Shown here: positions 1 to 64,000 of the stretch, piece by piece
Layout of the letters: every line of letters starts with the position of its first letter
Numbering within the stretch: the first letter of the stretch is position 1
Assembly (NCBI GenBank): GCA_026418935.1
Contig: JAOAAJ010000071.1
Coordinates: 1-64,000, forward strand
DNA length: 64,000 nt
Direction: 5' to 3'
DNA from: Caloramator sp.
GTDB lineage: Bacteria > Bacillota > Clostridia > Clostridiales > Caloramatoraceae
The notes under the pieces: generated by a model
What the model was told of the DNA's origin: nothing
Seen by the model: only the letters and a program-made list of their open reading frames with translations
The model's database searches: none
Program-made: the position numbers and the translations under genes

Positions 1-768
1 ATATTGAATTTTGGTGACTATTGGGATATAGACTTGATAAGAAAATATAAAAAGCCAATTATCTATTACACAGATAAAATAAATGAGCAATACTCAATAT
101 TCTTTTCGCTCTTAAGAGAAGCAAAGGCAATTCACGACGAATGGGAGAGGGAGTATTTGAAGGGCATGGATTTTGAAAAGGCTGATAAAATAACAAAGGA
201 TTTGATTGATGGGTTAGGTTTAAAACCACTTGATATAAAAGGAAATGAAGTTCATAGATTTGCAGGTGCTATGACTCCACAAGGTCAACAGTGTTTCTAT
301 GATGTTTTAATCAAAGGTTTGAGGAATAAAATTATTATAAAAGGAAGGCCTGGTACTGGAAAGTCAACAATGACAAAGAAGGTTGCAAGGGCAGCTCTTG
401 AGGCAGGATTAGATGTTGAATTTTATCACTGTGCCTTTGACCCTTCAAGTATAGATATGATTATTATACCAGCACTAAGCTTTGTAATGTTGGATGGAAC
501 AGCACCACATGTATTTGATGCAACTGAGAATGAAAGGGTTATAGATATGTTTGATTGCATTGATAAAAATATAGTAAAAGAAGATGAAGAGCCTATAAAA
601 ACTATTGAATTAAGGTATAGGGATAAAATAAATGAAGTTAAGGAAGTTTACACACTAATTAAGAATTTACATGATGAACTTGAAAAATACTATATACAGG
701 CAACAGATTTTAGTGAAGTTGATGCATTAAGAAGACGATTAGTAGATTATTTTGTAACTTTAAAATAG
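1..768 (+). CDS. P-loop ATPase (PRK06851-like), 5' truncated by window edge
   Basis: Walker A GRPGTGKST in the translation; frame open to the window start, so N-terminal part is outside. Confidence 0.7.
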   Translation: MLNFGDYWDIDLIRKYKKPIIYYTDKINEQYSIFFSLLREAKAIHDEWEREYLKGMDFEKADKITKDLIDGLGLKPLDIKGNEVHRFAGAMTPQGQQCFYDVLIKGLRNKIIIKGRPGTGKSTMTKKVARAALEAGLDVEFYHCAFDPSSIDMIIIPALSFVMLDGTAPHVFDATENERVIDMFDCIDKNIVKEDEEPIKTIELRYRDKINEVKEVYTLIKNLHDELEKYYIQATDFSEVDALRRRLVDYFVTLK

Positions 769-789
769 AGTTAATAAGAGGTGTTATGT

Positions 790-2631
790 TTGTGTGGAAT
801 AGTTGGCTGGATAAATTTTAAAGAGAATATTAAGGACAGAATTAATGAAGTTGAAAAAATGACAAGAAAGCTAATAAAGAGAGGCCCAGATGAAGAGGGA
901 TTTTACCAAAGTAATCATATTTTATTAGGTCATAGAAGATTAGTAGTTGTTGATCCAGCTGGTGGACAGCAACCTATGATTAAGGAATGCGGTGGCAATA
1001 GATATATACTTGTATACAATGGAGAACTATATAATACAGAAGAATTAAGAGAAGAACTTAAAAGTTTAGGATATACTTTTAATTCCTATTCAGATACAGA
1101 GGTTTTGTTAACTGCATATATGCATTATAAAGAGGATTGTATAAATCATTTAAATGGTATCTTTGCTTTTGCTGTTTGGGATGAAAATAGAAATAGGCTT
1201 TTTATGGCAAGGGATCATCTGGGTGTAAAACCTCTATTTTATGTGAAACAAAATGAAGAGATTATTTTTGCATCAGAAATTAAAAGTCTTCTTGCACATT
1301 CAAAAATAAGACCTGTGTTAGATAAAGATGGACTTGAAACATTATTTGCACTTGGACCATCAAGACCTCTTGGAGATGGTATATTTAAAGGCATAAAGGA
1401 AGTACCACCAGCAAGTTTTGTGATTTTTGAGAAGGATAATTTTTTAATAAAGGAATACTGGAAACCTAAAGCATATAAAAACAAAGAAACATTAGATGAA
1501 TGTGTTGATAATGTAAAAAATTTAGTAATAGATGCAATAAATAGACAACTCTCTGCAGATGTAAAGGTTTGCACATTTTTATCTGGAGGATTAGATTCAA
1601 GTATAATATCACTTATTGCATCAAACTTCTTTAATGAAAAGGGAATTAAAATTGAAACCTTTTCGATAGATTATGAAGAAAACGAAAAGTACTTTCAAGC
1701 AAACGAGTTTATACCTAATAATGACAAAGAATATATTGATTTAATGGTTAGTAAAATAGGAAGTTTGCATAAAAATGTAGTAGTATCTCAAGAGGAACTT
1801 GTTAACTATTTAGATGAAGCAGTCTTAGCAAACGATTTGCCTGGTATGGCAGACATTGATTCATCTTTATATCTATTTTGCAGAGAAATTAGAAAGCATG
1901 CAACGGTTGCTTTATCAGGTGAATGTGCAGACGAAGTGTTTGGTGGATATCCTTGGTATTTAAAGAGAGAAGATTTAAACTATAAAGGTTTTCCTTGGCT
2001 AAAGTCTGCTGATGTTAGAAAATCTATTCTAAACAAGAATTTAAATTTAGATATAGAAAATAAGATAAATAGGTATTATAATGAGACAATTGAACAAGTG
2101 GATTATCTTGATGAAGATGATGAATTAACAAAAAGATTGAGAGAGATGTTTTGTCTAAATATTAAGTGGTTTATGATTACTCTCCTTAATAGAAAAGATA
2201 GAATGAGTATGTCAAATAGTTTAGAGGTTAGGGTGCCTTTTGCAGATTATAGACTTGTAGAATATGCCTATAATATTCCTCCAAAATTTAAATTCTGTGA
2301 TGGTAGAGAAAAGGGAATATTAAGACGTGCACTTAGAGGTATTTTGCCTGATGAAATAATCGATAGAAAAAAATCACCATATCCAAAAACCCACAATCCA
2401 ATATATACTGAACTTGTATGTAGGCATATGCTGGATATTTTATCAAATAAAAATGAACCTATACTTGATATTATAGATAAAGATTTTGTTGAATATACAG
2501 CCAATATTGGTGGCAAAAATATAAATTATAACTGGTTTGGTCAGCTTATGAGTGGTCCTCAAACATTGGCATATTTAATTCAAGTTAATACTTGGTTGAA
2601 AAAATATAATGTAGACATCGATTTAAAATAG
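790..2631 (+). CDS. asnB: Asparagine synthase (glutamine-hydrolysing)
   Basis: Class II GATase start (M)CGIVGW and SGGLDSS synthetase motif; TTG start at 790 puts Cys at position 2, with SD gaggtg upstream. Confidence 0.93.
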   Translation: MCGIVGWINFKENIKDRINEVEKMTRKLIKRGPDEEGFYQSNHILLGHRRLVVVDPAGGQQPMIKECGGNRYILVYNGELYNTEELREELKSLGYTFNSYSDTEVLLTAYMHYKEDCINHLNGIFAFAVWDENRNRLFMARDHLGVKPLFYVKQNEEIIFASEIKSLLAHSKIRPVLDKDGLETLFALGPSRPLGDGIFKGIKEVPPASFVIFEKDNFLIKEYWKPKAYKNKETLDECVDNVKNLVIDAINRQLSADVKVCTFLSGGLDSSIISLIASNFFNEKGIKIETFSIDYEENEKYFQANEFIPNNDKEYIDLMVSKIGSLHKNVVVSQEELVNYLDEAVLANDLPGMADIDSSLYLFCREIRKHATVALSGECADEVFGGYPWYLKREDLNYKGFPWLKSADVRKSILNKNLNLDIENKINRYYNETIEQVDYLDEDDELTKRLREMFCLNIKWFMITLLNRKDRMSMSNSLEVRVPFADYRLVEYAYNIPPKFKFCDGREKGILRRALRGILPDEIIDRKKSPYPKTHNPIYTELVCRHMLDILSNKNEPILDIIDKDFVEYTANIGGKNINYNWFGQLMSGPQTLAYLIQVNTWLKKYNVDIDLK

Positions 2632-2652
2632 GGGATTAAACCCCTATTTTTT
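2626..2652 (+). terminator. Intrinsic terminator after asnB
   Basis: ATAGGGG-attaaa-CCCCTAT followed by T run. Confidence 0.85.
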
Positions 2653-2718
2653 ATACATATTTAATAATTTTTATATACTACTGGACGTATAAAGTATAAA
2701 GTTATATAATTAAAATAG

Positions 2719-2732
2719 CGAACATATGTTCA
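2719..2732 (+). promoter_or_regulatory. LexA (SOS) box upstream of uvrB
   Basis: CGAACATATGTTCA, matching the Firmicutes LexA consensus CGAACRNRYGTTYC closely; lies between a TATAAT-like -10 (about 2704) and the uvrB SD. Confidence 0.85.
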
Positions 2733-2744
2733 GAGGTGAAGTTT

Positions 2745-4694
2745 ATGGGAGAATTTAAAATAGTATCAAATTTTAAGCCAACAGGAGACCAACCACAGGC
2801 TATAGATAAGCTTGTGGAGGGTATAAAAAGAGGAGATAGATGTCAAACTCTTTTGGGAGTTACAGGTTCAGGTAAAACCTTTACAATGGCTAATATTATA
2901 GAAAAAGTTCAAAAACCTACTCTTGTTATAGCACATAATAAAACTTTAGCAGCACAGCTTTGTAGTGAGTTTAAAGAATTTTTTCCTGAAAATGCGGTTG
3001 AATATTTTGTTAGTTATTATGATTACTATCAACCAGAAGCGTATGTACCGCATACAGATACCTATATAGAAAAGGATGCATCTATAAACGATGAAATAGA
3101 TAAATTAAGACACTCAGCAACTTCAGCTCTTTTTGAAAAAAGGGATGTAATAATTGTTGCAAGTGTTTCCTGTATATACGGTCTTGGAGACCCAAATGAG
3201 TATAGAGACCTTGTTGTCTCTTTAAGAGTAGGTATGGAAAAGGATAGGGATGAAGTTATAAGAAGACTTGTAGATATACAGTATCAGAGAAATGATATAA
3301 ACTTCATAAGAGGTACCTTTAGGGTTAGAGGGGATGTGCTTGAAATTTTTCCAGCCTCCCAATCAGAAAAGGCTATAAGGGTTGAATTTTTCGGTGATGA
3401 GATAGACAGAATAACCGAAATTGATGTATTAACTGGAGAAATCTTGGGAGAGAGAAAACACATTTCTATTTTTCCTGCATCCCACTATGCAGCTTCAAGA
3501 GAAAAGATTGAAAAGGCAATAGAGGGAATAGAGAAGGAATTAGAGGAGAGATATAATGAACTGATACAGCAGGAGAGACTTCTTGAAGCTCAAAGATTAA
3601 AGCAAAGAACTAATTATGATATAGAAATGCTTAGGGAAGTTGGATATTGTAATGGTATTGAAAATTATTCAAGACACTTTGATGGAAGACAAAAGGGAGA
3701 GCCACCATATACACTCCTTGATTATTTTCCTGATGATTTCTTAATTTTTATAGATGAATCCCACGTTACACTTCCACAACTTCGAGCTATGTATGCAGGC
3801 GATAAGTCAAGGAAGGACAATCTTGTTGAATATGGTTTTAGGCTTCCTTGTGCCTATGATAATAGACCACTTAAGTTTGAGGAGTTTGAAAAGAAAATAA
3901 ACCAAGTTTTATTTGTAAGTGCAACACCTTCACAATATGAAATAGAAAACTCAACTCAGGTTGTGGAACAGATTATAAGGCCAACGGGACTGCTTGACCC
4001 AGAGATAGTAGTAAAACCTATAAAAGGTCAAATAGACGATTTGATAGGAGAGATTAAATCAACAATTTCAAGGGGATTTAGAGTTTTGGTTACGACTTTA
4101 ACTAAGAAGATGGCTGAAGATTTAACTGAATATCTAAAGGATGTTGGTATAAGGGTTAGATACCTACATTCAGATATAGATACTCTTGAGAGAATGAGGA
4201 TTATTAGGGATTTAAGAAAAGGAGAATTTGATGTATTAGTAGGAATAAACCTCTTAAGGGAGGGGCTTGATATACCAGAGGTTGCCCTTGTTGCAATACT
4301 TGATGCAGATAAAGAAGGTTTCTTGCGTTCAGAAACATCACTTATACAAACAATAGGTAGAGCAGCAAGAAATGCAGAAAGTAAGGTTATAATGTATGCT
4401 GATAAAATGACAGACTCTATGAAAAGAGCAATTGATGAAACAAATAGAAGAAGAAAGATACAAATGGAGTATAATAAGAAACATGGTATAGTACCAAAGA
4501 CTGTTGTTAAGCCTGTATATGAAATTATTGAGGCAACTAAGGTTGCTGAAGATAAAGAAATTTACAAAGCAGAGGATAAGGATTTACTAATTAGAACATT
4601 AGAAGAAATGATGCTTGAGGCAGCTAAAAATCTTGAATTTGAAAGGGCAGCAGAACTCAGAGACAAGATATATAAACTTAAAGGAATATCATAA
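2745..4694 (+). CDS. uvrB: Excinuclease ABC subunit B
   Basis: [27 protein letters not shown], helicase motifs, C-terminal UVR domain; ATG 2745 follows SD gaggtg. Confidence 0.97.
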
Positions 4695-4822
4695 CATATT
4701 TGGGTACATAGTGTTGTGTAAGTTTTTTATTACCTTTGTACCCGTATTATGCTTAATTATTTATAATTAATTATATAGAATTTAAATTTTAATTATGTAT
4801 TAGAAGAACAAGAGGTGAAAAG

Positions 4823-7636
4823 ATGGCAGTAGATAAAATAATTATAAAAGGAGCAAGAGAACACAATCTAAAAAATATAGATGTTGAAATTCCAAGAAAT
4901 AAATTTGTGGTATTAACAGGACTTTCAGGTTCGGGTAAGTCTTCTCTTGCCTTTGATACAATATATGCAGAGGGACAAAGAAGATATGTAGAATCTCTTT
5001 CTGCCTATGCAAGACAGTTTTTAGGACAGATGAATAAGCCTGATGTTGATTATATAGAGGGGCTATCTCCAGCAATATCTATAGACCAAAAGACTACAAG
5101 CAAAAACCCTCGTTCAACTGTTGGGACAGTTACTGAAATATATGACTATTTAAGGCTTTTATATGCAAGAATTGGTAAACCTCATTGTCCAAAATGTGGT
5201 AGAGAAATAACAAAGATGAGTATAGACCAAATTGTAGAAAGAGTTTTACAGCTTGAGGAAAGAACAAAAATACAGGTGTTAGCACCTGTTGTTAGAGGTA
5301 GAAAGGGGGAACATACAAAGCTATTTGAAAAGATAAAGAAGGATGGATTTGTAAGAGTTAGGGTTGACGGAACAGTTTATGATATAAATGATGAAATAAA
5401 GCTTGAAAAGAATAAAAAGCATAATATAGAAGTGGTAGTAGATAGAATTGTAATTAAGGAAGGAATAAAATCAAGGATTGCAGATTCAATTGAAACAGCA
5501 CTAAAACTTTCAGAGGGACTTGTAATTATAGATGTAATAGATAAAGAGGAAATGCTCTTTAGTGAAAACTTTGCCTGCCCTGATTGTAATATAAGCTTAG
5601 GTGAGATAGCTCCAAGAATGTTTTCCTTTAACAGCCCCTTTGGTAAATGTGATGTCTGTGATGGTTTAGGTTCGCTTATGGAGATAAGTCCAAGCCTTGT
5701 AATAAAGGATATGGAGCTCTCTATAAATGAAGGTGCTATAAAGCCTTGGGGTGAGCTTAGGGATGATACATGGACGTATTCAATACTTTATGGACTTTCA
5801 AAACATTATGGATTTAGTCTTGATGAACCACTAAAGAATTTACCTAAGGATATATTAAATATACTTCTTTACGGAAACAATGGCGAAAAGTTTATGGTTA
5901 GCTTCGAGAGGGAATATGGAAAAGGAGAGATGATGTACAGCTTTGAGGGTGTAATTCCAAACCTTCAAAGAAGATATAAGGAGACTAATTCAGAATATAT
6001 TAGAAACGAAATAGAAGGATATATGGAGTTTAAAACCTGCCCAAAATGTAAAGGGGCAAGGCTTAAGGAGGAGAGTTTATCCGTAACTATAGGTGGACTC
6101 TCTATAGATAAATTCTGTGATATGTCTATAAAGAAGGAACTTGAGTTTATAGAAAATCTTAATCTGACAGAGAAGGAGGAAAAGATTGCCCACCAAATTT
6201 TAAAGGAGATAAAGGCAAGATTGTCTTTTCTTATAAATGTTGGATTAGATTATTTAACACTATCAAGAGCAGCTTCAACCTTATCAGGTGGTGAGTCTCA
6301 AAGAATAAGACTTGCAACACAGATAGGTTCAAGTCTTGTAGGTGTTTTATATATTCTTGATGAGCCAAGCATAGGTCTTCATCAAAGAGATAATGACAGA
6401 CTACTTGCCACATTAAAACATCTTAGGGATTTGGGTAATACATTAATAGTAGTAGAACACGATGAAGATACAATAAGAGCAGCAGACCATATTATCGATA
6501 TTGGACCTGGTGCTGGAACACATGGTGGTAGAATTGTGGCACAGGGAACTCCTGATGAGATAGCAGCAGATGAAAGTTCAATAACAGGGCAATATTTATC
6601 AGGAAGAAAAAAGATTGAAGTTCCAGAAAAACGAAGAGAGCCTAAGGGATATATTGAAGTTGTAGGTGCAGCAGAAAATAATTTAAAAAATATAAATGTT
6701 AAATTTCCACTTGGTGTATTTACTTGTGTAACTGGTGTTTCTGGTTCAGGGAAAAGTACTCTTGTAAATGAAATTCTATATAAAGGAGCAGCAAAGAGAA
6801 TATTAAACATAAAAGATACTCCAGGAAAACATAAGGATATCTTAGGACTTGAGCAGATTGATAAGATAATAGATATTGACCAATCACCAATAGGCAGAAC
6901 ACCGCGTTCCAATCCAGCAACCTACACAGGAGTTTTTGATTATATAAGGGAGGTGTTTGCACAAACTCCAGAGGCTAAAATGAGGGGATATAAACCTGGT
7001 AGGTTTAGCTTTAATGTAAAAGGTGGACGTTGTGAGGCTTGTTCAGGGGATGGAATAATTAAAATAGAAATGCAGTTTTTATCCGATGTTTATATACCTT
7101 GTGAAGTTTGCAAGGGCAAAAGATATAATAGTGAAACTTTGGAGGTAAAGTATAAAGGCAAAAATATTGCAGAAGTCCTTGATATGACAGTAGAGGAGGC
7201 ATTAGAATTCTTTGAAAATATACCAAGAATAAAGAATAAACTTCAAACACTCTATGATGTTGGATTATCCTATATTAAACTTGGTCAGCCTTCAACACAG
7301 CTGTCAGGTGGAGAAGCACAAAGAATTAAACTTGCCTATGAACTATCCAAAAGAAGTACTGGAAGGACTTTATATATTTTAGATGAACCAACAACAGGAC
7401 TTCATATTGAAGATGTAAGAAGACTGATTGAAATAATACAGAGGTTGACTGATTCAGGTAATACTGTTGTTGTTATTGAACACAATCTTGACGTCATTAA
7501 ATGTGCTGATTATATAATAGATTTAGGTCCAGAGGGTGGAGATTTAGGAGGAACAATTATTGCTGAGGGAACACCAGAGGAAATTATAAAAGTTAAAAAA
7601 TCATATACTGGAATGTATTTAAAGAAATATTTATAA
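4823..7636 (+). CDS. uvrA: Excinuclease ABC subunit A
   Basis: Two ABC ATPase halves ([45 protein letters not shown]), zinc-finger CxxC pairs. Confidence 0.97.
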
Positions 7637-7661
7637 AGAGGAAGTTCATCTTCCTCTTTAT
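7633..7661 (+). terminator. Hairpin after uvrA
   Basis: 12-bp perfect stem ATAAAGAGGAAG/CTTCCTCTTTAT; no strong T run. Confidence 0.6.
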
Positions 7662-7678
7662 ATTTGGGAGGGGTTTTT

Positions 7679-8260
7679 ATGAAAAAAGTAAGAAGATTAA
7701 TGCGTATTTTAATTTCTGCTTGTGTTTTAATATATTTATTTCTTTTATCATTGGTAGTTGGTTTTGGTTTAACAAGTAGTGAAAAAAAGGCAGATTGTGC
7801 AATAGTGCTTGGATGTAGGGTTTATGGAGAAGTGATGAGCCCCTTTTTAAGAGAAAGGACAGATGAGGGATTAAGAATTTTAAAAAAAGATAAGGTTAAG
7901 TATATAATTGTATCAGGTGGGAAAGGACAAGGTGAAAGTATAGAGGAAGCAGAGGCAATGAAGGAGTACTTGCTATCAAAGGGAATTTCTGAAGATAAAA
8001 TTTTAGTTGAAAATAGCTCAAAAAATACATATGAAAATTTGAAATACAGCAAAGAAATAATGGAGATTAAAAATTTAAAATCAGCTGTTATTGTTTCAAA
8101 TAAGTTTCATCTATTACGTTCAATGTTAGTTGCAAAGAAGTTAGGAATTGAAGCCTCTTATCAAGGAGTTTTTGTTAAAAATCACATCTATGATGAAATT
8201 TATGGTTATTTAAGGGAACCTCTTGCTATTATTAAATATTTTGTAAAATTATATATTTAA
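7679..8260 (+). CDS. YdcF/SanA-like DUF218 membrane protein
   Basis: DCAIVLGCRVYG...SGGKGQGE.S.EA..M..YL pattern; N-terminal TM helix; ATG 7679 after SD gggagggg. Confidence 0.85.
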   Translation: MKKVRRLMRILISACVLIYLFLLSLVVGFGLTSSEKKADCAIVLGCRVYGEVMSPFLRERTDEGLRILKKDKVKYIIVSGGKGQGESIEEAEAMKEYLLSKGISEDKILVENSSKNTYENLKYSKEIMEIKNLKSAVIVSNKFHLLRSMLVAKKLGIEASYQGVFVKNHIYDEIYGYLREPLAIIKYFVKLYI

Positions 8261-8315
8261 AAAAATTAAAAAATTTATTATAATTATGTTAAGGAAGTGA
8301 TTTGGGGGAAGTGTT

Positions 8316-10730
8316 ATGAGTATTTATAGTGAAATTTATGATTTGTCAAAGGAGCCAATATTCTTTATATCTCCTAATATTGATATTAAATTTCATATTA
8401 TAACGCAAAATAGAGATGTTTTAAATAAAAGATATAGAAATTTATTAGAGTATAATGATGTTATTAAAGAATATTCTATATTTAGTATTGATTACTTAAT
8501 TAAAAGGATGATTAGTTATTTAAATAACAGAGAATCTTCCATAAATTACTTTGATGAAATAGAAAAAAACATTGAAAATTTTGAAGGTAAACACCTTTTT
8601 TACATAAATGCCTTTTTATCATTTTATTATTTTGATACAAACAATTATGAAATGGCAGAACAATATTTAAAATATGCTCTCAACTACATTAAAAAGAATG
8701 AGTGTACAGATTATGAAAAAATGTGTATATATTCTTTAACTGCAAATTTTCTACAAAAGACAAAGGATATATTTATTAGTGGTTCCGAGGCATATTTTTT
8801 AAAGGCATTAAAGCTTGTAAGAGGAGTGGACAAGCTTGCAGAAATTGCCATATTAAATGGAGTTTCTTATCACTACCACAATATTGAAAGAATTGATGAT
8901 GCTATTAAATATATTAACAAGGCTCTTGTTATAGCAGAAGAGATAAATATTCCAGATGTTGTTTTTTCAACCTTTAAAAATGCTGGAATCATTTATATTA
9001 CAAAGGGAGATTTTGAAAGAGCGTCCTTTTACTTTGAGAAAGCTATTGGATGTATTGAACATATTGATGATAAAATGGAATATATTAAACTATTAAATAC
9101 CTTAGGATATGTTGAATTTCTAAAAGGAGAATTTAGGTCATCAATTAACACTTTTAAAAGAGCAATTAACATATTAACAAACCTTAGCAATGTAACAAAA
9201 ATATTAGATGAGTCCGTTAAAACATTTGATAATATTGCTTTAACGTGTAAGTTCTTAGGAGATATTGAGGCTTCAATATATTTGCAGGAATTAAGTAAGG
9301 AGATACTTGAGAATATTAATTATATAAACAGAGTTAATGAAGTACATAACTTGAGTAAAGTATATACTGATTTAGGAATTGATTATCTGATATATAGAAA
9401 TGATATTAATAAGGCAGAGTATTATTTAAATTTGGCATATAAATATACAGATGAAAATGAACATTATATAAAAAGAAGCAAAAAATTGCTTTTAGATTCA
9501 TTGATAAATAGAAATCAAGAAGGGCTCGACTTATTCCATAAAACTATTGATTTGCTAATTGAAAAGGGTAATGATAATTTATATGTTCAAATTATACTAA
9601 TGGAATTTTTAATTTATTATTATAGTTTATTTAATGACGAATCTAAATTAAAAGTTGCAGAAAGTATCGCAGAAAGATATGGTTTAGAAAAACAATTTAT
9701 TTCTCTTAAGAAATGTATTTTAGAAAATTATAGAGAGGAAGAGTTTAACGTTTCATTATATCCATTAAATTTCTTTAGATTACTTTCACTACAAAGAAAA
9801 CAAATACTTCTTGAAACAAAAAAAAGTAGAGATTATGAAATTTTCGAAGAGTTGTCCTTTAGTATATCAGGATGCCAAAATGTTGAGGATTTATTTAAAA
9901 CTGCTTCGGATGTGCTAAACAAATTTTTCCTTTCTAAATGTTTATTAGTCTTTTCTTATAATGCAGAAGATGTGTCTATTATTTATAGTGACAGTGATTT
10001 GAAACAAGATGGAAGAGGCTTCATAACAAACTTAATTGATAATTTTAGATTAGATAGTGGAATAATAAATTTAAATAATGAATGTACAAAATCCTGTATT
10101 GTTTCAAAGATAATGGATGATGAAGGTTTATACTATTTTATTCTATGTAATGATTCTAAAAGCGATTGGTATTTTAACAAAGAACAAATAAAGACCTTTA
10201 ATCTTCTTGTAAATAATATGTTTTTGAAATATAAAAATATTTGTCAACTTGAAACAATAAAACAGAGCGTAGTGACAGATTACATGACAGGATTAAAAAA
10301 TGCAGCATATTATAATAAAAGAGTTAAGGAATTAATATATAAGTATGACAAATATAATACAGAATTTGGCATGGCTCTTATTGATTTAAATAAGTTTAAA
10401 CAGATTAATGATAAGTTTGGACATGAGGCAGGAGATAATGCAATAAAACATTTTGCTAAAATATTAAAAAATGAGATACAAAATACAGCTGAAATTATAC
10501 GTTATGGAGGAGATGAATTTATCTTACTTTTTGAAGGGGATTATAAAATAGTTGAAGCATTGATTTATAAAGTAAAATTGAGTTTAAAAGACAATCCACT
10601 CTATATAGACAATGTAAAAATAATTTTAGATTTTTCTTATGGTATTGAGATGTATCACGGTCAAGGAGAAGCAAATCTATTTAAAAATACAGATTTTAAG
10701 ATGTATAAAGATAAAAATAAAGTATTATAA
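8316..10730 (+). CDS. TPR-repeat protein with C-terminal GGDEF (diguanylate cyclase) domain
   Basis: Multiple TPR-like repeats, then DYMTGLKNAAYY...LIDLNKFKQINDKFGHEAGD...RYGGDEF. Confidence 0.88.
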   Translation: MSIYSEIYDLSKEPIFFISPNIDIKFHIITQNRDVLNKRYRNLLEYNDVIKEYSIFSIDYLIKRMISYLNNRESSINYFDEIEKNIENFEGKHLFYINAFLSFYYFDTNNYEMAEQYLKYALNYIKKNECTDYEKMCIYSLTANFLQKTKDIFISGSEAYFLKALKLVRGVDKLAEIAILNGVSYHYHNIERIDDAIKYINKALVIAEEINIPDVVFSTFKNAGIIYITKGDFERASFYFEKAIGCIEHIDDKMEYIKLLNTLGYVEFLKGEFRSSINTFKRAINILTNLSNVTKILDESVKTFDNIALTCKFLGDIEASIYLQELSKEILENINYINRVNEVHNLSKVYTDLGIDYLIYRNDINKAEYYLNLAYKYTDENEHYIKRSKKLLLDSLINRNQEGLDLFHKTIDLLIEKGNDNLYVQIILMEFLIYYYSLFNDESKLKVAESIAERYGLEKQFISLKKCILENYREEEFNVSLYPLNFFRLLSLQRKQILLETKKSRDYEIFEELSFSISGCQNVEDLFKTASDVLNKFFLSKCLLVFSYNAEDVSIIYSDSDLKQDGRGFITNLIDNFRLDSGIINLNNECTKSCIVSKIMDDEGLYYFILCNDSKSDWYFNKEQIKTFNLLVNNMFLKYKNICQLETIKQSVVTDYMTGLKNAAYYNKRVKELIYKYDKYNTEFGMALIDLNKFKQINDKFGHEAGDNAIKHFAKILKNEIQNTAEIIRYGGDEFILLFEGDYKIVEALIYKVKLSLKDNPLYIDNVKIILDFSYGIEMYHGQGEANLFKNTDFKMYKDKNKVL

Positions 10731-10740
10731 ATCACAAATC

Positions 10741-10776
10741 AAGTAAAAAAGGTGCGTGGCACCTTTTTACTTTTTT
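10741..10776 (+). terminator. Intrinsic terminator
   Basis: AAGTAAAAAAGGTGC-gtg-GCACCTTTTTACTTTTTT. Confidence 0.88.
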
Positions 10777-10872
10777 ATGGATTATTGAAATAAACTTTAA
10801 CGATAGATATTTATTTTGTGTTAAAATGAGAATATATGGTATAATATTTAAAAATAATTATGAGGTGTTGAT

Positions 10873-11292
10873 ATGGTTAGATATGTTTCAACAGCATTAA
10901 AATTTATAATAATAGCAATTATATATGTAATTATTTTTAGAATTATAAGGCTAATGTATATAGATTTAAAGAGAAAAGGACAATTAAAGGAGGATATGGA
11001 TTTAGCTCTTGAAGTACTTGATGCTCCAGAAAATATTAACATTTCAAGGGGAAGCATTTATCCAATAAGGGATAGTATAACAATAGGAAGAAAGGAAGAT
11101 AATGCAATTGTAATTGAAGATGCGTATGTATCTAATTATCATGCAAGAATTATATTAGAGGATGATATTTATATAAAGGATTTAGATAGTACAAATGGTA
11201 CTTATGTAAATGGTAAAAGAGTTGTTAGACTTACAAAAATATCAGAAGGAGATTTAATTGAAATAGGTAGAATTACATTTAAAGTAATATAG
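10873..11292 (+). CDS. FHA domain protein with N-terminal TM helix
   Basis: ITIGRKEDNAIVIEDAYVSNYHARI...DLDSTNGTYVNGKRV. Confidence 0.92.
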   Translation: MVRYVSTALKFIIIAIIYVIIFRIIRLMYIDLKRKGQLKEDMDLALEVLDAPENINISRGSIYPIRDSITIGRKEDNAIVIEDAYVSNYHARIILEDDIYIKDLDSTNGTYVNGKRVVRLTKISEGDLIEIGRITFKVI

Positions 11293-11301
11293 AGGTGTAA
11301 A

Positions 11302-12519
11302 ATGATGGAACTTGAAAAAAAGGTACTCCATAGTATATATTTTGTAACCTTCTTTTTATTTTTTAATTTGTGTTTTATAACTGGAAAAATAGATTTAATT
11401 CCCTTAATTTTTTGTTTATCTTCTATTATTCTAATTTCATATTCAAGCTTTATTATAAGAAAATTTTATCCAAAAGGTGATAAATTTTTGTTTTTAATTT
11501 CAGCATTGCTATGCCAAATAGGAATTGTAATGATTTATAGACTTGACACAAGAACGCAAAACTTTGAAATCCCACGTTTTGCGTTAAAGCAAATGACATG
11601 GTTTACAATTGGTATTACAATTTTTATGATTATACTTTTTATTACTCCTAAAATGATAAGAATTTCAAGGTATAAATATTTATATATTTTTATTGCACTT
11701 TCACTTCTTATGTCAACTCTGTTTATTGGTAGGGAGATTAAAGGTTCAAAGAACTGGATTGTAATAGGTTCCTTTAGTTTTCAACCCTCAGAGATAGCAA
11801 AATTTTTTATAATCTTGTATTTAGCGTCGGCACTTTCAAAACAGATAAACAAAAAGGATTTAATAGAAACAGTAATATTTATGTTTTTAGCAATAGGATT
11901 TTTAGTTTTAGAAAAGGATTTAGGTGCAGCTCTTATATTCTTTGGAATATATCTTGTAATGTTATACATAGCGACTTCTCAAGGAAAATATGTAGCATTA
12001 GGTCTTTTGGCTTTTAGTTTGGGTGGATTTATAAGCTACTTCCTTTTTAGTCATGTAAGGATTAGAGTACAAATATGGTTAAATCCTTGGAAATATAAGC
12101 TGGATAAAGGCTATCAAATTTGTCAGTCACTTTTTGCCATTGCATCTGGAGGATTGTTTGGGAGAGGTCTTGGGCTTGGCTATCCATATTTGATTCCGCT
12201 TGCTCTAAATGATTTCATATTTTCTGCAATTGCAGAGGAGTTTGGATTAATAGGTGCTTCTGCCCTTATAATTTTATATATTTTACTTGTATATAGAGGA
12301 CTTAGAACTGCGATCTATTCAAAGGATTATTTTTCACAACTTGTGGCGGTAGGTATTTCGAGTATGTTGGCCTTTCAAGTTTTTGTTGTTATAGGTGGAG
12401 TAACGAAAATGATTCCAATGACGGGTATAACACTGCCCTTTGTAAGCTATGGAGGAAGTTCTATGCTTCTAAATTTTTTATCTTTAGGTGTTCTATATAA
12501 AATATCTGAAGGGAGATAA
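11302..12519 (+). CDS. FtsW/RodA/SpoVE family SEDS glycosyltransferase
   Basis: Polytopic; GREIKGSKNWI, QPSEIAK, PMTGITLPFVSYGGSS. Confidence 0.93.
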   Translation: MMELEKKVLHSIYFVTFFLFFNLCFITGKIDLIPLIFCLSSIILISYSSFIIRKFYPKGDKFLFLISALLCQIGIVMIYRLDTRTQNFEIPRFALKQMTWFTIGITIFMIILFITPKMIRISRYKYLYIFIALSLLMSTLFIGREIKGSKNWIVIGSFSFQPSEIAKFFIILYLASALSKQINKKDLIETVIFMFLAIGFLVLEKDLGAALIFFGIYLVMLYIATSQGKYVALGLLAFSLGGFISYFLFSHVRIRVQIWLNPWKYKLDKGYQICQSLFAIASGGLFGRGLGLGYPYLIPLALNDFIFSAIAEEFGLIGASALIILYILLVYRGLRTAIYSKDYFSQLVAVGISSMLAFQVFVVIGGVTKMIPMTGITLPFVSYGGSSMLLNFLSLGVLYKISEGR

Positions 12520-12521
12520 AA

Positions 12522-13946
12522 ATGAAGGATAGGGAAGATAAAATTAAAAAAGTTATTGTGTTTTTTGTAATGTGTTTTTTGTCAATAATTACTTATTTAA
12601 TATATTTTAATTTGTTTACGGCAGATAAAATTAAATATGATAGTTCTAATCAAAGAGTAATCGAGGAAGAAAAAAATACGATAAGAGGTATGATATTAGA
12701 TAGATATGGTGAGATTTTAGCACAAACAGATAAAAAAGGTGATAGAAAATATACCTATGGTAGCTCTTTTGGAAATATTACAGGATATATTAGTAATAAA
12801 TATGGGAAGTCAGGGGTTGAGGCTTATTATAACAATATTTTACTTGGAAGAGAACAGTTTTTAGGAGATATAGTAGATGTATTTGGAATTTTAAGACAAT
12901 CTGTTTTAGGTCAAAAGAAAATAGGTGATAGTGTTGTTTTGACGATAGATTCAAAACTTCAAAATAGAATTTATAATAGTTTTGGAGATGATAAAGGAGC
13001 AGCAGTATGCATTAATCCTAAAACAGGAGAAATATTAGCAATGGTTTCTAAACCATCGGTTAACCCAAATAAAATAGATGAAAATTTTAATGAATATTCA
13101 AATGATAAGGAGGGTAAGCCATTTTTAAATAGAGCATTACAGGAATATTATCCTCCAGGTTCAGTATTTAAAATCGTTACAGCAGCAGCGGCACTTGAAA
13201 ATATAGAAGAAATAGATAGTTATGTTAATAGTTGTGATGGTGTTTTAAAGGTTGGAGATAAGAGCATAAAAGACTATAAGGAAGAAAAGCATGGAAGGGT
13301 AAATCTAAAAAATGCCTTTAAGGTATCCTGCAATAATACATTTGCTAAAATAGGGCTAAAACTTGGTTATGATACTTTAAAAAATGAAGCAGAAAAGTTC
13401 TTGTTTAACAGGGAGATTTATATAAAGGACCCATATGCAAAAATAAAAATTAAACAGGCTCTATATGATTTTAAGGAAAGGGATGAATATTCAGTAGGTA
13501 TTAGTGCAATAGGACAGCATGAGGTTAAGGCAAATCCAATGACTATGGCACTTATGACTTGTGCTATAGCAAATGAAGGAAAAATAATGCAACCATATAT
13601 TTTAGATGCAATTGTAAGTTATAAAGGGAATATAAAATATAAGACAAAACCTGAAAAATTAGTAGATGCAATAGATTTAAAAACAGCAGAAACGATAAAG
13701 AATTATATGATTTTAACAGTTAAAGAGGGAACTGCAAAAAGAGCAAGAAACAGTATACAAATAGCAGCTAAAACGGGTACTGCCGAAAATGCAATAGGAA
13801 AGGAACCACACTCTTGGTTTGTTGCATTTGCTCCTGCCAATAATCCTCAAATTGTTGTTGTTGTGGTAGTTGAAAATGGAGGTGCTGGTTCTGGAAGAGC
13901 CTTAGATATAGCAAAGGATGCTATTTTAAACTATTTAAACAGATAA
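12522..13946 (+). CDS. Class B penicillin-binding protein (PbpA/PBP2-like)
   Basis: SVFK, SCN and KTG transpeptidase motifs; PPGSVFKIVTAAAALE. Confidence 0.92.
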   Translation: MKDREDKIKKVIVFFVMCFLSIITYLIYFNLFTADKIKYDSSNQRVIEEEKNTIRGMILDRYGEILAQTDKKGDRKYTYGSSFGNITGYISNKYGKSGVEAYYNNILLGREQFLGDIVDVFGILRQSVLGQKKIGDSVVLTIDSKLQNRIYNSFGDDKGAAVCINPKTGEILAMVSKPSVNPNKIDENFNEYSNDKEGKPFLNRALQEYYPPGSVFKIVTAAAALENIEEIDSYVNSCDGVLKVGDKSIKDYKEEKHGRVNLKNAFKVSCNNTFAKIGLKLGYDTLKNEAEKFLFNREIYIKDPYAKIKIKQALYDFKERDEYSVGISAIGQHEVKANPMTMALMTCAIANEGKIMQPYILDAIVSYKGNIKYKTKPEKLVDAIDLKTAETIKNYMILTVKEGTAKRARNSIQIAAKTGTAENAIGKEPHSWFVAFAPANNPQIVVVVVVENGGAGSGRALDIAKDAILNYLNR

Positions 13947-14017
13947 CAAAACACTTGTTCGGATGCTCCTTTTATAATATACTATAAGTAGATTATGTAA
14001 ACAGAAGGAGCAAACAA

Positions 14018-14632
14018 ATGACTGGCAAGACGCACTTAGGTATCGGAGTTATGTTTACAATAATATTATCAGAATACTTCAAATTATCTTTAACAACAGG
14101 GGCTTTATTTGCATGTGCGTTAGCTTCACTTTTGCCTGATATAGATCATCCAAAGAGCTTTATTAATCAATATATACTTCCTTTTAAAAACAAATTAACA
14201 AAAACCACATTCTATATTACTTTGGGATTTGTTATTTATCTAATAAATTCATTTTATTTTAATTATACCTACTTTAAACTACTTTCTTTTTTCTGCATTT
14301 TAATTGGATTTTCTACGCATAGGAATGGACTAACTCACAGCATATTTGGTTTTATTTGTTTTGTTTCTTTATTCGGTTATGCTGCACTTTTGTATGGATT
14401 TAGGGAGTGTATAGTTCCCTTTTCAATAGGATATATTATGCATTTAGTAGCGGATATGTTTACAAACAAAGGAATACCTATAATGTATCCCTTTAAAAAA
14501 AAGAAATTTAAAATGCCTTTTACCTTTAAGGTTGGTTCTTGGCTTGGAAATTTGATTGAATCTGCTATTATTTTAACCTTTTTAATTTATGTTGCTTGGA
14601 GATTACCTATTATTATAACTAACTATAAGTAG
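14018..14632 (+). CDS. DUF457/YdjM-like membrane-bound metal-dependent hydrolase
   Basis: MTGKTHLGIG, LLPDIDHP, HRNGLTHS, GYIMHLVADMFTNKGI. Confidence 0.85.
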   Translation: MTGKTHLGIGVMFTIILSEYFKLSLTTGALFACALASLLPDIDHPKSFINQYILPFKNKLTKTTFYITLGFVIYLINSFYFNYTYFKLLSFFCILIGFSTHRNGLTHSIFGFICFVSLFGYAALLYGFRECIVPFSIGYIMHLVADMFTNKGIPIMYPFKKKKFKMPFTFKVGSWLGNLIESAIILTFLIYVAWRLPIIITNYK

Positions 14633-14643
14633 GAGCTGATTAA

Positions 14644-16494
14644 ATGTTTGATGAAAGGTTAAAAAATTTACCTGAGCAACCAGGTGTGTATTTAATGAAA
14701 AATGAGCTGGGTGAAATTATTTATGTTGGTAAGGCAGTTAATCTTAAAAATAGAGTAAGACAATACTTTAAAGGGGGAAATCATCCTCCTAAGGTTAGAG
14801 TAATGGTTTCTAATATTTCAGATTTTGAATACATTATAACTAATTCAGAGCTTGAGGCTCTTATTTTAGAGTGTAATCTTATTAAAAAGTATAAACCAAA
14901 ATACAATATTCTTCTTAAGGATGATAAACAATATCCCTTTATAAAGGTTACTATTAACGAAGAATACCCAAGGGTTTTTATTACAAGAAGATATGAGAAG
15001 GATGGTTCTAAATATTTTGGTCCTTATACGGATGTTTCAGCAGTAAAGGAAACAATTAATTTAATTAGGAAGCTATTTAAATTGAGAACCTGTAGAAAAG
15101 GCTTAAAGTATGGAGTTGAAGTAGATAGACCTTGTTTGAATTACCATATTAGTAGGTGCTTAGCACCTTGTACTGGAAAAGTTGATGTAAATGAGTATAG
15201 GCAGATAGTAGATGAAGTTATTAAACTTCTTCAGGGTAAATATGAAGAATTAATAAAAATTTTAGAAGAAAAAATGTATTTAGAGTCCAGCAAACTAAAT
15301 TTTGAAAAGGCTGCAGAATATAGAGACCAAATAAATTCAATAAAAAAAATTCAAGAAAAGCAGAGAATTATATCAAGCTATTTAGAGGATGAGGATGTAA
15401 TAGCCTATGCAAAAGATGATGAAGGAATGTCCTTTGAAGTATTTTTTATAAGAAATGGTAAATTGCTTGGAAGAGAGAATTTTTATTTTGAAGATTTAAG
15501 TGATGATGCTGTATCTCAATTTATAGTTCAGTTTTATGAAGAGAGAGAATTTATACCTAAGGAAATACTACTTTCTAATGAAATACCAGAAATTAATATA
15601 ATAGAATCATATTTGACAAGTAAAAGAGGAAGTAAAGTTACTATAAAAGTTCCTAAAAGAGGAGAAAAGAGTGAAATTATTGAGCTTGCTAAAAAGAATG
15701 CCTATGAAGCACTAAAAAATATTAGAAATAAAATAGAGGAGGAAAAATTAAAGACAGAATTTGTACTATATGAATTAAAAAGAGTACTTAATTTAGATGA
15801 ATTACCTAAAAGAATTGAAGCCTATGATATTTCTAACATACAGGGGACAGATAGTGTAGGAGGTATGGTTGTTTTTGAAAATGGTAAGCCAAATAAGAAG
15901 CAGTATAGAAGATTTAAAATTAAAACAGTAGTAGGTGCAGATGATTTTAGTAGTATGGCTGAAATTGTAGAGAGAAGATTTAAAAGAGGATTAGAAGAAA
16001 TAAAAAATTTAGTAGAAGAAGAAAAAGATTTAGATGATGGTAAATTTTCAATTTTTCCAGATTTAATATTGCTTGATGGAGGAGAATTGCAAGTAAAGGC
16101 TGTTAAAAGGGTACTGGATGAAATGGGGTTAGTTATTTCTATATGTGGTATGGTAAAGGATGATAAGCATAAAACAAGGGCTCTTTTTTATGATGGTAGA
16201 GAAATTGTATTAGATAAACATTCCTATTTATTCAGATTTGTTTCAGCAGTGCAGGAGGAAGTTCATAGATTTGCTATAAGTTATCACAGAGGTTTAAAAA
16301 TAAAAAATACGATATCATCTATTTTAGATGATATACCTGAAATAGGTAAAAAAAGAAAGCAGGCACTATTAAAGCATTTTAATAGCATTGAAGAAATAAA
16401 AAAAGCAAGCATAGATGAACTTTTAAAGGTAGAGGGAATGAATGAAAGAGCTGCGTTATCAATATTTAACTATTTTAACAACAATAATCTTTAA
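14644..16494 (+). CDS. uvrC: Excinuclease ABC subunit C
   Basis: GIY-YIG start LPEQPGVYLMKN...IYVGKA, UVR domain, RNase H-like domain, C-terminal HhH. Confidence 0.97.
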   Translation: MFDERLKNLPEQPGVYLMKNELGEIIYVGKAVNLKNRVRQYFKGGNHPPKVRVMVSNISDFEYIITNSELEALILECNLIKKYKPKYNILLKDDKQYPFIKVTINEEYPRVFITRRYEKDGSKYFGPYTDVSAVKETINLIRKLFKLRTCRKGLKYGVEVDRPCLNYHISRCLAPCTGKVDVNEYRQIVDEVIKLLQGKYEELIKILEEKMYLESSKLNFEKAAEYRDQINSIKKIQEKQRIISSYLEDEDVIAYAKDDEGMSFEVFFIRNGKLLGRENFYFEDLSDDAVSQFIVQFYEEREFIPKEILLSNEIPEINIIESYLTSKRGSKVTIKVPKRGEKSEIIELAKKNAYEALKNIRNKIEEEKLKTEFVLYELKRVLNLDELPKRIEAYDISNIQGTDSVGGMVVFENGKPNKKQYRRFKIKTVVGADDFSSMAEIVERRFKRGLEEIKNLVEEEKDLDDGKFSIFPDLILLDGGELQVKAVKRVLDEMGLVISICGMVKDDKHKTRALFYDGREIVLDKHSYLFRFVSAVQEEVHRFAISYHRGLKIKNTISSILDDIPEIGKKRKQALLKHFNSIEEIKKASIDELLKVEGMNERAALSIFNYFNNNNL

Positions 16495-16550
16495 TATTTT
16501 GTAACAATAATGTATAATGATAATGAAATTAATTTATAGGAGTGATACAT

Positions 16551-17267
16551 ATGAAGATACTTGTTGATACACATACACACACAATAGCAAGCGGTCATGC
16601 CTACAGTACACTTTTTGAGAATTGTTTAGAAGCAAGTAAAAAGGGTATAAAGCTTATTGCCTTAACTGACCATGGACCAGCTATGCCAGGAGGACCGCAT
16701 ATTTTTTACTTTGGTAATTTAAAGGCAGTTCCTAATGAAATACATGGTGTTGAAGTTTTAAAGGGAGTTGAAGCAAATATAATAGATTATGATGGACGAT
16801 TGGATTTAGATGAAGAGAGATTATCAAGGCTTGATATTGTAGTTGCCAGTCTTCATGATGTTTGTATTACACCGGGAAGTAAAAAGGACAATACAAGAGC
16901 AATAATTGGAGCTATAAAAAGTGGAATGGTTGATATTATTGCCCATCCAGGTAATCCAGCCTTTGAAATAGATAAAAGGGAAGTTCTAAAGGCAGCAAAG
17001 GATTATAATGTTTTGATTGAGATTAATAACAGTTCATTAGGTATATCAAGACCTGGTAGCTATCAAAACTGTAGCGAAATAGCAAGGATGGCTGTTGAAA
17101 TGGGGAATCTACTTACATTAGGTAGTGATGCACATATATGTTATCATATAGGTGAGTTTAAAGAGGCATTAAATATGCTAAAAGAGTGTGGAGTAACAGA
17201 AGAGAATATAATAAGCACTGATGTTGAGAGACTAAAAAGATTTCTCAAATTAAGAAGAAATAAATAA
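16551..17267 (+). CDS. PHP-domain phosphatase (YcdX-like)
   Basis: DTHTHTIASGHAYST, ALTDHGP, HPGNP, LGSDAH; ATG 16551 after SD aggagtg. Confidence 0.88.
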   Translation: MKILVDTHTHTIASGHAYSTLFENCLEASKKGIKLIALTDHGPAMPGGPHIFYFGNLKAVPNEIHGVEVLKGVEANIIDYDGRLDLDEERLSRLDIVVASLHDVCITPGSKKDNTRAIIGAIKSGMVDIIAHPGNPAFEIDKREVLKAAKDYNVLIEINNSSLGISRPGSYQNCSEIARMAVEMGNLLTLGSDAHICYHIGEFKEALNMLKECGVTEENIISTDVERLKRFLKLRRNK

Positions 17268-17306
17268 AAGTTTTTATAAAAAGTAAATCATATAATTTTT
17301 TAAATT

Positions 17307-17384
17307 AGCCCCTTATATGATTTTTTGGCATTTTATATGTTGTTTAAACTGATAAAATGCCAATTGAAATCTACATATGGGGCT
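17307..17384. repeat. Long imperfect hairpin (terminator or element remnant)
   Basis: AGCCCCTTATATGATTTTTTGGCATTTTAT pairs imperfectly with ATAAAATGCCAATTGAAATCTACATATGGGGCT. Confidence 0.65.
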
Positions 17385-17538
17385 TTTAATATTTATTAAA
17401 CTTTTAAATATTAAAATTTAAGTTGGAAAAGATTATATAACTTACATTAGATACTTTATTTTGTAACATTATACTTGATTTCTGCATTAATTATATATAT
17501 ACTTAAAATTGCTTAAAAAATGAAAAGGAGTTGAAATA

Positions 17539-18450
17539 ATGAATATAGATGAACTTAAAATAGAGTTAAAATCCTTTTTTGATGAAAGCGAAATAAGATT
17601 TAACGAACCTATGAAGAATCATACCTCCTTTAAAGTTGGTGGACCTTGCGATATTATGATAATTCCAAGTTCTAAAGAAAAGCTTATAAAAGCCTTAGAG
17701 CTTATAAAAAAATATAAAGTTCCCTATTTTATAATGGGAAAAGGAAGTAATTTAATAGTTAAAGATGGGGGTTTTAGAGGAGTTATTCTAAAATTAACTG
17801 CACTTGATTATATTATAGTAAAGGATAATAAAATTATTGCAGGAGGAGGTGCTTCTCTCTCAAATACTGCAAGGGAAGCCCTGCTAAATTCCCTAAAGGG
17901 TATGGAATTTGCCTCTGGAATTCCAGGTACGGTTGGAGGTGCCGTTGCTATGAATGCAGGGGCATACGGAGGCGAAATAAAGGATATTATCGAATGGGCT
18001 GAATGTGTAAACGGTAGTTTAGAGGTAATTAAATTAACAAAAGAAGATTTGAATTTATCATATAGACATAGCAGGGTTCAAGAGGAAAACCTTGTGGTAG
18101 TTGAGGCATGTTTTATTCTTGAAAAGGGTAATTACGATGAGATTAAAGGCAATATGGAGGAACTAAATAGACGTAGAATAGAAAAACAGCCTTTAAATTA
18201 CCCAAGTGCAGGAAGTACATTTAAAAGGCCTACAGGATATTTTGCTGGTAAACTTATTGAAGATTCAGGGCTTAAGGGATATAGATTTGGTGGTGCTATG
18301 GTGTCAGATAAGCACGCAGGTTTTGTAATAAATTATGATAATGCAACAGCAAAAGATGTTTTAGAGGTTATTAAACACGTTCAGAAAGTTGTATATGAAA
18401 AGTTTGGAGTAAAGCTTGAGACTGAAGTAAAAATAATAGGCGAGGAATAA
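17539..18450 (+). CDS. murB: UDP-N-acetylmuramate dehydrogenase
   Basis: NHTSFKVGGPCD, GSNLIV, GIPGTVGGAVAMNAGAYGGE, YPSAGSTFKRP. Confidence 0.96.
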   Translation: MNIDELKIELKSFFDESEIRFNEPMKNHTSFKVGGPCDIMIIPSSKEKLIKALELIKKYKVPYFIMGKGSNLIVKDGGFRGVILKLTALDYIIVKDNKIIAGGGASLSNTAREALLNSLKGMEFASGIPGTVGGAVAMNAGAYGGEIKDIIEWAECVNGSLEVIKLTKEDLNLSYRHSRVQEENLVVVEACFILEKGNYDEIKGNMEELNRRRIEKQPLNYPSAGSTFKRPTGYFAGKLIEDSGLKGYRFGGAMVSDKHAGFVINYDNATAKDVLEVIKHVQKVVYEKFGVKLETEVKIIGEE

Positions 18451-18468
18451 TCCTTGCCTATTATTTTT
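18430..18468 (+). terminator. Terminator overlapping murB 3' end
   Basis: AAAATAATAGGCgAGGA-ataa-TCCTtGCCTATTATTTTT. Confidence 0.85.
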
Positions 18469-18577
18469 AAAAACAATATAGAATATTCAAAATATTCAAG
18501 TTTTAACATTGAGAAATTATAAAAAATTAGTTATTATAATATTAGGCAGGCTTATTTTTTATTAAGGAGGGGGTAAC

Positions 18578-19666
18578 ATGAAAATAAGAGAGGCTATAAA
18601 AGGGGTTAGGCCTTATCAAGCAGGTAAACCAATAAGTGAAGTAAAAAGACAGTTAGGGTTAGAAGACATAATAAAGCTGGCATCAAATGAAAATCCCTAT
18701 GGTTGTTCAGAAAAAGTAAAAAAAGCAATGTATGATGCAGTAAATTCAATTAATCTTTATCCAGATGCATCAAATTATGAACTTAAAAGAGCTCTTGCAG
18801 AACATATTGGAGTTAAACCATCAATGATATTTTGTGGTACAGGTTCAGACCTTTTAATAAGAGTTCTATGTAATGTTTTTATAGATAAAGATGATGAAAT
18901 TATAATGGGAGATATATCATTTCAAAGATATGAGGATTCTGCCAAAATAATGGGTGGTAATGTTATTAAGGTTAAAATGAAGGATTATCGATTGGATGTT
19001 GAGGGGATGGTAAAAGCAATAACTGATAATACTAAAATTATTTGGTTTGCAACACCAAATAATCCTATTGGGACAATAGTTAAAAAAGATGAATTGTTGT
19101 GGGCATTAGAAAATATACCAAGAGATATTATTGTCGTTATTGATGAAGCATACCGCGAGTATGTAAGTGACAAAGACTATCCTGATACTATACCACTTCT
19201 TGATAAATATGATAATATAGTTATTTTAAGAACTTTTTCAAAGGCATATGGGCTTGCAGGTCTAAGATTGGGTTATGGCATAGCAAGTGAAGAAATAACA
19301 CAATATATGAATTCAGTAATAGGTCCCTTTGATACTAATTTGATTGCACAGGAGGCAGGTATAGCTGCGTTAAAGGACGAGGAGTTTTTAAAATTCGTTG
19401 TTGAAAAGAATGAAGAAGGAAGACAATATTATTATAAAGAGTTCATTAGATTAGGGCTACAATATATAGAAAGTCAAGCAAACTTTGTTATGGTTGATAC
19501 AGGAAAAGATGATATGGATGTGTTTAACAAACTCTTAAGAAAGGGTGTAATTGTAAGACCAGGTTACTTGTTTGATATGAAGGGATGGCTTAGGGTTACA
19601 GTTGGAACAATGGAACAATGTCAAAGATTTGTAAAATCACTTGAAGAAATAATAAGGGGCGAATAA
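18578..19666 (+). CDS. hisC: Histidinol-phosphate aminotransferase
   Basis: LASNENPYG, ATPNNPIGT, PLP-Lys region RTFSKAYGLAGLRLGYG. Confidence 0.93.
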   Translation: MKIREAIKGVRPYQAGKPISEVKRQLGLEDIIKLASNENPYGCSEKVKKAMYDAVNSINLYPDASNYELKRALAEHIGVKPSMIFCGTGSDLLIRVLCNVFIDKDDEIIMGDISFQRYEDSAKIMGGNVIKVKMKDYRLDVEGMVKAITDNTKIIWFATPNNPIGTIVKKDELLWALENIPRDIIVVIDEAYREYVSDKDYPDTIPLLDKYDNIVILRTFSKAYGLAGLRLGYGIASEEITQYMNSVIGPFDTNLIAQEAGIAALKDEEFLKFVVEKNEEGRQYYYKEFIRLGLQYIESQANFVMVDTGKDDMDVFNKLLRKGVIVRPGYLFDMKGWLRVTVGTMEQCQRFVKSLEEIIRGE

Positions 19667-19675
19667 TCGCCCCTT
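19654..19675. terminator. Bidirectional terminator between convergent hisC and gltS
   Basis: AAGGGGCGA-ataa-TCGCCCCTT. Confidence 0.85.
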
Positions 19676-19678
19676 AAA

Positions 19679-20863
19679 TTACTTTATAAAGTTTGCAAAT
19701 GTAGTTATTATAATTGAGTTTGTAAAGTCAATTAGAAAGGCTCCAACTATTGGTACAACAAAGAATGCCTTTGGTGCAGCACCGTATTTTTCACAAATTG
19801 CTGTCATATTAGCCATTGCATTTGGAGTTGCTCCCATACCAAAACCACAAATTCCTGATGACATAACAGCTGCATCATAGTCTTTACCATTTAGATTAAA
19901 TACAACGAAGTATGCAAAAAGAATCATAAGTATTGTTTGTACTATAAGTATAGCAAGCATTGGGCCTGCAACTTCTTTTAGTTCCCAAAGCTTAAGTCCT
20001 ATTAGAGCCATTGATAGGAATACGTTTAGGCCTATTGAACCTAAAATATCAGCACATTTTTGATTTATATGATACTTGCCTGTCGATTCTCCTATATTTA
20101 ATATTATTGCTGCAATAATCATTGCGTTTATGTATGAAGGTAAAGTAATGTTCTTACTCTTAAACCATAATTCAAGTACAGCTCCAAGTGACATTGAAAT
20201 TATAATTACAGTAAATGTTCTAAACATTTCTTCATAGCTCACTACATCGTTTGAAATTGCTACTTCATCCAAGTAATCAGAAGCGTGTGATTTAAGGTTA
20301 TTCTTAACTATCAGCTTTCTGGCTATTGGACCACCAATTAAGCTACCCATAACCAGTCCAAATGTAGCAGCAGCCATTGCAGCAGTTACAGCACCATTAA
20401 ATCCATAGGACTTTTCAAATAGTTCACCGAAGGCTGCTCCAGTACCGTGTCCTCCTACCATTGTTACAGAACCTGCTATAAGTCCAAGTAATGGATTAGC
20501 ACCTACAGCTTTAGCTACAAGTACTCCTAAAGTATCTTGAAGAAGTACAAGAACAACTGTACATAGGAAGAATACTAATACAGCAAGTCCACCTTTTTTA
20601 AGGAGTTTTAGACTGGCAGTTAAACCTATGGTTGTAAAAAATACTAACATAAATGGTTTTTGAAGTGTTGTGTCAAGAGTAAGTTTTAGGATTCCATTTT
20701 CTCTTAAGATTAGATTTACAATTGCAAATAATAGTCCACCAACAACTGGTGCAGGTATACAGAACTTTTCAAGTACTTTTACTTTTGAGCGTATAAATAC
20801 ACCCAAATAGTAAACTACTACGGCAAGTCCGACCGTTTGAATCATGTCGAGTTTTAGTTCCAT
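19679..20863 (-). CDS. gltS: Sodium/glutamate symporter
   Basis: LPAPVVGGLLFA-type repeat, GGHGTGAAFGELF, GFGMGATPNAMANM. Confidence 0.93.
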   Translation of the reverse strand: MELKLDMIQTVGLAVVVYYLGVFIRSKVKVLEKFCIPAPVVGGLLFAIVNLILRENGILKLTLDTTLQKPFMLVFFTTIGLTASLKLLKKGGLAVLVFFLCTVVLVLLQDTLGVLVAKAVGANPLLGLIAGSVTMVGGHGTGAAFGELFEKSYGFNGAVTAAMAAATFGLVMGSLIGGPIARKLIVKNNLKSHASDYLDEVAISNDVVSYEEMFRTFTVIIISMSLGAVLELWFKSKNITLPSYINAMIIAAIILNIGESTGKYHINQKCADILGSIGLNVFLSMALIGLKLWELKEVAGPMLAILIVQTILMILFAYFVVFNLNGKDYDAAVMSSGICGFGMGATPNAMANMTAICEKYGAAPKAFFVVPIVGAFLIDFTNSIIITTFANFIK

Positions 20864-21031
20864 AATAATCCCCCTTATGCAAAAATTTTGTCGTATATTT
20901 TTATAATTACAGAAAATTCGAAAAAAGTCAACAATAATTTTAATAGTTTATTAATAAAATTATCAAATTTGCAAAAAAATTAGCACAATATAACATAGTT
21001 TAATAAATATATTAAATAATATTTAACAATT

Positions 21032-21943
21032 TTATTTATATATAGCCAAAGGGGTTGCATAAATTGCAGGTGGTGATAAAGTATAATCAAATTCAGTTGG
21101 TACAATAATGCCTTTATCTTTGAGTATTAATAGGTATTCAATAGTTAAGTTTAAAAATGAAGTATAATAATTTTCCATACAAGTTTTATATAGGAGGCAA
21201 AATTTCTCACCATTATTTATTTTTTTATTTATCCTACAAAAAAATTTGCACTCACAGTCTACATAGTCATAAATATAAAATGTTTTATCTAAGAAAAAAC
21301 TTGAATTTATGTTTAGTATACAATTGAAATTATGACAATCAAATATGAGGTTAGTCGTATTATTTCTAATTAATTGATCATGTAGATTTTTTAATTGTTT
21401 ATAAATAAAATCAAAATTTGTTAATGAATATTTAGGAGTATCTGGGAGAAGTTTATTTAAGTTGCTTGTTCCGTAACATTCTAATATAGATAATATAGTT
21501 TCTATTTCAGGTATTAAGTTTTTACTGGATATTTTACCCGTTAACTCAAGAAAATCACTTGATTTTAAATAATCAATGTTTGTATTAAAGGAAACTTGGT
21601 TATTATTTATTAAAAGGTTCTTTAAAGAATTAAATATTGTAAAAGTTGCATAAGTTTTTCTTATTCTTGTTTGAATCCTTACTCCACATCTATTTTCAAT
21701 AGAATTATTTGCATCAAAGACGTTACTGGAGCTATTATCTAAAGTTATATTTTTATCTTTTGAGTCAGTAATTTTGCAATCATTAGAAAGAGCTTTTTTA
21801 TAATCTAAACCAAGCTTTGAAAATTCATCAATTGAATTTAATATTGTATCTTCTTTTGTCTCAATGTATCCATTAATCAAAGTTGAATATAAATCTATAA
21901 TCATATTTTTGTTTAGGTATATTGGCATATTTATATTTGGCAT
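21032..21943 (-). CDS. Hypothetical protein, DUF6414-like
   Basis: 303-aa ORF; N-term MPIYLNKNMIIDLYSTLINGYIE and central TRIRKTYATFTIFNSLKNLL..FLELTGKISSKNLIPEIETILSILE resemble DUF6414 proteins as I recall them. Confidence 0.55.
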   Translation of the reverse strand: MPNINMPIYLNKNMIIDLYSTLINGYIETKEDTILNSIDEFSKLGLDYKKALSNDCKITDSKDKNITLDNSSSNVFDANNSIENRCGVRIQTRIRKTYATFTIFNSLKNLLINNNQVSFNTNIDYLKSSDFLELTGKISSKNLIPEIETILSILECYGTSNLNKLLPDTPKYSLTNFDFIYKQLKNLHDQLIRNNTTNLIFDCHNFNCILNINSSFFLDKTFYIYDYVDCECKFFCRINKKINNGEKFCLLYKTCMENYYTSFLNLTIEYLLILKDKGIIVPTEFDYTLSPPAIYATPLAIYK

Positions 21944-22003
21944 AAAATCACCTTAAATATAATCTATTACATAATATGCATATAAAATTTTATGGTTAAA
22001 ATC

Positions 22004-22032
22004 TTGATATATTTTAAAATATATATTATAAT
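22004..22032 (+). promoter_or_regulatory. SigA-type promoter for small ferredoxin
   Basis: TTGATA (22004-22009), 17-nt spacer, TATAAT (22027-22032). Confidence 0.6.
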
Positions 22033-22037
22033 TTCAA

Positions 22038-22056
22038 TATACCCCATATAGGTATA
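22038..22056 (+). promoter_or_regulatory. Palindromic operator candidate
   Basis: TATACC-ccatata-GGTATA just downstream of the -10. Confidence 0.5.
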
Positions 22057-22071
22057 AGAGGAGGAGTAGAG

Positions 22072-22272
22072 ATGAAAAAAGCATATATTGACCCACAAAA
22101 ATGTGATAGATCACCTTTTTGCCCTGCTAAAAGAGTATGCCCAGTAGGTGCTATAACCCAAGATAAAGCAGGATTTTTTGGTGGTGGCATTTCAAAGGTT
22201 GATGAAAGTAAGTGTGTTGGATGTGGTAAGTGCGTTAGCTATTGTCCAGCAAGAGCTATAACAATGAAATAG
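22072..22272 (+). CDS. Small 4Fe-4S dicluster-type ferredoxin
   Basis: CDRSPFCPAKRVCPVGAI...KCVGCGKCVSYCPARAI. Confidence 0.88.
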   Translation: MKKAYIDPQKCDRSPFCPAKRVCPVGAITQDKAGFFGGGISKVDESKCVGCGKCVSYCPARAITMK

Positions 22273-22279
22273 GGGGTAT

Positions 22280-22386
22280 CCCTAAAAATTAGACAAAAGT
22301 GTAGTTTTATTTTTAAAATATAAAGAGTCCCATAGTTGAATTTAAAAGGTTTAACAACAAGCCTAAAATTCAATATGGGGCTCTTT
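22280..22386. repeat. Hairpin between convergent genes plus adjacent IS3-end-like sequence
   Basis: CCCTAAAAATTAGACAAAAGTG then long imperfect stem AAAGAGTCCCATAGTTGAATTTAAAAGG / CCTAAAATTCAATATGGGGCTCTTT; probably also a bidirectional terminator. Confidence 0.6.
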
Positions 22387-22393
22387 TTATTTA

Positions 22394-23158
22394 TTAACTG
22401 TTTAATTTATACTTTTCCTTAATATGCTGAAGTGCACTTTCAAATTTATAGGATTTAATTTTAGGATATGATCGTAGAAGCAATTTTTGCTTAAAGCTTA
22501 ATCTATTAAGGACTTTTTCTTTTATAAAGTTTAGACTTTCGATTTTATTTTCAAGTTTAATTTTAGTTTCTATGCTAACAGATTCACTTAATTTATCTAA
22601 TGTATTTTTAATTTCTGTTAAAATTTCTTGTAATTCAATATAGATTGATTTTAATTCAAATAGGCTGTTTATGGTTAAAACAGCATCTATTAAAATGCAA
22701 GCAAATAAGAGATTATATACCCATTCACCATATTTATCGCTTATAAACAATATAATATTATTTATCTTTGGATGAATTAGTTTCATAAAAATTACTGCAA
22801 ATACTCCCCAGTATATTGAGAATTTTAAACATACATATCCCTTAATGTTAAGCTTTTCATTTGAATAATCCCACCATTTAGAGTGAAATAAGATTTCAAG
22901 CAAATATCCAGTTATATATTCAATAATACTTGCAATTAATGAACCTATAATAAAAGTTATTATAAAATTATTCCTAAATGGTGTTAGAGCAATAATAAAT
23001 ACGACTGCTGAAAAGCCATAAATTGGACATATAGGTCCATATAAAAATCCCCTATTTATAAAACGTTTATCTTTATAAATATGGTATAATACTTCTATAG
23101 TCCAGCCAAAAAATGAATAGATTAGAAAAGAAAGAAATAGATAATATAATTTATTCAA
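22394..23158 (-). CDS. CmpB-like putative ABC transporter permease membrane protein (PF06541-type)
   Basis: FFGWTIEVLYHIYKDKRFINRGFLYGPICPIYG. Confidence 0.85.
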   Translation of the reverse strand: MNKLYYLFLSFLIYSFFGWTIEVLYHIYKDKRFINRGFLYGPICPIYGFSAVVFIIALTPFRNNFIITFIIGSLIASIIEYITGYLLEILFHSKWWDYSNEKLNIKGYVCLKFSIYWGVFAVIFMKLIHPKINNIILFISDKYGEWVYNLLFACILIDAVLTINSLFELKSIYIELQEILTEIKNTLDKLSESVSIETKIKLENKIESLNFIKEKVLNRLSFKQKLLLRSYPKIKSYKFESALQHIKEKYKLNS

Positions 23159-23254
23159 AGTATATCTCCCCCTAAAAATTAGTGATATTTTAATATGATA
23201 ACAATAAATAATTATACCACTTAGTACAAAAAAATCAATTTGAGGTGAACATAT

Positions 23255-24565
23255 ATGGATATGTTTGAATTATTAAATAAAAATAAAGATAATAGACCTC
23301 TTGCAGAAAGAATGAGACCAGAATCGCTTGAGGAGTTTGTTGGTCAAAAACATATACTTGGAAAAAATAAAATGCTATATAGGTCAATTATGACGGATAA
23401 TTTGTCCTCTATAATATTATATGGTCCTCCAGGTACAGGTAAAACTACGCTTGCAATGATTATAGCAAATACAACTAAATCAGAGTTTAGGCAAATAAAT
23501 GCAGTATCATCAGGTGTTTCAGATATTAAGAAAATTGTTGAAGAGGCTCAAAGTAATTTAAAATTGAACTCTAAAAGAACAATTCTTTTCATAGATGAGA
23601 TACATAGATTTAATAAACTTCAGCAGGATGCACTACTACCTTATGTAGAAAGAGGTATAGTTATTTTAATTGGTGCAACAACAGAAAACCCATACTTTGA
23701 AGTTAATAAAGCATTACTTTCAAGGTCTATGATATTTGAGCTTAAGGAATTAAAAGAGGAAGAGATAGAAGAGGTTTTAAAAAAAGCTTTAGAAAGCCCA
23801 AAAGGACTAAAGGAGTATAACGTTGATATAGATGATGAAGCTATAAAATACATTGCATTTAATTCTGGAGGAGATGTAAGACGAGCATTAAATGCATTAG
23901 AAATGGCGGTAAAAACTTCAGAGAAAGTTGAAGGGAAAATAAAAGTTACTTTAGAGGATGCTTATGAATGTATTCAAAAAAGAGTAATTCTATATGATAA
24001 AAATGGAGATTACCATTATGACTTGATTTCAGCCTTTATAAAAAGTATGAGGGGTACAGATCCTGATGCAACAATATATTATCTTGCTAAACTTATAGAA
24101 TCAGGAGAAGACCCTATGTTTATAGCACGAAGAATAATGATTTGTGCAAGTGAGGATGTAGGCAATGCTGACCCTATGGCACTTATTGTTGCAACTAATG
24201 CAGCAACTGCTGTGAGTATGATTGGATATCCAGAGGCAAGAATAATACTTTCCCAAGCAGCTTTATATGTAGCTTGTGCACCTAAGAGTAACTCTTGTTA
24301 TTTAGCAATTGATAATGCACTTGAGGATATTAGAAAAAATAATGATTCAGGTGTACCACCTTATTTGAAAGATGCACATTATAAGGGGGCAAACAAACTT
24401 AATAGAGGAGTTGGATATAAATACCCACACGATTATAATGGTTATGTGAAACAGGACTATCTTCCTGCTTCACATATTGGGAAGAAGTTTTATATACCTA
24501 AAAATATAGGTTACGAGTCAAAGATAAAAGAAAGGTTAAATAGATTAAAGGAAATATATGAATAA
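23255..24565 (+). CDS. rarA: Replication-associated recombination protein A (AAA+ ATPase)
   Basis: PLAERMRPESLEEFVGQKHIL, GPPGTGKTTLA, FIDEIHRFNK. Confidence 0.95.
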   Translation: MDMFELLNKNKDNRPLAERMRPESLEEFVGQKHILGKNKMLYRSIMTDNLSSIILYGPPGTGKTTLAMIIANTTKSEFRQINAVSSGVSDIKKIVEEAQSNLKLNSKRTILFIDEIHRFNKLQQDALLPYVERGIVILIGATTENPYFEVNKALLSRSMIFELKELKEEEIEEVLKKALESPKGLKEYNVDIDDEAIKYIAFNSGGDVRRALNALEMAVKTSEKVEGKIKVTLEDAYECIQKRVILYDKNGDYHYDLISAFIKSMRGTDPDATIYYLAKLIESGEDPMFIARRIMICASEDVGNADPMALIVATNAATAVSMIGYPEARIILSQAALYVACAPKSNSCYLAIDNALEDIRKNNDSGVPPYLKDAHYKGANKLNRGVGYKYPHDYNGYVKQDYLPASHIGKKFYIPKNIGYESKIKERLNRLKEIYE

Positions 24566-24702
24566 TATAGGGATAATATAGAAATAATAGTAAATGCTAA
24601 AGTTATATTTTTAAATTTAAAGTTGACAAAAATACTCTGCTATGATAAGCTTAAAATGAAATTCTTATTATTTTACTCGGAATTAAATTTGAGGTGATTC
24701 AT

Positions 24703-25146
24703 TTGAAACTATCAACACGAGGGCGATATGGTGTTAAGGCTATGTTCGAACTTGCTTTAAATTACGGCAATGAGCCACTATCAATAAAAACTATCTCAGA
24801 AAAACAAAATATATCTGAATACTATCTTGAGCAGTTGTTTGGATCCTTAAGAAAGGCAGGTCTTGTTAAGAGCATAAGGGGTGCACAAGGTGGTTATGTA
24901 TTAAGCAGACCGCCATCAGAAGTAACAGTAGGAGATATATTAGATGTGTTAGAAGGACCTATTGAAATTTCTGAATGTATAGATGACGAAGACAATTGTT
25001 CAAGAATTGAATATTGTGCAACAAGACTTTTATGGATAAAAATAAGAGACAGTGTAAATCAAGTTACACATTCAATAACTTTAGAAGATATGGTAAATGA
25101 CTATAAATCTATGAATATTATAACAAGTATCAAAAGGGGAGAATAA
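24703..25146 (+). CDS. Rrf2 family transcriptional regulator (IscR-like)
   Basis: [18 protein letters not shown]; three conserved Cys; TTG 24703 follows SD gaggtg. Confidence 0.9.
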
Positions 25147-25148
25147 CT

Positions 25149-26336
25149 ATGGAAAAAAGGTTTGTTTATATGGACCATGCGGCTACAACATATACTAAGC
25201 AAGAAGTTTTAGAAGCAATGATGCCTTATTTTACTGAGCAATTTGGAAATGCTTCATCAATATATACCTTTGGGAGAAGGTCAAAGGCAACTATAGAGGA
25301 AGCAAGAGAAAAGGTTGCAAAAGCATTGAATGCACTACCAGATGAAATATATTTTACAGGTGGAGGCTCAGAGGCTGATAACTGGGCAATAAAGGGTGTA
25401 GCATATGCTAATAGAAATAAAGGAAACCATATTATAACAACAAAGATAGAGCACCATGCGGTGTTACATACCTGTGAATACCTTGAAAAACAAGGGTTTG
25501 AGGTAACATACCTTGATGTTGATGAATATGGTTTAATAAATCTTGATGATTTAAAAAACGCAATAACTGATAAAACAATTTTAATAACAATAATGTTTGC
25601 AAACAATGAAATAGGAACAATTCAGCCTATTGCAGAAATAGGTAAAATTGCAAGGGAAAGAGGAATATATTTCCATACCGATGCGGTTCAAGCTGTAGGA
25701 AATGTAGAAATTGATGTTAAAGAAATGAATATAGATATGTTGTCTCTTGCAGGACATAAATTCTATGGACCAAAGGGTGTTGGAGCCCTTTATATAAGAA
25801 AAGGTGTTAAAATTGACAATCTAATTCATGGTGGAGGACAAGAAAGAAAGAGAAGAGCAGGAACAGAAAATCTACCTGGAATAGTTGGATTGGCAAAAGC
25901 TATAGAGCTTGCGACATCAAATATTGAAGAGCACAACAGAAAAATAAAGGCAATGAGGGATAGACTACTTAAAGGTATAATGGAAAAGATTCCTTATACT
26001 AAATTAAATGGTCATCCAGTAAAGAGACTTCCAGGAAACATAAACGTAAGCTTTCAGTTTATAGAAGGCGAATCATTACTTCTATTGTTAGACCATTATG
26101 GAATTTGTGCATCAACAGGAAGTGCTTGTTCTTCAGGTTCCCTTGACCCATCACATGTACTAATGGCAATAGGGTTACCACATGAGATTGCACACGGCTC
26201 TTTAAGACTAAGTCTTGGAGATTTAAATAAAGAAGAAGACGTTGACTATGTATTAGAAGTTCTACCACAAATTGTACAAAGATTAAGAGATATGTCACCA
26301 TTATACGAATCATTTATAAAAGAAGGGGGAAAATAA
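25149..26336 (+). CDS. iscS: Cysteine desulfurase
   Basis: [35 protein letters not shown]. Confidence 0.95.
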
Positions 26337-26338
26337 AT

Positions 26339-26761
26339 ATGTATAGTGATAAAGTAATGGACCATTTTATGAATCCAAGAAATGTAGGAGAAATAGAAAA
26401 TGCTGATGGTATAGGTGAAGTTGGAAACGCTAAATGCGGAGATATAATGAAAATTTATCTTAAGGTTGAAGATAATAGAATAGTAGATGTAAAATTCAAG
26501 ACCTTTGGATGTGGTTCTGCAATTGCTTCAAGTTCAATGGCAACAGAATTAATAAAAGGAAAGACATTGGAAGAAGCTTGGGAACTTACGAATGTTGCTG
26601 TTGCAGAGGCTTTAGATGGACTTCCACCAGCTAAAATGCACTGTTCAGTATTAGCAGAACAAGCAATTCATAAGGCAATAAATGACTATAGAATTAAACA
26701 AGGATTAGAACCTTGGGAAGATAGATTTAGTGATGATGACGACCATCATCATCATGAATAA
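26339..26761 (+). CDS. Fe-S scaffold protein IscU/NifU-like
   Basis: YSDKVMDHFMNPRNVG, three conserved Cys; C-terminal DDDDHHHHE tail. Confidence 0.94.
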   Translation: MYSDKVMDHFMNPRNVGEIENADGIGEVGNAKCGDIMKIYLKVEDNRIVDVKFKTFGCGSAIASSSMATELIKGKTLEEAWELTNVAVAEALDGLPPAKMHCSVLAEQAIHKAINDYRIKQGLEPWEDRFSDDDDHHHHE

Positions 26762-26776
26762 TAAGTAGGTGAATGT

Positions 26777-27847
26777 ATGAAGGAAAAGGTTGTAATAGGG
26801 ATGAGCGGCGGAGTAGATAGCTCCGTCGCTGCATATTTGCTTAAGGAACAGGGATATGATGTTCTTGGTATAACTATGGAGGTTATACCGAGAAACTTAG
26901 AATTTGAAGAGAGAGAGGGAGGATGTTGTTCTCTTTCTGCTGTAAATGACGCTACAAGGGTTGCTGCAAAGCTTGATATACCATATTATGTTTTAAATTT
27001 TAAGGATGTATTTGAATCAAAAGTTATCAATTATTTTATAGACGAATATTTAGCAGGTAAGACACCAAATCCTTGTATTGCGTGTAACAAATATATTAAA
27101 TTTGACGAGTTTTTAAAAAGGGCAGAGGTTCTTGGTGCAAAATATATAGCAACTGGACACTATGCCATAATTGAAAAGGATGAAAAAACAGGTAGGTTCC
27201 TATTAAAAAGGTCTAAAGATGATAAGAAAGACCAAACCTATGTGCTCTATAATATGACTCAATATCAGCTTGAACATACTTTAATGCCACTTGGTGGATA
27301 TACTAAAGATAAGGTAAGAGAGATAGCAAGAGAAATTGGCCTATCTGTTGCAAATAAAAAGGACAGCGAAGAGATTTGCTTTGTTCCTGACAATGATTAT
27401 GCAAGGTTTATAAAAGAAAGAAGACCAGAAGATATTAAACCAGGTTATTTTGTTGATGTTGATGGAAATAGATTGGGAAAACATAAAGGTATAGTACATT
27501 ACACAATTGGTCAAAGAAAGGGACTTGGTTTATCATTAGGAAAACCAGTTTATGTTATTGATATTATACCCGAAAAAAACTTAGTTGTAGTTGGAGATGA
27601 AAAGGATATATTTAAGGATACACTATATGCTGAAGATGTAAACTTTATTCCTTTTGAAAAGCTTGAGGGTGAAATGAAGGTTACAGCAAAGATAAGGTAT
27701 TCAGCAAAGGAAGCAAATGCAATAATAAAACCTTATCAAAATGGTGTTTTAGTAAAATTTGAAATACCTCAAAGGGCAATAACAAAGGGGCAATCGGTTG
27801 TATTTTATGACGGAGATGTAGTTGTTGGTGGAGGAATTATAAAATAA
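26777..27847 (+). CDS. mnmA: tRNA-specific 2-thiouridylase
   Basis: [37 protein letters not shown]. Confidence 0.96.
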
Positions 27848-27890
27848 GTAAACAAAGGGTGCTTTGCATCCTTTGTTTACTTATTTTTAG
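27842..27890 (+). terminator. Intrinsic terminator after mnmA
   Basis: 17-bp stem AAATAAGTAAACAAAGG/CCTTTGTTTACTTATTT plus T run. Confidence 0.92.
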
Positions 27891-27950
27891 TTTTTTGATG
27901 GGTATTTTTTATAATGTTTTGCAAAAAATATCTAAAAAAGGGGTGATATT

Positions 27951-28463
27951 ATGAAAAGGTTGACAGATATCCTAAATAAAAGGGTTATTACCTATTCGGG
28001 AGATGATTTAGGCAAGATAATAGATATTTTATTTGATTGCAGAAAATTAAATGTAACAGGGTATATTATTTCAAAAAGAAGAGGGTTTTTAAATAGGTTC
28101 TATTTAGTTGCTCCTAAACAAATCAATATAGTTTCTGAAGTTATTATTGTTTCAAACCTTGATAAAAATCTAAATAAGATTAAATATAAGCTGCTTAAAA
28201 AAATCAGTTTAGCTGAAAGATTGGGTAATAGCATTTTTTCAAAAAATACAATTTATTTGGGAAGTTTAAAGGATGTAATTTTTGATGAATATACTGGAGA
28301 AATAAAAGCACTTTGCATAACAAATGGAATATTAAATGACTTAATAAATGGAAGGAATATTATTTTGGTCGACAAGGATACCAAATTTAAGTCAAAATTT
28401 ATAATAGTTAACGATGATATAAGAATTTTAAATAAAGCATCTATAAATAAAATACTAAGGTAG
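27951..28463 (+). CDS. PRC-barrel domain protein
   Basis: Two barrel-like repeats, e.g. LNKRVITYSGDDLGKIIDILFD and LGSLKDVIFDEYTGEIKALCITNG. Confidence 0.7.
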   Translation: MKRLTDILNKRVITYSGDDLGKIIDILFDCRKLNVTGYIISKRRGFLNRFYLVAPKQINIVSEVIIVSNLDKNLNKIKYKLLKKISLAERLGNSIFSKNTIYLGSLKDVIFDEYTGEIKALCITNGILNDLINGRNIILVDKDTKFKSKFIIVNDDIRILNKASINKILR

Positions 28464-28472
28464 TGTCTAATT

Positions 28473-29471
28473 ATGATTAAGAAAAAAAGTTTAATTATTT
28501 ATCTAATTTTTATTTTTTTATTGATATTAAGTTTGTATATTATAAAAGATTTAATTGAGCCTATTCTTGTTTCATTGATATTTGCATACATTCTTAACCC
28601 TGTAAAAAAACATCTTGAAAAAAGAGGGTTTTCTTCAAGGCTTGCAGCTTTCGTTTCTCTAATCTTTATTCTTATTTTTTTTATATTTGTTTTTCTTGTA
28701 ATAGTACCAAGTATGATAAAGGAGTTATTTATAATTGCCTCAAGCATTGATATTATTGAAGAAACACTCAAAAGGTATTTTATATTTTTAGATAGAATAC
28801 CTGCATATTTAAAGGGTAACATTGAAATTTTACTTAATAAAGCTAAAAACAGCACTTCTTCTTATTTAGATAAACTTTTTGTAAATACAATTGTTGTTTC
28901 AAAAAAGGTTCCTCTCTATTTATTAACACCTATATTTACTTACTATTTTTTAATAGATACAGCCTATTTTAAAAAACAAATAATAAATTTAATTCCTTCA
29001 AGATTTAGAGACTCTCTTTTTGAATTAGCAAAGGAGATTGATGAGATAATAGGAAAATATATAAAAGGTCAGTTAATTTTATCTTTGATTATTTCTATTT
29101 TTACCTTCATTGGACTTGTTTTTTTAAAGATTAGATTTCCTCTTTTTATAGCTATTATAAATGGCTTTACAAATATAATACCATATTTTGGACCTGTATT
29201 GGGATTTATTCCTGCATTTGTTATAGCATTAACCCAGTCAGTAAATAAAGCAGTGGTTGTTTCTGTCTTTTTCTTTGTTATTCAGGAACTTGAAAGCAGT
29301 ATAATAGCACCCAAAATATTAGGAGACAGTTTAGGTATTCACCCTGTTTATGTCATTATCATCTTGTTAGTTGGTGGAAAATTTTTTGGAGGAATTGGAC
29401 TTTTATTAGCAGTACCTATTGCAGGAATTATAAAAGTAACTTATAATTATTTATTGAAAAAAATATTTTAA
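28473..29471 (+). CDS. AI-2E family transporter
   Basis: Polytopic; GQLILSLIISIFTFIGL, NIIPYFGPVLGFIPA, GIHPVYVIIILLVGGKFFGGIGLLLAVP. Confidence 0.9.
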   Translation: MIKKKSLIIYLIFIFLLILSLYIIKDLIEPILVSLIFAYILNPVKKHLEKRGFSSRLAAFVSLIFILIFFIFVFLVIVPSMIKELFIIASSIDIIEETLKRYFIFLDRIPAYLKGNIEILLNKAKNSTSSYLDKLFVNTIVVSKKVPLYLLTPIFTYYFLIDTAYFKKQIINLIPSRFRDSLFELAKEIDEIIGKYIKGQLILSLIISIFTFIGLVFLKIRFPLFIAIINGFTNIIPYFGPVLGFIPAFVIALTQSVNKAVVVSVFFFVIQELESSIIAPKILGDSLGIHPVYVIIILLVGGKFFGGIGLLLAVPIAGIIKVTYNYLLKKIF

Positions 29472-29477
29472 AAGGCA

Positions 29478-29698
29478 ATGAAGGGAAGGAGTACATACTA
29501 ATGCTGTTTTAGAGAGAAGGTGGTTGGTGCAAACCTTTACAGATAGGTATGGAAGCAGTCCCTAAGCTGTGTGCTGAAAATTTAGTAGGCATAACCGTTG
29601 GCTGGCGTTAAAGCTATAAGTGACCGTTTTGGTAAGTAGGGTGGTACCGCGGAAGTAATCTTTCGTCCCTAATTTTTAGGGATGAAGGATTTTTTTAT
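29478..29698 (+). promoter_or_regulatory. T-box riboswitch, alaS leader
   Basis: T-box motif GGGTGGTACCGCGGA (29639-29653), terminator TCGTCCCTA-attttt-AGGGATGA plus T7; plausible Ala specifier GCT near 29573. Confidence 0.93.
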
Positions 29699-29742
29699 TT
29701 AGTATGAAATTATAGGATATATATACTAAGGAGGTTAGAAGA

Positions 29743-32379
29743 ATGAACTATATGGGTTTAAATGAAATTAGAGAAAAATATTTATCCTTCTTTGAAAGTA
29801 AAGCACATTTGAGATTGCCAAGTTTTTCTCTTGTTCCTCAAAATGATAAAAGTTTATTACTTATAAATGCGGGTATGGCACCACTTAAACCATACTTTAC
29901 AGGACAGGAAGTTCCTCCAAGTAAGAGAGTTACAACTTGTCAAAAGTGCATTAGAACAGGTGATATAGAAAGAGTAGGTAAGACAGCAAGACACGGTACC
30001 TTCTTTGAAATGTTAGGTAATTTCTCCTTTGGGGACTATTTTAAAGAAGAAGCAACTGCTTGGGCTTGGGAGTTTGCAACAGAGATACTTAAGCTTCCAA
30101 AGGACAGACTTTACGTTTCTATATACGAAAATGATGACGAAGCCTTTGAAATATGGACAAAGAAGGTTGGCGTACCTGCTGACAGAATTTATAGAATGGG
30201 CAAAGAAGATAACTTCTGGGAAATAGGTCAAGGACCTTGTGGACCATGTTCAGAGTTATATTTTGATAGAGGTGAGGATAAAGGCTGTGGCAAGCCAGAT
30301 TGTAAAGTAGGATGTGATTGTGATAGATTTATTGAATTCTGGAACCTTGTATTTACTCAATTTAATAAAGAAGAAGATGGTACATATTCAAGACTTGAAA
30401 ATCCAAACATAGATACAGGAATGGGATTAGAGAGAATAGCCACTATAATGCAGGGAGTAGATTCAATTTTTGAAGTAGACACAATAAAAGCTATCTTAGA
30501 TAAGGTATGTGAAGTTGCTAATTATAAATATAATTCAGATGATAAAAAGGATGTTTCTATAAGAGTTATAACAGACCATATTAGAAGTGTTACATTTATG
30601 GTAAGTGATGGAATACTTCCTTCAAATGAAGGACGTGGATATGTATTAAGAAGACTTCTAAGAAGAGCTGCAAGACATGGTAAACTTCTTGGAATAAATA
30701 ATGCCTTTTTATATGATATTTGTGATGTAGTTATTGAAAACTCAAAGGCTGCTTATCCTGAATTAGAGGAAAAAAGAGATTTTATAAAGAAGGTTATAAA
30801 GCTTGAGGAAGAAAGATTTGATGAAACAATTGACCAAGGTTTAAGCATATTAAATGGATTTATAGAAGATCTAAAAGCTAAAAACAAGAATGTACTAGAT
30901 GGAGAAAGTGCATTTAAGCTATATGATACATATGGTTTCCCTATTGAACTTACAATAGAAATTTTAGAAGAGCAAAACATGACTGTTGATTTACAAGGCT
31001 TTGAAAAGGAAATGGAGGCTCAAAAAGAAAGAGCACGTTCAGCAAGAGAAGAAACAAATTATATGGGAACTGATTTAGATATATATGCAACTTTACCAGC
31101 TGATTTAAAAACTGAGTTTGTTGGATACTCAAGTTTAGAATCAGATGGAAAGATACTTTATATAATAAAAGATGGTCAATTTGTTGAAAATGCAAAAATA
31201 GATGAAGAAGTAACAATAATATTAGATAAGACAACCTTCTATCCAGAAATGGGTGGACAAATAGGAGATACAGGTTATATAGTAGGCGATAGCTTTGAAA
31301 TAAAAGTTTTAGATTGTAAAAAGACACATAACAATAAAATAATACACATTTGTAAGGTTGTTAAGGGTGAAATCAATAAAGATGCTGAAGTTAAAACAAA
31401 GGTTGATTCACAAAGAAGAATGGATATTGCAAGAAATCACACTGCAACACATATATTACATAAGGCATTGAGAGAAGTGTTAGGTAGTCACGTAGAACAA
31501 TCTGGTTCTTTAGTTGCTGGAGATAGATTAAGATTTGACTTTACTCATTTTGAGGCAATGTCAAACGATGAAATAAAGAAGGTAGAAGCATTAGTTAATG
31601 AAAAAATATTAGAAGCCTTAAATGTTGAAACAGTTGAAACCTCTTTAGATGAAGCTAAAAAGATGGGTGCTACAGCACTATTTGGTGAAAAATATGGAAG
31701 CAAAGTTAGAGTTGTAAGAGTTGGTAACTTTAGTATGGAACTTTGTGGAGGTACTCATGTATCAAATACTTCATCAATAGGAATGTTTAAAATAATATCT
31801 GAAGGTGGAGTTGCAGCAGGTATTAGAAGAATTGAAGCTGTAACAGGTAGAGGTGCAATTGAATTTATTAATTCTGTTGAAGTAACTCTAAATGAAGTTT
31901 CAAAGATTTTAAAGACAACAACAAAGGAAGTAGTAAGAAAGGCTGAAGGATTAATTAATGAGCTTAAGGAAAAAGAGAGAGAAATTGAAATATTAAAGAG
32001 TAAGATGGCAAGCAGTGCTGCTGATGAGATTGTAAATTCTGCTAAGGATATAAAGGGAGTAAAGGTTGCTACAGCAAAGGTAGATTTAGATGCTGATGGA
32101 CTTAGAACATTAGGAGATAGATTAAAGGAAAAATTAGGTACTTGTATAATAGTACTTGGAAGCAGCAAAGATGGAAAAGTTGTTTTTGTTTCAATGGCAA
32201 GCAAGGATGCAGTACAAATGGGAGCTCATGCAGGTAATATAATAAGAGAAGTTGCAAAAATTGCAGGAGGTGGCGGAGGAGGAAGACCAGATATTGCACA
32301 AGCTGGTGGTCGTGATGCCTCAAAGATAGATGAAGCATTAAATAAAGTATTTGATATTGTTGAAACAATGCTAAAATAA
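29743..32379 (+). CDS. alaS: Alanyl-tRNA synthetase
   Basis: [32 protein letters not shown]. Confidence 0.97.
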
Positions 32380-32421
32380 TGGTATATTATGTATAAAGAA
32401 TAAACAAAGGAAGGTGTTATT

Positions 32422-32676
32422 ATGGCAGAGCACCATGAAACAATGAAATTCAATTTTGAATTTGAGCCTAATCAAAAGGTTAGAGAGGTATTAGATGAAG
32501 TATATCAAGCTCTTAAGGAAAAGGGATATAATCCAATAAATCAATTAGTTGGATATATATTATCAGGTGACCCAACTTATATAACCAGTCATAAAAGTGC
32601 AAGAACAATAATTAGAAGAGTTGAACGTGATGAAATATTAGAGGAACTATTTAAAGTATATCTTGAGAATAAGTAA
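32422..32676 (+). CDS. ireB: IreB family regulatory phosphoprotein (UPF0297)
   Basis: [42 protein letters not shown]. Confidence 0.93.
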
Positions 32677-32678
32677 AA

Positions 32679-32708
32679 GGTTGCATTGGGATTTTCCCAA
32701 TGCAACTT
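32679..32708 (+). terminator. Hairpin after ireB
   Basis: GTTGCATTGGG-attt-tCCCAATGCAAC; no extended T run. Confidence 0.6.
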
Positions 32709-32729
32709 AGTTTTAAAAGGGTGATTAGC

Positions 32730-33680
32730 GTGAAATACTATTATTTAGGTAAAACTAATTTAAAGGTATCAAAGTTGTGTTTTGGTAGTTTGACAATAGG
32801 ACCGCTTCAGGCAGATTTACCTATAGAAGATGGGGCAAAAATAATTGCACATGCATTTGATAAAGGAGTAAATTTTATAGATACTGCTAAACTTTATAAG
32901 ACTTATCCATATATCAAAAGAGCATTAGAGATTACTAAGAATAAAAACATAATTATATCATCTAAATCCTATGATTATACCTATGAAGGTATGAGGGAAA
33001 GTGTTCAAGAAGCATTAGAATGTTTAGGCGTAAAAAAGATAGGAATTTTTATGCTACATGAACAGGAAAGCAGATTAACATTAAAGGGGCACTGGGATGC
33101 ATTGAGGTATTTAGTAGATGCAAAAAAAATGGGATTAGTTGAGGCAGTAGGTGTTTCTACTCATGCTGTTGAGGTTGTTGAGGCTGCTGCAACTATTCCA
33201 GAAATTGAAGTTATACATCCTATTGTTAATATAAAAGGATTAGGTATAATTGATGGGAATATTGATGATATGCTTAAAGCTATTAAATTAGCATATGAAA
33301 ATGGTAAGGGTATTTTTGCAATGAAACCATTAGGTGGAGGCAATCTAATTAACTCTTATGATGAGTGTTTAGACTTTGTTTTAAATATACCCTATATACA
33401 TTCAATAGCTTTAGGTATGCAGAGCATTGAAGAGGTAGAGGCTAATGTTGCAAAATTTGATGGTAATGAAATAGATGAAAATTTAAGGGTAAAAATAAAA
33501 AATAAGAAGAAAAGGCTTTTGATTGAGGATTGGTGTTCAGGTTGTGGTCAGTGTGTGGATGCTTGTCCAAATAATGCATTAAAAATAATTAAAAATAGGG
33601 CAGAGGTTGATGTAGAAAAGTGCCTTCTTTGCGGATATTGTTCACAATATTGTAGAGATTTTTGTATAAAAATTGTATAG
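32730..33680 (+). CDS. Aldo/keto reductase with C-terminal 4Fe-4S domain
   Basis: YYYLGKTNLKVSKLCFGSLTIGPLQ; WCSGCGQCVDACP, KCLLCGYCSQYC; GTG 32730 after SD. Confidence 0.9.
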   Translation: MKYYYLGKTNLKVSKLCFGSLTIGPLQADLPIEDGAKIIAHAFDKGVNFIDTAKLYKTYPYIKRALEITKNKNIIISSKSYDYTYEGMRESVQEALECLGVKKIGIFMLHEQESRLTLKGHWDALRYLVDAKKMGLVEAVGVSTHAVEVVEAAATIPEIEVIHPIVNIKGLGIIDGNIDDMLKAIKLAYENGKGIFAMKPLGGGNLINSYDECLDFVLNIPYIHSIALGMQSIEEVEANVAKFDGNEIDENLRVKIKNKKKRLLIEDWCSGCGQCVDACPNNALKIIKNRAEVDVEKCLLCGYCSQYCRDFCIKIV

Positions 33681-33689
33681 GAGGAAACA

Positions 33690-34103
33690 ATGAGAATATT
33701 AGGTTTAGATGTAGGAGATAAAACTATAGGTGTTGCTGTTAGTGATCCATTAGGCTGGACTGCACAGGGTGTAAAAACTATAAAAAGAATAGGAATTAAA
33801 AAAGACCTTCAAGAGATACTAAATATAATAAAAGAATATAATGTTGAAAAGATTGTTGTAGGTCTTCCCAAAAATATGAATGGTACATTGGGCCCACAGA
33901 GTGAAAAAGTATTAAATTTTTGTGATAAATTAAAGGAAGTTTGTAATCTGGAAATAATATTAGAGGATGAAAGACTTACAACGGTTGCTGCAGAAAGAAT
34001 GTTAATAGAGGCTGATATGCATTGGTCAAAAAGAAAAAAAGTAATAGATACTATAGCAGCAACATATATTTTACAAGGGTACCTTGACAAAATAAAGAAA
34101 TAA
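33690..34103 (+). CDS. ruvX: Holliday junction resolvase-like / pre-16S rRNA processing nuclease
   Basis: [36 protein letters not shown]. Confidence 0.94.
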
Positions 34104-34167
34104 TTTAGTTGACAATTTTTAAAATAAAACTTACAATCTAATTATAAATATGAAAGAGGTGAATTTT

Positions 34168-34446
34168 ATGGAAAATATGGATAATGTAATTGTTTTAACA
34201 GATGAAAATGGTCAAGAAACATCCTTTGAATTTATAACTGATCTTGAAGTTGATGGTAATGTTTATTATGTTCTTTATCCAGTTGATTCAGAAGAAGAAG
34301 ATGCTGTAGTATTTAAGGTTGAAGTTGATGAAGATGGTCAAGAAGTACTTTCAGTTATAGAAGATGATGAAGAGTTTGAAAAGGTTGCAGAAGCATACCA
34401 AGAATGGTTAGATAGCGACGAAGATTTTGAATTTGATGAAGAATAA
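34168..34446 (+). CDS. DUF1292 family protein
   Basis: Acidic 92-aa protein, VLTDENGQETSFEFI...Y.VLYPVD; position after ruvX is typical. Confidence 0.9.
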   Translation: MENMDNVIVLTDENGQETSFEFITDLEVDGNVYYVLYPVDSEEEDAVVFKVEVDEDGQEVLSVIEDDEEFEKVAEAYQEWLDSDEDFEFDEE

Positions 34447-34448
34447 TA

Positions 34449-34480
34449 GGGATGTACCTTCGGGTATATCCTTTTTTTAT
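34449..34480 (+). terminator. Terminator between DUF1292 gene and sfsA
   Basis: GGATgTACC-ttcg-GGTAtATCC plus T7. Confidence 0.8.
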
Positions 34481-34498
34481 GCTCAAAGGAGGTATTTT

Positions 34499-35203
34499 AT
34501 GGGATATAAAATAGCTGGATATAAAAAAGAAGCAATATTTCTAAAAAGATTAAATAGATTTGAAGCAATTGTTGAAGTTGATGGAAGGGAAGAATTAGTA
34601 CACGTTCCTAATACGGGAAGATTAAAAGAGCTTCTTATTGAAGGTACAAAAGTATATTTACTTAGGAGTGAAAATGAAAAACGCAAGACAAAGTATTCAC
34701 TGATGTTTGTAGATAAAAATGGGAAGTTAATATGTATTAATTCAAGTTTAGCAAACAGAGTGTTAGAGGATGCATTAAAAAATGGGGATGTATATTTAGG
34801 TAATGGTAAATTAAAAAGAGAAGTAACCTATGGAAATAGTAAGTTTGATTTTTGTATTTTAGGAGAAAAAAATATTTTTATTGAAGTTAAGTGTGCTACC
34901 TATGAATGTAATGGAATAGCAAGATTTCCAGATGCTCCAACTGAAAGGGGAAGTAGACATATAGAGGAACTTATTAATTTAAAAAGACAAGGATATGAAA
35001 GCGAAGTAATTTTTATTGCATTTATGGATTATGCCGAATGTTTTACCCCTTATAGGGAGATAGATGAAAAGTTTTATAAAACACTAATTAAAGCAAGGGA
35101 AAATGGAGTAGATATAAAATGTTATAGATGTTATATAACCCTTGATGAAATTGGTATTGTAGATGAAATACCTGTTAAATTAGATATTGACAATCATTAT
35201 TAA
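34499..35203 (+). CDS. sfsA: DNA/RNA nuclease SfsA
   Basis: KRLNRFEAIVEVDGREELVHVPNTGRLKELL; ATG 34499 after SD aaaggagg. Confidence 0.92.
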   Translation: MGYKIAGYKKEAIFLKRLNRFEAIVEVDGREELVHVPNTGRLKELLIEGTKVYLLRSENEKRKTKYSLMFVDKNGKLICINSSLANRVLEDALKNGDVYLGNGKLKREVTYGNSKFDFCILGEKNIFIEVKCATYECNGIARFPDAPTERGSRHIEELINLKRQGYESEVIFIAFMDYAECFTPYREIDEKFYKTLIKARENGVDIKCYRCYITLDEIGIVDEIPVKLDIDNHY

Positions 35204-35235
35204 TAAGCATATAATATAATTGAAAATGAATTTCA
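35187..35235 (+). promoter_or_regulatory. feoAB promoter with putative Fur box
   Basis: TTGACA (35187)-17-TATAAT (35210), then TGAAAATgAATTTCA (35221-35235), 11/14 match to 7-1-7 Fur consensus. Confidence 0.65.
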
Positions 35236-35256
35236 ATACTAAAGGGGGATGTTAGT

Positions 35257-35487
35257 ATGACCCTTGATATGGCAAAAAAGGGACAGAAGATTTTTATAAA
35301 AAAAATAAATGATGAGAAAATAAAAGTTCAGGCAATTAGACTTGGAATCTATGAAGGTGCAAAGGTTGATTGTTCTTTAAAAATACCATTTGGACCAGTT
35401 ATTTTAAGTAATAGAATGCAGGAGATAGCTGTAGGAAGGACTTTAGCAAGAAAAATTGAAATAGACGTGATTAAGGAGGGTGCTTAA
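35257..35487 (+). CDS. feoA: Ferrous iron transport protein A
   Basis: SH3-like FeoA: LGIYEGAKVDC..KIPFGPVIL; directly precedes feoB. Confidence 0.92.
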   Translation: MTLDMAKKGQKIFIKKINDEKIKVQAIRLGIYEGAKVDCSLKIPFGPVILSNRMQEIAVGRTLARKIEIDVIKEGA

Positions 35488-37328
35488 TGGATTGTTGTTC
35501 AGGAATAAAAATTGACATTCCTAAGGGACATAAAAAGCTTGTATTGGCAGGTAATCCTAATGTAGGAAAGTCAGTTTTTTTTAATGCTTTAACAGGAATG
35601 TATGTAGATGTTTCAAACTTTCCAGGTACAACAGTAGATGTGTCCCACGGTAAATTTCAAGATTATGTTGTACTTGATACTCCAGGAGTTTATGGGGTAT
35701 CCTCCTTCAATGATGAAGAAAGAGTTGCAAGAGATGTAATTCTTTATGGAGATGTTATACTAAATGTTGTAGATGCACTCCATCTTGAGAGAGATTTATT
35801 TCTTACGCTACAGATAATAGATATGGGCAAACCTGTAATTGTTGCTCTTAATATGATGGATGACGTAGAAAGAAATGGCATAAAAATAGACATAGACAAA
35901 TTGAGTAGACTTTTAGGAGTTCCTGTAATTCCAACAGTAGCAGTTAAGGGAAAAGGATTAGAAGAAGTTAAAAATAATATTAAAAATGCTAAAGTTGGAA
36001 TTATTGATGATAAAATAAAAGGATATTTTAAAGAATATAAAGATAAGGTTGAACATCAAAGTGAAGCATTAATGTTGCTTGAAGATGATGAAGCAACTTC
36101 AGAAAGATTGAATATAAATACTTTAGGTAAAAGAGAAGAAATATATAGATTAAGAAGAGAAAGAGTAGATAAAATAGTTGAAAGTGTAATTATAAAAGAG
36201 GGTAAGGGGAATAGATTAAGACAAAAGATTAGCTCATTAACTTTAAATCCCTTATCTGGAATACCAATATTAATATTAGTGCTTTATTTGATATTTAAGG
36301 TTATAGGAGTCTGGGTAGCTGGAGATGTTGTAGGAGTTACAGAAGAGACAATAATGGTTGGATATTATGAACCTTTTATAAGAAAAATTATATTAAATTT
36401 ATTTAGTGAAAACAGCTTTATGTACAGACTTTTAGCTGGTGAATTTGGTATATTAACATTGACTCCAACTTATGTTATTGGTTTGTTAACACCACTTGTA
36501 ATTGCCTTTTACTTCTTTATGTCAATTATGGAGGATTCAGGCTATCTACCAAGAATAGCTGCTTTAGTTGATAGAGTATTATCCTTTTTTGGATTAAATG
36601 GAAGAGCAATTATACCAATTATATTAGGGTTTGGTTGTATAACTATGGCAACTATAACAACAAGGCTTTTAGGAACAAAGAGGGAAAAGATAATAGCTAC
36701 AATACTTTTAGGATTTACAATTCCTTGTTCTGCACAGCTTGGTGTTATAGCAGGAATGATTGCACCTCTTGGAATGAAATATATACTTATTTATGCCTTT
36801 ACTATATTAATAGTATTTGCTCTAACAGGTACTATATTAAATAAAACTTTACCTGGTGAATCATCAGAATTGTTTATAGATCTTCCTCCAATGAGATTAC
36901 CAAAACTATCTAATGTATTAAAAAAGACTTGGACAAAGACTGTAATGTTCTTAAAGGAAGCAACTCCACTTTTTGCTTTAGGTGCACTAATTATAACGCT
37001 TCTTGAGGAGTCTAATATAATTTATAAAATACAAGATATGTTTAAACCAATAACAGAAAGCTTTTTAAGATTACCAAAGGAGACTGCTAATGCTTTCATA
37101 ATGGGTATTATAAGAAGAGATTTTGGAGCTGCAGGTCTTACAGAGCTTAGTTTAACACCAGAGCAAACTGTTGTTGCTTTAGTTACAATTACATTATTTG
37201 TTCCATGTATTGCTTCAATTATAGTAATATTTAAAGAGCGTTCTAAAAAAGAAGCTACGTTGATATGGTTAGGAAGCTTTATACTTGCATTTTTAGTTGG
37301 AGGAATACTTTCCTTCTTGATTGTATAA
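35487..37328 (+). CDS. feoB: Ferrous iron transport protein B
   Basis: GNPNVGKSVFFNALTG, DTPGVY, polytopic C-terminal domain with FGCITMATITTRLL. Confidence 0.96.
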   Translation: MDCCSGIKIDIPKGHKKLVLAGNPNVGKSVFFNALTGMYVDVSNFPGTTVDVSHGKFQDYVVLDTPGVYGVSSFNDEERVARDVILYGDVILNVVDALHLERDLFLTLQIIDMGKPVIVALNMMDDVERNGIKIDIDKLSRLLGVPVIPTVAVKGKGLEEVKNNIKNAKVGIIDDKIKGYFKEYKDKVEHQSEALMLLEDDEATSERLNINTLGKREEIYRLRRERVDKIVESVIIKEGKGNRLRQKISSLTLNPLSGIPILILVLYLIFKVIGVWVAGDVVGVTEETIMVGYYEPFIRKIILNLFSENSFMYRLLAGEFGILTLTPTYVIGLLTPLVIAFYFFMSIMEDSGYLPRIAALVDRVLSFFGLNGRAIIPIILGFGCITMATITTRLLGTKREKIIATILLGFTIPCSAQLGVIAGMIAPLGMKYILIYAFTILIVFALTGTILNKTLPGESSELFIDLPPMRLPKLSNVLKKTWTKTVMFLKEATPLFALGALIITLLEESNIIYKIQDMFKPITESFLRLPKETANAFIMGIIRRDFGAAGLTELSLTPEQTVVALVTITLFVPCIASIIVIFKERSKKEATLIWLGSFILAFLVGGILSFLIV

Positions 37329-37340
37329 GGAGATGAGAAT

Positions 37341-37472
37341 ATGGAGATTAAGTGTCCAACTTGTGGAATGTCTGTGAAAAATTCAACTATTTGCCCAAGG
37401 TGCAGAACAGAACTAAATTCTTGTTTAAAGTGTTCAGGAAATTGCTTGAAATGCCATTTAAAGAAGAGTTAA
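37341..37472 (+). CDS. 43-aa Cys-rich (zinc-ribbon-like) microprotein downstream of feoB
   Basis: ATG 37341 after SD aaggag; MEIKCPTCGMSVKNSTICPRCRTELNSCLKCSGNCLKCHLKKS; absent from the ORF track because it is short. Confidence 0.75.
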   Translation: MEIKCPTCGMSVKNSTICPRCRTELNSCLKCSGNCLKCHLKKS

Positions 37473-37490
37473 TGCTCTTCTTTTTTTTCA
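37461..37490 (+). terminator. Intrinsic terminator at end of feo operon
   Basis: AAGAAGAG-ttaatg-CTCTTCTT plus T run. Confidence 0.88.
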
Positions 37491-37566
37491 ATTGCTTATC
37501 ACTTGACAATAGTTAAAATACAGTGTACACTCAAATTAACATATATTAGAAGCTGAGGTGCTATTT

Positions 37567-38019
37567 ATGTTTAAAGAAGATGCAGAAAAGCTTAAGCATA
37601 CTTTAAAAAGCCAAGGATATAAATTGACACCACAAAGAAGAGCTGTTCTTGATGTTATTATAGATAATGAAGGTAAACATTTATCACCTGAAGAAATATA
37701 TGATATAGTTAAACAAAACTGCCCAGATATAGGTCTTGCTACAGTATATAGAACACTCAATTTATTAGAAAAGATGGGTGTAGTATGTAAAATGAATTTT
37801 GATGATGGATGTAATAGATATGAATTAGTACATGATGAAGAGGACCATCAACATCATCATCTGGTATGTAGAGGCTGTGGAAAGGTTGAAGAAGTTGAAG
37901 ATGACCTTCTTGAAGTATTAGAAGAAAAAATCGAGGAAAAATACAATTTTAAGATAAATGACCACAGTGTGAAATTTTATGGATATTGTAGCGAATGTAG
38001 AAAAAACTTAAGGCAGTAA
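37567..38019 (+). CDS. Fur family transcriptional regulator
   Basis: KLTPQRRAVLDVI, HLSPEEIY, GLATVYRTLNLLE, HHHLVCRGCGKV, C-terminal CxxC. Confidence 0.93.
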   Translation: MFKEDAEKLKHTLKSQGYKLTPQRRAVLDVIIDNEGKHLSPEEIYDIVKQNCPDIGLATVYRTLNLLEKMGVVCKMNFDDGCNRYELVHDEEDHQHHHLVCRGCGKVEEVEDDLLEVLEEKIEEKYNFKINDHSVKFYGYCSECRKNLRQ

Positions 38020-38034
38020 ATTCTGCCTTTTTTA
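38009..38034 (+). terminator. Terminator after fur-like gene
   Basis: AAGGCAG-taaatt-CTGCCTT plus T run. Confidence 0.8.
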
Positions 38035-38276
38035 TATTGCATAGTAATATATATTCTTAAATGTTTATATAAAATATAAATACATAAAAATATTTATTTT
38101 TTAAAAATACTATATATCCAAATTTAAGGACTTATTATAATAGGCAAGTATTCTTTTTTATAAAATGTAAAAAATAAAAAAAGAATGACATATTTGAGTT
38201 GATTAATTTAATTAAAATAAAGTATAATAGCAGTATTGGTAATGTTCGGCTAAAAATTAAAAAGGAGGGAAATTAT

Positions 38277-39941
38277 TTGACAAGAAAAGAAAAGATAAAG
38301 GTAATTCCACTTGGTGGAGTTAATGAAATCGGGAAAAATATGACCGTTATAGAATACAAGAACGAAATTATTGTCATTGATTGCTGGATTATTTTTCATA
38401 AGGAGGAGATTGTGGATATATATATTTTTATTCCAGACCTATCCTATTTACTTAATAATAAAAACAAAGTAAAGGGTATAGTTTTAACTCACGGACATGA
38501 AGATCATATTGGAGCGTTACCATACGTTTTAAAACAATTAAATGTACCGGTTTACGGAACACGTTTAACCCTTGGAATTGTTGAAACAAAACTAAAGGAG
38601 CACGGTCTTTTAAGTGATTGTACATTAAAGGTTGTAAAACACAATGATGTTATTACCTTTAATGATTTAAGCGTAGAATTTATTAAAAATAGCCATAGTA
38701 TAGCAGATTCATGCTCCCTTGCAATACATACTCCATTAGGAACAATATTACATACAGGTGACTTTAAAGTTGATTATACACCAATTGATGGTGTAGTTAT
38801 GGATTTTGCAAGGTTGGCTGAATTAGGTAGACAGGGAGTAATTTTGCTTCTTGCAGATAGTACTAATGTTGAAAGACCAGGTTATACAATGTCAGAAAGA
38901 ACAGTTGGAGAAACATTCCAAAAGATATTTAATGAAACAAGGGGTAGAATAATAGTAGCAACTTTTGCATCAAATATTCATAGAATTCAGCAAATTATTG
39001 ATGCCGCTATGAAGTACAAAAGAAAAGTTGCTATTTCAGGAAGAAGCATAGAAAATATTGTTGAAGTTGCTTCAAATCTTGGATATTTAAAAATTCCAGA
39101 AGATTTGTTTATTAGTATTGATGATATTAATAAATATCCAGACCATAAAATTGTTATTATAACTACAGGAAGTCAAGGAGAACCAATGTCAGCATTAGCA
39201 AGAATGTCTGTATCAGAGCACAAAAAGGTAGAAATACAAAGAGGAGACTTAGTAATAATTTCTGCTACTCCTATTCCAGGAAATGAGAAATTTATTTCAA
39301 GAGTTATAAATCAGCTATTTAAAAAGGGTGCAAATGTGGTATATGAGTCATTAGCAGATATTCATGTATCAGGACATGCTTGCCAAGAGGAACTTAAATT
39401 AATACATACCCTTGTTAAACCAAAATATTTTATGCCAGTTCACGGTGAATACAGGCATTTAAAACAACATTCTCTTTTAGCACAAAAACTTGGTATGGAT
39501 GAAGATAATATATTTATAGCAGATATAGGTCAAGTATTAGAGATTACACACGATGGTGCTAAAATAAATGGAAATGTTACAGCAGGACAGGTTCTGGTTG
39601 ATGGACTTGGAGTGGGTGACGTAGGTAATATAGTTTTAAGAGATAGAAAACATCTTTCACAGGATGGTATTTTAACTGTGGTTGTTACAATCGAAAAGGA
39701 AACTGGTAAAGTAATTGCAGGACCAGATATCATTTCAAGAGGATTTGTTTATGTAAGAGAGTCAGAGGATTTAATAGAAGAATCAAAAAAGATTGTAAAG
39801 AAGGTATTAGACAACTGTGTAATGAATCAGATAAAGGATTGGGCTACAATTAAATCAAGTATAAAGGATGAACTAAAAACATATTTATATGAAAAGACAA
39901 AACGTAATCCAATGATTCTTCCAATAATAATGGAAATATAA
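38277..39941 (+). CDS. rnj: Ribonuclease J
   Basis: VIPLGGVNEIGKNMTVIEY, LTHGHEDHIGALPYVL, HTGDFKVDYTPIDG, ADSTNVERPGYTMSERTVG; TTG 38277 after SD ggaggg. Confidence 0.93.
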   Translation: MTRKEKIKVIPLGGVNEIGKNMTVIEYKNEIIVIDCWIIFHKEEIVDIYIFIPDLSYLLNNKNKVKGIVLTHGHEDHIGALPYVLKQLNVPVYGTRLTLGIVETKLKEHGLLSDCTLKVVKHNDVITFNDLSVEFIKNSHSIADSCSLAIHTPLGTILHTGDFKVDYTPIDGVVMDFARLAELGRQGVILLLADSTNVERPGYTMSERTVGETFQKIFNETRGRIIVATFASNIHRIQQIIDAAMKYKRKVAISGRSIENIVEVASNLGYLKIPEDLFISIDDINKYPDHKIVIITTGSQGEPMSALARMSVSEHKKVEIQRGDLVIISATPIPGNEKFISRVINQLFKKGANVVYESLADIHVSGHACQEELKLIHTLVKPKYFMPVHGEYRHLKQHSLLAQKLGMDEDNIFIADIGQVLEITHDGAKINGNVTAGQVLVDGLGVGDVGNIVLRDRKHLSQDGILTVVVTIEKETGKVIAGPDIISRGFVYVRESEDLIEESKKIVKKVLDNCVMNQIKDWATIKSSIKDELKTYLYEKTKRNPMILPIIMEI

Positions 39942-39959
39942 AATATAGGGGGGATTAGG

Positions 39960-40301
39960 ATGAACATTTATGATAAGGCACATGAGCTTGCAAGGTTACT
40001 AAAAAATTCACCAGAAGTAATTGAGTATAAAAAAATGATGGATAAGATTAAAGAAAATGAAGAAAACAAAAAAATAATTGAAGATTTAAGAAAGAAGGAA
40101 TTTGAAGTTTATTCAAAGCAACTTCAGGGAGTGCAAATAACAAAGGAAGAAATGGAAGCTATAAACAACCTATATGGAATTGTTCAGCACAACTCAGTTA
40201 TTAGAGAATACTTAGAGGCTGAGAGAAGATTTTCTATAATGTGGCAGGATATAATTAAAATATTAGGTGAAGCTGTAGATATTGATTTTAATAACATATA
40301 G
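39960..40301 (+). CDS. YlbF family regulator
   Basis: YDKAHELARLLKNSPEVIEYKKMMDKI helical protein. Confidence 0.85.
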   Translation: MNIYDKAHELARLLKNSPEVIEYKKMMDKIKENEENKKIIEDLRKKEFEVYSKQLQGVQITKEEMEAINNLYGIVQHNSVIREYLEAERRFSIMWQDIIKILGEAVDIDFNNI

Positions 40302-40315
40302 AATGGGGGTCTTTT

Positions 40316-40783
40316 ATGAAAAAACCTACTATATATTATGTTAAGGCTGGATTAATCGCAGCACTTTATGTGGTGTTTACATTACCATTTGCAAATTTTG
40401 CTTATGGTCCTATACAATTTAGGGTATCAGAAGCTTTAACAATCTTACCCCTATATGAAGCATCAGCAATACCAGGACTTTTTATAGGTTGTATGCTATC
40501 TAATATCTTTGGTGGATATGGTTTGATAGATATTGTTTTTGGTAGTTTAGTAACTTTGATTGCAGCTTATTTAACATCAAAGGCACCAAATAAATATATA
40601 GGCGTTTTACCTCCGATTCTTTTAAATGCATTAATTATACCTATATGGGTAAGTAAAATGTCTAATACGCCATATATAGCTACAGTAGGAACAATTGGAT
40701 TTGGTGAATTTATTTCAGCGGGTTTATTAGGAGTTATACTCGCTACTGCAATCGAAGTTTTGACAAAAAAACACACACATTGA
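40316..40783 (+). CDS. QueT family transporter
   Basis: AALYVVFTLPFANFAYGPIQFRVSEALTILP. Confidence 0.9.
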   Translation: MKKPTIYYVKAGLIAALYVVFTLPFANFAYGPIQFRVSEALTILPLYEASAIPGLFIGCMLSNIFGGYGLIDIVFGSLVTLIAAYLTSKAPNKYIGVLPPILLNALIIPIWVSKMSNTPYIATVGTIGFGEFISAGLLGVILATAIEVLTKKHTH

Positions 40784-40857
40784 CAATCATATTCATTTTT
40801 CGTAAAATAAATATGATTATTAAATAGGATATCGTTATGATATCCTATTATTTTTTT
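40780..40857 (+). promoter_or_regulatory. typA leader: promoter plus intrinsic terminator-like hairpin
   Basis: TTGACA (40780)-17-TAAAAT (40803); then AATAGGATATC-gttat-GATATCCTATT plus T7. Confidence 0.65.
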
Positions 40858-40874
40858 GTTATGGAGGGACATAG

Positions 40875-42695
40875 ATGAATAATTTAAACATAAGAAATGT
40901 AGCAATAATCGCACATGTAGACCATGGAAAAACTACACTTGTGGATGCAATGCTAAAGCAGAGTGGAATTTTTAGAAGCAATGAAAAGATTGAAGAGAGA
41001 GTGATGGATTCTAATGATTTAGAACGTGAAAGAGGTATTACAATTCTTGCTAAAAATACTTCAGTGTATTACAATGACATAAAGATAAATATTGTAGATA
41101 CTCCTGGGCATGCTGATTTTGGTGGGGAAGTAGAGAGAGTTCTAAAGATGGTTGACGGAGTACTTTTACTTGTAGATGCCTTTGAGGGGGTTATGCCTCA
41201 GACAAGATTTGTTCTAAGAAAGGCACTTGAGTTGAAACTAAAGCCTATTGTTGTTGTTAATAAAATAGACAGGCCTGATGCAAGACCTACAGAGGTTGTT
41301 GATGAAGTTTTAGATTTATTTATTGAGCTTGGTGCAGACGATGAACAATTAGAATTTCCTGTAGTTTATTGTTCTGCAAAAGAGGGAATTGCAAAATATT
41401 TACTTGATGAAGAATCAAACAATCTAAAACCACTATTTGAGACTTTAGTTGATAATATACCTTCTCCTGAGGGAGATATTAACCTTCCATTACAAATGCT
41501 TGTGACTACAATAGATTCAAATGAGTATGTTGGAAGAATAGGAATAGGAAAGGTATATAGAGGTAGAATAAGAAAAAATCAACAGGTTGCTGTAGTAGGT
41601 AAAGATGGCATAGTAAGAAACGCAAAGGTTGTTACGCTATATACATTTAATGGACTTAAAAGAGAAGAAATAGAAGAAGGCATAGTTGGAGATATAGTTG
41701 CAGTTGCTGGAATAAGTGATATAAATATTGGAGAGACAGTTTCAGATATTGAAAATGTAGAGGCACTACCATTTGTTGAGATTGATGAACCTACACTATC
41801 TATGACATTTTGTGTTAATGATAGCCCGTTTGCAGGAAAAGAAGGAGAATATGTAACAACAAGACATCTAAGAGACAGGTTATTTAAAGAACTTGAAACC
41901 AATGTTGCACTAAGAGTTAAGGAGACAGAGTCACCAGATGCCTTTGAAGTTTCTGGAAGAGGAGAACTTCATTTATCTATTTTAATAGAAACAATGAGAC
42001 GTGAAGGCTATGAGTTCCAAGCATCAAAGCCACAAGTTATATATAAAGAGATAGATGGTGTTTTACACGAACCAATTGAATACCTAACAATAGATGTGCC
42101 TGAAGAATTTATGGGAGCAGTAATGGAAAAATTAGGTGTAAGAAAAGCCGAAATGGTTAATATGACATCAGCAATAAATGGCTATGTAAGATTGGAGTTT
42201 AAAATACCAGCAAGAGGGCTAATAGGATATAGAAATGAGTTTTTAACAGATACTAAGGGTAATGGAATTATGAACCATGTATTTAATGGATACGAGCCAT
42301 ATAAGGGGGATATACAAGAAAGAAGCAGAGGAATGCTTGTTGCTTTTGAAACAGGTGAGGCTGTAACTTATGGATTATATAATGCACAAGAGAGGGGAAC
42401 ATTGTTTATAACACCAGGAGTACCTGTATATCAAGGTATGATTGTTGGAATGTGTTCAAGAAATGAAGATATTGATGTTAATGTTTGTAAGAAAAAGCAC
42501 GTTACAAATATGAGAGCTGCAGGTTCCGATGAAGCCTTAAAATTATCACCACCAATGGAACTTACATTAGAAAAGTGTATCGAACTTATTTCATCAGATG
42601 AGCTTATTGAGGTTACTCCTCAAAGTATAAGAATGAGAAAAAAGGTGTTAGATCCAACAATGAGAAAGAGGGAAGCTGCAAGAAAGAAACAATAG
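40875..42695 (+). CDS. typA: GTPase TypA/BipA
   Basis: [45 protein letters not shown]. Confidence 0.97.
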
Positions 42696-42710
42696 GAGGT
42701 TAATGGGTTT

Positions 42711-43721
42711 ATGGGTAAAAGTAAAAAAATATTTGTATTATTTATTTTAATTGTGACAGTTGTTTTTGGAGGTTTTTACTATTTGATTAATGTTCCAATT
42801 TCAAAAACAAATAATAAAGGAGTTGACTTTAGAATTGGAACAAAGGCGGATATAGATTTTGTTGCCAAGAGCTTAAAAAAGAAAGGGTTAGTAAGAAGCT
42901 ATCTTTTTACTAAATATTATTTTAAATTAAATAATATAAGACTTAATGTAGGTCCCTATGAATTCAATCAAACTATGTCTCTAAAGCAAATATTTAATAT
43001 GATAAATAATGGAGAAACAGATAAAAATATTATTATGGTAACAATACCTGAGGGATTTACTGTAAAGCAAATTGCAGAAAAGCTAAAAAGCTTAGATATA
43101 ATAAAGGATGTTGATTCTTTTTTAGAAGAAGCACAAAGCGGTAGCTATAATTATGAATTTTTAGCAGGGATTAAAGATAGACCTTCAAGGTTAGAAGGCT
43201 ATCTATTCCCTGATACATATGAAATAAAAAGAGGTATGTCAAATTATGAAATAATAAATATATTGTTAAAAAGATTTGATGATGTTTATAAAAAGAATAT
43301 TAAAGGAAAAATAAAAAAAGAAAATATGACATTGGATGATGTAATAAAATTGGCTTCTATTGTTGAAAGAGAAGCTAAAGTAAAGGAAGAAAGACCAATA
43401 ATTGCTGCAGTGTTTTATAATAGACTTCAAAAGGATATAAAATTAGAATCCTGTGCTACAGTGCAGTATGCTTTAGGAAGAACAAAGGAAAAATTATCCT
43501 TTGATGACTTAAAAATAAATTCACCATATAACACTTATATTTACAAAGGATTACCAATTGGACCAATTTGCAATCCTGGTTTTGCTTCTATAGAAGCTGC
43601 AATGAATCCAGCAGATGTTAACTACTTGTATTTTTTAGTAGATGAAAGTAAAAAGGATGGTAGTCATTTTTTCACCAATTCCTATGATGAGTTTTTAAGA
43701 AAAAAGCACAGTAATAAATGA
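42711..43721 (+). CDS. mltG: Endolytic murein transglycosylase MltG
   Basis: IPEGFTVKQIAEKL, LEGYLFPDTYEI, ASIVEREAK, SPYNTYIYKGLPIGPICNPG. Confidence 0.95.
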   Translation: MGKSKKIFVLFILIVTVVFGGFYYLINVPISKTNNKGVDFRIGTKADIDFVAKSLKKKGLVRSYLFTKYYFKLNNIRLNVGPYEFNQTMSLKQIFNMINNGETDKNIIMVTIPEGFTVKQIAEKLKSLDIIKDVDSFLEEAQSGSYNYEFLAGIKDRPSRLEGYLFPDTYEIKRGMSNYEIINILLKRFDDVYKKNIKGKIKKENMTLDDVIKLASIVEREAKVKEERPIIAAVFYNRLQKDIKLESCATVQYALGRTKEKLSFDDLKINSPYNTYIYKGLPIGPICNPGFASIEAAMNPADVNYLYFLVDESKKDGSHFFTNSYDEFLRKKHSNK

Positions 43722-43748
43722 TTATCTTCTATTTAGTTGGAGGAGATT

Positions 43749-44405
43749 ATGAGCAAAATAGTGCACGATTATGTTGAAGATTATATAAGGGGTCTAATTA
43801 ATGAGAAAAATGAATTATTAAATGAATTAAGATTATATGCCGAAGAGAATGATGTTCCTATTGTTCACAAGGAAGTAGCACAATTTTTAAAGGTTATAAT
43901 TAAGGCAAATAATATAAAAAGAATTCTTGAGGTTGGAACTGCGATTGGGTATTCAGCACTATTGATGGCCGATGCTGTAGGATGTGATTGTGAAATTATA
44001 ACTATTGAAAGAGACGAAAATATGTATAATATTGCTTTAGAAAATATAAAAAGGGCAAAGGCAGAGGATAAAATAAAGGTAATAAAGGGAGATGCCCTTG
44101 AGGTTTTAGATAATTTAGATGGCAAATTTGATATGATATTTATTGATGGGGCAAAGGGACATTATAGTGAAATGTTAAACAAAATAAATAGGCTTTTAAA
44201 ATTAAACGGAATTGTATTTGCAGATAATGTTTTATTTAGAGGTATGGTTTGTTCAAATGAATTACTTATAAGAAGAAAAATTACAATTGTAAAAAGAATG
44301 CGTAAATATCTTAAGGAAATTTCAGATTCTGCGTTATTTGAAACAGTTGTTCTTCCTGTTGGAGACGGGGTGGCCTTGAGCACCAAAATAAAGGAGGAAT
44401 TATAA
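43749..44405 (+). CDS. O-methyltransferase
   Basis: RILEVGTAIGYSALLMA, FDMIFIDGAKGHY; ATG 43749 after SD ggagga. Confidence 0.9.
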   Translation: MSKIVHDYVEDYIRGLINEKNELLNELRLYAEENDVPIVHKEVAQFLKVIIKANNIKRILEVGTAIGYSALLMADAVGCDCEIITIERDENMYNIALENIKRAKAEDKIKVIKGDALEVLDNLDGKFDMIFIDGAKGHYSEMLNKINRLLKLNGIVFADNVLFRGMVCSNELLIRRKITIVKRMRKYLKEISDSALFETVVLPVGDGVALSTKIKEEL

Positions 44406-45628
44406 TGAAGAAAGTTGAATTGTTAGCACCAGCTGGTAATTTGGAAAAGCTAAAAACTGCTTTTATATATGGTGCAGATGCTGTATATATTGGAGGAGAA
44501 AACTTTAGCCTAAGGGCTATGGCAGATAATTTTACGATTGATGAAATGAAGGAAGGAATAGAATTTGCACATAATTTAGGAAAGAAGGTTTATGTTACAA
44601 TTAATATATTCCCCCATAACAATGATTTGGTTGGACTACCAGAATATATAAAAAAATTAAGGGAAATTAACGTTGATGCAGTGATTGTGTCAGATTTAGG
44701 TATCTTTTCTATTGTTAAAGAAGTTGCACCTGATTTAGAGATTCATATAAGCACTCAGGCAAATAATACTAATTATAAATCTGCAGAGACTTGGTATAAA
44801 TTAGGAGCAAGTAGAGTTGTATTAGCAAGAGAATTAAGTCTTGATGAAATAAAAGAGATTAGGGAAAAAGTACCAGAAAATCTGGAACTTGAGGCATTTG
44901 TTCACGGCGCTATGTGTATATCCTATTCAGGTAGATGTCTTTTGTCAAATTATATGACTAATAGAGATTCAAATAGAGGTATGTGTGCACACCCATGCAG
45001 ATACAAGTATTATTTAGTAGAGGAAAAAAGACCTGGACAATACTTCCCAGTATTTGAAGACGAGAGAGGAACATACATTATGAACTCTCAAGATTTATGT
45101 ATGATAGAATACATACCTGAGCTTATTAATGCAGGTATTTCAAGCTTTAAGATTGAGGGACGTATGAAGAGTTCATATTATGTTGCATCAGTTGTTAAAG
45201 CCTATAGGGAAGCTATAAATTCCTATTATGAATTAGGAGATAAATATGAATTTAATCCTAAATGGCTTGAAGATGTATCTAAATCAAGTCATAGGGAATT
45301 TTCAACTGGTTTCTACTTTGGAAAACCACAAAAACAAATATATGATAATTCATCCTATATAAGAACCCACGATATAGTAGGACTTGTATTAGATTATGAT
45401 AAAGACACTAAAATGGCAACAATAGAACAAAGGAATAGAGTATTTAAGGGAGAAAAGGTTGAAATATTAACATCAAAGGGACCAAACTTTGAATTAACTT
45501 TAGATAATATGTGGAACGAGGAAGGACAAGAAATTGAAGTTGCACCTCATCCACAGATGATATATAAAATAAAGTCAGAAAGAGAATTAAAGCCATACGA
45601 TATGTTGGTAAAAGAGAAAGGGGATTGA
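44405..45628 (+). CDS. Peptidase U32 family protein
   Basis: [64 protein letters not shown]. Confidence 0.95.
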
Positions 45629-45629
45629 A

Positions 45630-46265
45630 ATGAGTAGACCTATTATTATTGGTATTGCAGGAGGAACAGGTTCTGGTAAAAGTACGGTAGCACAGGAGAT
45701 TTACAATAGTCTTCCTGAAGAGAGTATTGCAGTTATTGAACAGGATAATTACTACAAAGATCAAAGCCATTTATCATTTGAAGAAAGAATTAAAACAAAC
45801 TATGACCATCCTGATGCCTTTGATACAGCATTGTTACTTGAACACCTAAAGAAACTATCAATGGGAGAGGCAATAGACAAGCCTATATATGATTTTTCAA
45901 ATCATACAAGAAAAAAAGAGACAGTTAGAGTTGAACCAAGAGATATTATAGTTTTAGAAGGCATAATGATTTTGGTTGAGCCAGAAATTAGAAACATGTT
46001 AGATATTAAGATATTTGTTGATACAGATGCTGATGTTAGAATAATAAGAAGGATTAAAAGGGATATTAAAGAAAGAGGAAGAACATTAGATTCTGTTATT
46101 GACCAATATATTAATGTTGTTAGACCAATGCATCTACAGTTTGTTGAACCAACTAAGAGGTATGCGGATATTATAATTCCTGAAGGTGGGTATAATAAAG
46201 TTGCAATTGATATTATGATTGCAAAGGTTAATGAAATTGTTAGAAGAAAACAAGGTTTAAAATAA
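45630..46265 (+). CDS. udk: Uridine kinase
   Basis: [33 protein letters not shown]. Confidence 0.95.
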
Positions 46266-46281
46266 TATTTGGTCAAATATG

Positions 46282-46313
46282 GCTGTATGGAATACAAAAA
46301 ACTTCCATACAGC
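46282..46313 (+). terminator. Hairpin after udk
   Basis: GCTGTATGGAA/TTCCATACAGC. Confidence 0.7.
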
Positions 46314-46400
46314 TTTATAATTTATTGTATAAAAGTTAGAAAATGTATTTATATTTTGAAAAAATTATGTTATAATTTAATTATACATCAGATTAAGAGG

Positions 46401-46450
46401 AACATATCCCTCCTGAGATGCATATAATGTACATAGGCCTATCAGGGGGG
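46401..46450 (+). promoter_or_regulatory. sigK upstream region: SigE-like promoter elements and SD-pairing inverted repeat
   Basis: ACATATC (-35-like), 14-nt spacing, CATATAAT (46421-46428); CCCTCCTGA (46408-46416) complementary to TCAGGGGGG (46442-46450). Confidence 0.5.
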
Positions 46451-46457
46451 TGTTTTA

Positions 46458-47144
46458 TTGATAATAGAAACCATATGCAGCTTTTTAGATGGACTATTTC
46501 TACTTGCAGGGTATATAACAAATGGTAGTTCATTTCCAAAACCCCTCACCGAAGAGGAAGAAAAAAGATTGTTTTATGAATATAAAAATGGAAACCAACA
46601 GGCAAAAGCAGAGCTTATTACAAGGAATTTAAGATTAGTAGCTCACATAATTAAGAAATTTGGACCAATAGGTAAGGATTCTGATGATTTAATTTCAATA
46701 GGTACAGTTGGATTGATTAAGGCTATTGAAAGCTTTGATTATGATAAGGGTAATAGACTTGCGACTTATGCTGCAAGATGTATTGAGAATGAAATACTAA
46801 TGTATATGCGTTCTGTAAAAAAGGTTAAAACTGAAGTGTATTTACAGGATCCTATTGGTGTAGATAAAGAAGGAAATGAAATATGTTTAATGGACGTTTT
46901 AGGTACAGAAAGTGATAAAATACTTGATGAAGTGGAAAGTAAGATTTCAATAAGAAAGCTTTACAGAATAATAGACAAAGTTTTAGAAGAAAAGGAAAAG
47001 ATAATAATAAAACTAAGATATGGTCTTTGTGGTGAACCTAAAACACAAATGGAAATTGCACAGATGTTAGGTATATCAAGAAGTTATGTTTCAAGGATAG
47101 AAAAAAGAGCCTTAAAGAAATTAGCTAAGGAAATGCAAAGATAG
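46458..47144 (+). CDS. sigK: Sporulation sigma factor SigK, with hydrophobic pro-sequence
   Basis: LRLVAHIIKKFG..GKDSDDLISIGTVGLIKAIESF, RLATYAARCIENEILM, GISRSYVSRIEKRAL; TTG start. Confidence 0.93.
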   Translation: MIIETICSFLDGLFLLAGYITNGSSFPKPLTEEEEKRLFYEYKNGNQQAKAELITRNLRLVAHIIKKFGPIGKDSDDLISIGTVGLIKAIESFDYDKGNRLATYAARCIENEILMYMRSVKKVKTEVYLQDPIGVDKEGNEICLMDVLGTESDKILDEVESKISIRKLYRIIDKVLEEKEKIIIKLRYGLCGEPKTQMEIAQMLGISRSYVSRIEKRALKKLAKEMQR

Positions 47145-47166
47145 TATATTTATTTATTTTTTTATT

Positions 47167-47202
47167 ATAAAGTGCCCTGAACCTTTGTTCAAGGCACTTT
47201 AT
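47167..47202 (+). terminator. Hairpin after sigK
   Basis: ATAAAGTGCCcTGAAC-cttt-GTTCAaGGCACTTTAT. Confidence 0.8.
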
Positions 47203-47304
47203 GTTTAACTGAGGACTGCATTATAATATTTAAGGATAATTTTATTTAGACATTTGAATGATATTTTGATAAAATATAGAAAAATAAGGATTAAGGTGGT
47301 AAGA

Positions 47305-47808
47305 ATGAAGAATTTATTAAAGCCAGATTATTATTTTAAAAGTGTATATGAAATAGATTTAAATTGGCTAAAGGGGCAAAATATTAAAAATATTATATTA
47401 GATATAGATAATACATTAGTTAGTTGGGGTACAAAAAAAATTGATGATAAAGGGAGAGTATTTATTGAAGCACTTAATAAGCAAGGGTTTAAAGTTTGCC
47501 TTCTATCAAATAGTTCAGCAAAACGAGTTAAAAATTTTATAAACAATGATTTTATTTTATGCTATACAGGATTTGGTATAAAGCCAATGAAAAGAAAATT
47601 TATAGGAGCACTAAAATTATTTGAAGATAAATTAGATGAAACATGTATAATAGGAGATCAAATATTTACCGACATATTAGGTGGAAATCGAGTTGGTATA
47701 AAAACTATTCTTGTTGACCCAATAGATTCAAGGGAGTTTATAACTACAAAGTTTTTTAGAAGGTTAGAAAAAAAGATAAAAAAGGATTTAATATATAGTA
47801 AATTTTAG
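47305..47808 (+). CDS. YqeG family HAD IIIA-type phosphatase
   Basis: LLKPDYYFKSVYEIDL, LDIDNTLVSWG, IGDQIFTDILGGNRVGIKTILVDPI. Confidence 0.93.
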   Translation: MKNLLKPDYYFKSVYEIDLNWLKGQNIKNIILDIDNTLVSWGTKKIDDKGRVFIEALNKQGFKVCLLSNSSAKRVKNFINNDFILCYTGFGIKPMKRKFIGALKLFEDKLDETCIIGDQIFTDILGGNRVGIKTILVDPIDSREFITTKFFRRLEKKIKKDLIYSKF

Positions 47809-47820
47809 AAGTTTAACTAT

Positions 47821-47889
47821 TAAAATTCCTGTGCATAATTTTATTAGCCTTATTGAGGAGGAGATATATTGAATAGCACAGGAATTTTA
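47821..47889 (+). repeat. Perfect 14-bp inverted repeat enclosing pilB SD and start
   Basis: TAAAATTCCTGTGC (47821-47834) and GCACAGGAATTTTA (47876-47889), 41-nt loop. Confidence 0.9.
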
Positions 47890-49542
47890 CTTAATATTGA
47901 AACTAAATTTTTAAAAGAAAAAAATAAAATAGAAAAATTAAAGGAATATAAACAAATAAACAATTGTTCTACAGAAGATGCACTTTTAGATTTAGGCTAT
48001 GTCTTAGAGGAGGAGCTATTAAATGAGGTAAACCTTATTTCAGGATTAGAGATAGTAGATTTAAAAAAAATAAGCGTTAATGAAAGAGCAATTGATTTAA
48101 TACCCTATGAAATAGTATTTGAATATTCTATTTTACCCTTTGATGAAGATGAAGATAGTATTAGAGTGGCTACATATAAGTATATTGATTTTAATTTGAT
48201 TGAAAAAATAAAACAAAGGGCAAAAAGAAATGTTAAATTATATATAAGTAAAAGAAGTGATATTAGATTTAATATAGAAAAATATTATAAAATAAAGAAA
48301 ATAAATTATTTAGCAGATAAAGTACAAGAATCTGCTATTAAATTAAATAACAATTTATATAACCAACAATTGAAAGTTAACAATTCTCCTGTTATTGATT
48401 TAATTGATGATATTTTAAATATAGCAATAAGCTCTAATGCAAGTGATATTCATATAGAACCTATGATAAATAAACTAAAAATTAGATTTAGGATAGATGG
48501 TGAACTAATTGAAATGTATAGTTTATCCTCAAGTATAATTCCCTTTGTAGTAGGTAGAATTAAAGTTTTAGCTAATATGGATATTGCTGAAAAAAGGTTA
48601 CCACAGGATGGAAGAATAGTTGTTAATGTAGATTCAAATTTAATTGATTTTAGAGTAAGTACTATACCGACAATTCATGGAGAAAAAATAGTAATTAGAG
48701 TATTAAAAAAGAATAATATAAGTTTAAATAGATATGAACTTGGTTTTAATAAAAAAGAAGAAGATATTATAAATAGACTAATTACACAAAATAGTGGGCT
48801 AATTCTAATATGTGGTCCTACAGGTAGTGGAAAAACTACAACTTTGTATTCAATATTAAATGATTTAAATAAGATAAATAAAAATATTATTACAATTGAA
48901 GACCCTGTTGAATATATGATAGAAGGAATCAATCAAATAAACATAAATCCTAAAATAGGCTTGGATTTTTCAAGCTGTTTAAAGTCTGTTTTGAGGCAAG
49001 ATCCAGATATTATAATGGTTGGTGAAATTAGAGATTTAGAGACAGCAAGAATTGCATTAAGAGCAGCAATTACCGGACATTTGGTATTAAGTACAGTCCA
49101 TACTAATGATGTACCATCTGCAATTTTAAGACTTGTAGATATGGGAGTAGAACCCTATCTAATTTCTTGTGCTGTAAAGGGCATTATTGCACAAAGGTTA
49201 GTTAGAAGGATTTGTCCATATTGTAGGATAGATTACTATGCAACAGAGTATGAAAAGAAAATATTAGAAATAAATGGTAAAGAAAATGTTTTAATAAGTA
49301 GAGGAATAGGTTGTAGAGAATGTAATGGTAGTGGATACACTGGAAGAATAGGTGTGTTTGAAATAATAGAAATTGACAAAGAGATAAGAAATACGATAAT
49401 TAAAAATCATAATATTGACATATTAAGGGATTTGTGTATTAATAAAGGTATGAAAACTTTGAAAAATTCCTGTAGAGATATGGTTATATCTAAAATAACA
49501 ACTATAGCTGAAATGGTTAAAATCATTTCAAATATTGATTAG
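47869..49542 (+). CDS. pilB: Type IV pilus assembly ATPase PilB/GspE
   Basis: SNASDIHIEP, GPTGSGKTTTLYSIL, EDPVEYMIEGINQ, tetracysteine CPYC...CREC; TTG start. Confidence 0.94.
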   Translation: MNSTGILLNIETKFLKEKNKIEKLKEYKQINNCSTEDALLDLGYVLEEELLNEVNLISGLEIVDLKKISVNERAIDLIPYEIVFEYSILPFDEDEDSIRVATYKYIDFNLIEKIKQRAKRNVKLYISKRSDIRFNIEKYYKIKKINYLADKVQESAIKLNNNLYNQQLKVNNSPVIDLIDDILNIAISSNASDIHIEPMINKLKIRFRIDGELIEMYSLSSSIIPFVVGRIKVLANMDIAEKRLPQDGRIVVNVDSNLIDFRVSTIPTIHGEKIVIRVLKKNNISLNRYELGFNKKEEDIINRLITQNSGLILICGPTGSGKTTTLYSILNDLNKINKNIITIEDPVEYMIEGINQININPKIGLDFSSCLKSVLRQDPDIIMVGEIRDLETARIALRAAITGHLVLSTVHTNDVPSAILRLVDMGVEPYLISCAVKGIIAQRLVRRICPYCRIDYYATEYEKKILEINGKENVLISRGIGCRECNGSGYTGRIGVFEIIEIDKEIRNTIIKNHNIDILRDLCINKGMKTLKNSCRDMVISKITTIAEMVKIISNID

Positions 49543-49564
49543 GGGATACAAAGGGAGGATAGAT

Positions 49565-50623
49565 ATGTTAAAATTTCAAGATTTACTGGAGAAAGTCGTA
49601 GAATTGGGAGCATCAGATTTGCACATTACAGTTGGAATCCCACCAACAGCAAGAGTAAATGGTTCATTAGTTCAAATAACTGATGAAAAATTAACAACAG
49701 AAATGGCAGAGCATTATGTTAAGGAGGTTTTAACTGAAGAACAATATAAAAAGTATATTGAAGTTGGAGAGCTGGATTTTTCATATTCAATCCAAGGAGT
49801 TGGTAGATTTAGAGTAAATGCATTTAGACAAAGAGGCAGTGATGCAATGGCATTAAGAGCAGTTGCAGCTCAAGTACCAACGCTTGAAAAACTTAATATG
49901 CCTCCTGTTCTTAAAGAACTTACTAATAAGACGAGAGGGCTTATATTAGTAACAGGGCCTACAGGCAGTGGTAAGTCAACTACACTTGCAGCTATGATTA
50001 ATGAGATAAATCAAAATAGAAGTTGTCATATTATAACTCTTGAAGATCCTATAGAATATCTTCATAAGCACAAAAAAAGTATAGTTAATCAAAGGGAAAT
50101 TGGTCATGATTCAAAATCCTATGCCAATGCACTTCGTGCTGCATTAAGAGAAGACCCAGATGTAATATTAGTTGGTGAGATGAGAGACTTAGAGACAATT
50201 TCAATTGCAATAACAGCTGCAGAAACAGGACACTTAGTTTTATCAACTTTGCATACAATTGGAGCTTCAAAAACAGTTGATAGAATAGTGGATGTATTTC
50301 CACCTTATCAACAGCAGCAGATTAAAGTTCAGCTTTCTGCTGTTTTAGAGGGAGTAATTTCACAACAACTAATAAAAAGAGCAGATGGAAATGGTCGTGT
50401 TTGTGCAATGGAGATAATGGTTGCAACTCCTGCTGTAAGAAATTTAATTAGAGAAGGAAAAACACACCAGATAGACTCAGCGGTTCAAACTGGTGCAAAA
50501 TTTGGAATGAAAACTATGGATATGTCACTTGTTGAACTTCATAAAAAAGGATTAATATCCTATGAAGATGCACTTAATTACTCAGTTGATAGAGATATTG
50601 TTATGAGGTTACTAAATCTATAG
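49565..50623 (+). CDS. pilT: Type IV pilus twitching motility ATPase PilT
   Basis: GASDLHITVGIPPTARVNG, GPTGSGKSTTLAAMI, AIRNLIREGK-like AVRNLIREGKTHQ. Confidence 0.95.
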   Translation: MLKFQDLLEKVVELGASDLHITVGIPPTARVNGSLVQITDEKLTTEMAEHYVKEVLTEEQYKKYIEVGELDFSYSIQGVGRFRVNAFRQRGSDAMALRAVAAQVPTLEKLNMPPVLKELTNKTRGLILVTGPTGSGKSTTLAAMINEINQNRSCHIITLEDPIEYLHKHKKSIVNQREIGHDSKSYANALRAALREDPDVILVGEMRDLETISIAITAAETGHLVLSTLHTIGASKTVDRIVDVFPPYQQQQIKVQLSAVLEGVISQQLIKRADGNGRVCAMEIMVATPAVRNLIREGKTHQIDSAVQTGAKFGMKTMDMSLVELHKKGLISYEDALNYSVDRDIVMRLLNL

Positions 50624-50645
50624 TTTTTGGCTGTGGGGTGTTTGT

Positions 50646-51833
50646 ATGCCAAAATACATAAATAGAGTAAAAACAGTAGAGGGGAAGACAATAAGTAGAT
50701 TAATACAATCTGAGGGTATTGTGGTAGCAGACACTGTTCATAAAAAGAGCAGTGTCTATAATATTTTTGATAAAAATATTATAAATATTAAATTTGAAAG
50801 AAAATTGAATAATAAAGATTTCTATTTTATATGTAAACAATTTTATATTGCTTGCCAATCTGGATTAGATATTTTAAGAATTATTGAAATATTAATAGAA
50901 CAATCAAATGGAATTTTAAAGGATATTTTCAAGGATATTTATACAAAGGTACAAACGGGTTTATCTTTATCCGAAGCCTTTGAAGATACAAAAAAATTTC
51001 CCTATTTTTTTATAAATATGATAAGGGTTGGTGAATTAAGTGGTAATTTAGAGGAGACATTTAGGATGCTATCTGATTACTACTATAAACAATATTCACT
51101 AAATAATAAGATTAAACAGGCAACTGCGTATCCAAAGTTGGTTTTTACTTTAACTTTAATAATTATTATGGTTATATTTAATAAAATAATACCAATGTTT
51201 GTGAATATATTAAATCAGTTCAATAGACAAGAAATGCCTCTATCAACTCAAGTAGTAATTGAAATTTCAAATTTTATAAGAGATAAACAGATTATACTTA
51301 TTTTTATTTTCTTATTTTTATTTTTTGTTAGTAGCATTAATAAAAAAGTTCATTCTGTTAATAAGTTTAGGGATTACTTATCTATAAAACTTCCCGTTTT
51401 AAATAAAATAAATAAATTAAATACAGCAGTTCAATTTACAGCAACTTTATCTATACTCACTAACAGTGGTTTACCAATTGTTAAGTCATTACATATATTA
51501 TCAAATATAATAGAAAATTACTTTATAAGGGAGAAGATAAAAAAGTTAGAACTAAAAATTCAAATGGGAGTTAGCTTAAGTGAGTCTTTAAAAGATGTAG
51601 AATTTTTACCTAAAATGTTAATAAATATTATTAGGACGTCTGAGGAAACAGGAACATTAGATAAAACATTAAAAAATATGTCTGAATACTACTATCTTGA
51701 GTTAGACGAGTATATTAAAAGGTTACTAGTCTTTATTGAGCCAGCATTAATATTAATAGTTGCAATATTTATTGGCTTTATAGTTATGGCATTGATGTTA
51801 CCAATATTTAAGATTTATAGGAGTATAATTTAG
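50646..51833 (+). CDS. pilC: Type IV pilus inner membrane platform protein PilC/GspF
   Basis: Two GspF repeats: GLSLSEAFEDT..FPYFFINMIRVGELSGNLEE; GVSLSESLKDVEFLPKMLINIIRTSEETGTLD. Confidence 0.92.
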   Translation: MPKYINRVKTVEGKTISRLIQSEGIVVADTVHKKSSVYNIFDKNIINIKFERKLNNKDFYFICKQFYIACQSGLDILRIIEILIEQSNGILKDIFKDIYTKVQTGLSLSEAFEDTKKFPYFFINMIRVGELSGNLEETFRMLSDYYYKQYSLNNKIKQATAYPKLVFTLTLIIIMVIFNKIIPMFVNILNQFNRQEMPLSTQVVIEISNFIRDKQIILIFIFLFLFFVSSINKKVHSVNKFRDYLSIKLPVLNKINKLNTAVQFTATLSILTNSGLPIVKSLHILSNIIENYFIREKIKKLELKIQMGVSLSESLKDVEFLPKMLINIIRTSEETGTLDKTLKNMSEYYYLELDEYIKRLLVFIEPALILIVAIFIGFIVMALMLPIFKIYRSII

Positions 51834-51850
51834 AGTTTAAACATTTAAAA

Positions 51851-51884
51851 CCTGTCAATAATTATTATTGAAATTATTGACAGG
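51851..51884 (+). repeat. Perfect 12-bp inverted repeat before major pilin gene
   Basis: CCTGTCAATAAT-tattattgaa-ATTATTGACAGG. Confidence 0.9.
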
Positions 51885-51895
51885 GAGGGATTTAT

Positions 51896-52285
51896 ATGAA
51901 AAAAAAGAAGGGTTTTACTTTAATTGAACTGATTGCAGCTATAGCTATTATTGGTATTTTGGCAGCAACTCTAATACCAGAAGTAACAAGCTATACTGTA
52001 AATGCAAAAAATACTAAGCTAAGATCAGAGGCAAGAATGCTTCTAAATGCAATTGAACTTTATAATGCATCTATTCAGGGGACGACTAATTTAATTTTAG
52101 ATGGAAACACAGAAATATCGAGTTTATCAACAATTGATGTAAACAATCCTAACGGTGTTGCTCTTAAAAATTTAATTGATAAATTGAAGGAAAAGGATAG
52201 TGAATTATTAAATTATACTATTAGTGATTTAAAAGCTCTTGTAGAAAAAGGCGAATTTAAGGTTATAAATACAAGCTCAAATTAA
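51896..52285 (+). CDS. Type IV pilin (prepilin-type N-terminal signal)
   Basis: MKKKKGFTLIELIAAIAIIGILAATLIPEV. Confidence 0.92.
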   Translation: MKKKKGFTLIELIAAIAIIGILAATLIPEVTSYTVNAKNTKLRSEARMLLNAIELYNASIQGTTNLILDGNTEISSLSTIDVNNPNGVALKNLIDKLKEKDSELLNYTISDLKALVEKGEFKVINTSSN

Positions 52286-52360
52286 CAACAACCAAATGGT
52301 GATTATAAAAATTAAAAATAGTAAACGAGATAGTAAGTAACATAATCTGGAGGGGAGTTT

Positions 52361-53119
52361 ATGGAAACTACATACTTCATTTTTTCGATTATTTTTGGGT
52401 TAGTTATAGGAAGTTTTTTAAACGTTTGCATATATAGAATACCAAGAAAAGAATCAATAGCCTTTCCACCATCTCATTGCACAAATTGTGGGTATAAATT
52501 AAGGTGGTATGACCTGATACCAGTAATTAGCTATGTTCTATTAAAGGGAAGATGTAGAAGATGTGGGCAGAAAATATCAATCATTTATCCAGCTATAGAA
52601 ATGATAACAGCTATTTTATTTGGTATTCTCTATTTAAAGTTTGGTATTAGTATTGCTTTTTTTAAATATGCAGTATTGTTTTGCTTTTTAATAGTCATAG
52701 GAACTATTGACTTATTAACTACAGATGTATATTTTAATACAACATTAACAGGAATTTTATTTGGTATTATTTTTGTTATTTTAGAAAAGTATTATTTAAA
52801 TGTTCCGGTTAAAAACAGTATATTAGGAGGTTTGCTTGGAACGTTATTTATAGGAGCAATAGTATTTTTAACAAAGGCAATGGGCGAAGGTGACATAGAG
52901 ATTTGTCTTTTATGCGGAATATACTTAGGATTTATAAATACATTTTTAATGCTCTTTTTATCCTTCATAATCGGAGGGGTTGTAGGAGGTCTACTTATTC
53001 TTTTTAAAGTAAAGAAGAGAAAGGATTATATACCATTTGGACCTTTTATCTCTTTAGCTACTATTATTGTTGTTTTATTTGGAGATTCAATAATTAATTG
53101 GTATATATCACTATTTTAA
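52361..53119 (+). CDS. pilD: Prepilin peptidase
   Basis: GSFLNVCIYRIPR, two CxxC pairs, AMGEGDIE catalytic motif. Confidence 0.95.
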   Translation: METTYFIFSIIFGLVIGSFLNVCIYRIPRKESIAFPPSHCTNCGYKLRWYDLIPVISYVLLKGRCRRCGQKISIIYPAIEMITAILFGILYLKFGISIAFFKYAVLFCFLIVIGTIDLLTTDVYFNTTLTGILFGIIFVILEKYYLNVPVKNSILGGLLGTLFIGAIVFLTKAMGEGDIEICLLCGIYLGFINTFLMLFLSFIIGGVVGGLLILFKVKKRKDYIPFGPFISLATIIVVLFGDSIINWYISLF

Positions 53120-53131
53120 AGAGGGGATAAT

Positions 53132-53602
53132 TTGAAAAAAAGAGGTTATACACTAATAGAAATAATTTGTACTATAGCCGTTATATTAATTTCTCTAAGT
53201 ATTATTAGTTTAGATTTAGATTTATTCAAAAAAGATCTATTAGATAGTACCATTGAAACTATAATCGCAGATATGCAGGAGGCAAAAATGCTGGCAATAA
53301 ACAGCAGAATAAATGAAGTTAAGGTTTGTTTTACATTAGATGAATATCAGCATGATTTTAATGGTTATGAAATATACATAGGTGGACAAAACGGAAAAGT
53401 ATTAAAAAAAACAAGGCTAAATAATGATTATACAATAAGCAGAGTAAAAAGTACTATTCCTGCAAATGGAATAGTTATTTTTAAACCTAATGGAAGTATA
53501 TCTCCTCACGCCTGCACTATATCTGTTTATGATAAAAAATCAAAGAGATATAGAAATATTACTCTAACAATAGGATATACAAGAATTATGGAGGTTAAAT
53601 GA
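53132..53602 (+). CDS. Pseudopilin, GspH-like
   Basis: MKKRGYTLIEIICTIAVILIS. Confidence 0.85.
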   Translation: MKKRGYTLIEIICTIAVILISLSIISLDLDLFKKDLLDSTIETIIADMQEAKMLAINSRINEVKVCFTLDEYQHDFNGYEIYIGGQNGKVLKKTRLNNDYTISRVKSTIPANGIVIFKPNGSISPHACTISVYDKKSKRYRNITLTIGYTRIMEVK

Positions 53603-54006
53603 CAAATTTGAAGAGAAAGGGCTTTACTTTAATAGAGGTATTGATTGTATTATTTTCAATAGCTTTTTTAATTCCTGTGATTTTAGATATAAATATTAGT
53701 AATGCAAAATTAAATAGAAGGAACAGAGATAGTTGTAATATGTATTTAATTGCAATGTCTCTTTGTGAAATTTATAAAAATGATACTAATTTTTATGCTG
53801 ATTTAAAATGTACCATCTATTTAAATTCTTCTTCTGAACTTTTAGATACAATTGAACAAAATATAGGGAATTTAGGCGAGGATAATAATAAGAGATTTTT
53901 AGTAAATCTTCAATTTAAACATTTAGATTATAACCTTTATCAATTAAATGTTGAGGTTAAGGATAGAATAAATGGAGATTTTGTTAAATTATCAAGCTAT
54001 AAATAG
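53599..54006 (+). CDS. Prepilin-type N-terminal cleavage protein
   Basis: KRKGFTLIEVLIVLFSIAFLIP; overlaps preceding stop. Confidence 0.85.
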   Translation: MTNLKRKGFTLIEVLIVLFSIAFLIPVILDINISNAKLNRRNRDSCNMYLIAMSLCEIYKNDTNFYADLKCTIYLNSSSELLDTIEQNIGNLGEDNNKRFLVNLQFKHLDYNLYQLNVEVKDRINGDFVKLSSYK

Positions 54007-54017
54007 GTGAATATTTA

Positions 54018-54446
54018 ATGAAGAAAAAAGGATTTACATTAATTGAATCAATTGTTGCTCTTTTTATATTTTTAATTATAGTAATTGTATCTTTAGATTT
54101 TTATGGTTATTCAATTAGCTTAAATAAAGAACTAAATAATAACAATTCAGATATAATAAATGCTAATATTGCCTTTGACTTCATAACTGATAAAATAAGA
54201 ACAGGTAAGATACAGCTAATAAACTCTATTAATAATAATAGATTAGAGGTCTTTAAGACTTCTGATGGAGGTATTTTATATATAAAAAATGGAATTTTAA
54301 GGTTTAATTCAGATTCACAACAAATAGTACCTGATATTAATTACGTTTTTGTTGAGAAAAAATCAGATAAATTATATAAAGTAACTATAACTACAAAATC
54401 AAAAAATGAATATACTTGCTTTATTGGTGAAGGATATGAAAAGTAG
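54018..54446 (+). CDS. Prepilin-type N-terminal cleavage protein
   Basis: MKKKGFTLIESIVALFIFLIIVIV. Confidence 0.85.
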   Translation: MKKKGFTLIESIVALFIFLIIVIVSLDFYGYSISLNKELNNNNSDIINANIAFDFITDKIRTGKIQLINSINNNRLEVFKTSDGGILYIKNGILRFNSDSQQIVPDINYVFVEKKSDKLYKVTITTKSKNEYTCFIGEGYEK

Positions 54447-54792
54447 AGGAAGTATTACAATTTATTATATACTGATTGCATTTTTGTTAATTACTTTAGT
54501 ATTTATGACAACATCTATTTTAATGAGTTCTAATAGAATTCAAAGTAGTACACTTTTTTCAGAACAAGCTCACAATAATGCTGAAGCGGGACTTATTTTT
54601 GCCTTTAGAAATATAATTGATAAGGAAGGTGAAAAAGCTACAGATAGAACTATTATATTAAATTTTAATGAATATAACAGTGCTGAAGTAGTTTTTAAAA
54701 ATAAAAAATATGAAAAGAAGTATACTATTTCTGTCAAAGGGAAATGTGGTATTTACATAAAATCAATTTATAAAGAAATAAGCTATAAATAA
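54436..54792 (+). CDS. PilX-like minor pilin candidate
   Basis: MKSRGSITIYYILIAFLLITLVFMTTSILMSSNRIQSSTLFSEQAHNNAEAGLIFA; last gene of pilus cluster. Confidence 0.6.
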   Translation: MKSRGSITIYYILIAFLLITLVFMTTSILMSSNRIQSSTLFSEQAHNNAEAGLIFAFRNIIDKEGEKATDRTIILNFNEYNSAEVVFKNKKYEKKYTISVKGKCGIYIKSIYKEISYK

Positions 54793-54816
54793 AAATATAT
54801 GTTAATTAATTTAGAA

Positions 54817-54899
54817 GTTAGTTTAAAATTATAAAACTTAATTATTAAGGGAATGAGATTTATATTGATTTCTATTTTTATAATTTTAACTGAACTAAC
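54817..54899. repeat. Bulged long inverted repeat between pilus cluster and aroK
   Basis: GTTAGTT-TAAAATTATAAAA versus TTTTATAATTTTA-actg-AACTAAC (20 paired positions, 4-nt bulge). Confidence 0.75.
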
Positions 54900-54932
54900 A
54901 TAATACAATTAATTACAAAAAGGTGATGAGAT

Positions 54933-55421
54933 ATGAATATTGTTCTGATTGGTATGCCAGGGTGTGGTAAAACGACATTGGGTAAAATATTGGCACAAAA
55001 ATTAGGCATACCTTTTTTTGATACAGACAACATTTTGGTTGAAACCTATGGAGAGACTATCGAAGAAATGTTTAAAAAAGGTGAAGCTTATTTTAGACAA
55101 AAGGAATCAGAAATAATTCAAACAATATCAGAAAAGGATGGATGTGTTATATCAACAGGAGGAGGAGTAGTATTAAATTATAACAATATTTTAAATCTAA
55201 AGAGAAATGGTGTAATTATTTTTATAAATAGAAACATAGAAGATATATATAAAACTTTGAGTTTAGAAGGAAGGCCTCTTTTGACTAACAGAAACAAACT
55301 GTTTGAACTTTATAAACAGAGAATAAACCTATACAAACAATATTGTGATTATGAAATAAACAATATTGTTTTGGAAGAAACTATTGATAAAATATTAGAA
55401 ATATGCAAACCATATATTTAA
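54933..55421 (+). CDS. aroK: Shikimate kinase
   Basis: IGMPGCGKTTLGKILA, DTDNILVE, STGGGVVL, GRPLL. Confidence 0.95.
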   Translation: MNIVLIGMPGCGKTTLGKILAQKLGIPFFDTDNILVETYGETIEEMFKKGEAYFRQKESEIIQTISEKDGCVISTGGGVVLNYNNILNLKRNGVIIFINRNIEDIYKTLSLEGRPLLTNRNKLFELYKQRINLYKQYCDYEINNIVLEETIDKILEICKPYI

Positions 55422-55443
55422 ACAACTAAAAAGGGAGGATAAT

Positions 55444-56331
55444 ATGACAGTAAAATTTGGACCATCAGGTAATTCAAAAAGTTTTTATGATGAGGGGTAT
55501 AAAACATCAGTAGATATGCCAAAATGGTTAAAACAAAAGGGTCTTGATGCTTATGAGTATTCCTTCGGACGAGGTATAAACATAAGTATTGAAACAGCTG
55601 AAAAGATTGGTAATGCTGCTCTTGAAAATGATATACTTCTTTCTGTACATAGCCCATATTATATAAATTTTGGTAGTTCTGATATAGAAATAAAAGAAAA
55701 ATCACAGGAATATTTAAGAAAAACGTTGATTCTTGCCGATAAAATGAAGGCTGATCGTGTAGTTTTGCATCCTGGTTCTGTTGGTAAAAATTCAAGGCAG
55801 CAAGCCTTTGAAAATTTAACACTAGCAATGGAAAATGCAGTTAAAATGTTGAAGGAGCTCAATTTATATGGCAGAATTTCTATATGTCCAGAAACGATGG
55901 GCAAGAAAAATCAATTAGGAACATTAGATGAAATTTTAGAAATATGTCAATTGGATGAAACATTAATACCTACAGTTGACTTCGGACATATACATGCATT
56001 AGGAAGAGGTGCAATAAATTCAACAGAAGATTATGAATTTATTTTTGATAGAATAGAAAATGCCTTGGGGAAATACAGGTTAGACAATCTACATTGCCAT
56101 TTTAGTAGAATAGAATTTACAGAGGCGGGAGAAAAAAAGCATTGGACATTTAATGATACACAATACGGACCAGAGTTTGAACCATTAGCAGAGGTTCTTG
56201 TTAAAAGAAAAATATCACCCAGAATTATATGTGAATCAAGAGAAAATATGGCTGAAGATTCGCTTCAAATGAAAAAAATTTATATAGAATATCTTACTAA
56301 ATTAAACTATAGTTTGCAATCTGAGCAATAA
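55444..56331 (+). CDS. TIM-barrel protein, endonuclease IV-like
   Basis: LLSVHSPYYINFGS, RVVLHPGS, CPETMGK, TVDFGHIHA. Confidence 0.85.
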   Translation: MTVKFGPSGNSKSFYDEGYKTSVDMPKWLKQKGLDAYEYSFGRGINISIETAEKIGNAALENDILLSVHSPYYINFGSSDIEIKEKSQEYLRKTLILADKMKADRVVLHPGSVGKNSRQQAFENLTLAMENAVKMLKELNLYGRISICPETMGKKNQLGTLDEILEICQLDETLIPTVDFGHIHALGRGAINSTEDYEFIFDRIENALGKYRLDNLHCHFSRIEFTEAGEKKHWTFNDTQYGPEFEPLAEVLVKRKISPRIICESRENMAEDSLQMKKIYIEYLTKLNYSLQSEQ

Positions 56332-56373
56332 TCTGCTAAAATACTATTGTTATTGTATATTAAGGGTGATGTT

Positions 56374-56817
56374 ATGAAGGTTTTGGTTGTAAATGGTCCA
56401 AATTTAAATTTATTAGGTGTTAGAGAAAAGGATATATATGGTAGTTTAAGTTATGAAGAGTTGTGTTCCTACATAAAGAAAAATGCAGAAGAATTAAATA
56501 TACAAGTAGAAATCTATCAGAGCAACATAGAAGGTGAATTAATTAACTTCATACAAAATAATTATAAAGATGCAGATGGATTAATAATAAACTTAGGTGC
56601 ATATACCCACTATAGCTATGCTTTATATGATTGTATTAAGTCAATAGATAAACCAGCAATAGAAGTGCATCTTACTAATATCTATGCAAGAGATGAGTTC
56701 AGACAAAAATCTGTTACTGCACCTGCTTGTGTTGGTGTGATAACAGGCCTAAAAGAAATAGGTTATAAAATTGCCTTAATGGCATTAAAAGATATAGGGG
56801 GTAACAAAAATGAGTGA
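56374..56817 (+). CDS. aroQ: 3-dehydroquinate dehydratase type II
   Basis: VLVVNGPNLNLLGVRE, INLGAYTHYSYAL, EVHLTNIYARDEFR. Confidence 0.96.
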   Translation: MKVLVVNGPNLNLLGVREKDIYGSLSYEELCSYIKKNAEELNIQVEIYQSNIEGELINFIQNNYKDADGLIINLGAYTHYSYALYDCIKSIDKPAIEVHLTNIYARDEFRQKSVTAPACVGVITGLKEIGYKIALMALKDIGGNKNE

Positions 56818-57880
56818 AAAGAGACTACAACAATTTTTAAGCAAATTTGATGAATTAAATATTGATGCAGCTTTAGTTTACAAGGATGAAAATAGAAATT
56901 ATTTAAGTGGTTTTACTGGTGATGACAGTTTTCTATTTATTACAAGGGAAAAATCCTATTTCATAACAGACTCAAGATATACTGAACAGGCACAAAACGA
57001 AGTAGTTGGTTTTGAAGTTTTAGAGTATAAGCCACCAATTCACGATTTTATAAAGTTATTAGCAGACAAACACAACATAAAGAGATTAGGTGTAGAAGAA
57101 GATAGAATGTCCTTCGCAGATTATATTACATATAAGGAAAAACTTGAAGGAGTAGAAATAGTAAAACTTGAACAAACTATAGAAAAGATAAGAATGATAA
57201 AAGATGAAGAAGAAATAAAGTTGATAGAAACAGCAGCAAGTATAGCAGATAAGGCATTTGAACACATTTTAAATTATATAAAACCTGGTATTTCTGAAAT
57301 TGAGGTTGCACTTGAATTAGAATTCTTTATGAAAAAGATGGGTGCTTCAGCTTTATCATTCCCAACAATAGTAGCATCAGGTAATAGATCTTCATTGCCT
57401 CATGGTACAGCTTCAGAAAAAATAATAAATGAGGGTGAATTTATAACTTTAGATTTTGGATGCATATATAAAGGCTACTGTTCAGATATGACAAGAACAA
57501 TAGTATTAGGTAAAGCAAATGAAAAACAAAAAGAAATTTATAATACTGTTTTAGAGGCAAACGAGGCTGCACTTAAGGCTGTAAGACCTGGAATCAGTTG
57601 TTTTGAACTTGACAAAATTGCAAGAGATATTATAGTAGAAAGAGGATATGGAGAAAGATTTGGTCATGGATTAGGCCATGGAGTAGGAAGAGAAGTTCAT
57701 GAATTACCATATGTTAATTTCAGAAGCAAGTTCAATTTAGAAGCAGGTATGATTATAACTGATGAACCAGGTATATATATACCAGGCTTTGGAGGAGTAA
57801 GAATAGAAGAATTAGTTCTTGTTACTGAAGATGGATACAGAGTTCTTTCTAAATCACCAAAGCATCTAATCGAACTATAG
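56810..57880 (+). CDS. pepP: Xaa-Pro aminopeptidase (M24)
   Basis: TLDFGCIYKGYCSDMTRT, GHGLGHGVGREVHE, ITDEPGIYIPGFGGVRIEE. Confidence 0.95.
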   Translation: MSEKRLQQFLSKFDELNIDAALVYKDENRNYLSGFTGDDSFLFITREKSYFITDSRYTEQAQNEVVGFEVLEYKPPIHDFIKLLADKHNIKRLGVEEDRMSFADYITYKEKLEGVEIVKLEQTIEKIRMIKDEEEIKLIETAASIADKAFEHILNYIKPGISEIEVALELEFFMKKMGASALSFPTIVASGNRSSLPHGTASEKIINEGEFITLDFGCIYKGYCSDMTRTIVLGKANEKQKEIYNTVLEANEAALKAVRPGISCFELDKIARDIIVERGYGERFGHGLGHGVGREVHELPYVNFRSKFNLEAGMIITDEPGIYIPGFGGVRIEELVLVTEDGYRVLSKSPKHLIEL

Positions 57881-57928
57881 TTTATAATAAAAATTCACTA
57901 TAAATTTACTATGGAGGGATAATATACA

Positions 57929-58486
57929 ATGATTACAGCAGGAGATTTCAAAAAAGGTTCAACTTTTGAGATGGATGGACAAGTTTACACTGTTATTGAA
58001 TTCATGCATGTAAAACCAGGTAAGGGTGCTGCTTTCGTTAGAACAAAGCTTAAGAATGTTGTTACAGGAGCAGTTATAGAAAAATCCTTCAGCCCAACAG
58101 AAAAGTTCCCAGAAGCAGTAATTGAAAGAAAGGAAATGCAATATCTATACAATGATGGTACTCTTTATTATTTCATGGATACACAAACATATGATCAAGT
58201 ACCACTTAACTATGAAAAGGTTGAAGATGCAATTAAGTATTTAAAAGAAAATATGAATGCTATAATCAAGTTCTACAAAGGTGAAGCTTTCTCAGTTGAA
58301 CCACCAACATTTGTTGAACTTGAAGTTGTAGAAACAGAACCAGGAGTAAGAGGAGATACAGCAACTAACGCTATGAAACCAGCAACAGTAGAAACTGGTG
58401 CAACATTTATGGTTCCTCTATTTATAAACCAGGGTGACGTAATTAGAATAGATACAAGAACTGGTGAATATATGTCAAGAGTATAA
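57929..58486 (+). CDS. efp: Elongation factor P
   Basis: [46 protein letters not shown]. Confidence 0.97.
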
Positions 58487-58500
58487 TGCATAATAATAAT

Positions 58501-58524
58501 AGAACAGTGGCTTCGGCCACTGTT
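58501..58524 (+). terminator. Hairpin after efp
   Basis: AACAGTGGC-ttcg-GCCACTGTT. Confidence 0.75.
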
Positions 58525-58550
58525 AATTAATATATGAAGGAGGAAAAATT

Positions 58551-59006
58551 ATGCAAAATATCAAGGAAAGGGTGGCATATCTAAAGGGATTATCAGATGG
58601 TTTGGGAATAACTCATGAAACTAAGGAAGGAAGGCTACTTATTGCTATTATTGATGTATTAGATGATATAGCAGAATCTATAGAGATGCTTGAGGAAAAT
58701 CAAAATGAGTTAGATGAGTATGTAGATGCTATTGATCAGGACTTAGCAGATGTTGAAGATGAAATATTTGAAGACTATGACGATGAGGACTATGATGAAG
58801 ATTTTGAAGAATATGATGATTTCGACGAAAATGGCTTTGTAGAGGTAGAATGTCCTAATTGTCACGAAAAGGTTTTTTTAGATAAGGATATGTTTGAAGA
58901 TGACGATGATGATGGAGAAATAGTTTGTCCAAACTGTGATAAGCCAATATATTTTGTTGAACATTGTCATTGCGATTCTGAAGATTGTGATTGTCATAAA
59001 GAATGA
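58551..59006 (+). CDS. CD1247 N-terminal domain-type acidic protein with zinc-ribbon-like CxxC pairs
   Basis: ERVAYLKGLSDGLGITHETKEGRLL; VECPNCHEK, IVCPNCDKPI. Confidence 0.85.
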   Translation: MQNIKERVAYLKGLSDGLGITHETKEGRLLIAIIDVLDDIAESIEMLEENQNELDEYVDAIDQDLADVEDEIFEDYDDEDYDEDFEEYDDFDENGFVEVECPNCHEKVFLDKDMFEDDDDDGEIVCPNCDKPIYFVEHCHCDSEDCDCHKE

Positions 59007-59030
59007 GGGCAAGATGCCCTCATTTTTTTT
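59005..59030 (+). terminator. Intrinsic terminator
   Basis: GAGGGC-aagat-GCCCTC plus T run. Confidence 0.85.
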
Positions 59031-59085
59031 GTAATAAATAATTAGCGTTAAAAATATAATTTGTATTAAGAAAGGGGGAGGGTAG

Positions 59086-60045
59086 ATGAATACATATGAA
59101 AAGGAAAAGGTAATACAAACGTTTAGAAAGGATATATTTCCTGTACTTACGGAAAGAATTAGGGAACCAATAATTAAAATGAAAAGTTTTGGATTTTATG
59201 AAATTGAGGAAATAAGACTTAGAGCAAATAAACCTTTAATGTTATATAGAAATAATCAAGGTTTTTTTTTAGATGAAAATGGAGAAGTAAAAGGAGAAAA
59301 TGGCATTATTGTTACTAAAGAGGATATTGAAAAAACATATCTATTAATGTGTGATTATTCGCTCTATACAATGGAGGAGGATATAAAGCAAGGTTTTTTA
59401 ACTCTAAAAGGTGGACATCGTGTGGGTATTGCTGGTAAAGTTGTAAACGAAGGCGGAAGGATTAAAACAATTAAGAATATATCCTGTTTAAATATCAGAA
59501 TAGCAAAGGAAGTTAAGGGCTGTGCTTTAAATTTAGCAAAAACTATATATAAAGACGGTATAAAACATACACTTATTGTTTCACCCCCTGGGTGTGGTAA
59601 AACAACAATTTTAAGGGATTTAGTAAGACTATTGAGCAATGGAATAAAGGAGATAGATTTATCAGGTAAAAAAGTTACTGTTGTAGACGAAAGAAGTGAA
59701 ATAGCATCGTGCTATTTAGGAATACCACAAAATGATGTTGGTATAAGGACTGATGTATTGGATGGATGCCCTAAGGTTGAAGGAATGATTATGGCAGTTA
59801 GAACTATGTCGCCAGATGTTGTGGCAGTTGATGAAATAGGAAGTATAAAGGATGCAGAAGCAATTATGGATGCAATAAATACAGGAGTAAAGGTCATTGC
59901 TACAGTGCACGGTAAAGACTTAGATGATGTATTAAAAAGAAGAGGAATAAAACTTTTATTTGAAAATCAATGTATAGATGTAATTGTTTTTTTAAGTAAT
60001 AGGAGTGGACCAGGTACTATAGAAAATATTATAAAAATAAACTAA
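59086..60045 (+). CDS. spoIIIAA: Stage III sporulation protein AA
   Basis: SPPGCGKTTILRDLVR; secretion ATPase-like; first of the spoIIIA order. Confidence 0.95.
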   Translation: MNTYEKEKVIQTFRKDIFPVLTERIREPIIKMKSFGFYEIEEIRLRANKPLMLYRNNQGFFLDENGEVKGENGIIVTKEDIEKTYLLMCDYSLYTMEEDIKQGFLTLKGGHRVGIAGKVVNEGGRIKTIKNISCLNIRIAKEVKGCALNLAKTIYKDGIKHTLIVSPPGCGKTTILRDLVRLLSNGIKEIDLSGKKVTVVDERSEIASCYLGIPQNDVGIRTDVLDGCPKVEGMIMAVRTMSPDVVAVDEIGSIKDAEAIMDAINTGVKVIATVHGKDLDDVLKRRGIKLLFENQCIDVIVFLSNRSGPGTIENIIKIN

Positions 60046-60058
60046 GGGGGATGATAAG

Positions 60059-60577
60059 ATGCTTAAGATTATAGGTGGCTTAATGGTTATACTGTCGACA
60101 TCAGCAATGGGATATTTATATTCCTTTGGTTATAAGGAAAGGGTTCGACAAATTAGAGAGCTTCAATTTTGTATAAATAGTTTATCAAGTGAGATTTTAT
60201 ATTCCTCTAATCCCTTGTGGGTTGCTCTTAATAATATATCTAAAAATACATCTTCACCTTTTAAAGATCTTTTTAGTAAAATGTCTGATTATTTAAAGGA
60301 AAAAAAATTAGAGTCAATAGGTGAATGTTTTAATTTAGCCTTAAATGAATGTAAGCATAATTTATATTTAGAGAAGGAGGATTTGGAAATATTAAATACT
60401 TTTGTACAAGGACTTGGCAGTAGTGACTTTGAAGGACACAAGAAAAATTTCAATATTGTTTTAAAGAAGCTTGAAGGTATTGAAAAAGAAGCTGAAGAAA
60501 TGAGAGAAAAGAATGAAAAACTCTATAAATATTTAGGAGTTTTAGGAGGTCTTTTGATAGTTATTATTTTAGTGTAA
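60059..60577 (+). CDS. spoIIIAB: Stage III sporulation protein AB
   Basis: KERVRQIRELQFCINSLSSEILYSSNPL; operon position. Confidence 0.94.
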   Translation: MLKIIGGLMVILSTSAMGYLYSFGYKERVRQIRELQFCINSLSSEILYSSNPLWVALNNISKNTSSPFKDLFSKMSDYLKEKKLESIGECFNLALNECKHNLYLEKEDLEILNTFVQGLGSSDFEGHKKNFNIVLKKLEGIEKEAEEMREKNEKLYKYLGVLGGLLIVIILV

Positions 60578-60591
60578 GGAGGGATTAGAGT

Positions 60592-60792
60592 ATGCAACTT
60601 GACTTAATTGAAATTTTAAAAATAGCTGTATTTGGAATAATATTAGCTATATTAGATAAGGTATTAGAAAGTGTAAATAAAAAAGAAATTGCCACTTTAG
60701 TTTCAATAATTGGTTTAATAATGATTCTTATAATGACAGTTTCATATATGTCTAATCTATTTAAGAGCTTAGTTGCAATGTTTCATTTATAG
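60592..60792 (+). CDS. spoIIIAC: Stage III sporulation protein AC
   Basis: 66-aa two-TM protein in operon position. Confidence 0.92.
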   Translation: MQLDLIEILKIAVFGIILAILDKVLESVNKKEIATLVSIIGLIMILIMTVSYMSNLFKSLVAMFHL

Positions 60793-60803
60793 AGGGTGAT
60801 TAA

Positions 60804-61190
60804 ATGGAGATTGTTCAAATAGTGCTTATGGCTTTAATTATAGCCGTAATTCTAACATTGCTTAGCAAAGAAAAAAAAGAAATTGCAATACAGGTAAGTA
60901 TATTATTTGGTATAGTAATATTCTTTATGATGCTTACTAAATTTACTGTTGTAATTCAAGCTATGCAGGAAATTGCATTAAAGGCTAACATTGATTATAC
61001 ATATGTAAATATAGTATTAAAAATAATAGCTATTTCTTATATTGCCTCCTTTGGTATTGAAATATGTAAAGATATTGGACAATCATCCTTGGCATCTAAA
61101 ATAGAATTTGCTGGGAAGATATTAATTTTAGTTATGGCAATACCAATAATAATGGCAGTTATGGAGATGGTTTTAAAATTATTACCGTAG
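60804..61190 (+). CDS. spoIIIAD: Stage III sporulation protein AD
   Basis: Polytopic; FGIEICKDIGQSSLASKIEFAGKILIL. Confidence 0.94.
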   Translation: MEIVQIVLMALIIAVILTLLSKEKKEIAIQVSILFGIVIFFMMLTKFTVVIQAMQEIALKANIDYTYVNIVLKIIAISYIASFGIEICKDIGQSSLASKIEFAGKILILVMAIPIIMAVMEMVLKLLP

Positions 61191-61199
61191 GTGATTAAA

Positions 61200-62351
61200 A
61201 TGAAATACAAATACATAATAGTTTTTTTAATTATTTTTATGTGTATACCAATTAAATCTTTAGCTTTAAGTAAAAACTATGATACTCCCTCGGTGGAACT
61301 TAGTCATTTAGAAGAGGCAGCAAAACAGATACAACAGAGAAGTGATTATATACCAAGTTTTAGTTTCAGTGAACTTGTTGAAGAATATAAAAACACTCAT
61401 TCATTAATAGGAGTAATCAAAAGTCTGTTAAATGGTTCAAAAAAATATATATTTAAAGAGATATTTGCAAATTCAAGATTGATGATTGAACTTCTTTTTT
61501 TAGGTGTTTTTTGTGCACTATTAAAAAATTTACAATCTTCATTTTCAAGTTCTTCTGTTTCAAAAATAGCTTTTTATGCCTGTTATTTACTTATTGTTGT
61601 TATAATAATAAAGTCTTTTACATTAATTGTAGCATTAAGTAGAGATACCATAGATGAGATGATAAATTTTGTAAATTCACTAATGCCATCATTAATGGTA
61701 CTAATTGCATCTGTGGGAGGCTTTGCAACGGCAACAATGCTGGATCCAGCTATTATGTTTATAAGTAAATTATTTAGTGACATAATTAAAGATTTTATAT
61801 TACCTTTAACTTTTTTAATTGTGGTACTGAATATAGTAAACAATCTAAGCGATGATATAAAAATTTCTAAATTAGTTAGTTTGCTTGAACAAACTACACT
61901 TTGGGTATTAGGGTTTATTATGACTATATTTGTAGCATTTATTACTATACGAAGCAGTACATCGGCATCGATTGATCAAGTTACTTTAAAGACAACTAAA
62001 TTTATGGTTGATAGTTTTATACCAATAGTAGGCAAATCCTTATCTGATGCAGTAACAACCGTAGCTGGTTATTCTATGATTCTTAAGGATGCCATAAGTG
62101 TTGTTGGACTTGTGGTAATGTTAAGTATATGTATTTTCCCTCTTATTAAGCTAATAATACTGGCCTTTATATTTAAATTTGTTGGTGCAATTATGGAGCC
62201 GATTGTAGATGGAAAGATAGTTGATTGCTTATCATCAGTTGGTGGTGCAATAACTATATTATTTTCAAGTATTTTATCCGTTGCGATTATGTTTTTTATA
62301 ATAATCACTATAATCGCATCAACAGGTAGACTTTTAATAACGGTAGGGTGA
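61200..62351 (+). CDS. spoIIIAE: Stage III sporulation protein AE
   Basis: Polytopic with signal peptide; DSFIPIVGKSLSDAVTTVAGYS; ATG 61200 after SD aggtg. Confidence 0.94.
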   Translation: MKYKYIIVFLIIFMCIPIKSLALSKNYDTPSVELSHLEEAAKQIQQRSDYIPSFSFSELVEEYKNTHSLIGVIKSLLNGSKKYIFKEIFANSRLMIELLFLGVFCALLKNLQSSFSSSSVSKIAFYACYLLIVVIIIKSFTLIVALSRDTIDEMINFVNSLMPSLMVLIASVGGFATATMLDPAIMFISKLFSDIIKDFILPLTFLIVVLNIVNNLSDDIKISKLVSLLEQTTLWVLGFIMTIFVAFITIRSSTSASIDQVTLKTTKFMVDSFIPIVGKSLSDAVTTVAGYSMILKDAISVVGLVVMLSICIFPLIKLIILAFIFKFVGAIMEPIVDGKIVDCLSSVGGAITILFSSILSVAIMFFIIITIIASTGRLLITVG

Positions 62352-62356
62352 TGCAG

Positions 62357-62935
62357 ATGATTAATTTTTTAAAGAGCTGGATAACTACAATAGTTACATT
62401 GATTATATTTTTAACACTTGCAGAACTAATACTTCCTGAAAATTCTATTAAAAAATATTCTAAATTTGTAATCGGAGTAATAGTCATACTAAATATACTT
62501 GTACCTGTATTTAAGTTATTTGATAAAAGTTTTAATTTAGAGGCTAATTTATCTGTATTTGAAAAAAAATATGAGCCCATTTTAAATAATAAAGAAAATG
62601 CCAATCAGCTCCAAAATAAAATGAAGGAAACTACTATAAATGAATTTAAAGAAAAGTTAAAAGAGAATATTGAAAAAGATGTGTTAAAAAATACTGGTAA
62701 GAAAATATCTGTAAAAAGAATAGATGTTAACACACAGTTTGGTTCAGATGCGTTTGGAAGTATTAATTATATTGAATTAAAAAAAGAAGATTCTTCAGAT
62801 ATTAAACCTGTTGAGAAGGTTGTGATAGGAAATAACAAATCAAATAGTATTTATGAAAATAAGGATAAAGATATTGTTAACTACATTACAAAATCATATA
62901 GAATTTCTGAAGAAAATATAGTTTTTGTAAAGTGA
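62357..62935 (+). CDS. spoIIIAF: Stage III sporulation protein AF
   Basis: LKSWITTIVTLIIFLTLAELILPENSIKKYSKFVIGVIVILNIL. Confidence 0.92.
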   Translation: MINFLKSWITTIVTLIIFLTLAELILPENSIKKYSKFVIGVIVILNILVPVFKLFDKSFNLEANLSVFEKKYEPILNNKENANQLQNKMKETTINEFKEKLKENIEKDVLKNTGKKISVKRIDVNTQFGSDAFGSINYIELKKEDSSDIKPVEKVVIGNNKSNSIYENKDKDIVNYITKSYRISEENIVFVK

Positions 62936-62944
62936 GGGATGGAA

Positions 62945-63538
62945 ATGGGATTTAAGTTTAATTTTAAATTAAATGGAGAAAATGTTAAAAAGTACATGAT
63001 CAATTGCTTAATAGTATGTTTAATTGGAATTTTAATAATATTGGCAGCGAATATTCTTTCATCTAATTATAGGAGAAATAAAAATAGTGATGTAGATGCT
63101 GAACAAACAAATAGCAAAAATGTAGAAGTTACTTTAAGTACAAGCTATGAAGATAAAATAAAAAGAGAACTTATTGATATTTTGTCACAAATTAAAGGAG
63201 TAGGTAGAGTTAATGTTATGGTATATTTTGAAGGCAGTACAGAATCACAGCCAGCATATAACATAAATGAAAATAATAAAACCATTCAAGAGAAGGACAG
63301 TCAAGGTGGAACAAGAACAACAAATGAAAATAACAAAAGTATAAATGTTGTTATGATGAATGAAGGAAGTGCACAAAGACCTTTTATTTTAAAACAAGTA
63401 AATCCATCAATTGGAGGTGTTATAGTAGTAGCAGAGGGAGCTGAAAATCCAATAATGAAGGAAACTATTAAAAATGCAGTAAAAACTGTTTTGAATCTAC
63501 CTGCAAATAAAGTTACTGTTGAACCAATGAAAAAATAG
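62945..63538 (+). CDS. spoIIIAG: Stage III sporulation protein AG
   Basis: LIDILSQIKGVGRVNVMVYFEGSTE, PSIGGVIVVAEGAENP; second ATG at 62945 has better SD spacing than 62939. Confidence 0.92.
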   Translation: MGFKFNFKLNGENVKKYMINCLIVCLIGILIILAANILSSNYRRNKNSDVDAEQTNSKNVEVTLSTSYEDKIKRELIDILSQIKGVGRVNVMVYFEGSTESQPAYNINENNKTIQEKDSQGGTRTTNENNKSINVVMMNEGSAQRPFILKQVNPSIGGVIVVAEGAENPIMKETIKNAVKTVLNLPANKVTVEPMKK

Positions 63539-63600
63539 AGAATATAAGTTTTATCACTTACATATAAATTATTTAGAAATAATAATTTGGGGGGAGTTAA

Positions 63601-64000
63601 ATGGAACAATTTAGAAAACAAACTGCAATTATCGCTGTGTTGGTTGTACTTATTGCCTGCTCTGCTTGGTATGCAAAGAAGTTTAATGATCAGTCAAAGG
63701 GTGTATCAAATTTAAAGGACAAAACAGCTCAAACTTCAAAGAGTAATTCAAACTACTTTGTTGAGGCAAGAAGTGGAAGAGATAATCAGCTGAGCATTCA
63801 TAAGCAGGAACTTGAGAATATTATTAATAACAAGAATTCTACTAAGGAAGCAATAGCACAGGCTCAAGCTAAATTAATACTTCTTGCTGATTGGGCAGAT
63901 AAACAAGCAAGAGTTGAACAGTTAGCAAAGCAGAGAGGTTTTGAAGATGCTGTTTGCTTTATTAATGAAAATGGTGTTGAACTTTGCGTAAAGAGTGCAG
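63601..64000 (+). CDS. spoIIIAH: Stage III sporulation protein AH, 3' truncated by window
   Basis: ATG 63601 after SD ggggggag; MEQFRKQTAIIAVLVVLIACSAWYAKKF, open to the window end; not in ORF track. Confidence 0.88.
   Translation, partial: MEQFRKQTAIIAVLVVLIACSAWYAKKFNDQSKGVSNLKDKTAQTSKSNSNYFVEARSGRDNQLSIHKQELENIINNKNSTKEAIAQAQAKLILLADWADKQARVEQLAKQRGFEDAVCFINENGVELCVKSA

Follow-up and report, generated by a model that had tools for sequence, protein, structure and literature searches.

A conserved hairpin across the pilB translation start of Caloramator, proposed to shield the gene from read-through transcripts

In Caloramator sp. (contig JAOAAJ010000071.1), the translation start of pilB is straddled by a perfect 14-bp inverted repeat, which is maintained with compensatory changes in related species. 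We propose that the resulting hairpin would act as an insulator against the translation of read-through mRNA, the point at which transcription begins deciding whether a transcript can be translated, an interpretation which we judge to be reasonably, though not strongly, probable. The hairpin is not unique within the window (the entire 64,000-nucleotide stretch of DNA analyzed), comparable structures being found at pilA (51896) and at the upstream sigK (46458).

The pilB start hairpin and its conservation

The two arms of the pilB repeat (Table 1) are exact complements, with 14 of 14 positions paired and 41 nt between them, and both the Shine-Dalgarno (SD) sequence and the TTG start codon (47869 to 47871) are located within this loop, while the right arm takes up codons 4 to 7 together with the two final bases of codon 3. 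The gene order of the region is udk-sigK-yqeG-pilB-pilT-pilC-pilA-pilD, followed by minor pilins. The stop codon of yqeG occupies positions 47806 to 47808, the left arm begins 12 nt further on, and a terminator scan of the region revealed no terminator-like site between yqeG and pilB. It is presumed that yqeG is the source of read-through into pilB, on an mRNA which would extend across both genes.

Table 1 Features of the start hairpins at sigK, pilB and pilA and of the pilC hairpin (coordinates are those of the window)
Feature	Coordinates	Strand	Sequence	Remarks
sigK promoter	46402-46403 and 46421-46429	+	AC-N17-CATATAATG	Sporulation (sigma-E/K) type
sigK left arm	46408..46416	+	CCCTCCTGA	In spacer of the sigE/sigK-type promoter
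sigK right arm	46442..46450	+	TCAGGGGGG	Coincides with the sigK SD; TTG at 46458
yqeG-like HAD phosphatase gene	47254..47808	+		In-frame ATG at ~47305; co-directional with pilB
pilB motif, upstream half	47811..47816	+	GTTTAA	Proposed -35; starts 3 nt past the yqeG stop
pilB left arm	47821..47834	+	TAAAATTCCTGTGC	Non-coding; kept or co-varying in relatives
pilB motif, downstream half	47834..47840	+	CATAATT	Proposed -10, CATAAT
pilB SD	47855..47863	+	GAGGAGGAG	In hairpin loop; assigned from sequence
pilB, T4P/T2S assembly ATPase	47869..49542	+		TTG start; MshEN (assigned by Pfam) and T2SSE domains
pilB right arm	47876..47889	+	GCACAGGAATTTTA	Within pilB codons 3-7
pilC hairpin	50729..50757	+	AGACACTGTTC/GAGCAGTGTCT	Third conserved hairpin; in pilC coding sequence; 7-nt loop
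pilA upstream region	51835..51863	+	CCTGTCAATAATT (left arm)	GTTTAA, 51835-51840; left arm, 51851-51863; AATAAT (proposed -10), 51857-51862
pilA right arm	51872..51884	+	AATTATTGACAGG	Runs into SD GGGAGGG (51883-51889); ATG at 51896

Ten dinucleotide-shuffled versions of the window yielded a single perfect repeat of at least 14 bp with a spacer of at most 60 nt, and none with at least five G/C pairs. For the 105-nt start region, the observed stem score was matched in 1 of 300 dinucleotide shuffles, and the predicted fold of positions 47809 to 47925 (-24.7 kcal/mol, z = -3.8) was equaled by none of 200 shuffles. A 30-kb syntenic block was aligned across five Caloramator species, and each gene start with an SD (n = 133) was scored by the best stem that the 75 nt preceding it could form with the start region; the first four places were all taken by pilB and the first 11 comprised only pilB, pilA, and sigK, with pilB scores of 26 to 37 versus a median of 14.5 over the 133 starts. 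Conserved hairpins of any kind in this block were those of pilB, pilA, and sigK, one in pilC, and others which were terminator-like or coding.

Across the five Caloramator species to which the comparison is confined, the pilB start hairpin is present in every genome (5/5), its sequence being kept in three. The stem is lengthened to 16 bp in G002, while that of G004 (Caloramator sp. mosi_1) carries two one-sided changes, each still pairing as G-U. In G001, compensatory double changes have occurred at two adjacent pairs (AATTCC/GGAATT to TATCC/GGATA), which are swapped from A-U to U-A and from U-A to A-U (left ...TATCCTGTGC, right GCACAGGATA...). Overall, 54 of 56 base pairs stand in the four alignable species. 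In G003 (the hot-spring-type metagenome-assembled genome SKW282), the PilB N terminus differs and the arm sequence of the other species is absent; its hairpin is formed by the unrelated arms TACTGGCAATA, upstream, and TATTGCCAGTA, downstream of the start, with the SD and start again in the loop. Because the left arm is non-coding, its conservation cannot be attributed to the encoded protein. The pilB repeat is not a product of chance, the conservation with compensatory change in relatives representing the decisive evidence. These results bear out a preliminary description of the locus in its coordinates and exact 14-bp complementarity, in its placement of the SD and TTG in the loop and of the right arm over codons 3 to 7, and in its view that such a match near a start is improbable by chance; the covariation of the arms that it had raised was indeed observed, and independent arm variation was not seen.

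At the sequence level, the hairpin appears to be restricted to this genus: the bipartite sequence TCCTGTGCATAAT...GCACAGGA was retrieved from 4 of 227 Clostridiales genomes, once in each and all of them Caloramator, with no sequence-level match outside the genus among the 227. No comparable start-straddling hairpin was found at pilB of other genera, nor was a conserved loop sequence found at pilB among the five species. In the assemblies of all alignable species, the segment between the pilB repeats, whose presence in both orientations would point to an invertible DNA switch, has a single orientation. The single-contig genome G004 contains many frameshifts in housekeeping genes, including pilB, sigK, and udk, which are probably assembly errors.

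Promoter-like motif and additional hairpins

The left arms of pilB and pilA overlap a shared motif, GTTTAA-N16/17-[CA]ATAATT, which is present upstream of both genes in all five species with one mismatch each at G004 pilB (GTTTGA) and G001 pilB (ATAATC), and which begins 0 to 13 nt past the stop codon of the preceding gene. A version incorporating CTG before ATAATT (GTTTAA-N-CTGNNMATAATT) matched pilB and/or pilA in each of the five genomes and one other place, compared to none in the control. Without CTG, approximately five matches per genome were obtained, a chance level, with controls being similar outside pil; the short motif alone is, therefore, not specific. From its sequence and position, the motif is regarded as a putative promoter, with pilB transcription predicted to start at approximately 47846, 3′ of the left arm. 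A start approximately 6 nt after ATAAT would generate, at each of the ten pil sites, a 5′ untranslated region (UTR) of 21 to 27 nt, the corresponding prediction for sigK being 25 nt. The overlap between the left arm and a conserved promoter-like motif, which, like the hairpins of pilA and sigK, does not figure in the preliminary description, points to the site of transcription initiation as the switch.

The GTTTAA and [CA]ATAAT elements match the sigma-A consensus poorly, the pilB site was not listed by a promoter scan of the region, and the number of promoter-like sites in the region was at the level of shuffled sequence. By-eye comparison with sigma-B, -D, -H, -G, and -K promoters yielded no full match to both pilB and pilA, sigma-B sharing only GTTTAA, and the same applied to CRP-, Rex-, FNR-, Spo0A-, and CodY-like operators. 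A third site, GTTTAA...TTGG(C/T)AATAATT, was seen in four species (G000:C122:1049-1077), within the 34 nt that separate a divergent polysaccharide-deacetylase-like gene from the gene for a 61-aa protein.

The pilA hairpin consists of 13 bp with an 8-nt loop and lies immediately 5′ of the SD, its left arm being located 17 nt downstream of the pilC stop codon. At pilA of G003, the stem has been relocated to CATCCCTCC/GGAGGGATG, where it pairs the SD itself, while GTTTAA and AATAATTAT are retained and the left arm lies wholly between the motif halves; the motif and the pairing thus represent separate constraints. In the pilC hairpin, all 55 pairs (11 pairs in five species) are standard or wobble, three having changed on both sides, and a T-rich stretch follows. 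It is possibly a weak intragenic terminator and may correspond to that reported for Clostridium perfringens pilC2 (PMC6958937). Being conserved away from any start, this structure indicates that hairpins in the pil operon need not act on initiation.

The clearest case of a left arm placed within a promoter is that of sigK (46402 to 46458), whose promoter is, by its sequence, clearly of the sporulation type. A second, conserved sigma-A-like promoter is located further upstream (46348 to 46376), and the preceding gene ends approximately 140 nt upstream. Among 10 other species of the family to which Caloramator belongs, the sigK stem is strong in six (0 to 1 of 100 shuffles as good), intermediate in two (4 to 7 of 100), and weak or absent in two; in most of the Clostridiaceae sampled, it is weak or absent. 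Although the arms differ among the family species (ACCCCCTAGTTGGC/GCCAACTGGGGGGT, CTCCCTAAAAGGT/GCTTTTTAGGGGG, and AAACATATCCAA/TTGGATATGTTT), the left arm mostly lies immediately 5′ of the -10 element CATATTATA.

Predicted accessibility and proposed mechanism

The accessibility of the ribosome landing site was expressed as the cost of opening positions -18 to +21, all energies being model predictions at 60°C. For pilB, this cost is predicted to be 10 to 17 kcal/mol in the read-through mRNA versus 1 to 3 kcal/mol in an mRNA which begins at the predicted start of its own promoter. The difference amounted to 4.9 to 15.7 kcal/mol at 14 pilB, pilA, and sigK sites, compared to a median of 1.5, a 90th percentile of 3.6, and a maximum of 7.3 kcal/mol for 119 other starts cut at -23 as a control. 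The pilB stem is predicted to remain folded at 60 to 75°C. Such predictions, coupled with the observed covariation, indicate that in a long transcript the stem is likely to occlude the ribosome landing site, and we infer that it would thereby block initiation on pilB.

According to the proposed mechanism, a transcript entering from yqeG or further upstream would carry both arms and would form a 14- to 16-bp stem (+8 to +21) within the ribosome landing site, such that no PilB would be produced. Transcription from the predicted pilB promoter, whose elements overlap and flank the left arm, would begin in the loop, and the resulting mRNA, devoid of the left arm, would present an open SD and start from which PilB could be made. 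Both pilA, downstream, and sigK, upstream, appear to be constructed alike.

Known systems and rival explanations

Insulators of this design are already known in a few cases, namely, the T4 lysozyme gene and Bacillus subtilis sigG. Long early transcripts of phage T4 gene e (and of soc, 49, and I-TevI) carry a hairpin which blocks the ribosome site, and late promoters situated within the DNA encoding the 5′ strand of the hairpin give rise to late transcripts which lack this strand and are translated (PMC3014915). The pilB arrangement resembles that of gene e in having a promoter, here a predicted one, on the 5′ arm and a start point which would decide translation; it differs in that the T4 promoters are mapped and the T4 hairpins sequester the SD and/or AUG, whereas the pilB stem is located just 3′ of the start. 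At pilA and sigK, the stem extends as far as the SD. In B. subtilis, a large hairpin at sigG (spoIIIG) is proposed to block translation of read-through mRNA from the upstream spoIIG operon (PMC5942855, Fig. 1D); transcripts which originate at the sigG promoter itself are unable to form it (PMC5942855). This, too, is a read-through hairpin in an endospore-forming member of the Firmicutes, albeit at a different gene from those considered here (pilB, pilA, and sigK) and of unrelated sequence.

The pil genes of C. perfringens offer a further comparison. Reporter fusions confirmed promoters immediately ahead of both pilB2 and pilA2 (PMC6958937), which renders dedicated promoters plausible at the Caloramator genes. 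The two pil operons are alike in possessing extra promoters before pilB and pilA (predicted in Caloramator) and a hairpin inside pilC; in C. perfringens, the gene order differs and control is described in terms of promoter strength and RNase Y processing, and a start-straddling hairpin does not feature in the parts of the reports consulted (PMC6958937, PMC7395162). Polycistronic mRNA is a further source of PilA2 (PMC7395162), a finding which counts against an insulator.

The best rival explanation, above all for pilA, is one of RNA processing and stability, whereby an RNase (Y or III) would cut the polycistronic mRNA near the stem and the stem would determine how long the pilB and pilA segments persist. 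RNase Y cleavage in the 5′ UTR of C. perfringens pilA2, beside a predicted stem-loop, yields a more stable monocistronic mRNA (PMC7395162), and the compact pilA hairpin before its SD would suit such a role. A stem whose 41-nt loop contains the SD and start and whose right arm falls in coding sequence, as at pilB, would be an odd 5′ stabilizer, and processing accounts neither for the overlap of the left arm with a promoter-like motif nor for the same layout at sigK, a separate unit. With pilB and sigK left unexplained, this alternative is considered unlikely.

Clearly improbable is a DNA operator, in which a dimeric or looping transcription factor would occupy the half-sites CCTGT...ACAGG at pilB and pilA. 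While CCTGT(G/C)...ACAGG is common to both genes, and paired arm changes would likewise preserve dyad symmetry in DNA, the half-sites are not kept in G003 (ACTGG/CCAGT at pilB and the relocated arms at pilA), their spans are unequal (55 nt at pilB versus 34 nt at pilA), and the sigK arms vary from species to species. Moreover, the two G-U pairs of G004 are asymmetric in DNA. The hairpin of unrelated sequence in G003 and the G-U pairing in G004 fit RNA better than a sequence-specific operator.

We regard as very improbable a regulated opening, in which the stem would always form at pilB and be opened by a ligand, protein, or temperature. The hairpin's location on the gene that opens the pil operon would be compatible with such control, as would the MshEN domain of PilB: in other bacteria, domains of this family are known c-di-GMP binders, which makes c-di-GMP control of the pilus plausible. 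There is, however, no Rfam match and no conserved loop, the SD is unpaired, and the perfect stem is predicted to be stable at 60 to 75°C; a scan against Rfam at E ≤ 5 for riboswitches (e.g., c-di-GMP-I/II) returned only chance matches to unrelated families. In RNA thermometers such as ROSE and FourU, the SD is paired in an imperfect stem which melts in the growth range, and this class does not fit the SD in the loop and the perfect stem predicted to stay folded. Of the preliminary reading of the repeat, its significance and its concern with translation initiation of pilB are retained, and the RNase target it proposed corresponds to the processing alternative above, while the other specific readings offered, a thermoswitch and a DNA regulator site, find no support for the reasons given above.

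Translational coupling, whereby ribosomes completing yqeG would open the stem and pilB would be made only after yqeG, appears scarcely probable at all. Although the short distances from the yqeG and pilC stop codons to the respective left arms are in its favor, a terminating ribosome would extend no further than the outermost part of the left arm, the layout is shared by sigK despite its distant preceding gene, and coupling would need no promoter-like motif on the arm. An intrinsic terminator was rejected on account of the 41-nt loop, the stem ending inside pilB, and its absence from the terminator scan list, as was a mini-open reading frame from a GTG in the left arm to TTGA, which lacks an SD and is closed early in G002.

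Occurrence beyond the pil operon

In gene-dense genomes with leaky termination, cells must avoid making protein from pass-through transcripts, and a promoter and an anti-start arm which share the same DNA would represent a cheap, ligand-free insulator. If it is confirmed here, type IV pili and sigK would be added to the known instances of this design, and RNA-seq coverage over such genes could not be equated with protein production. SigK is the mother-cell sigma factor, whose premature appearance would be harmful.

It is conceivable, though we hold it to be somewhat short of an even chance, that promoter-spacer arms complementary to the gene's own ribosome site are widespread in these spore-forming Clostridia (family-wide at sigK, at pilB and pilA in Caloramator, and at several sporulation genes), where they would silence read-through mRNA. 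Within 400 kb of G001 (G001:C32:100001-500000), nine start stems with a score of at least 24 were identified versus 1.4 expected from shuffled upstream DNA. The high-scoring starts include those of two spore genes, yyaC and a CsxC-family gene, and some other high-scoring stems are terminator-like hairpins adjoining a start. A gene encoding a 229-aa protein (153104) in the same genome carries an 18-bp perfect stem, the left arm of which lies between GTATA and CATA elements that are 18 nt apart and sigma-G-like.
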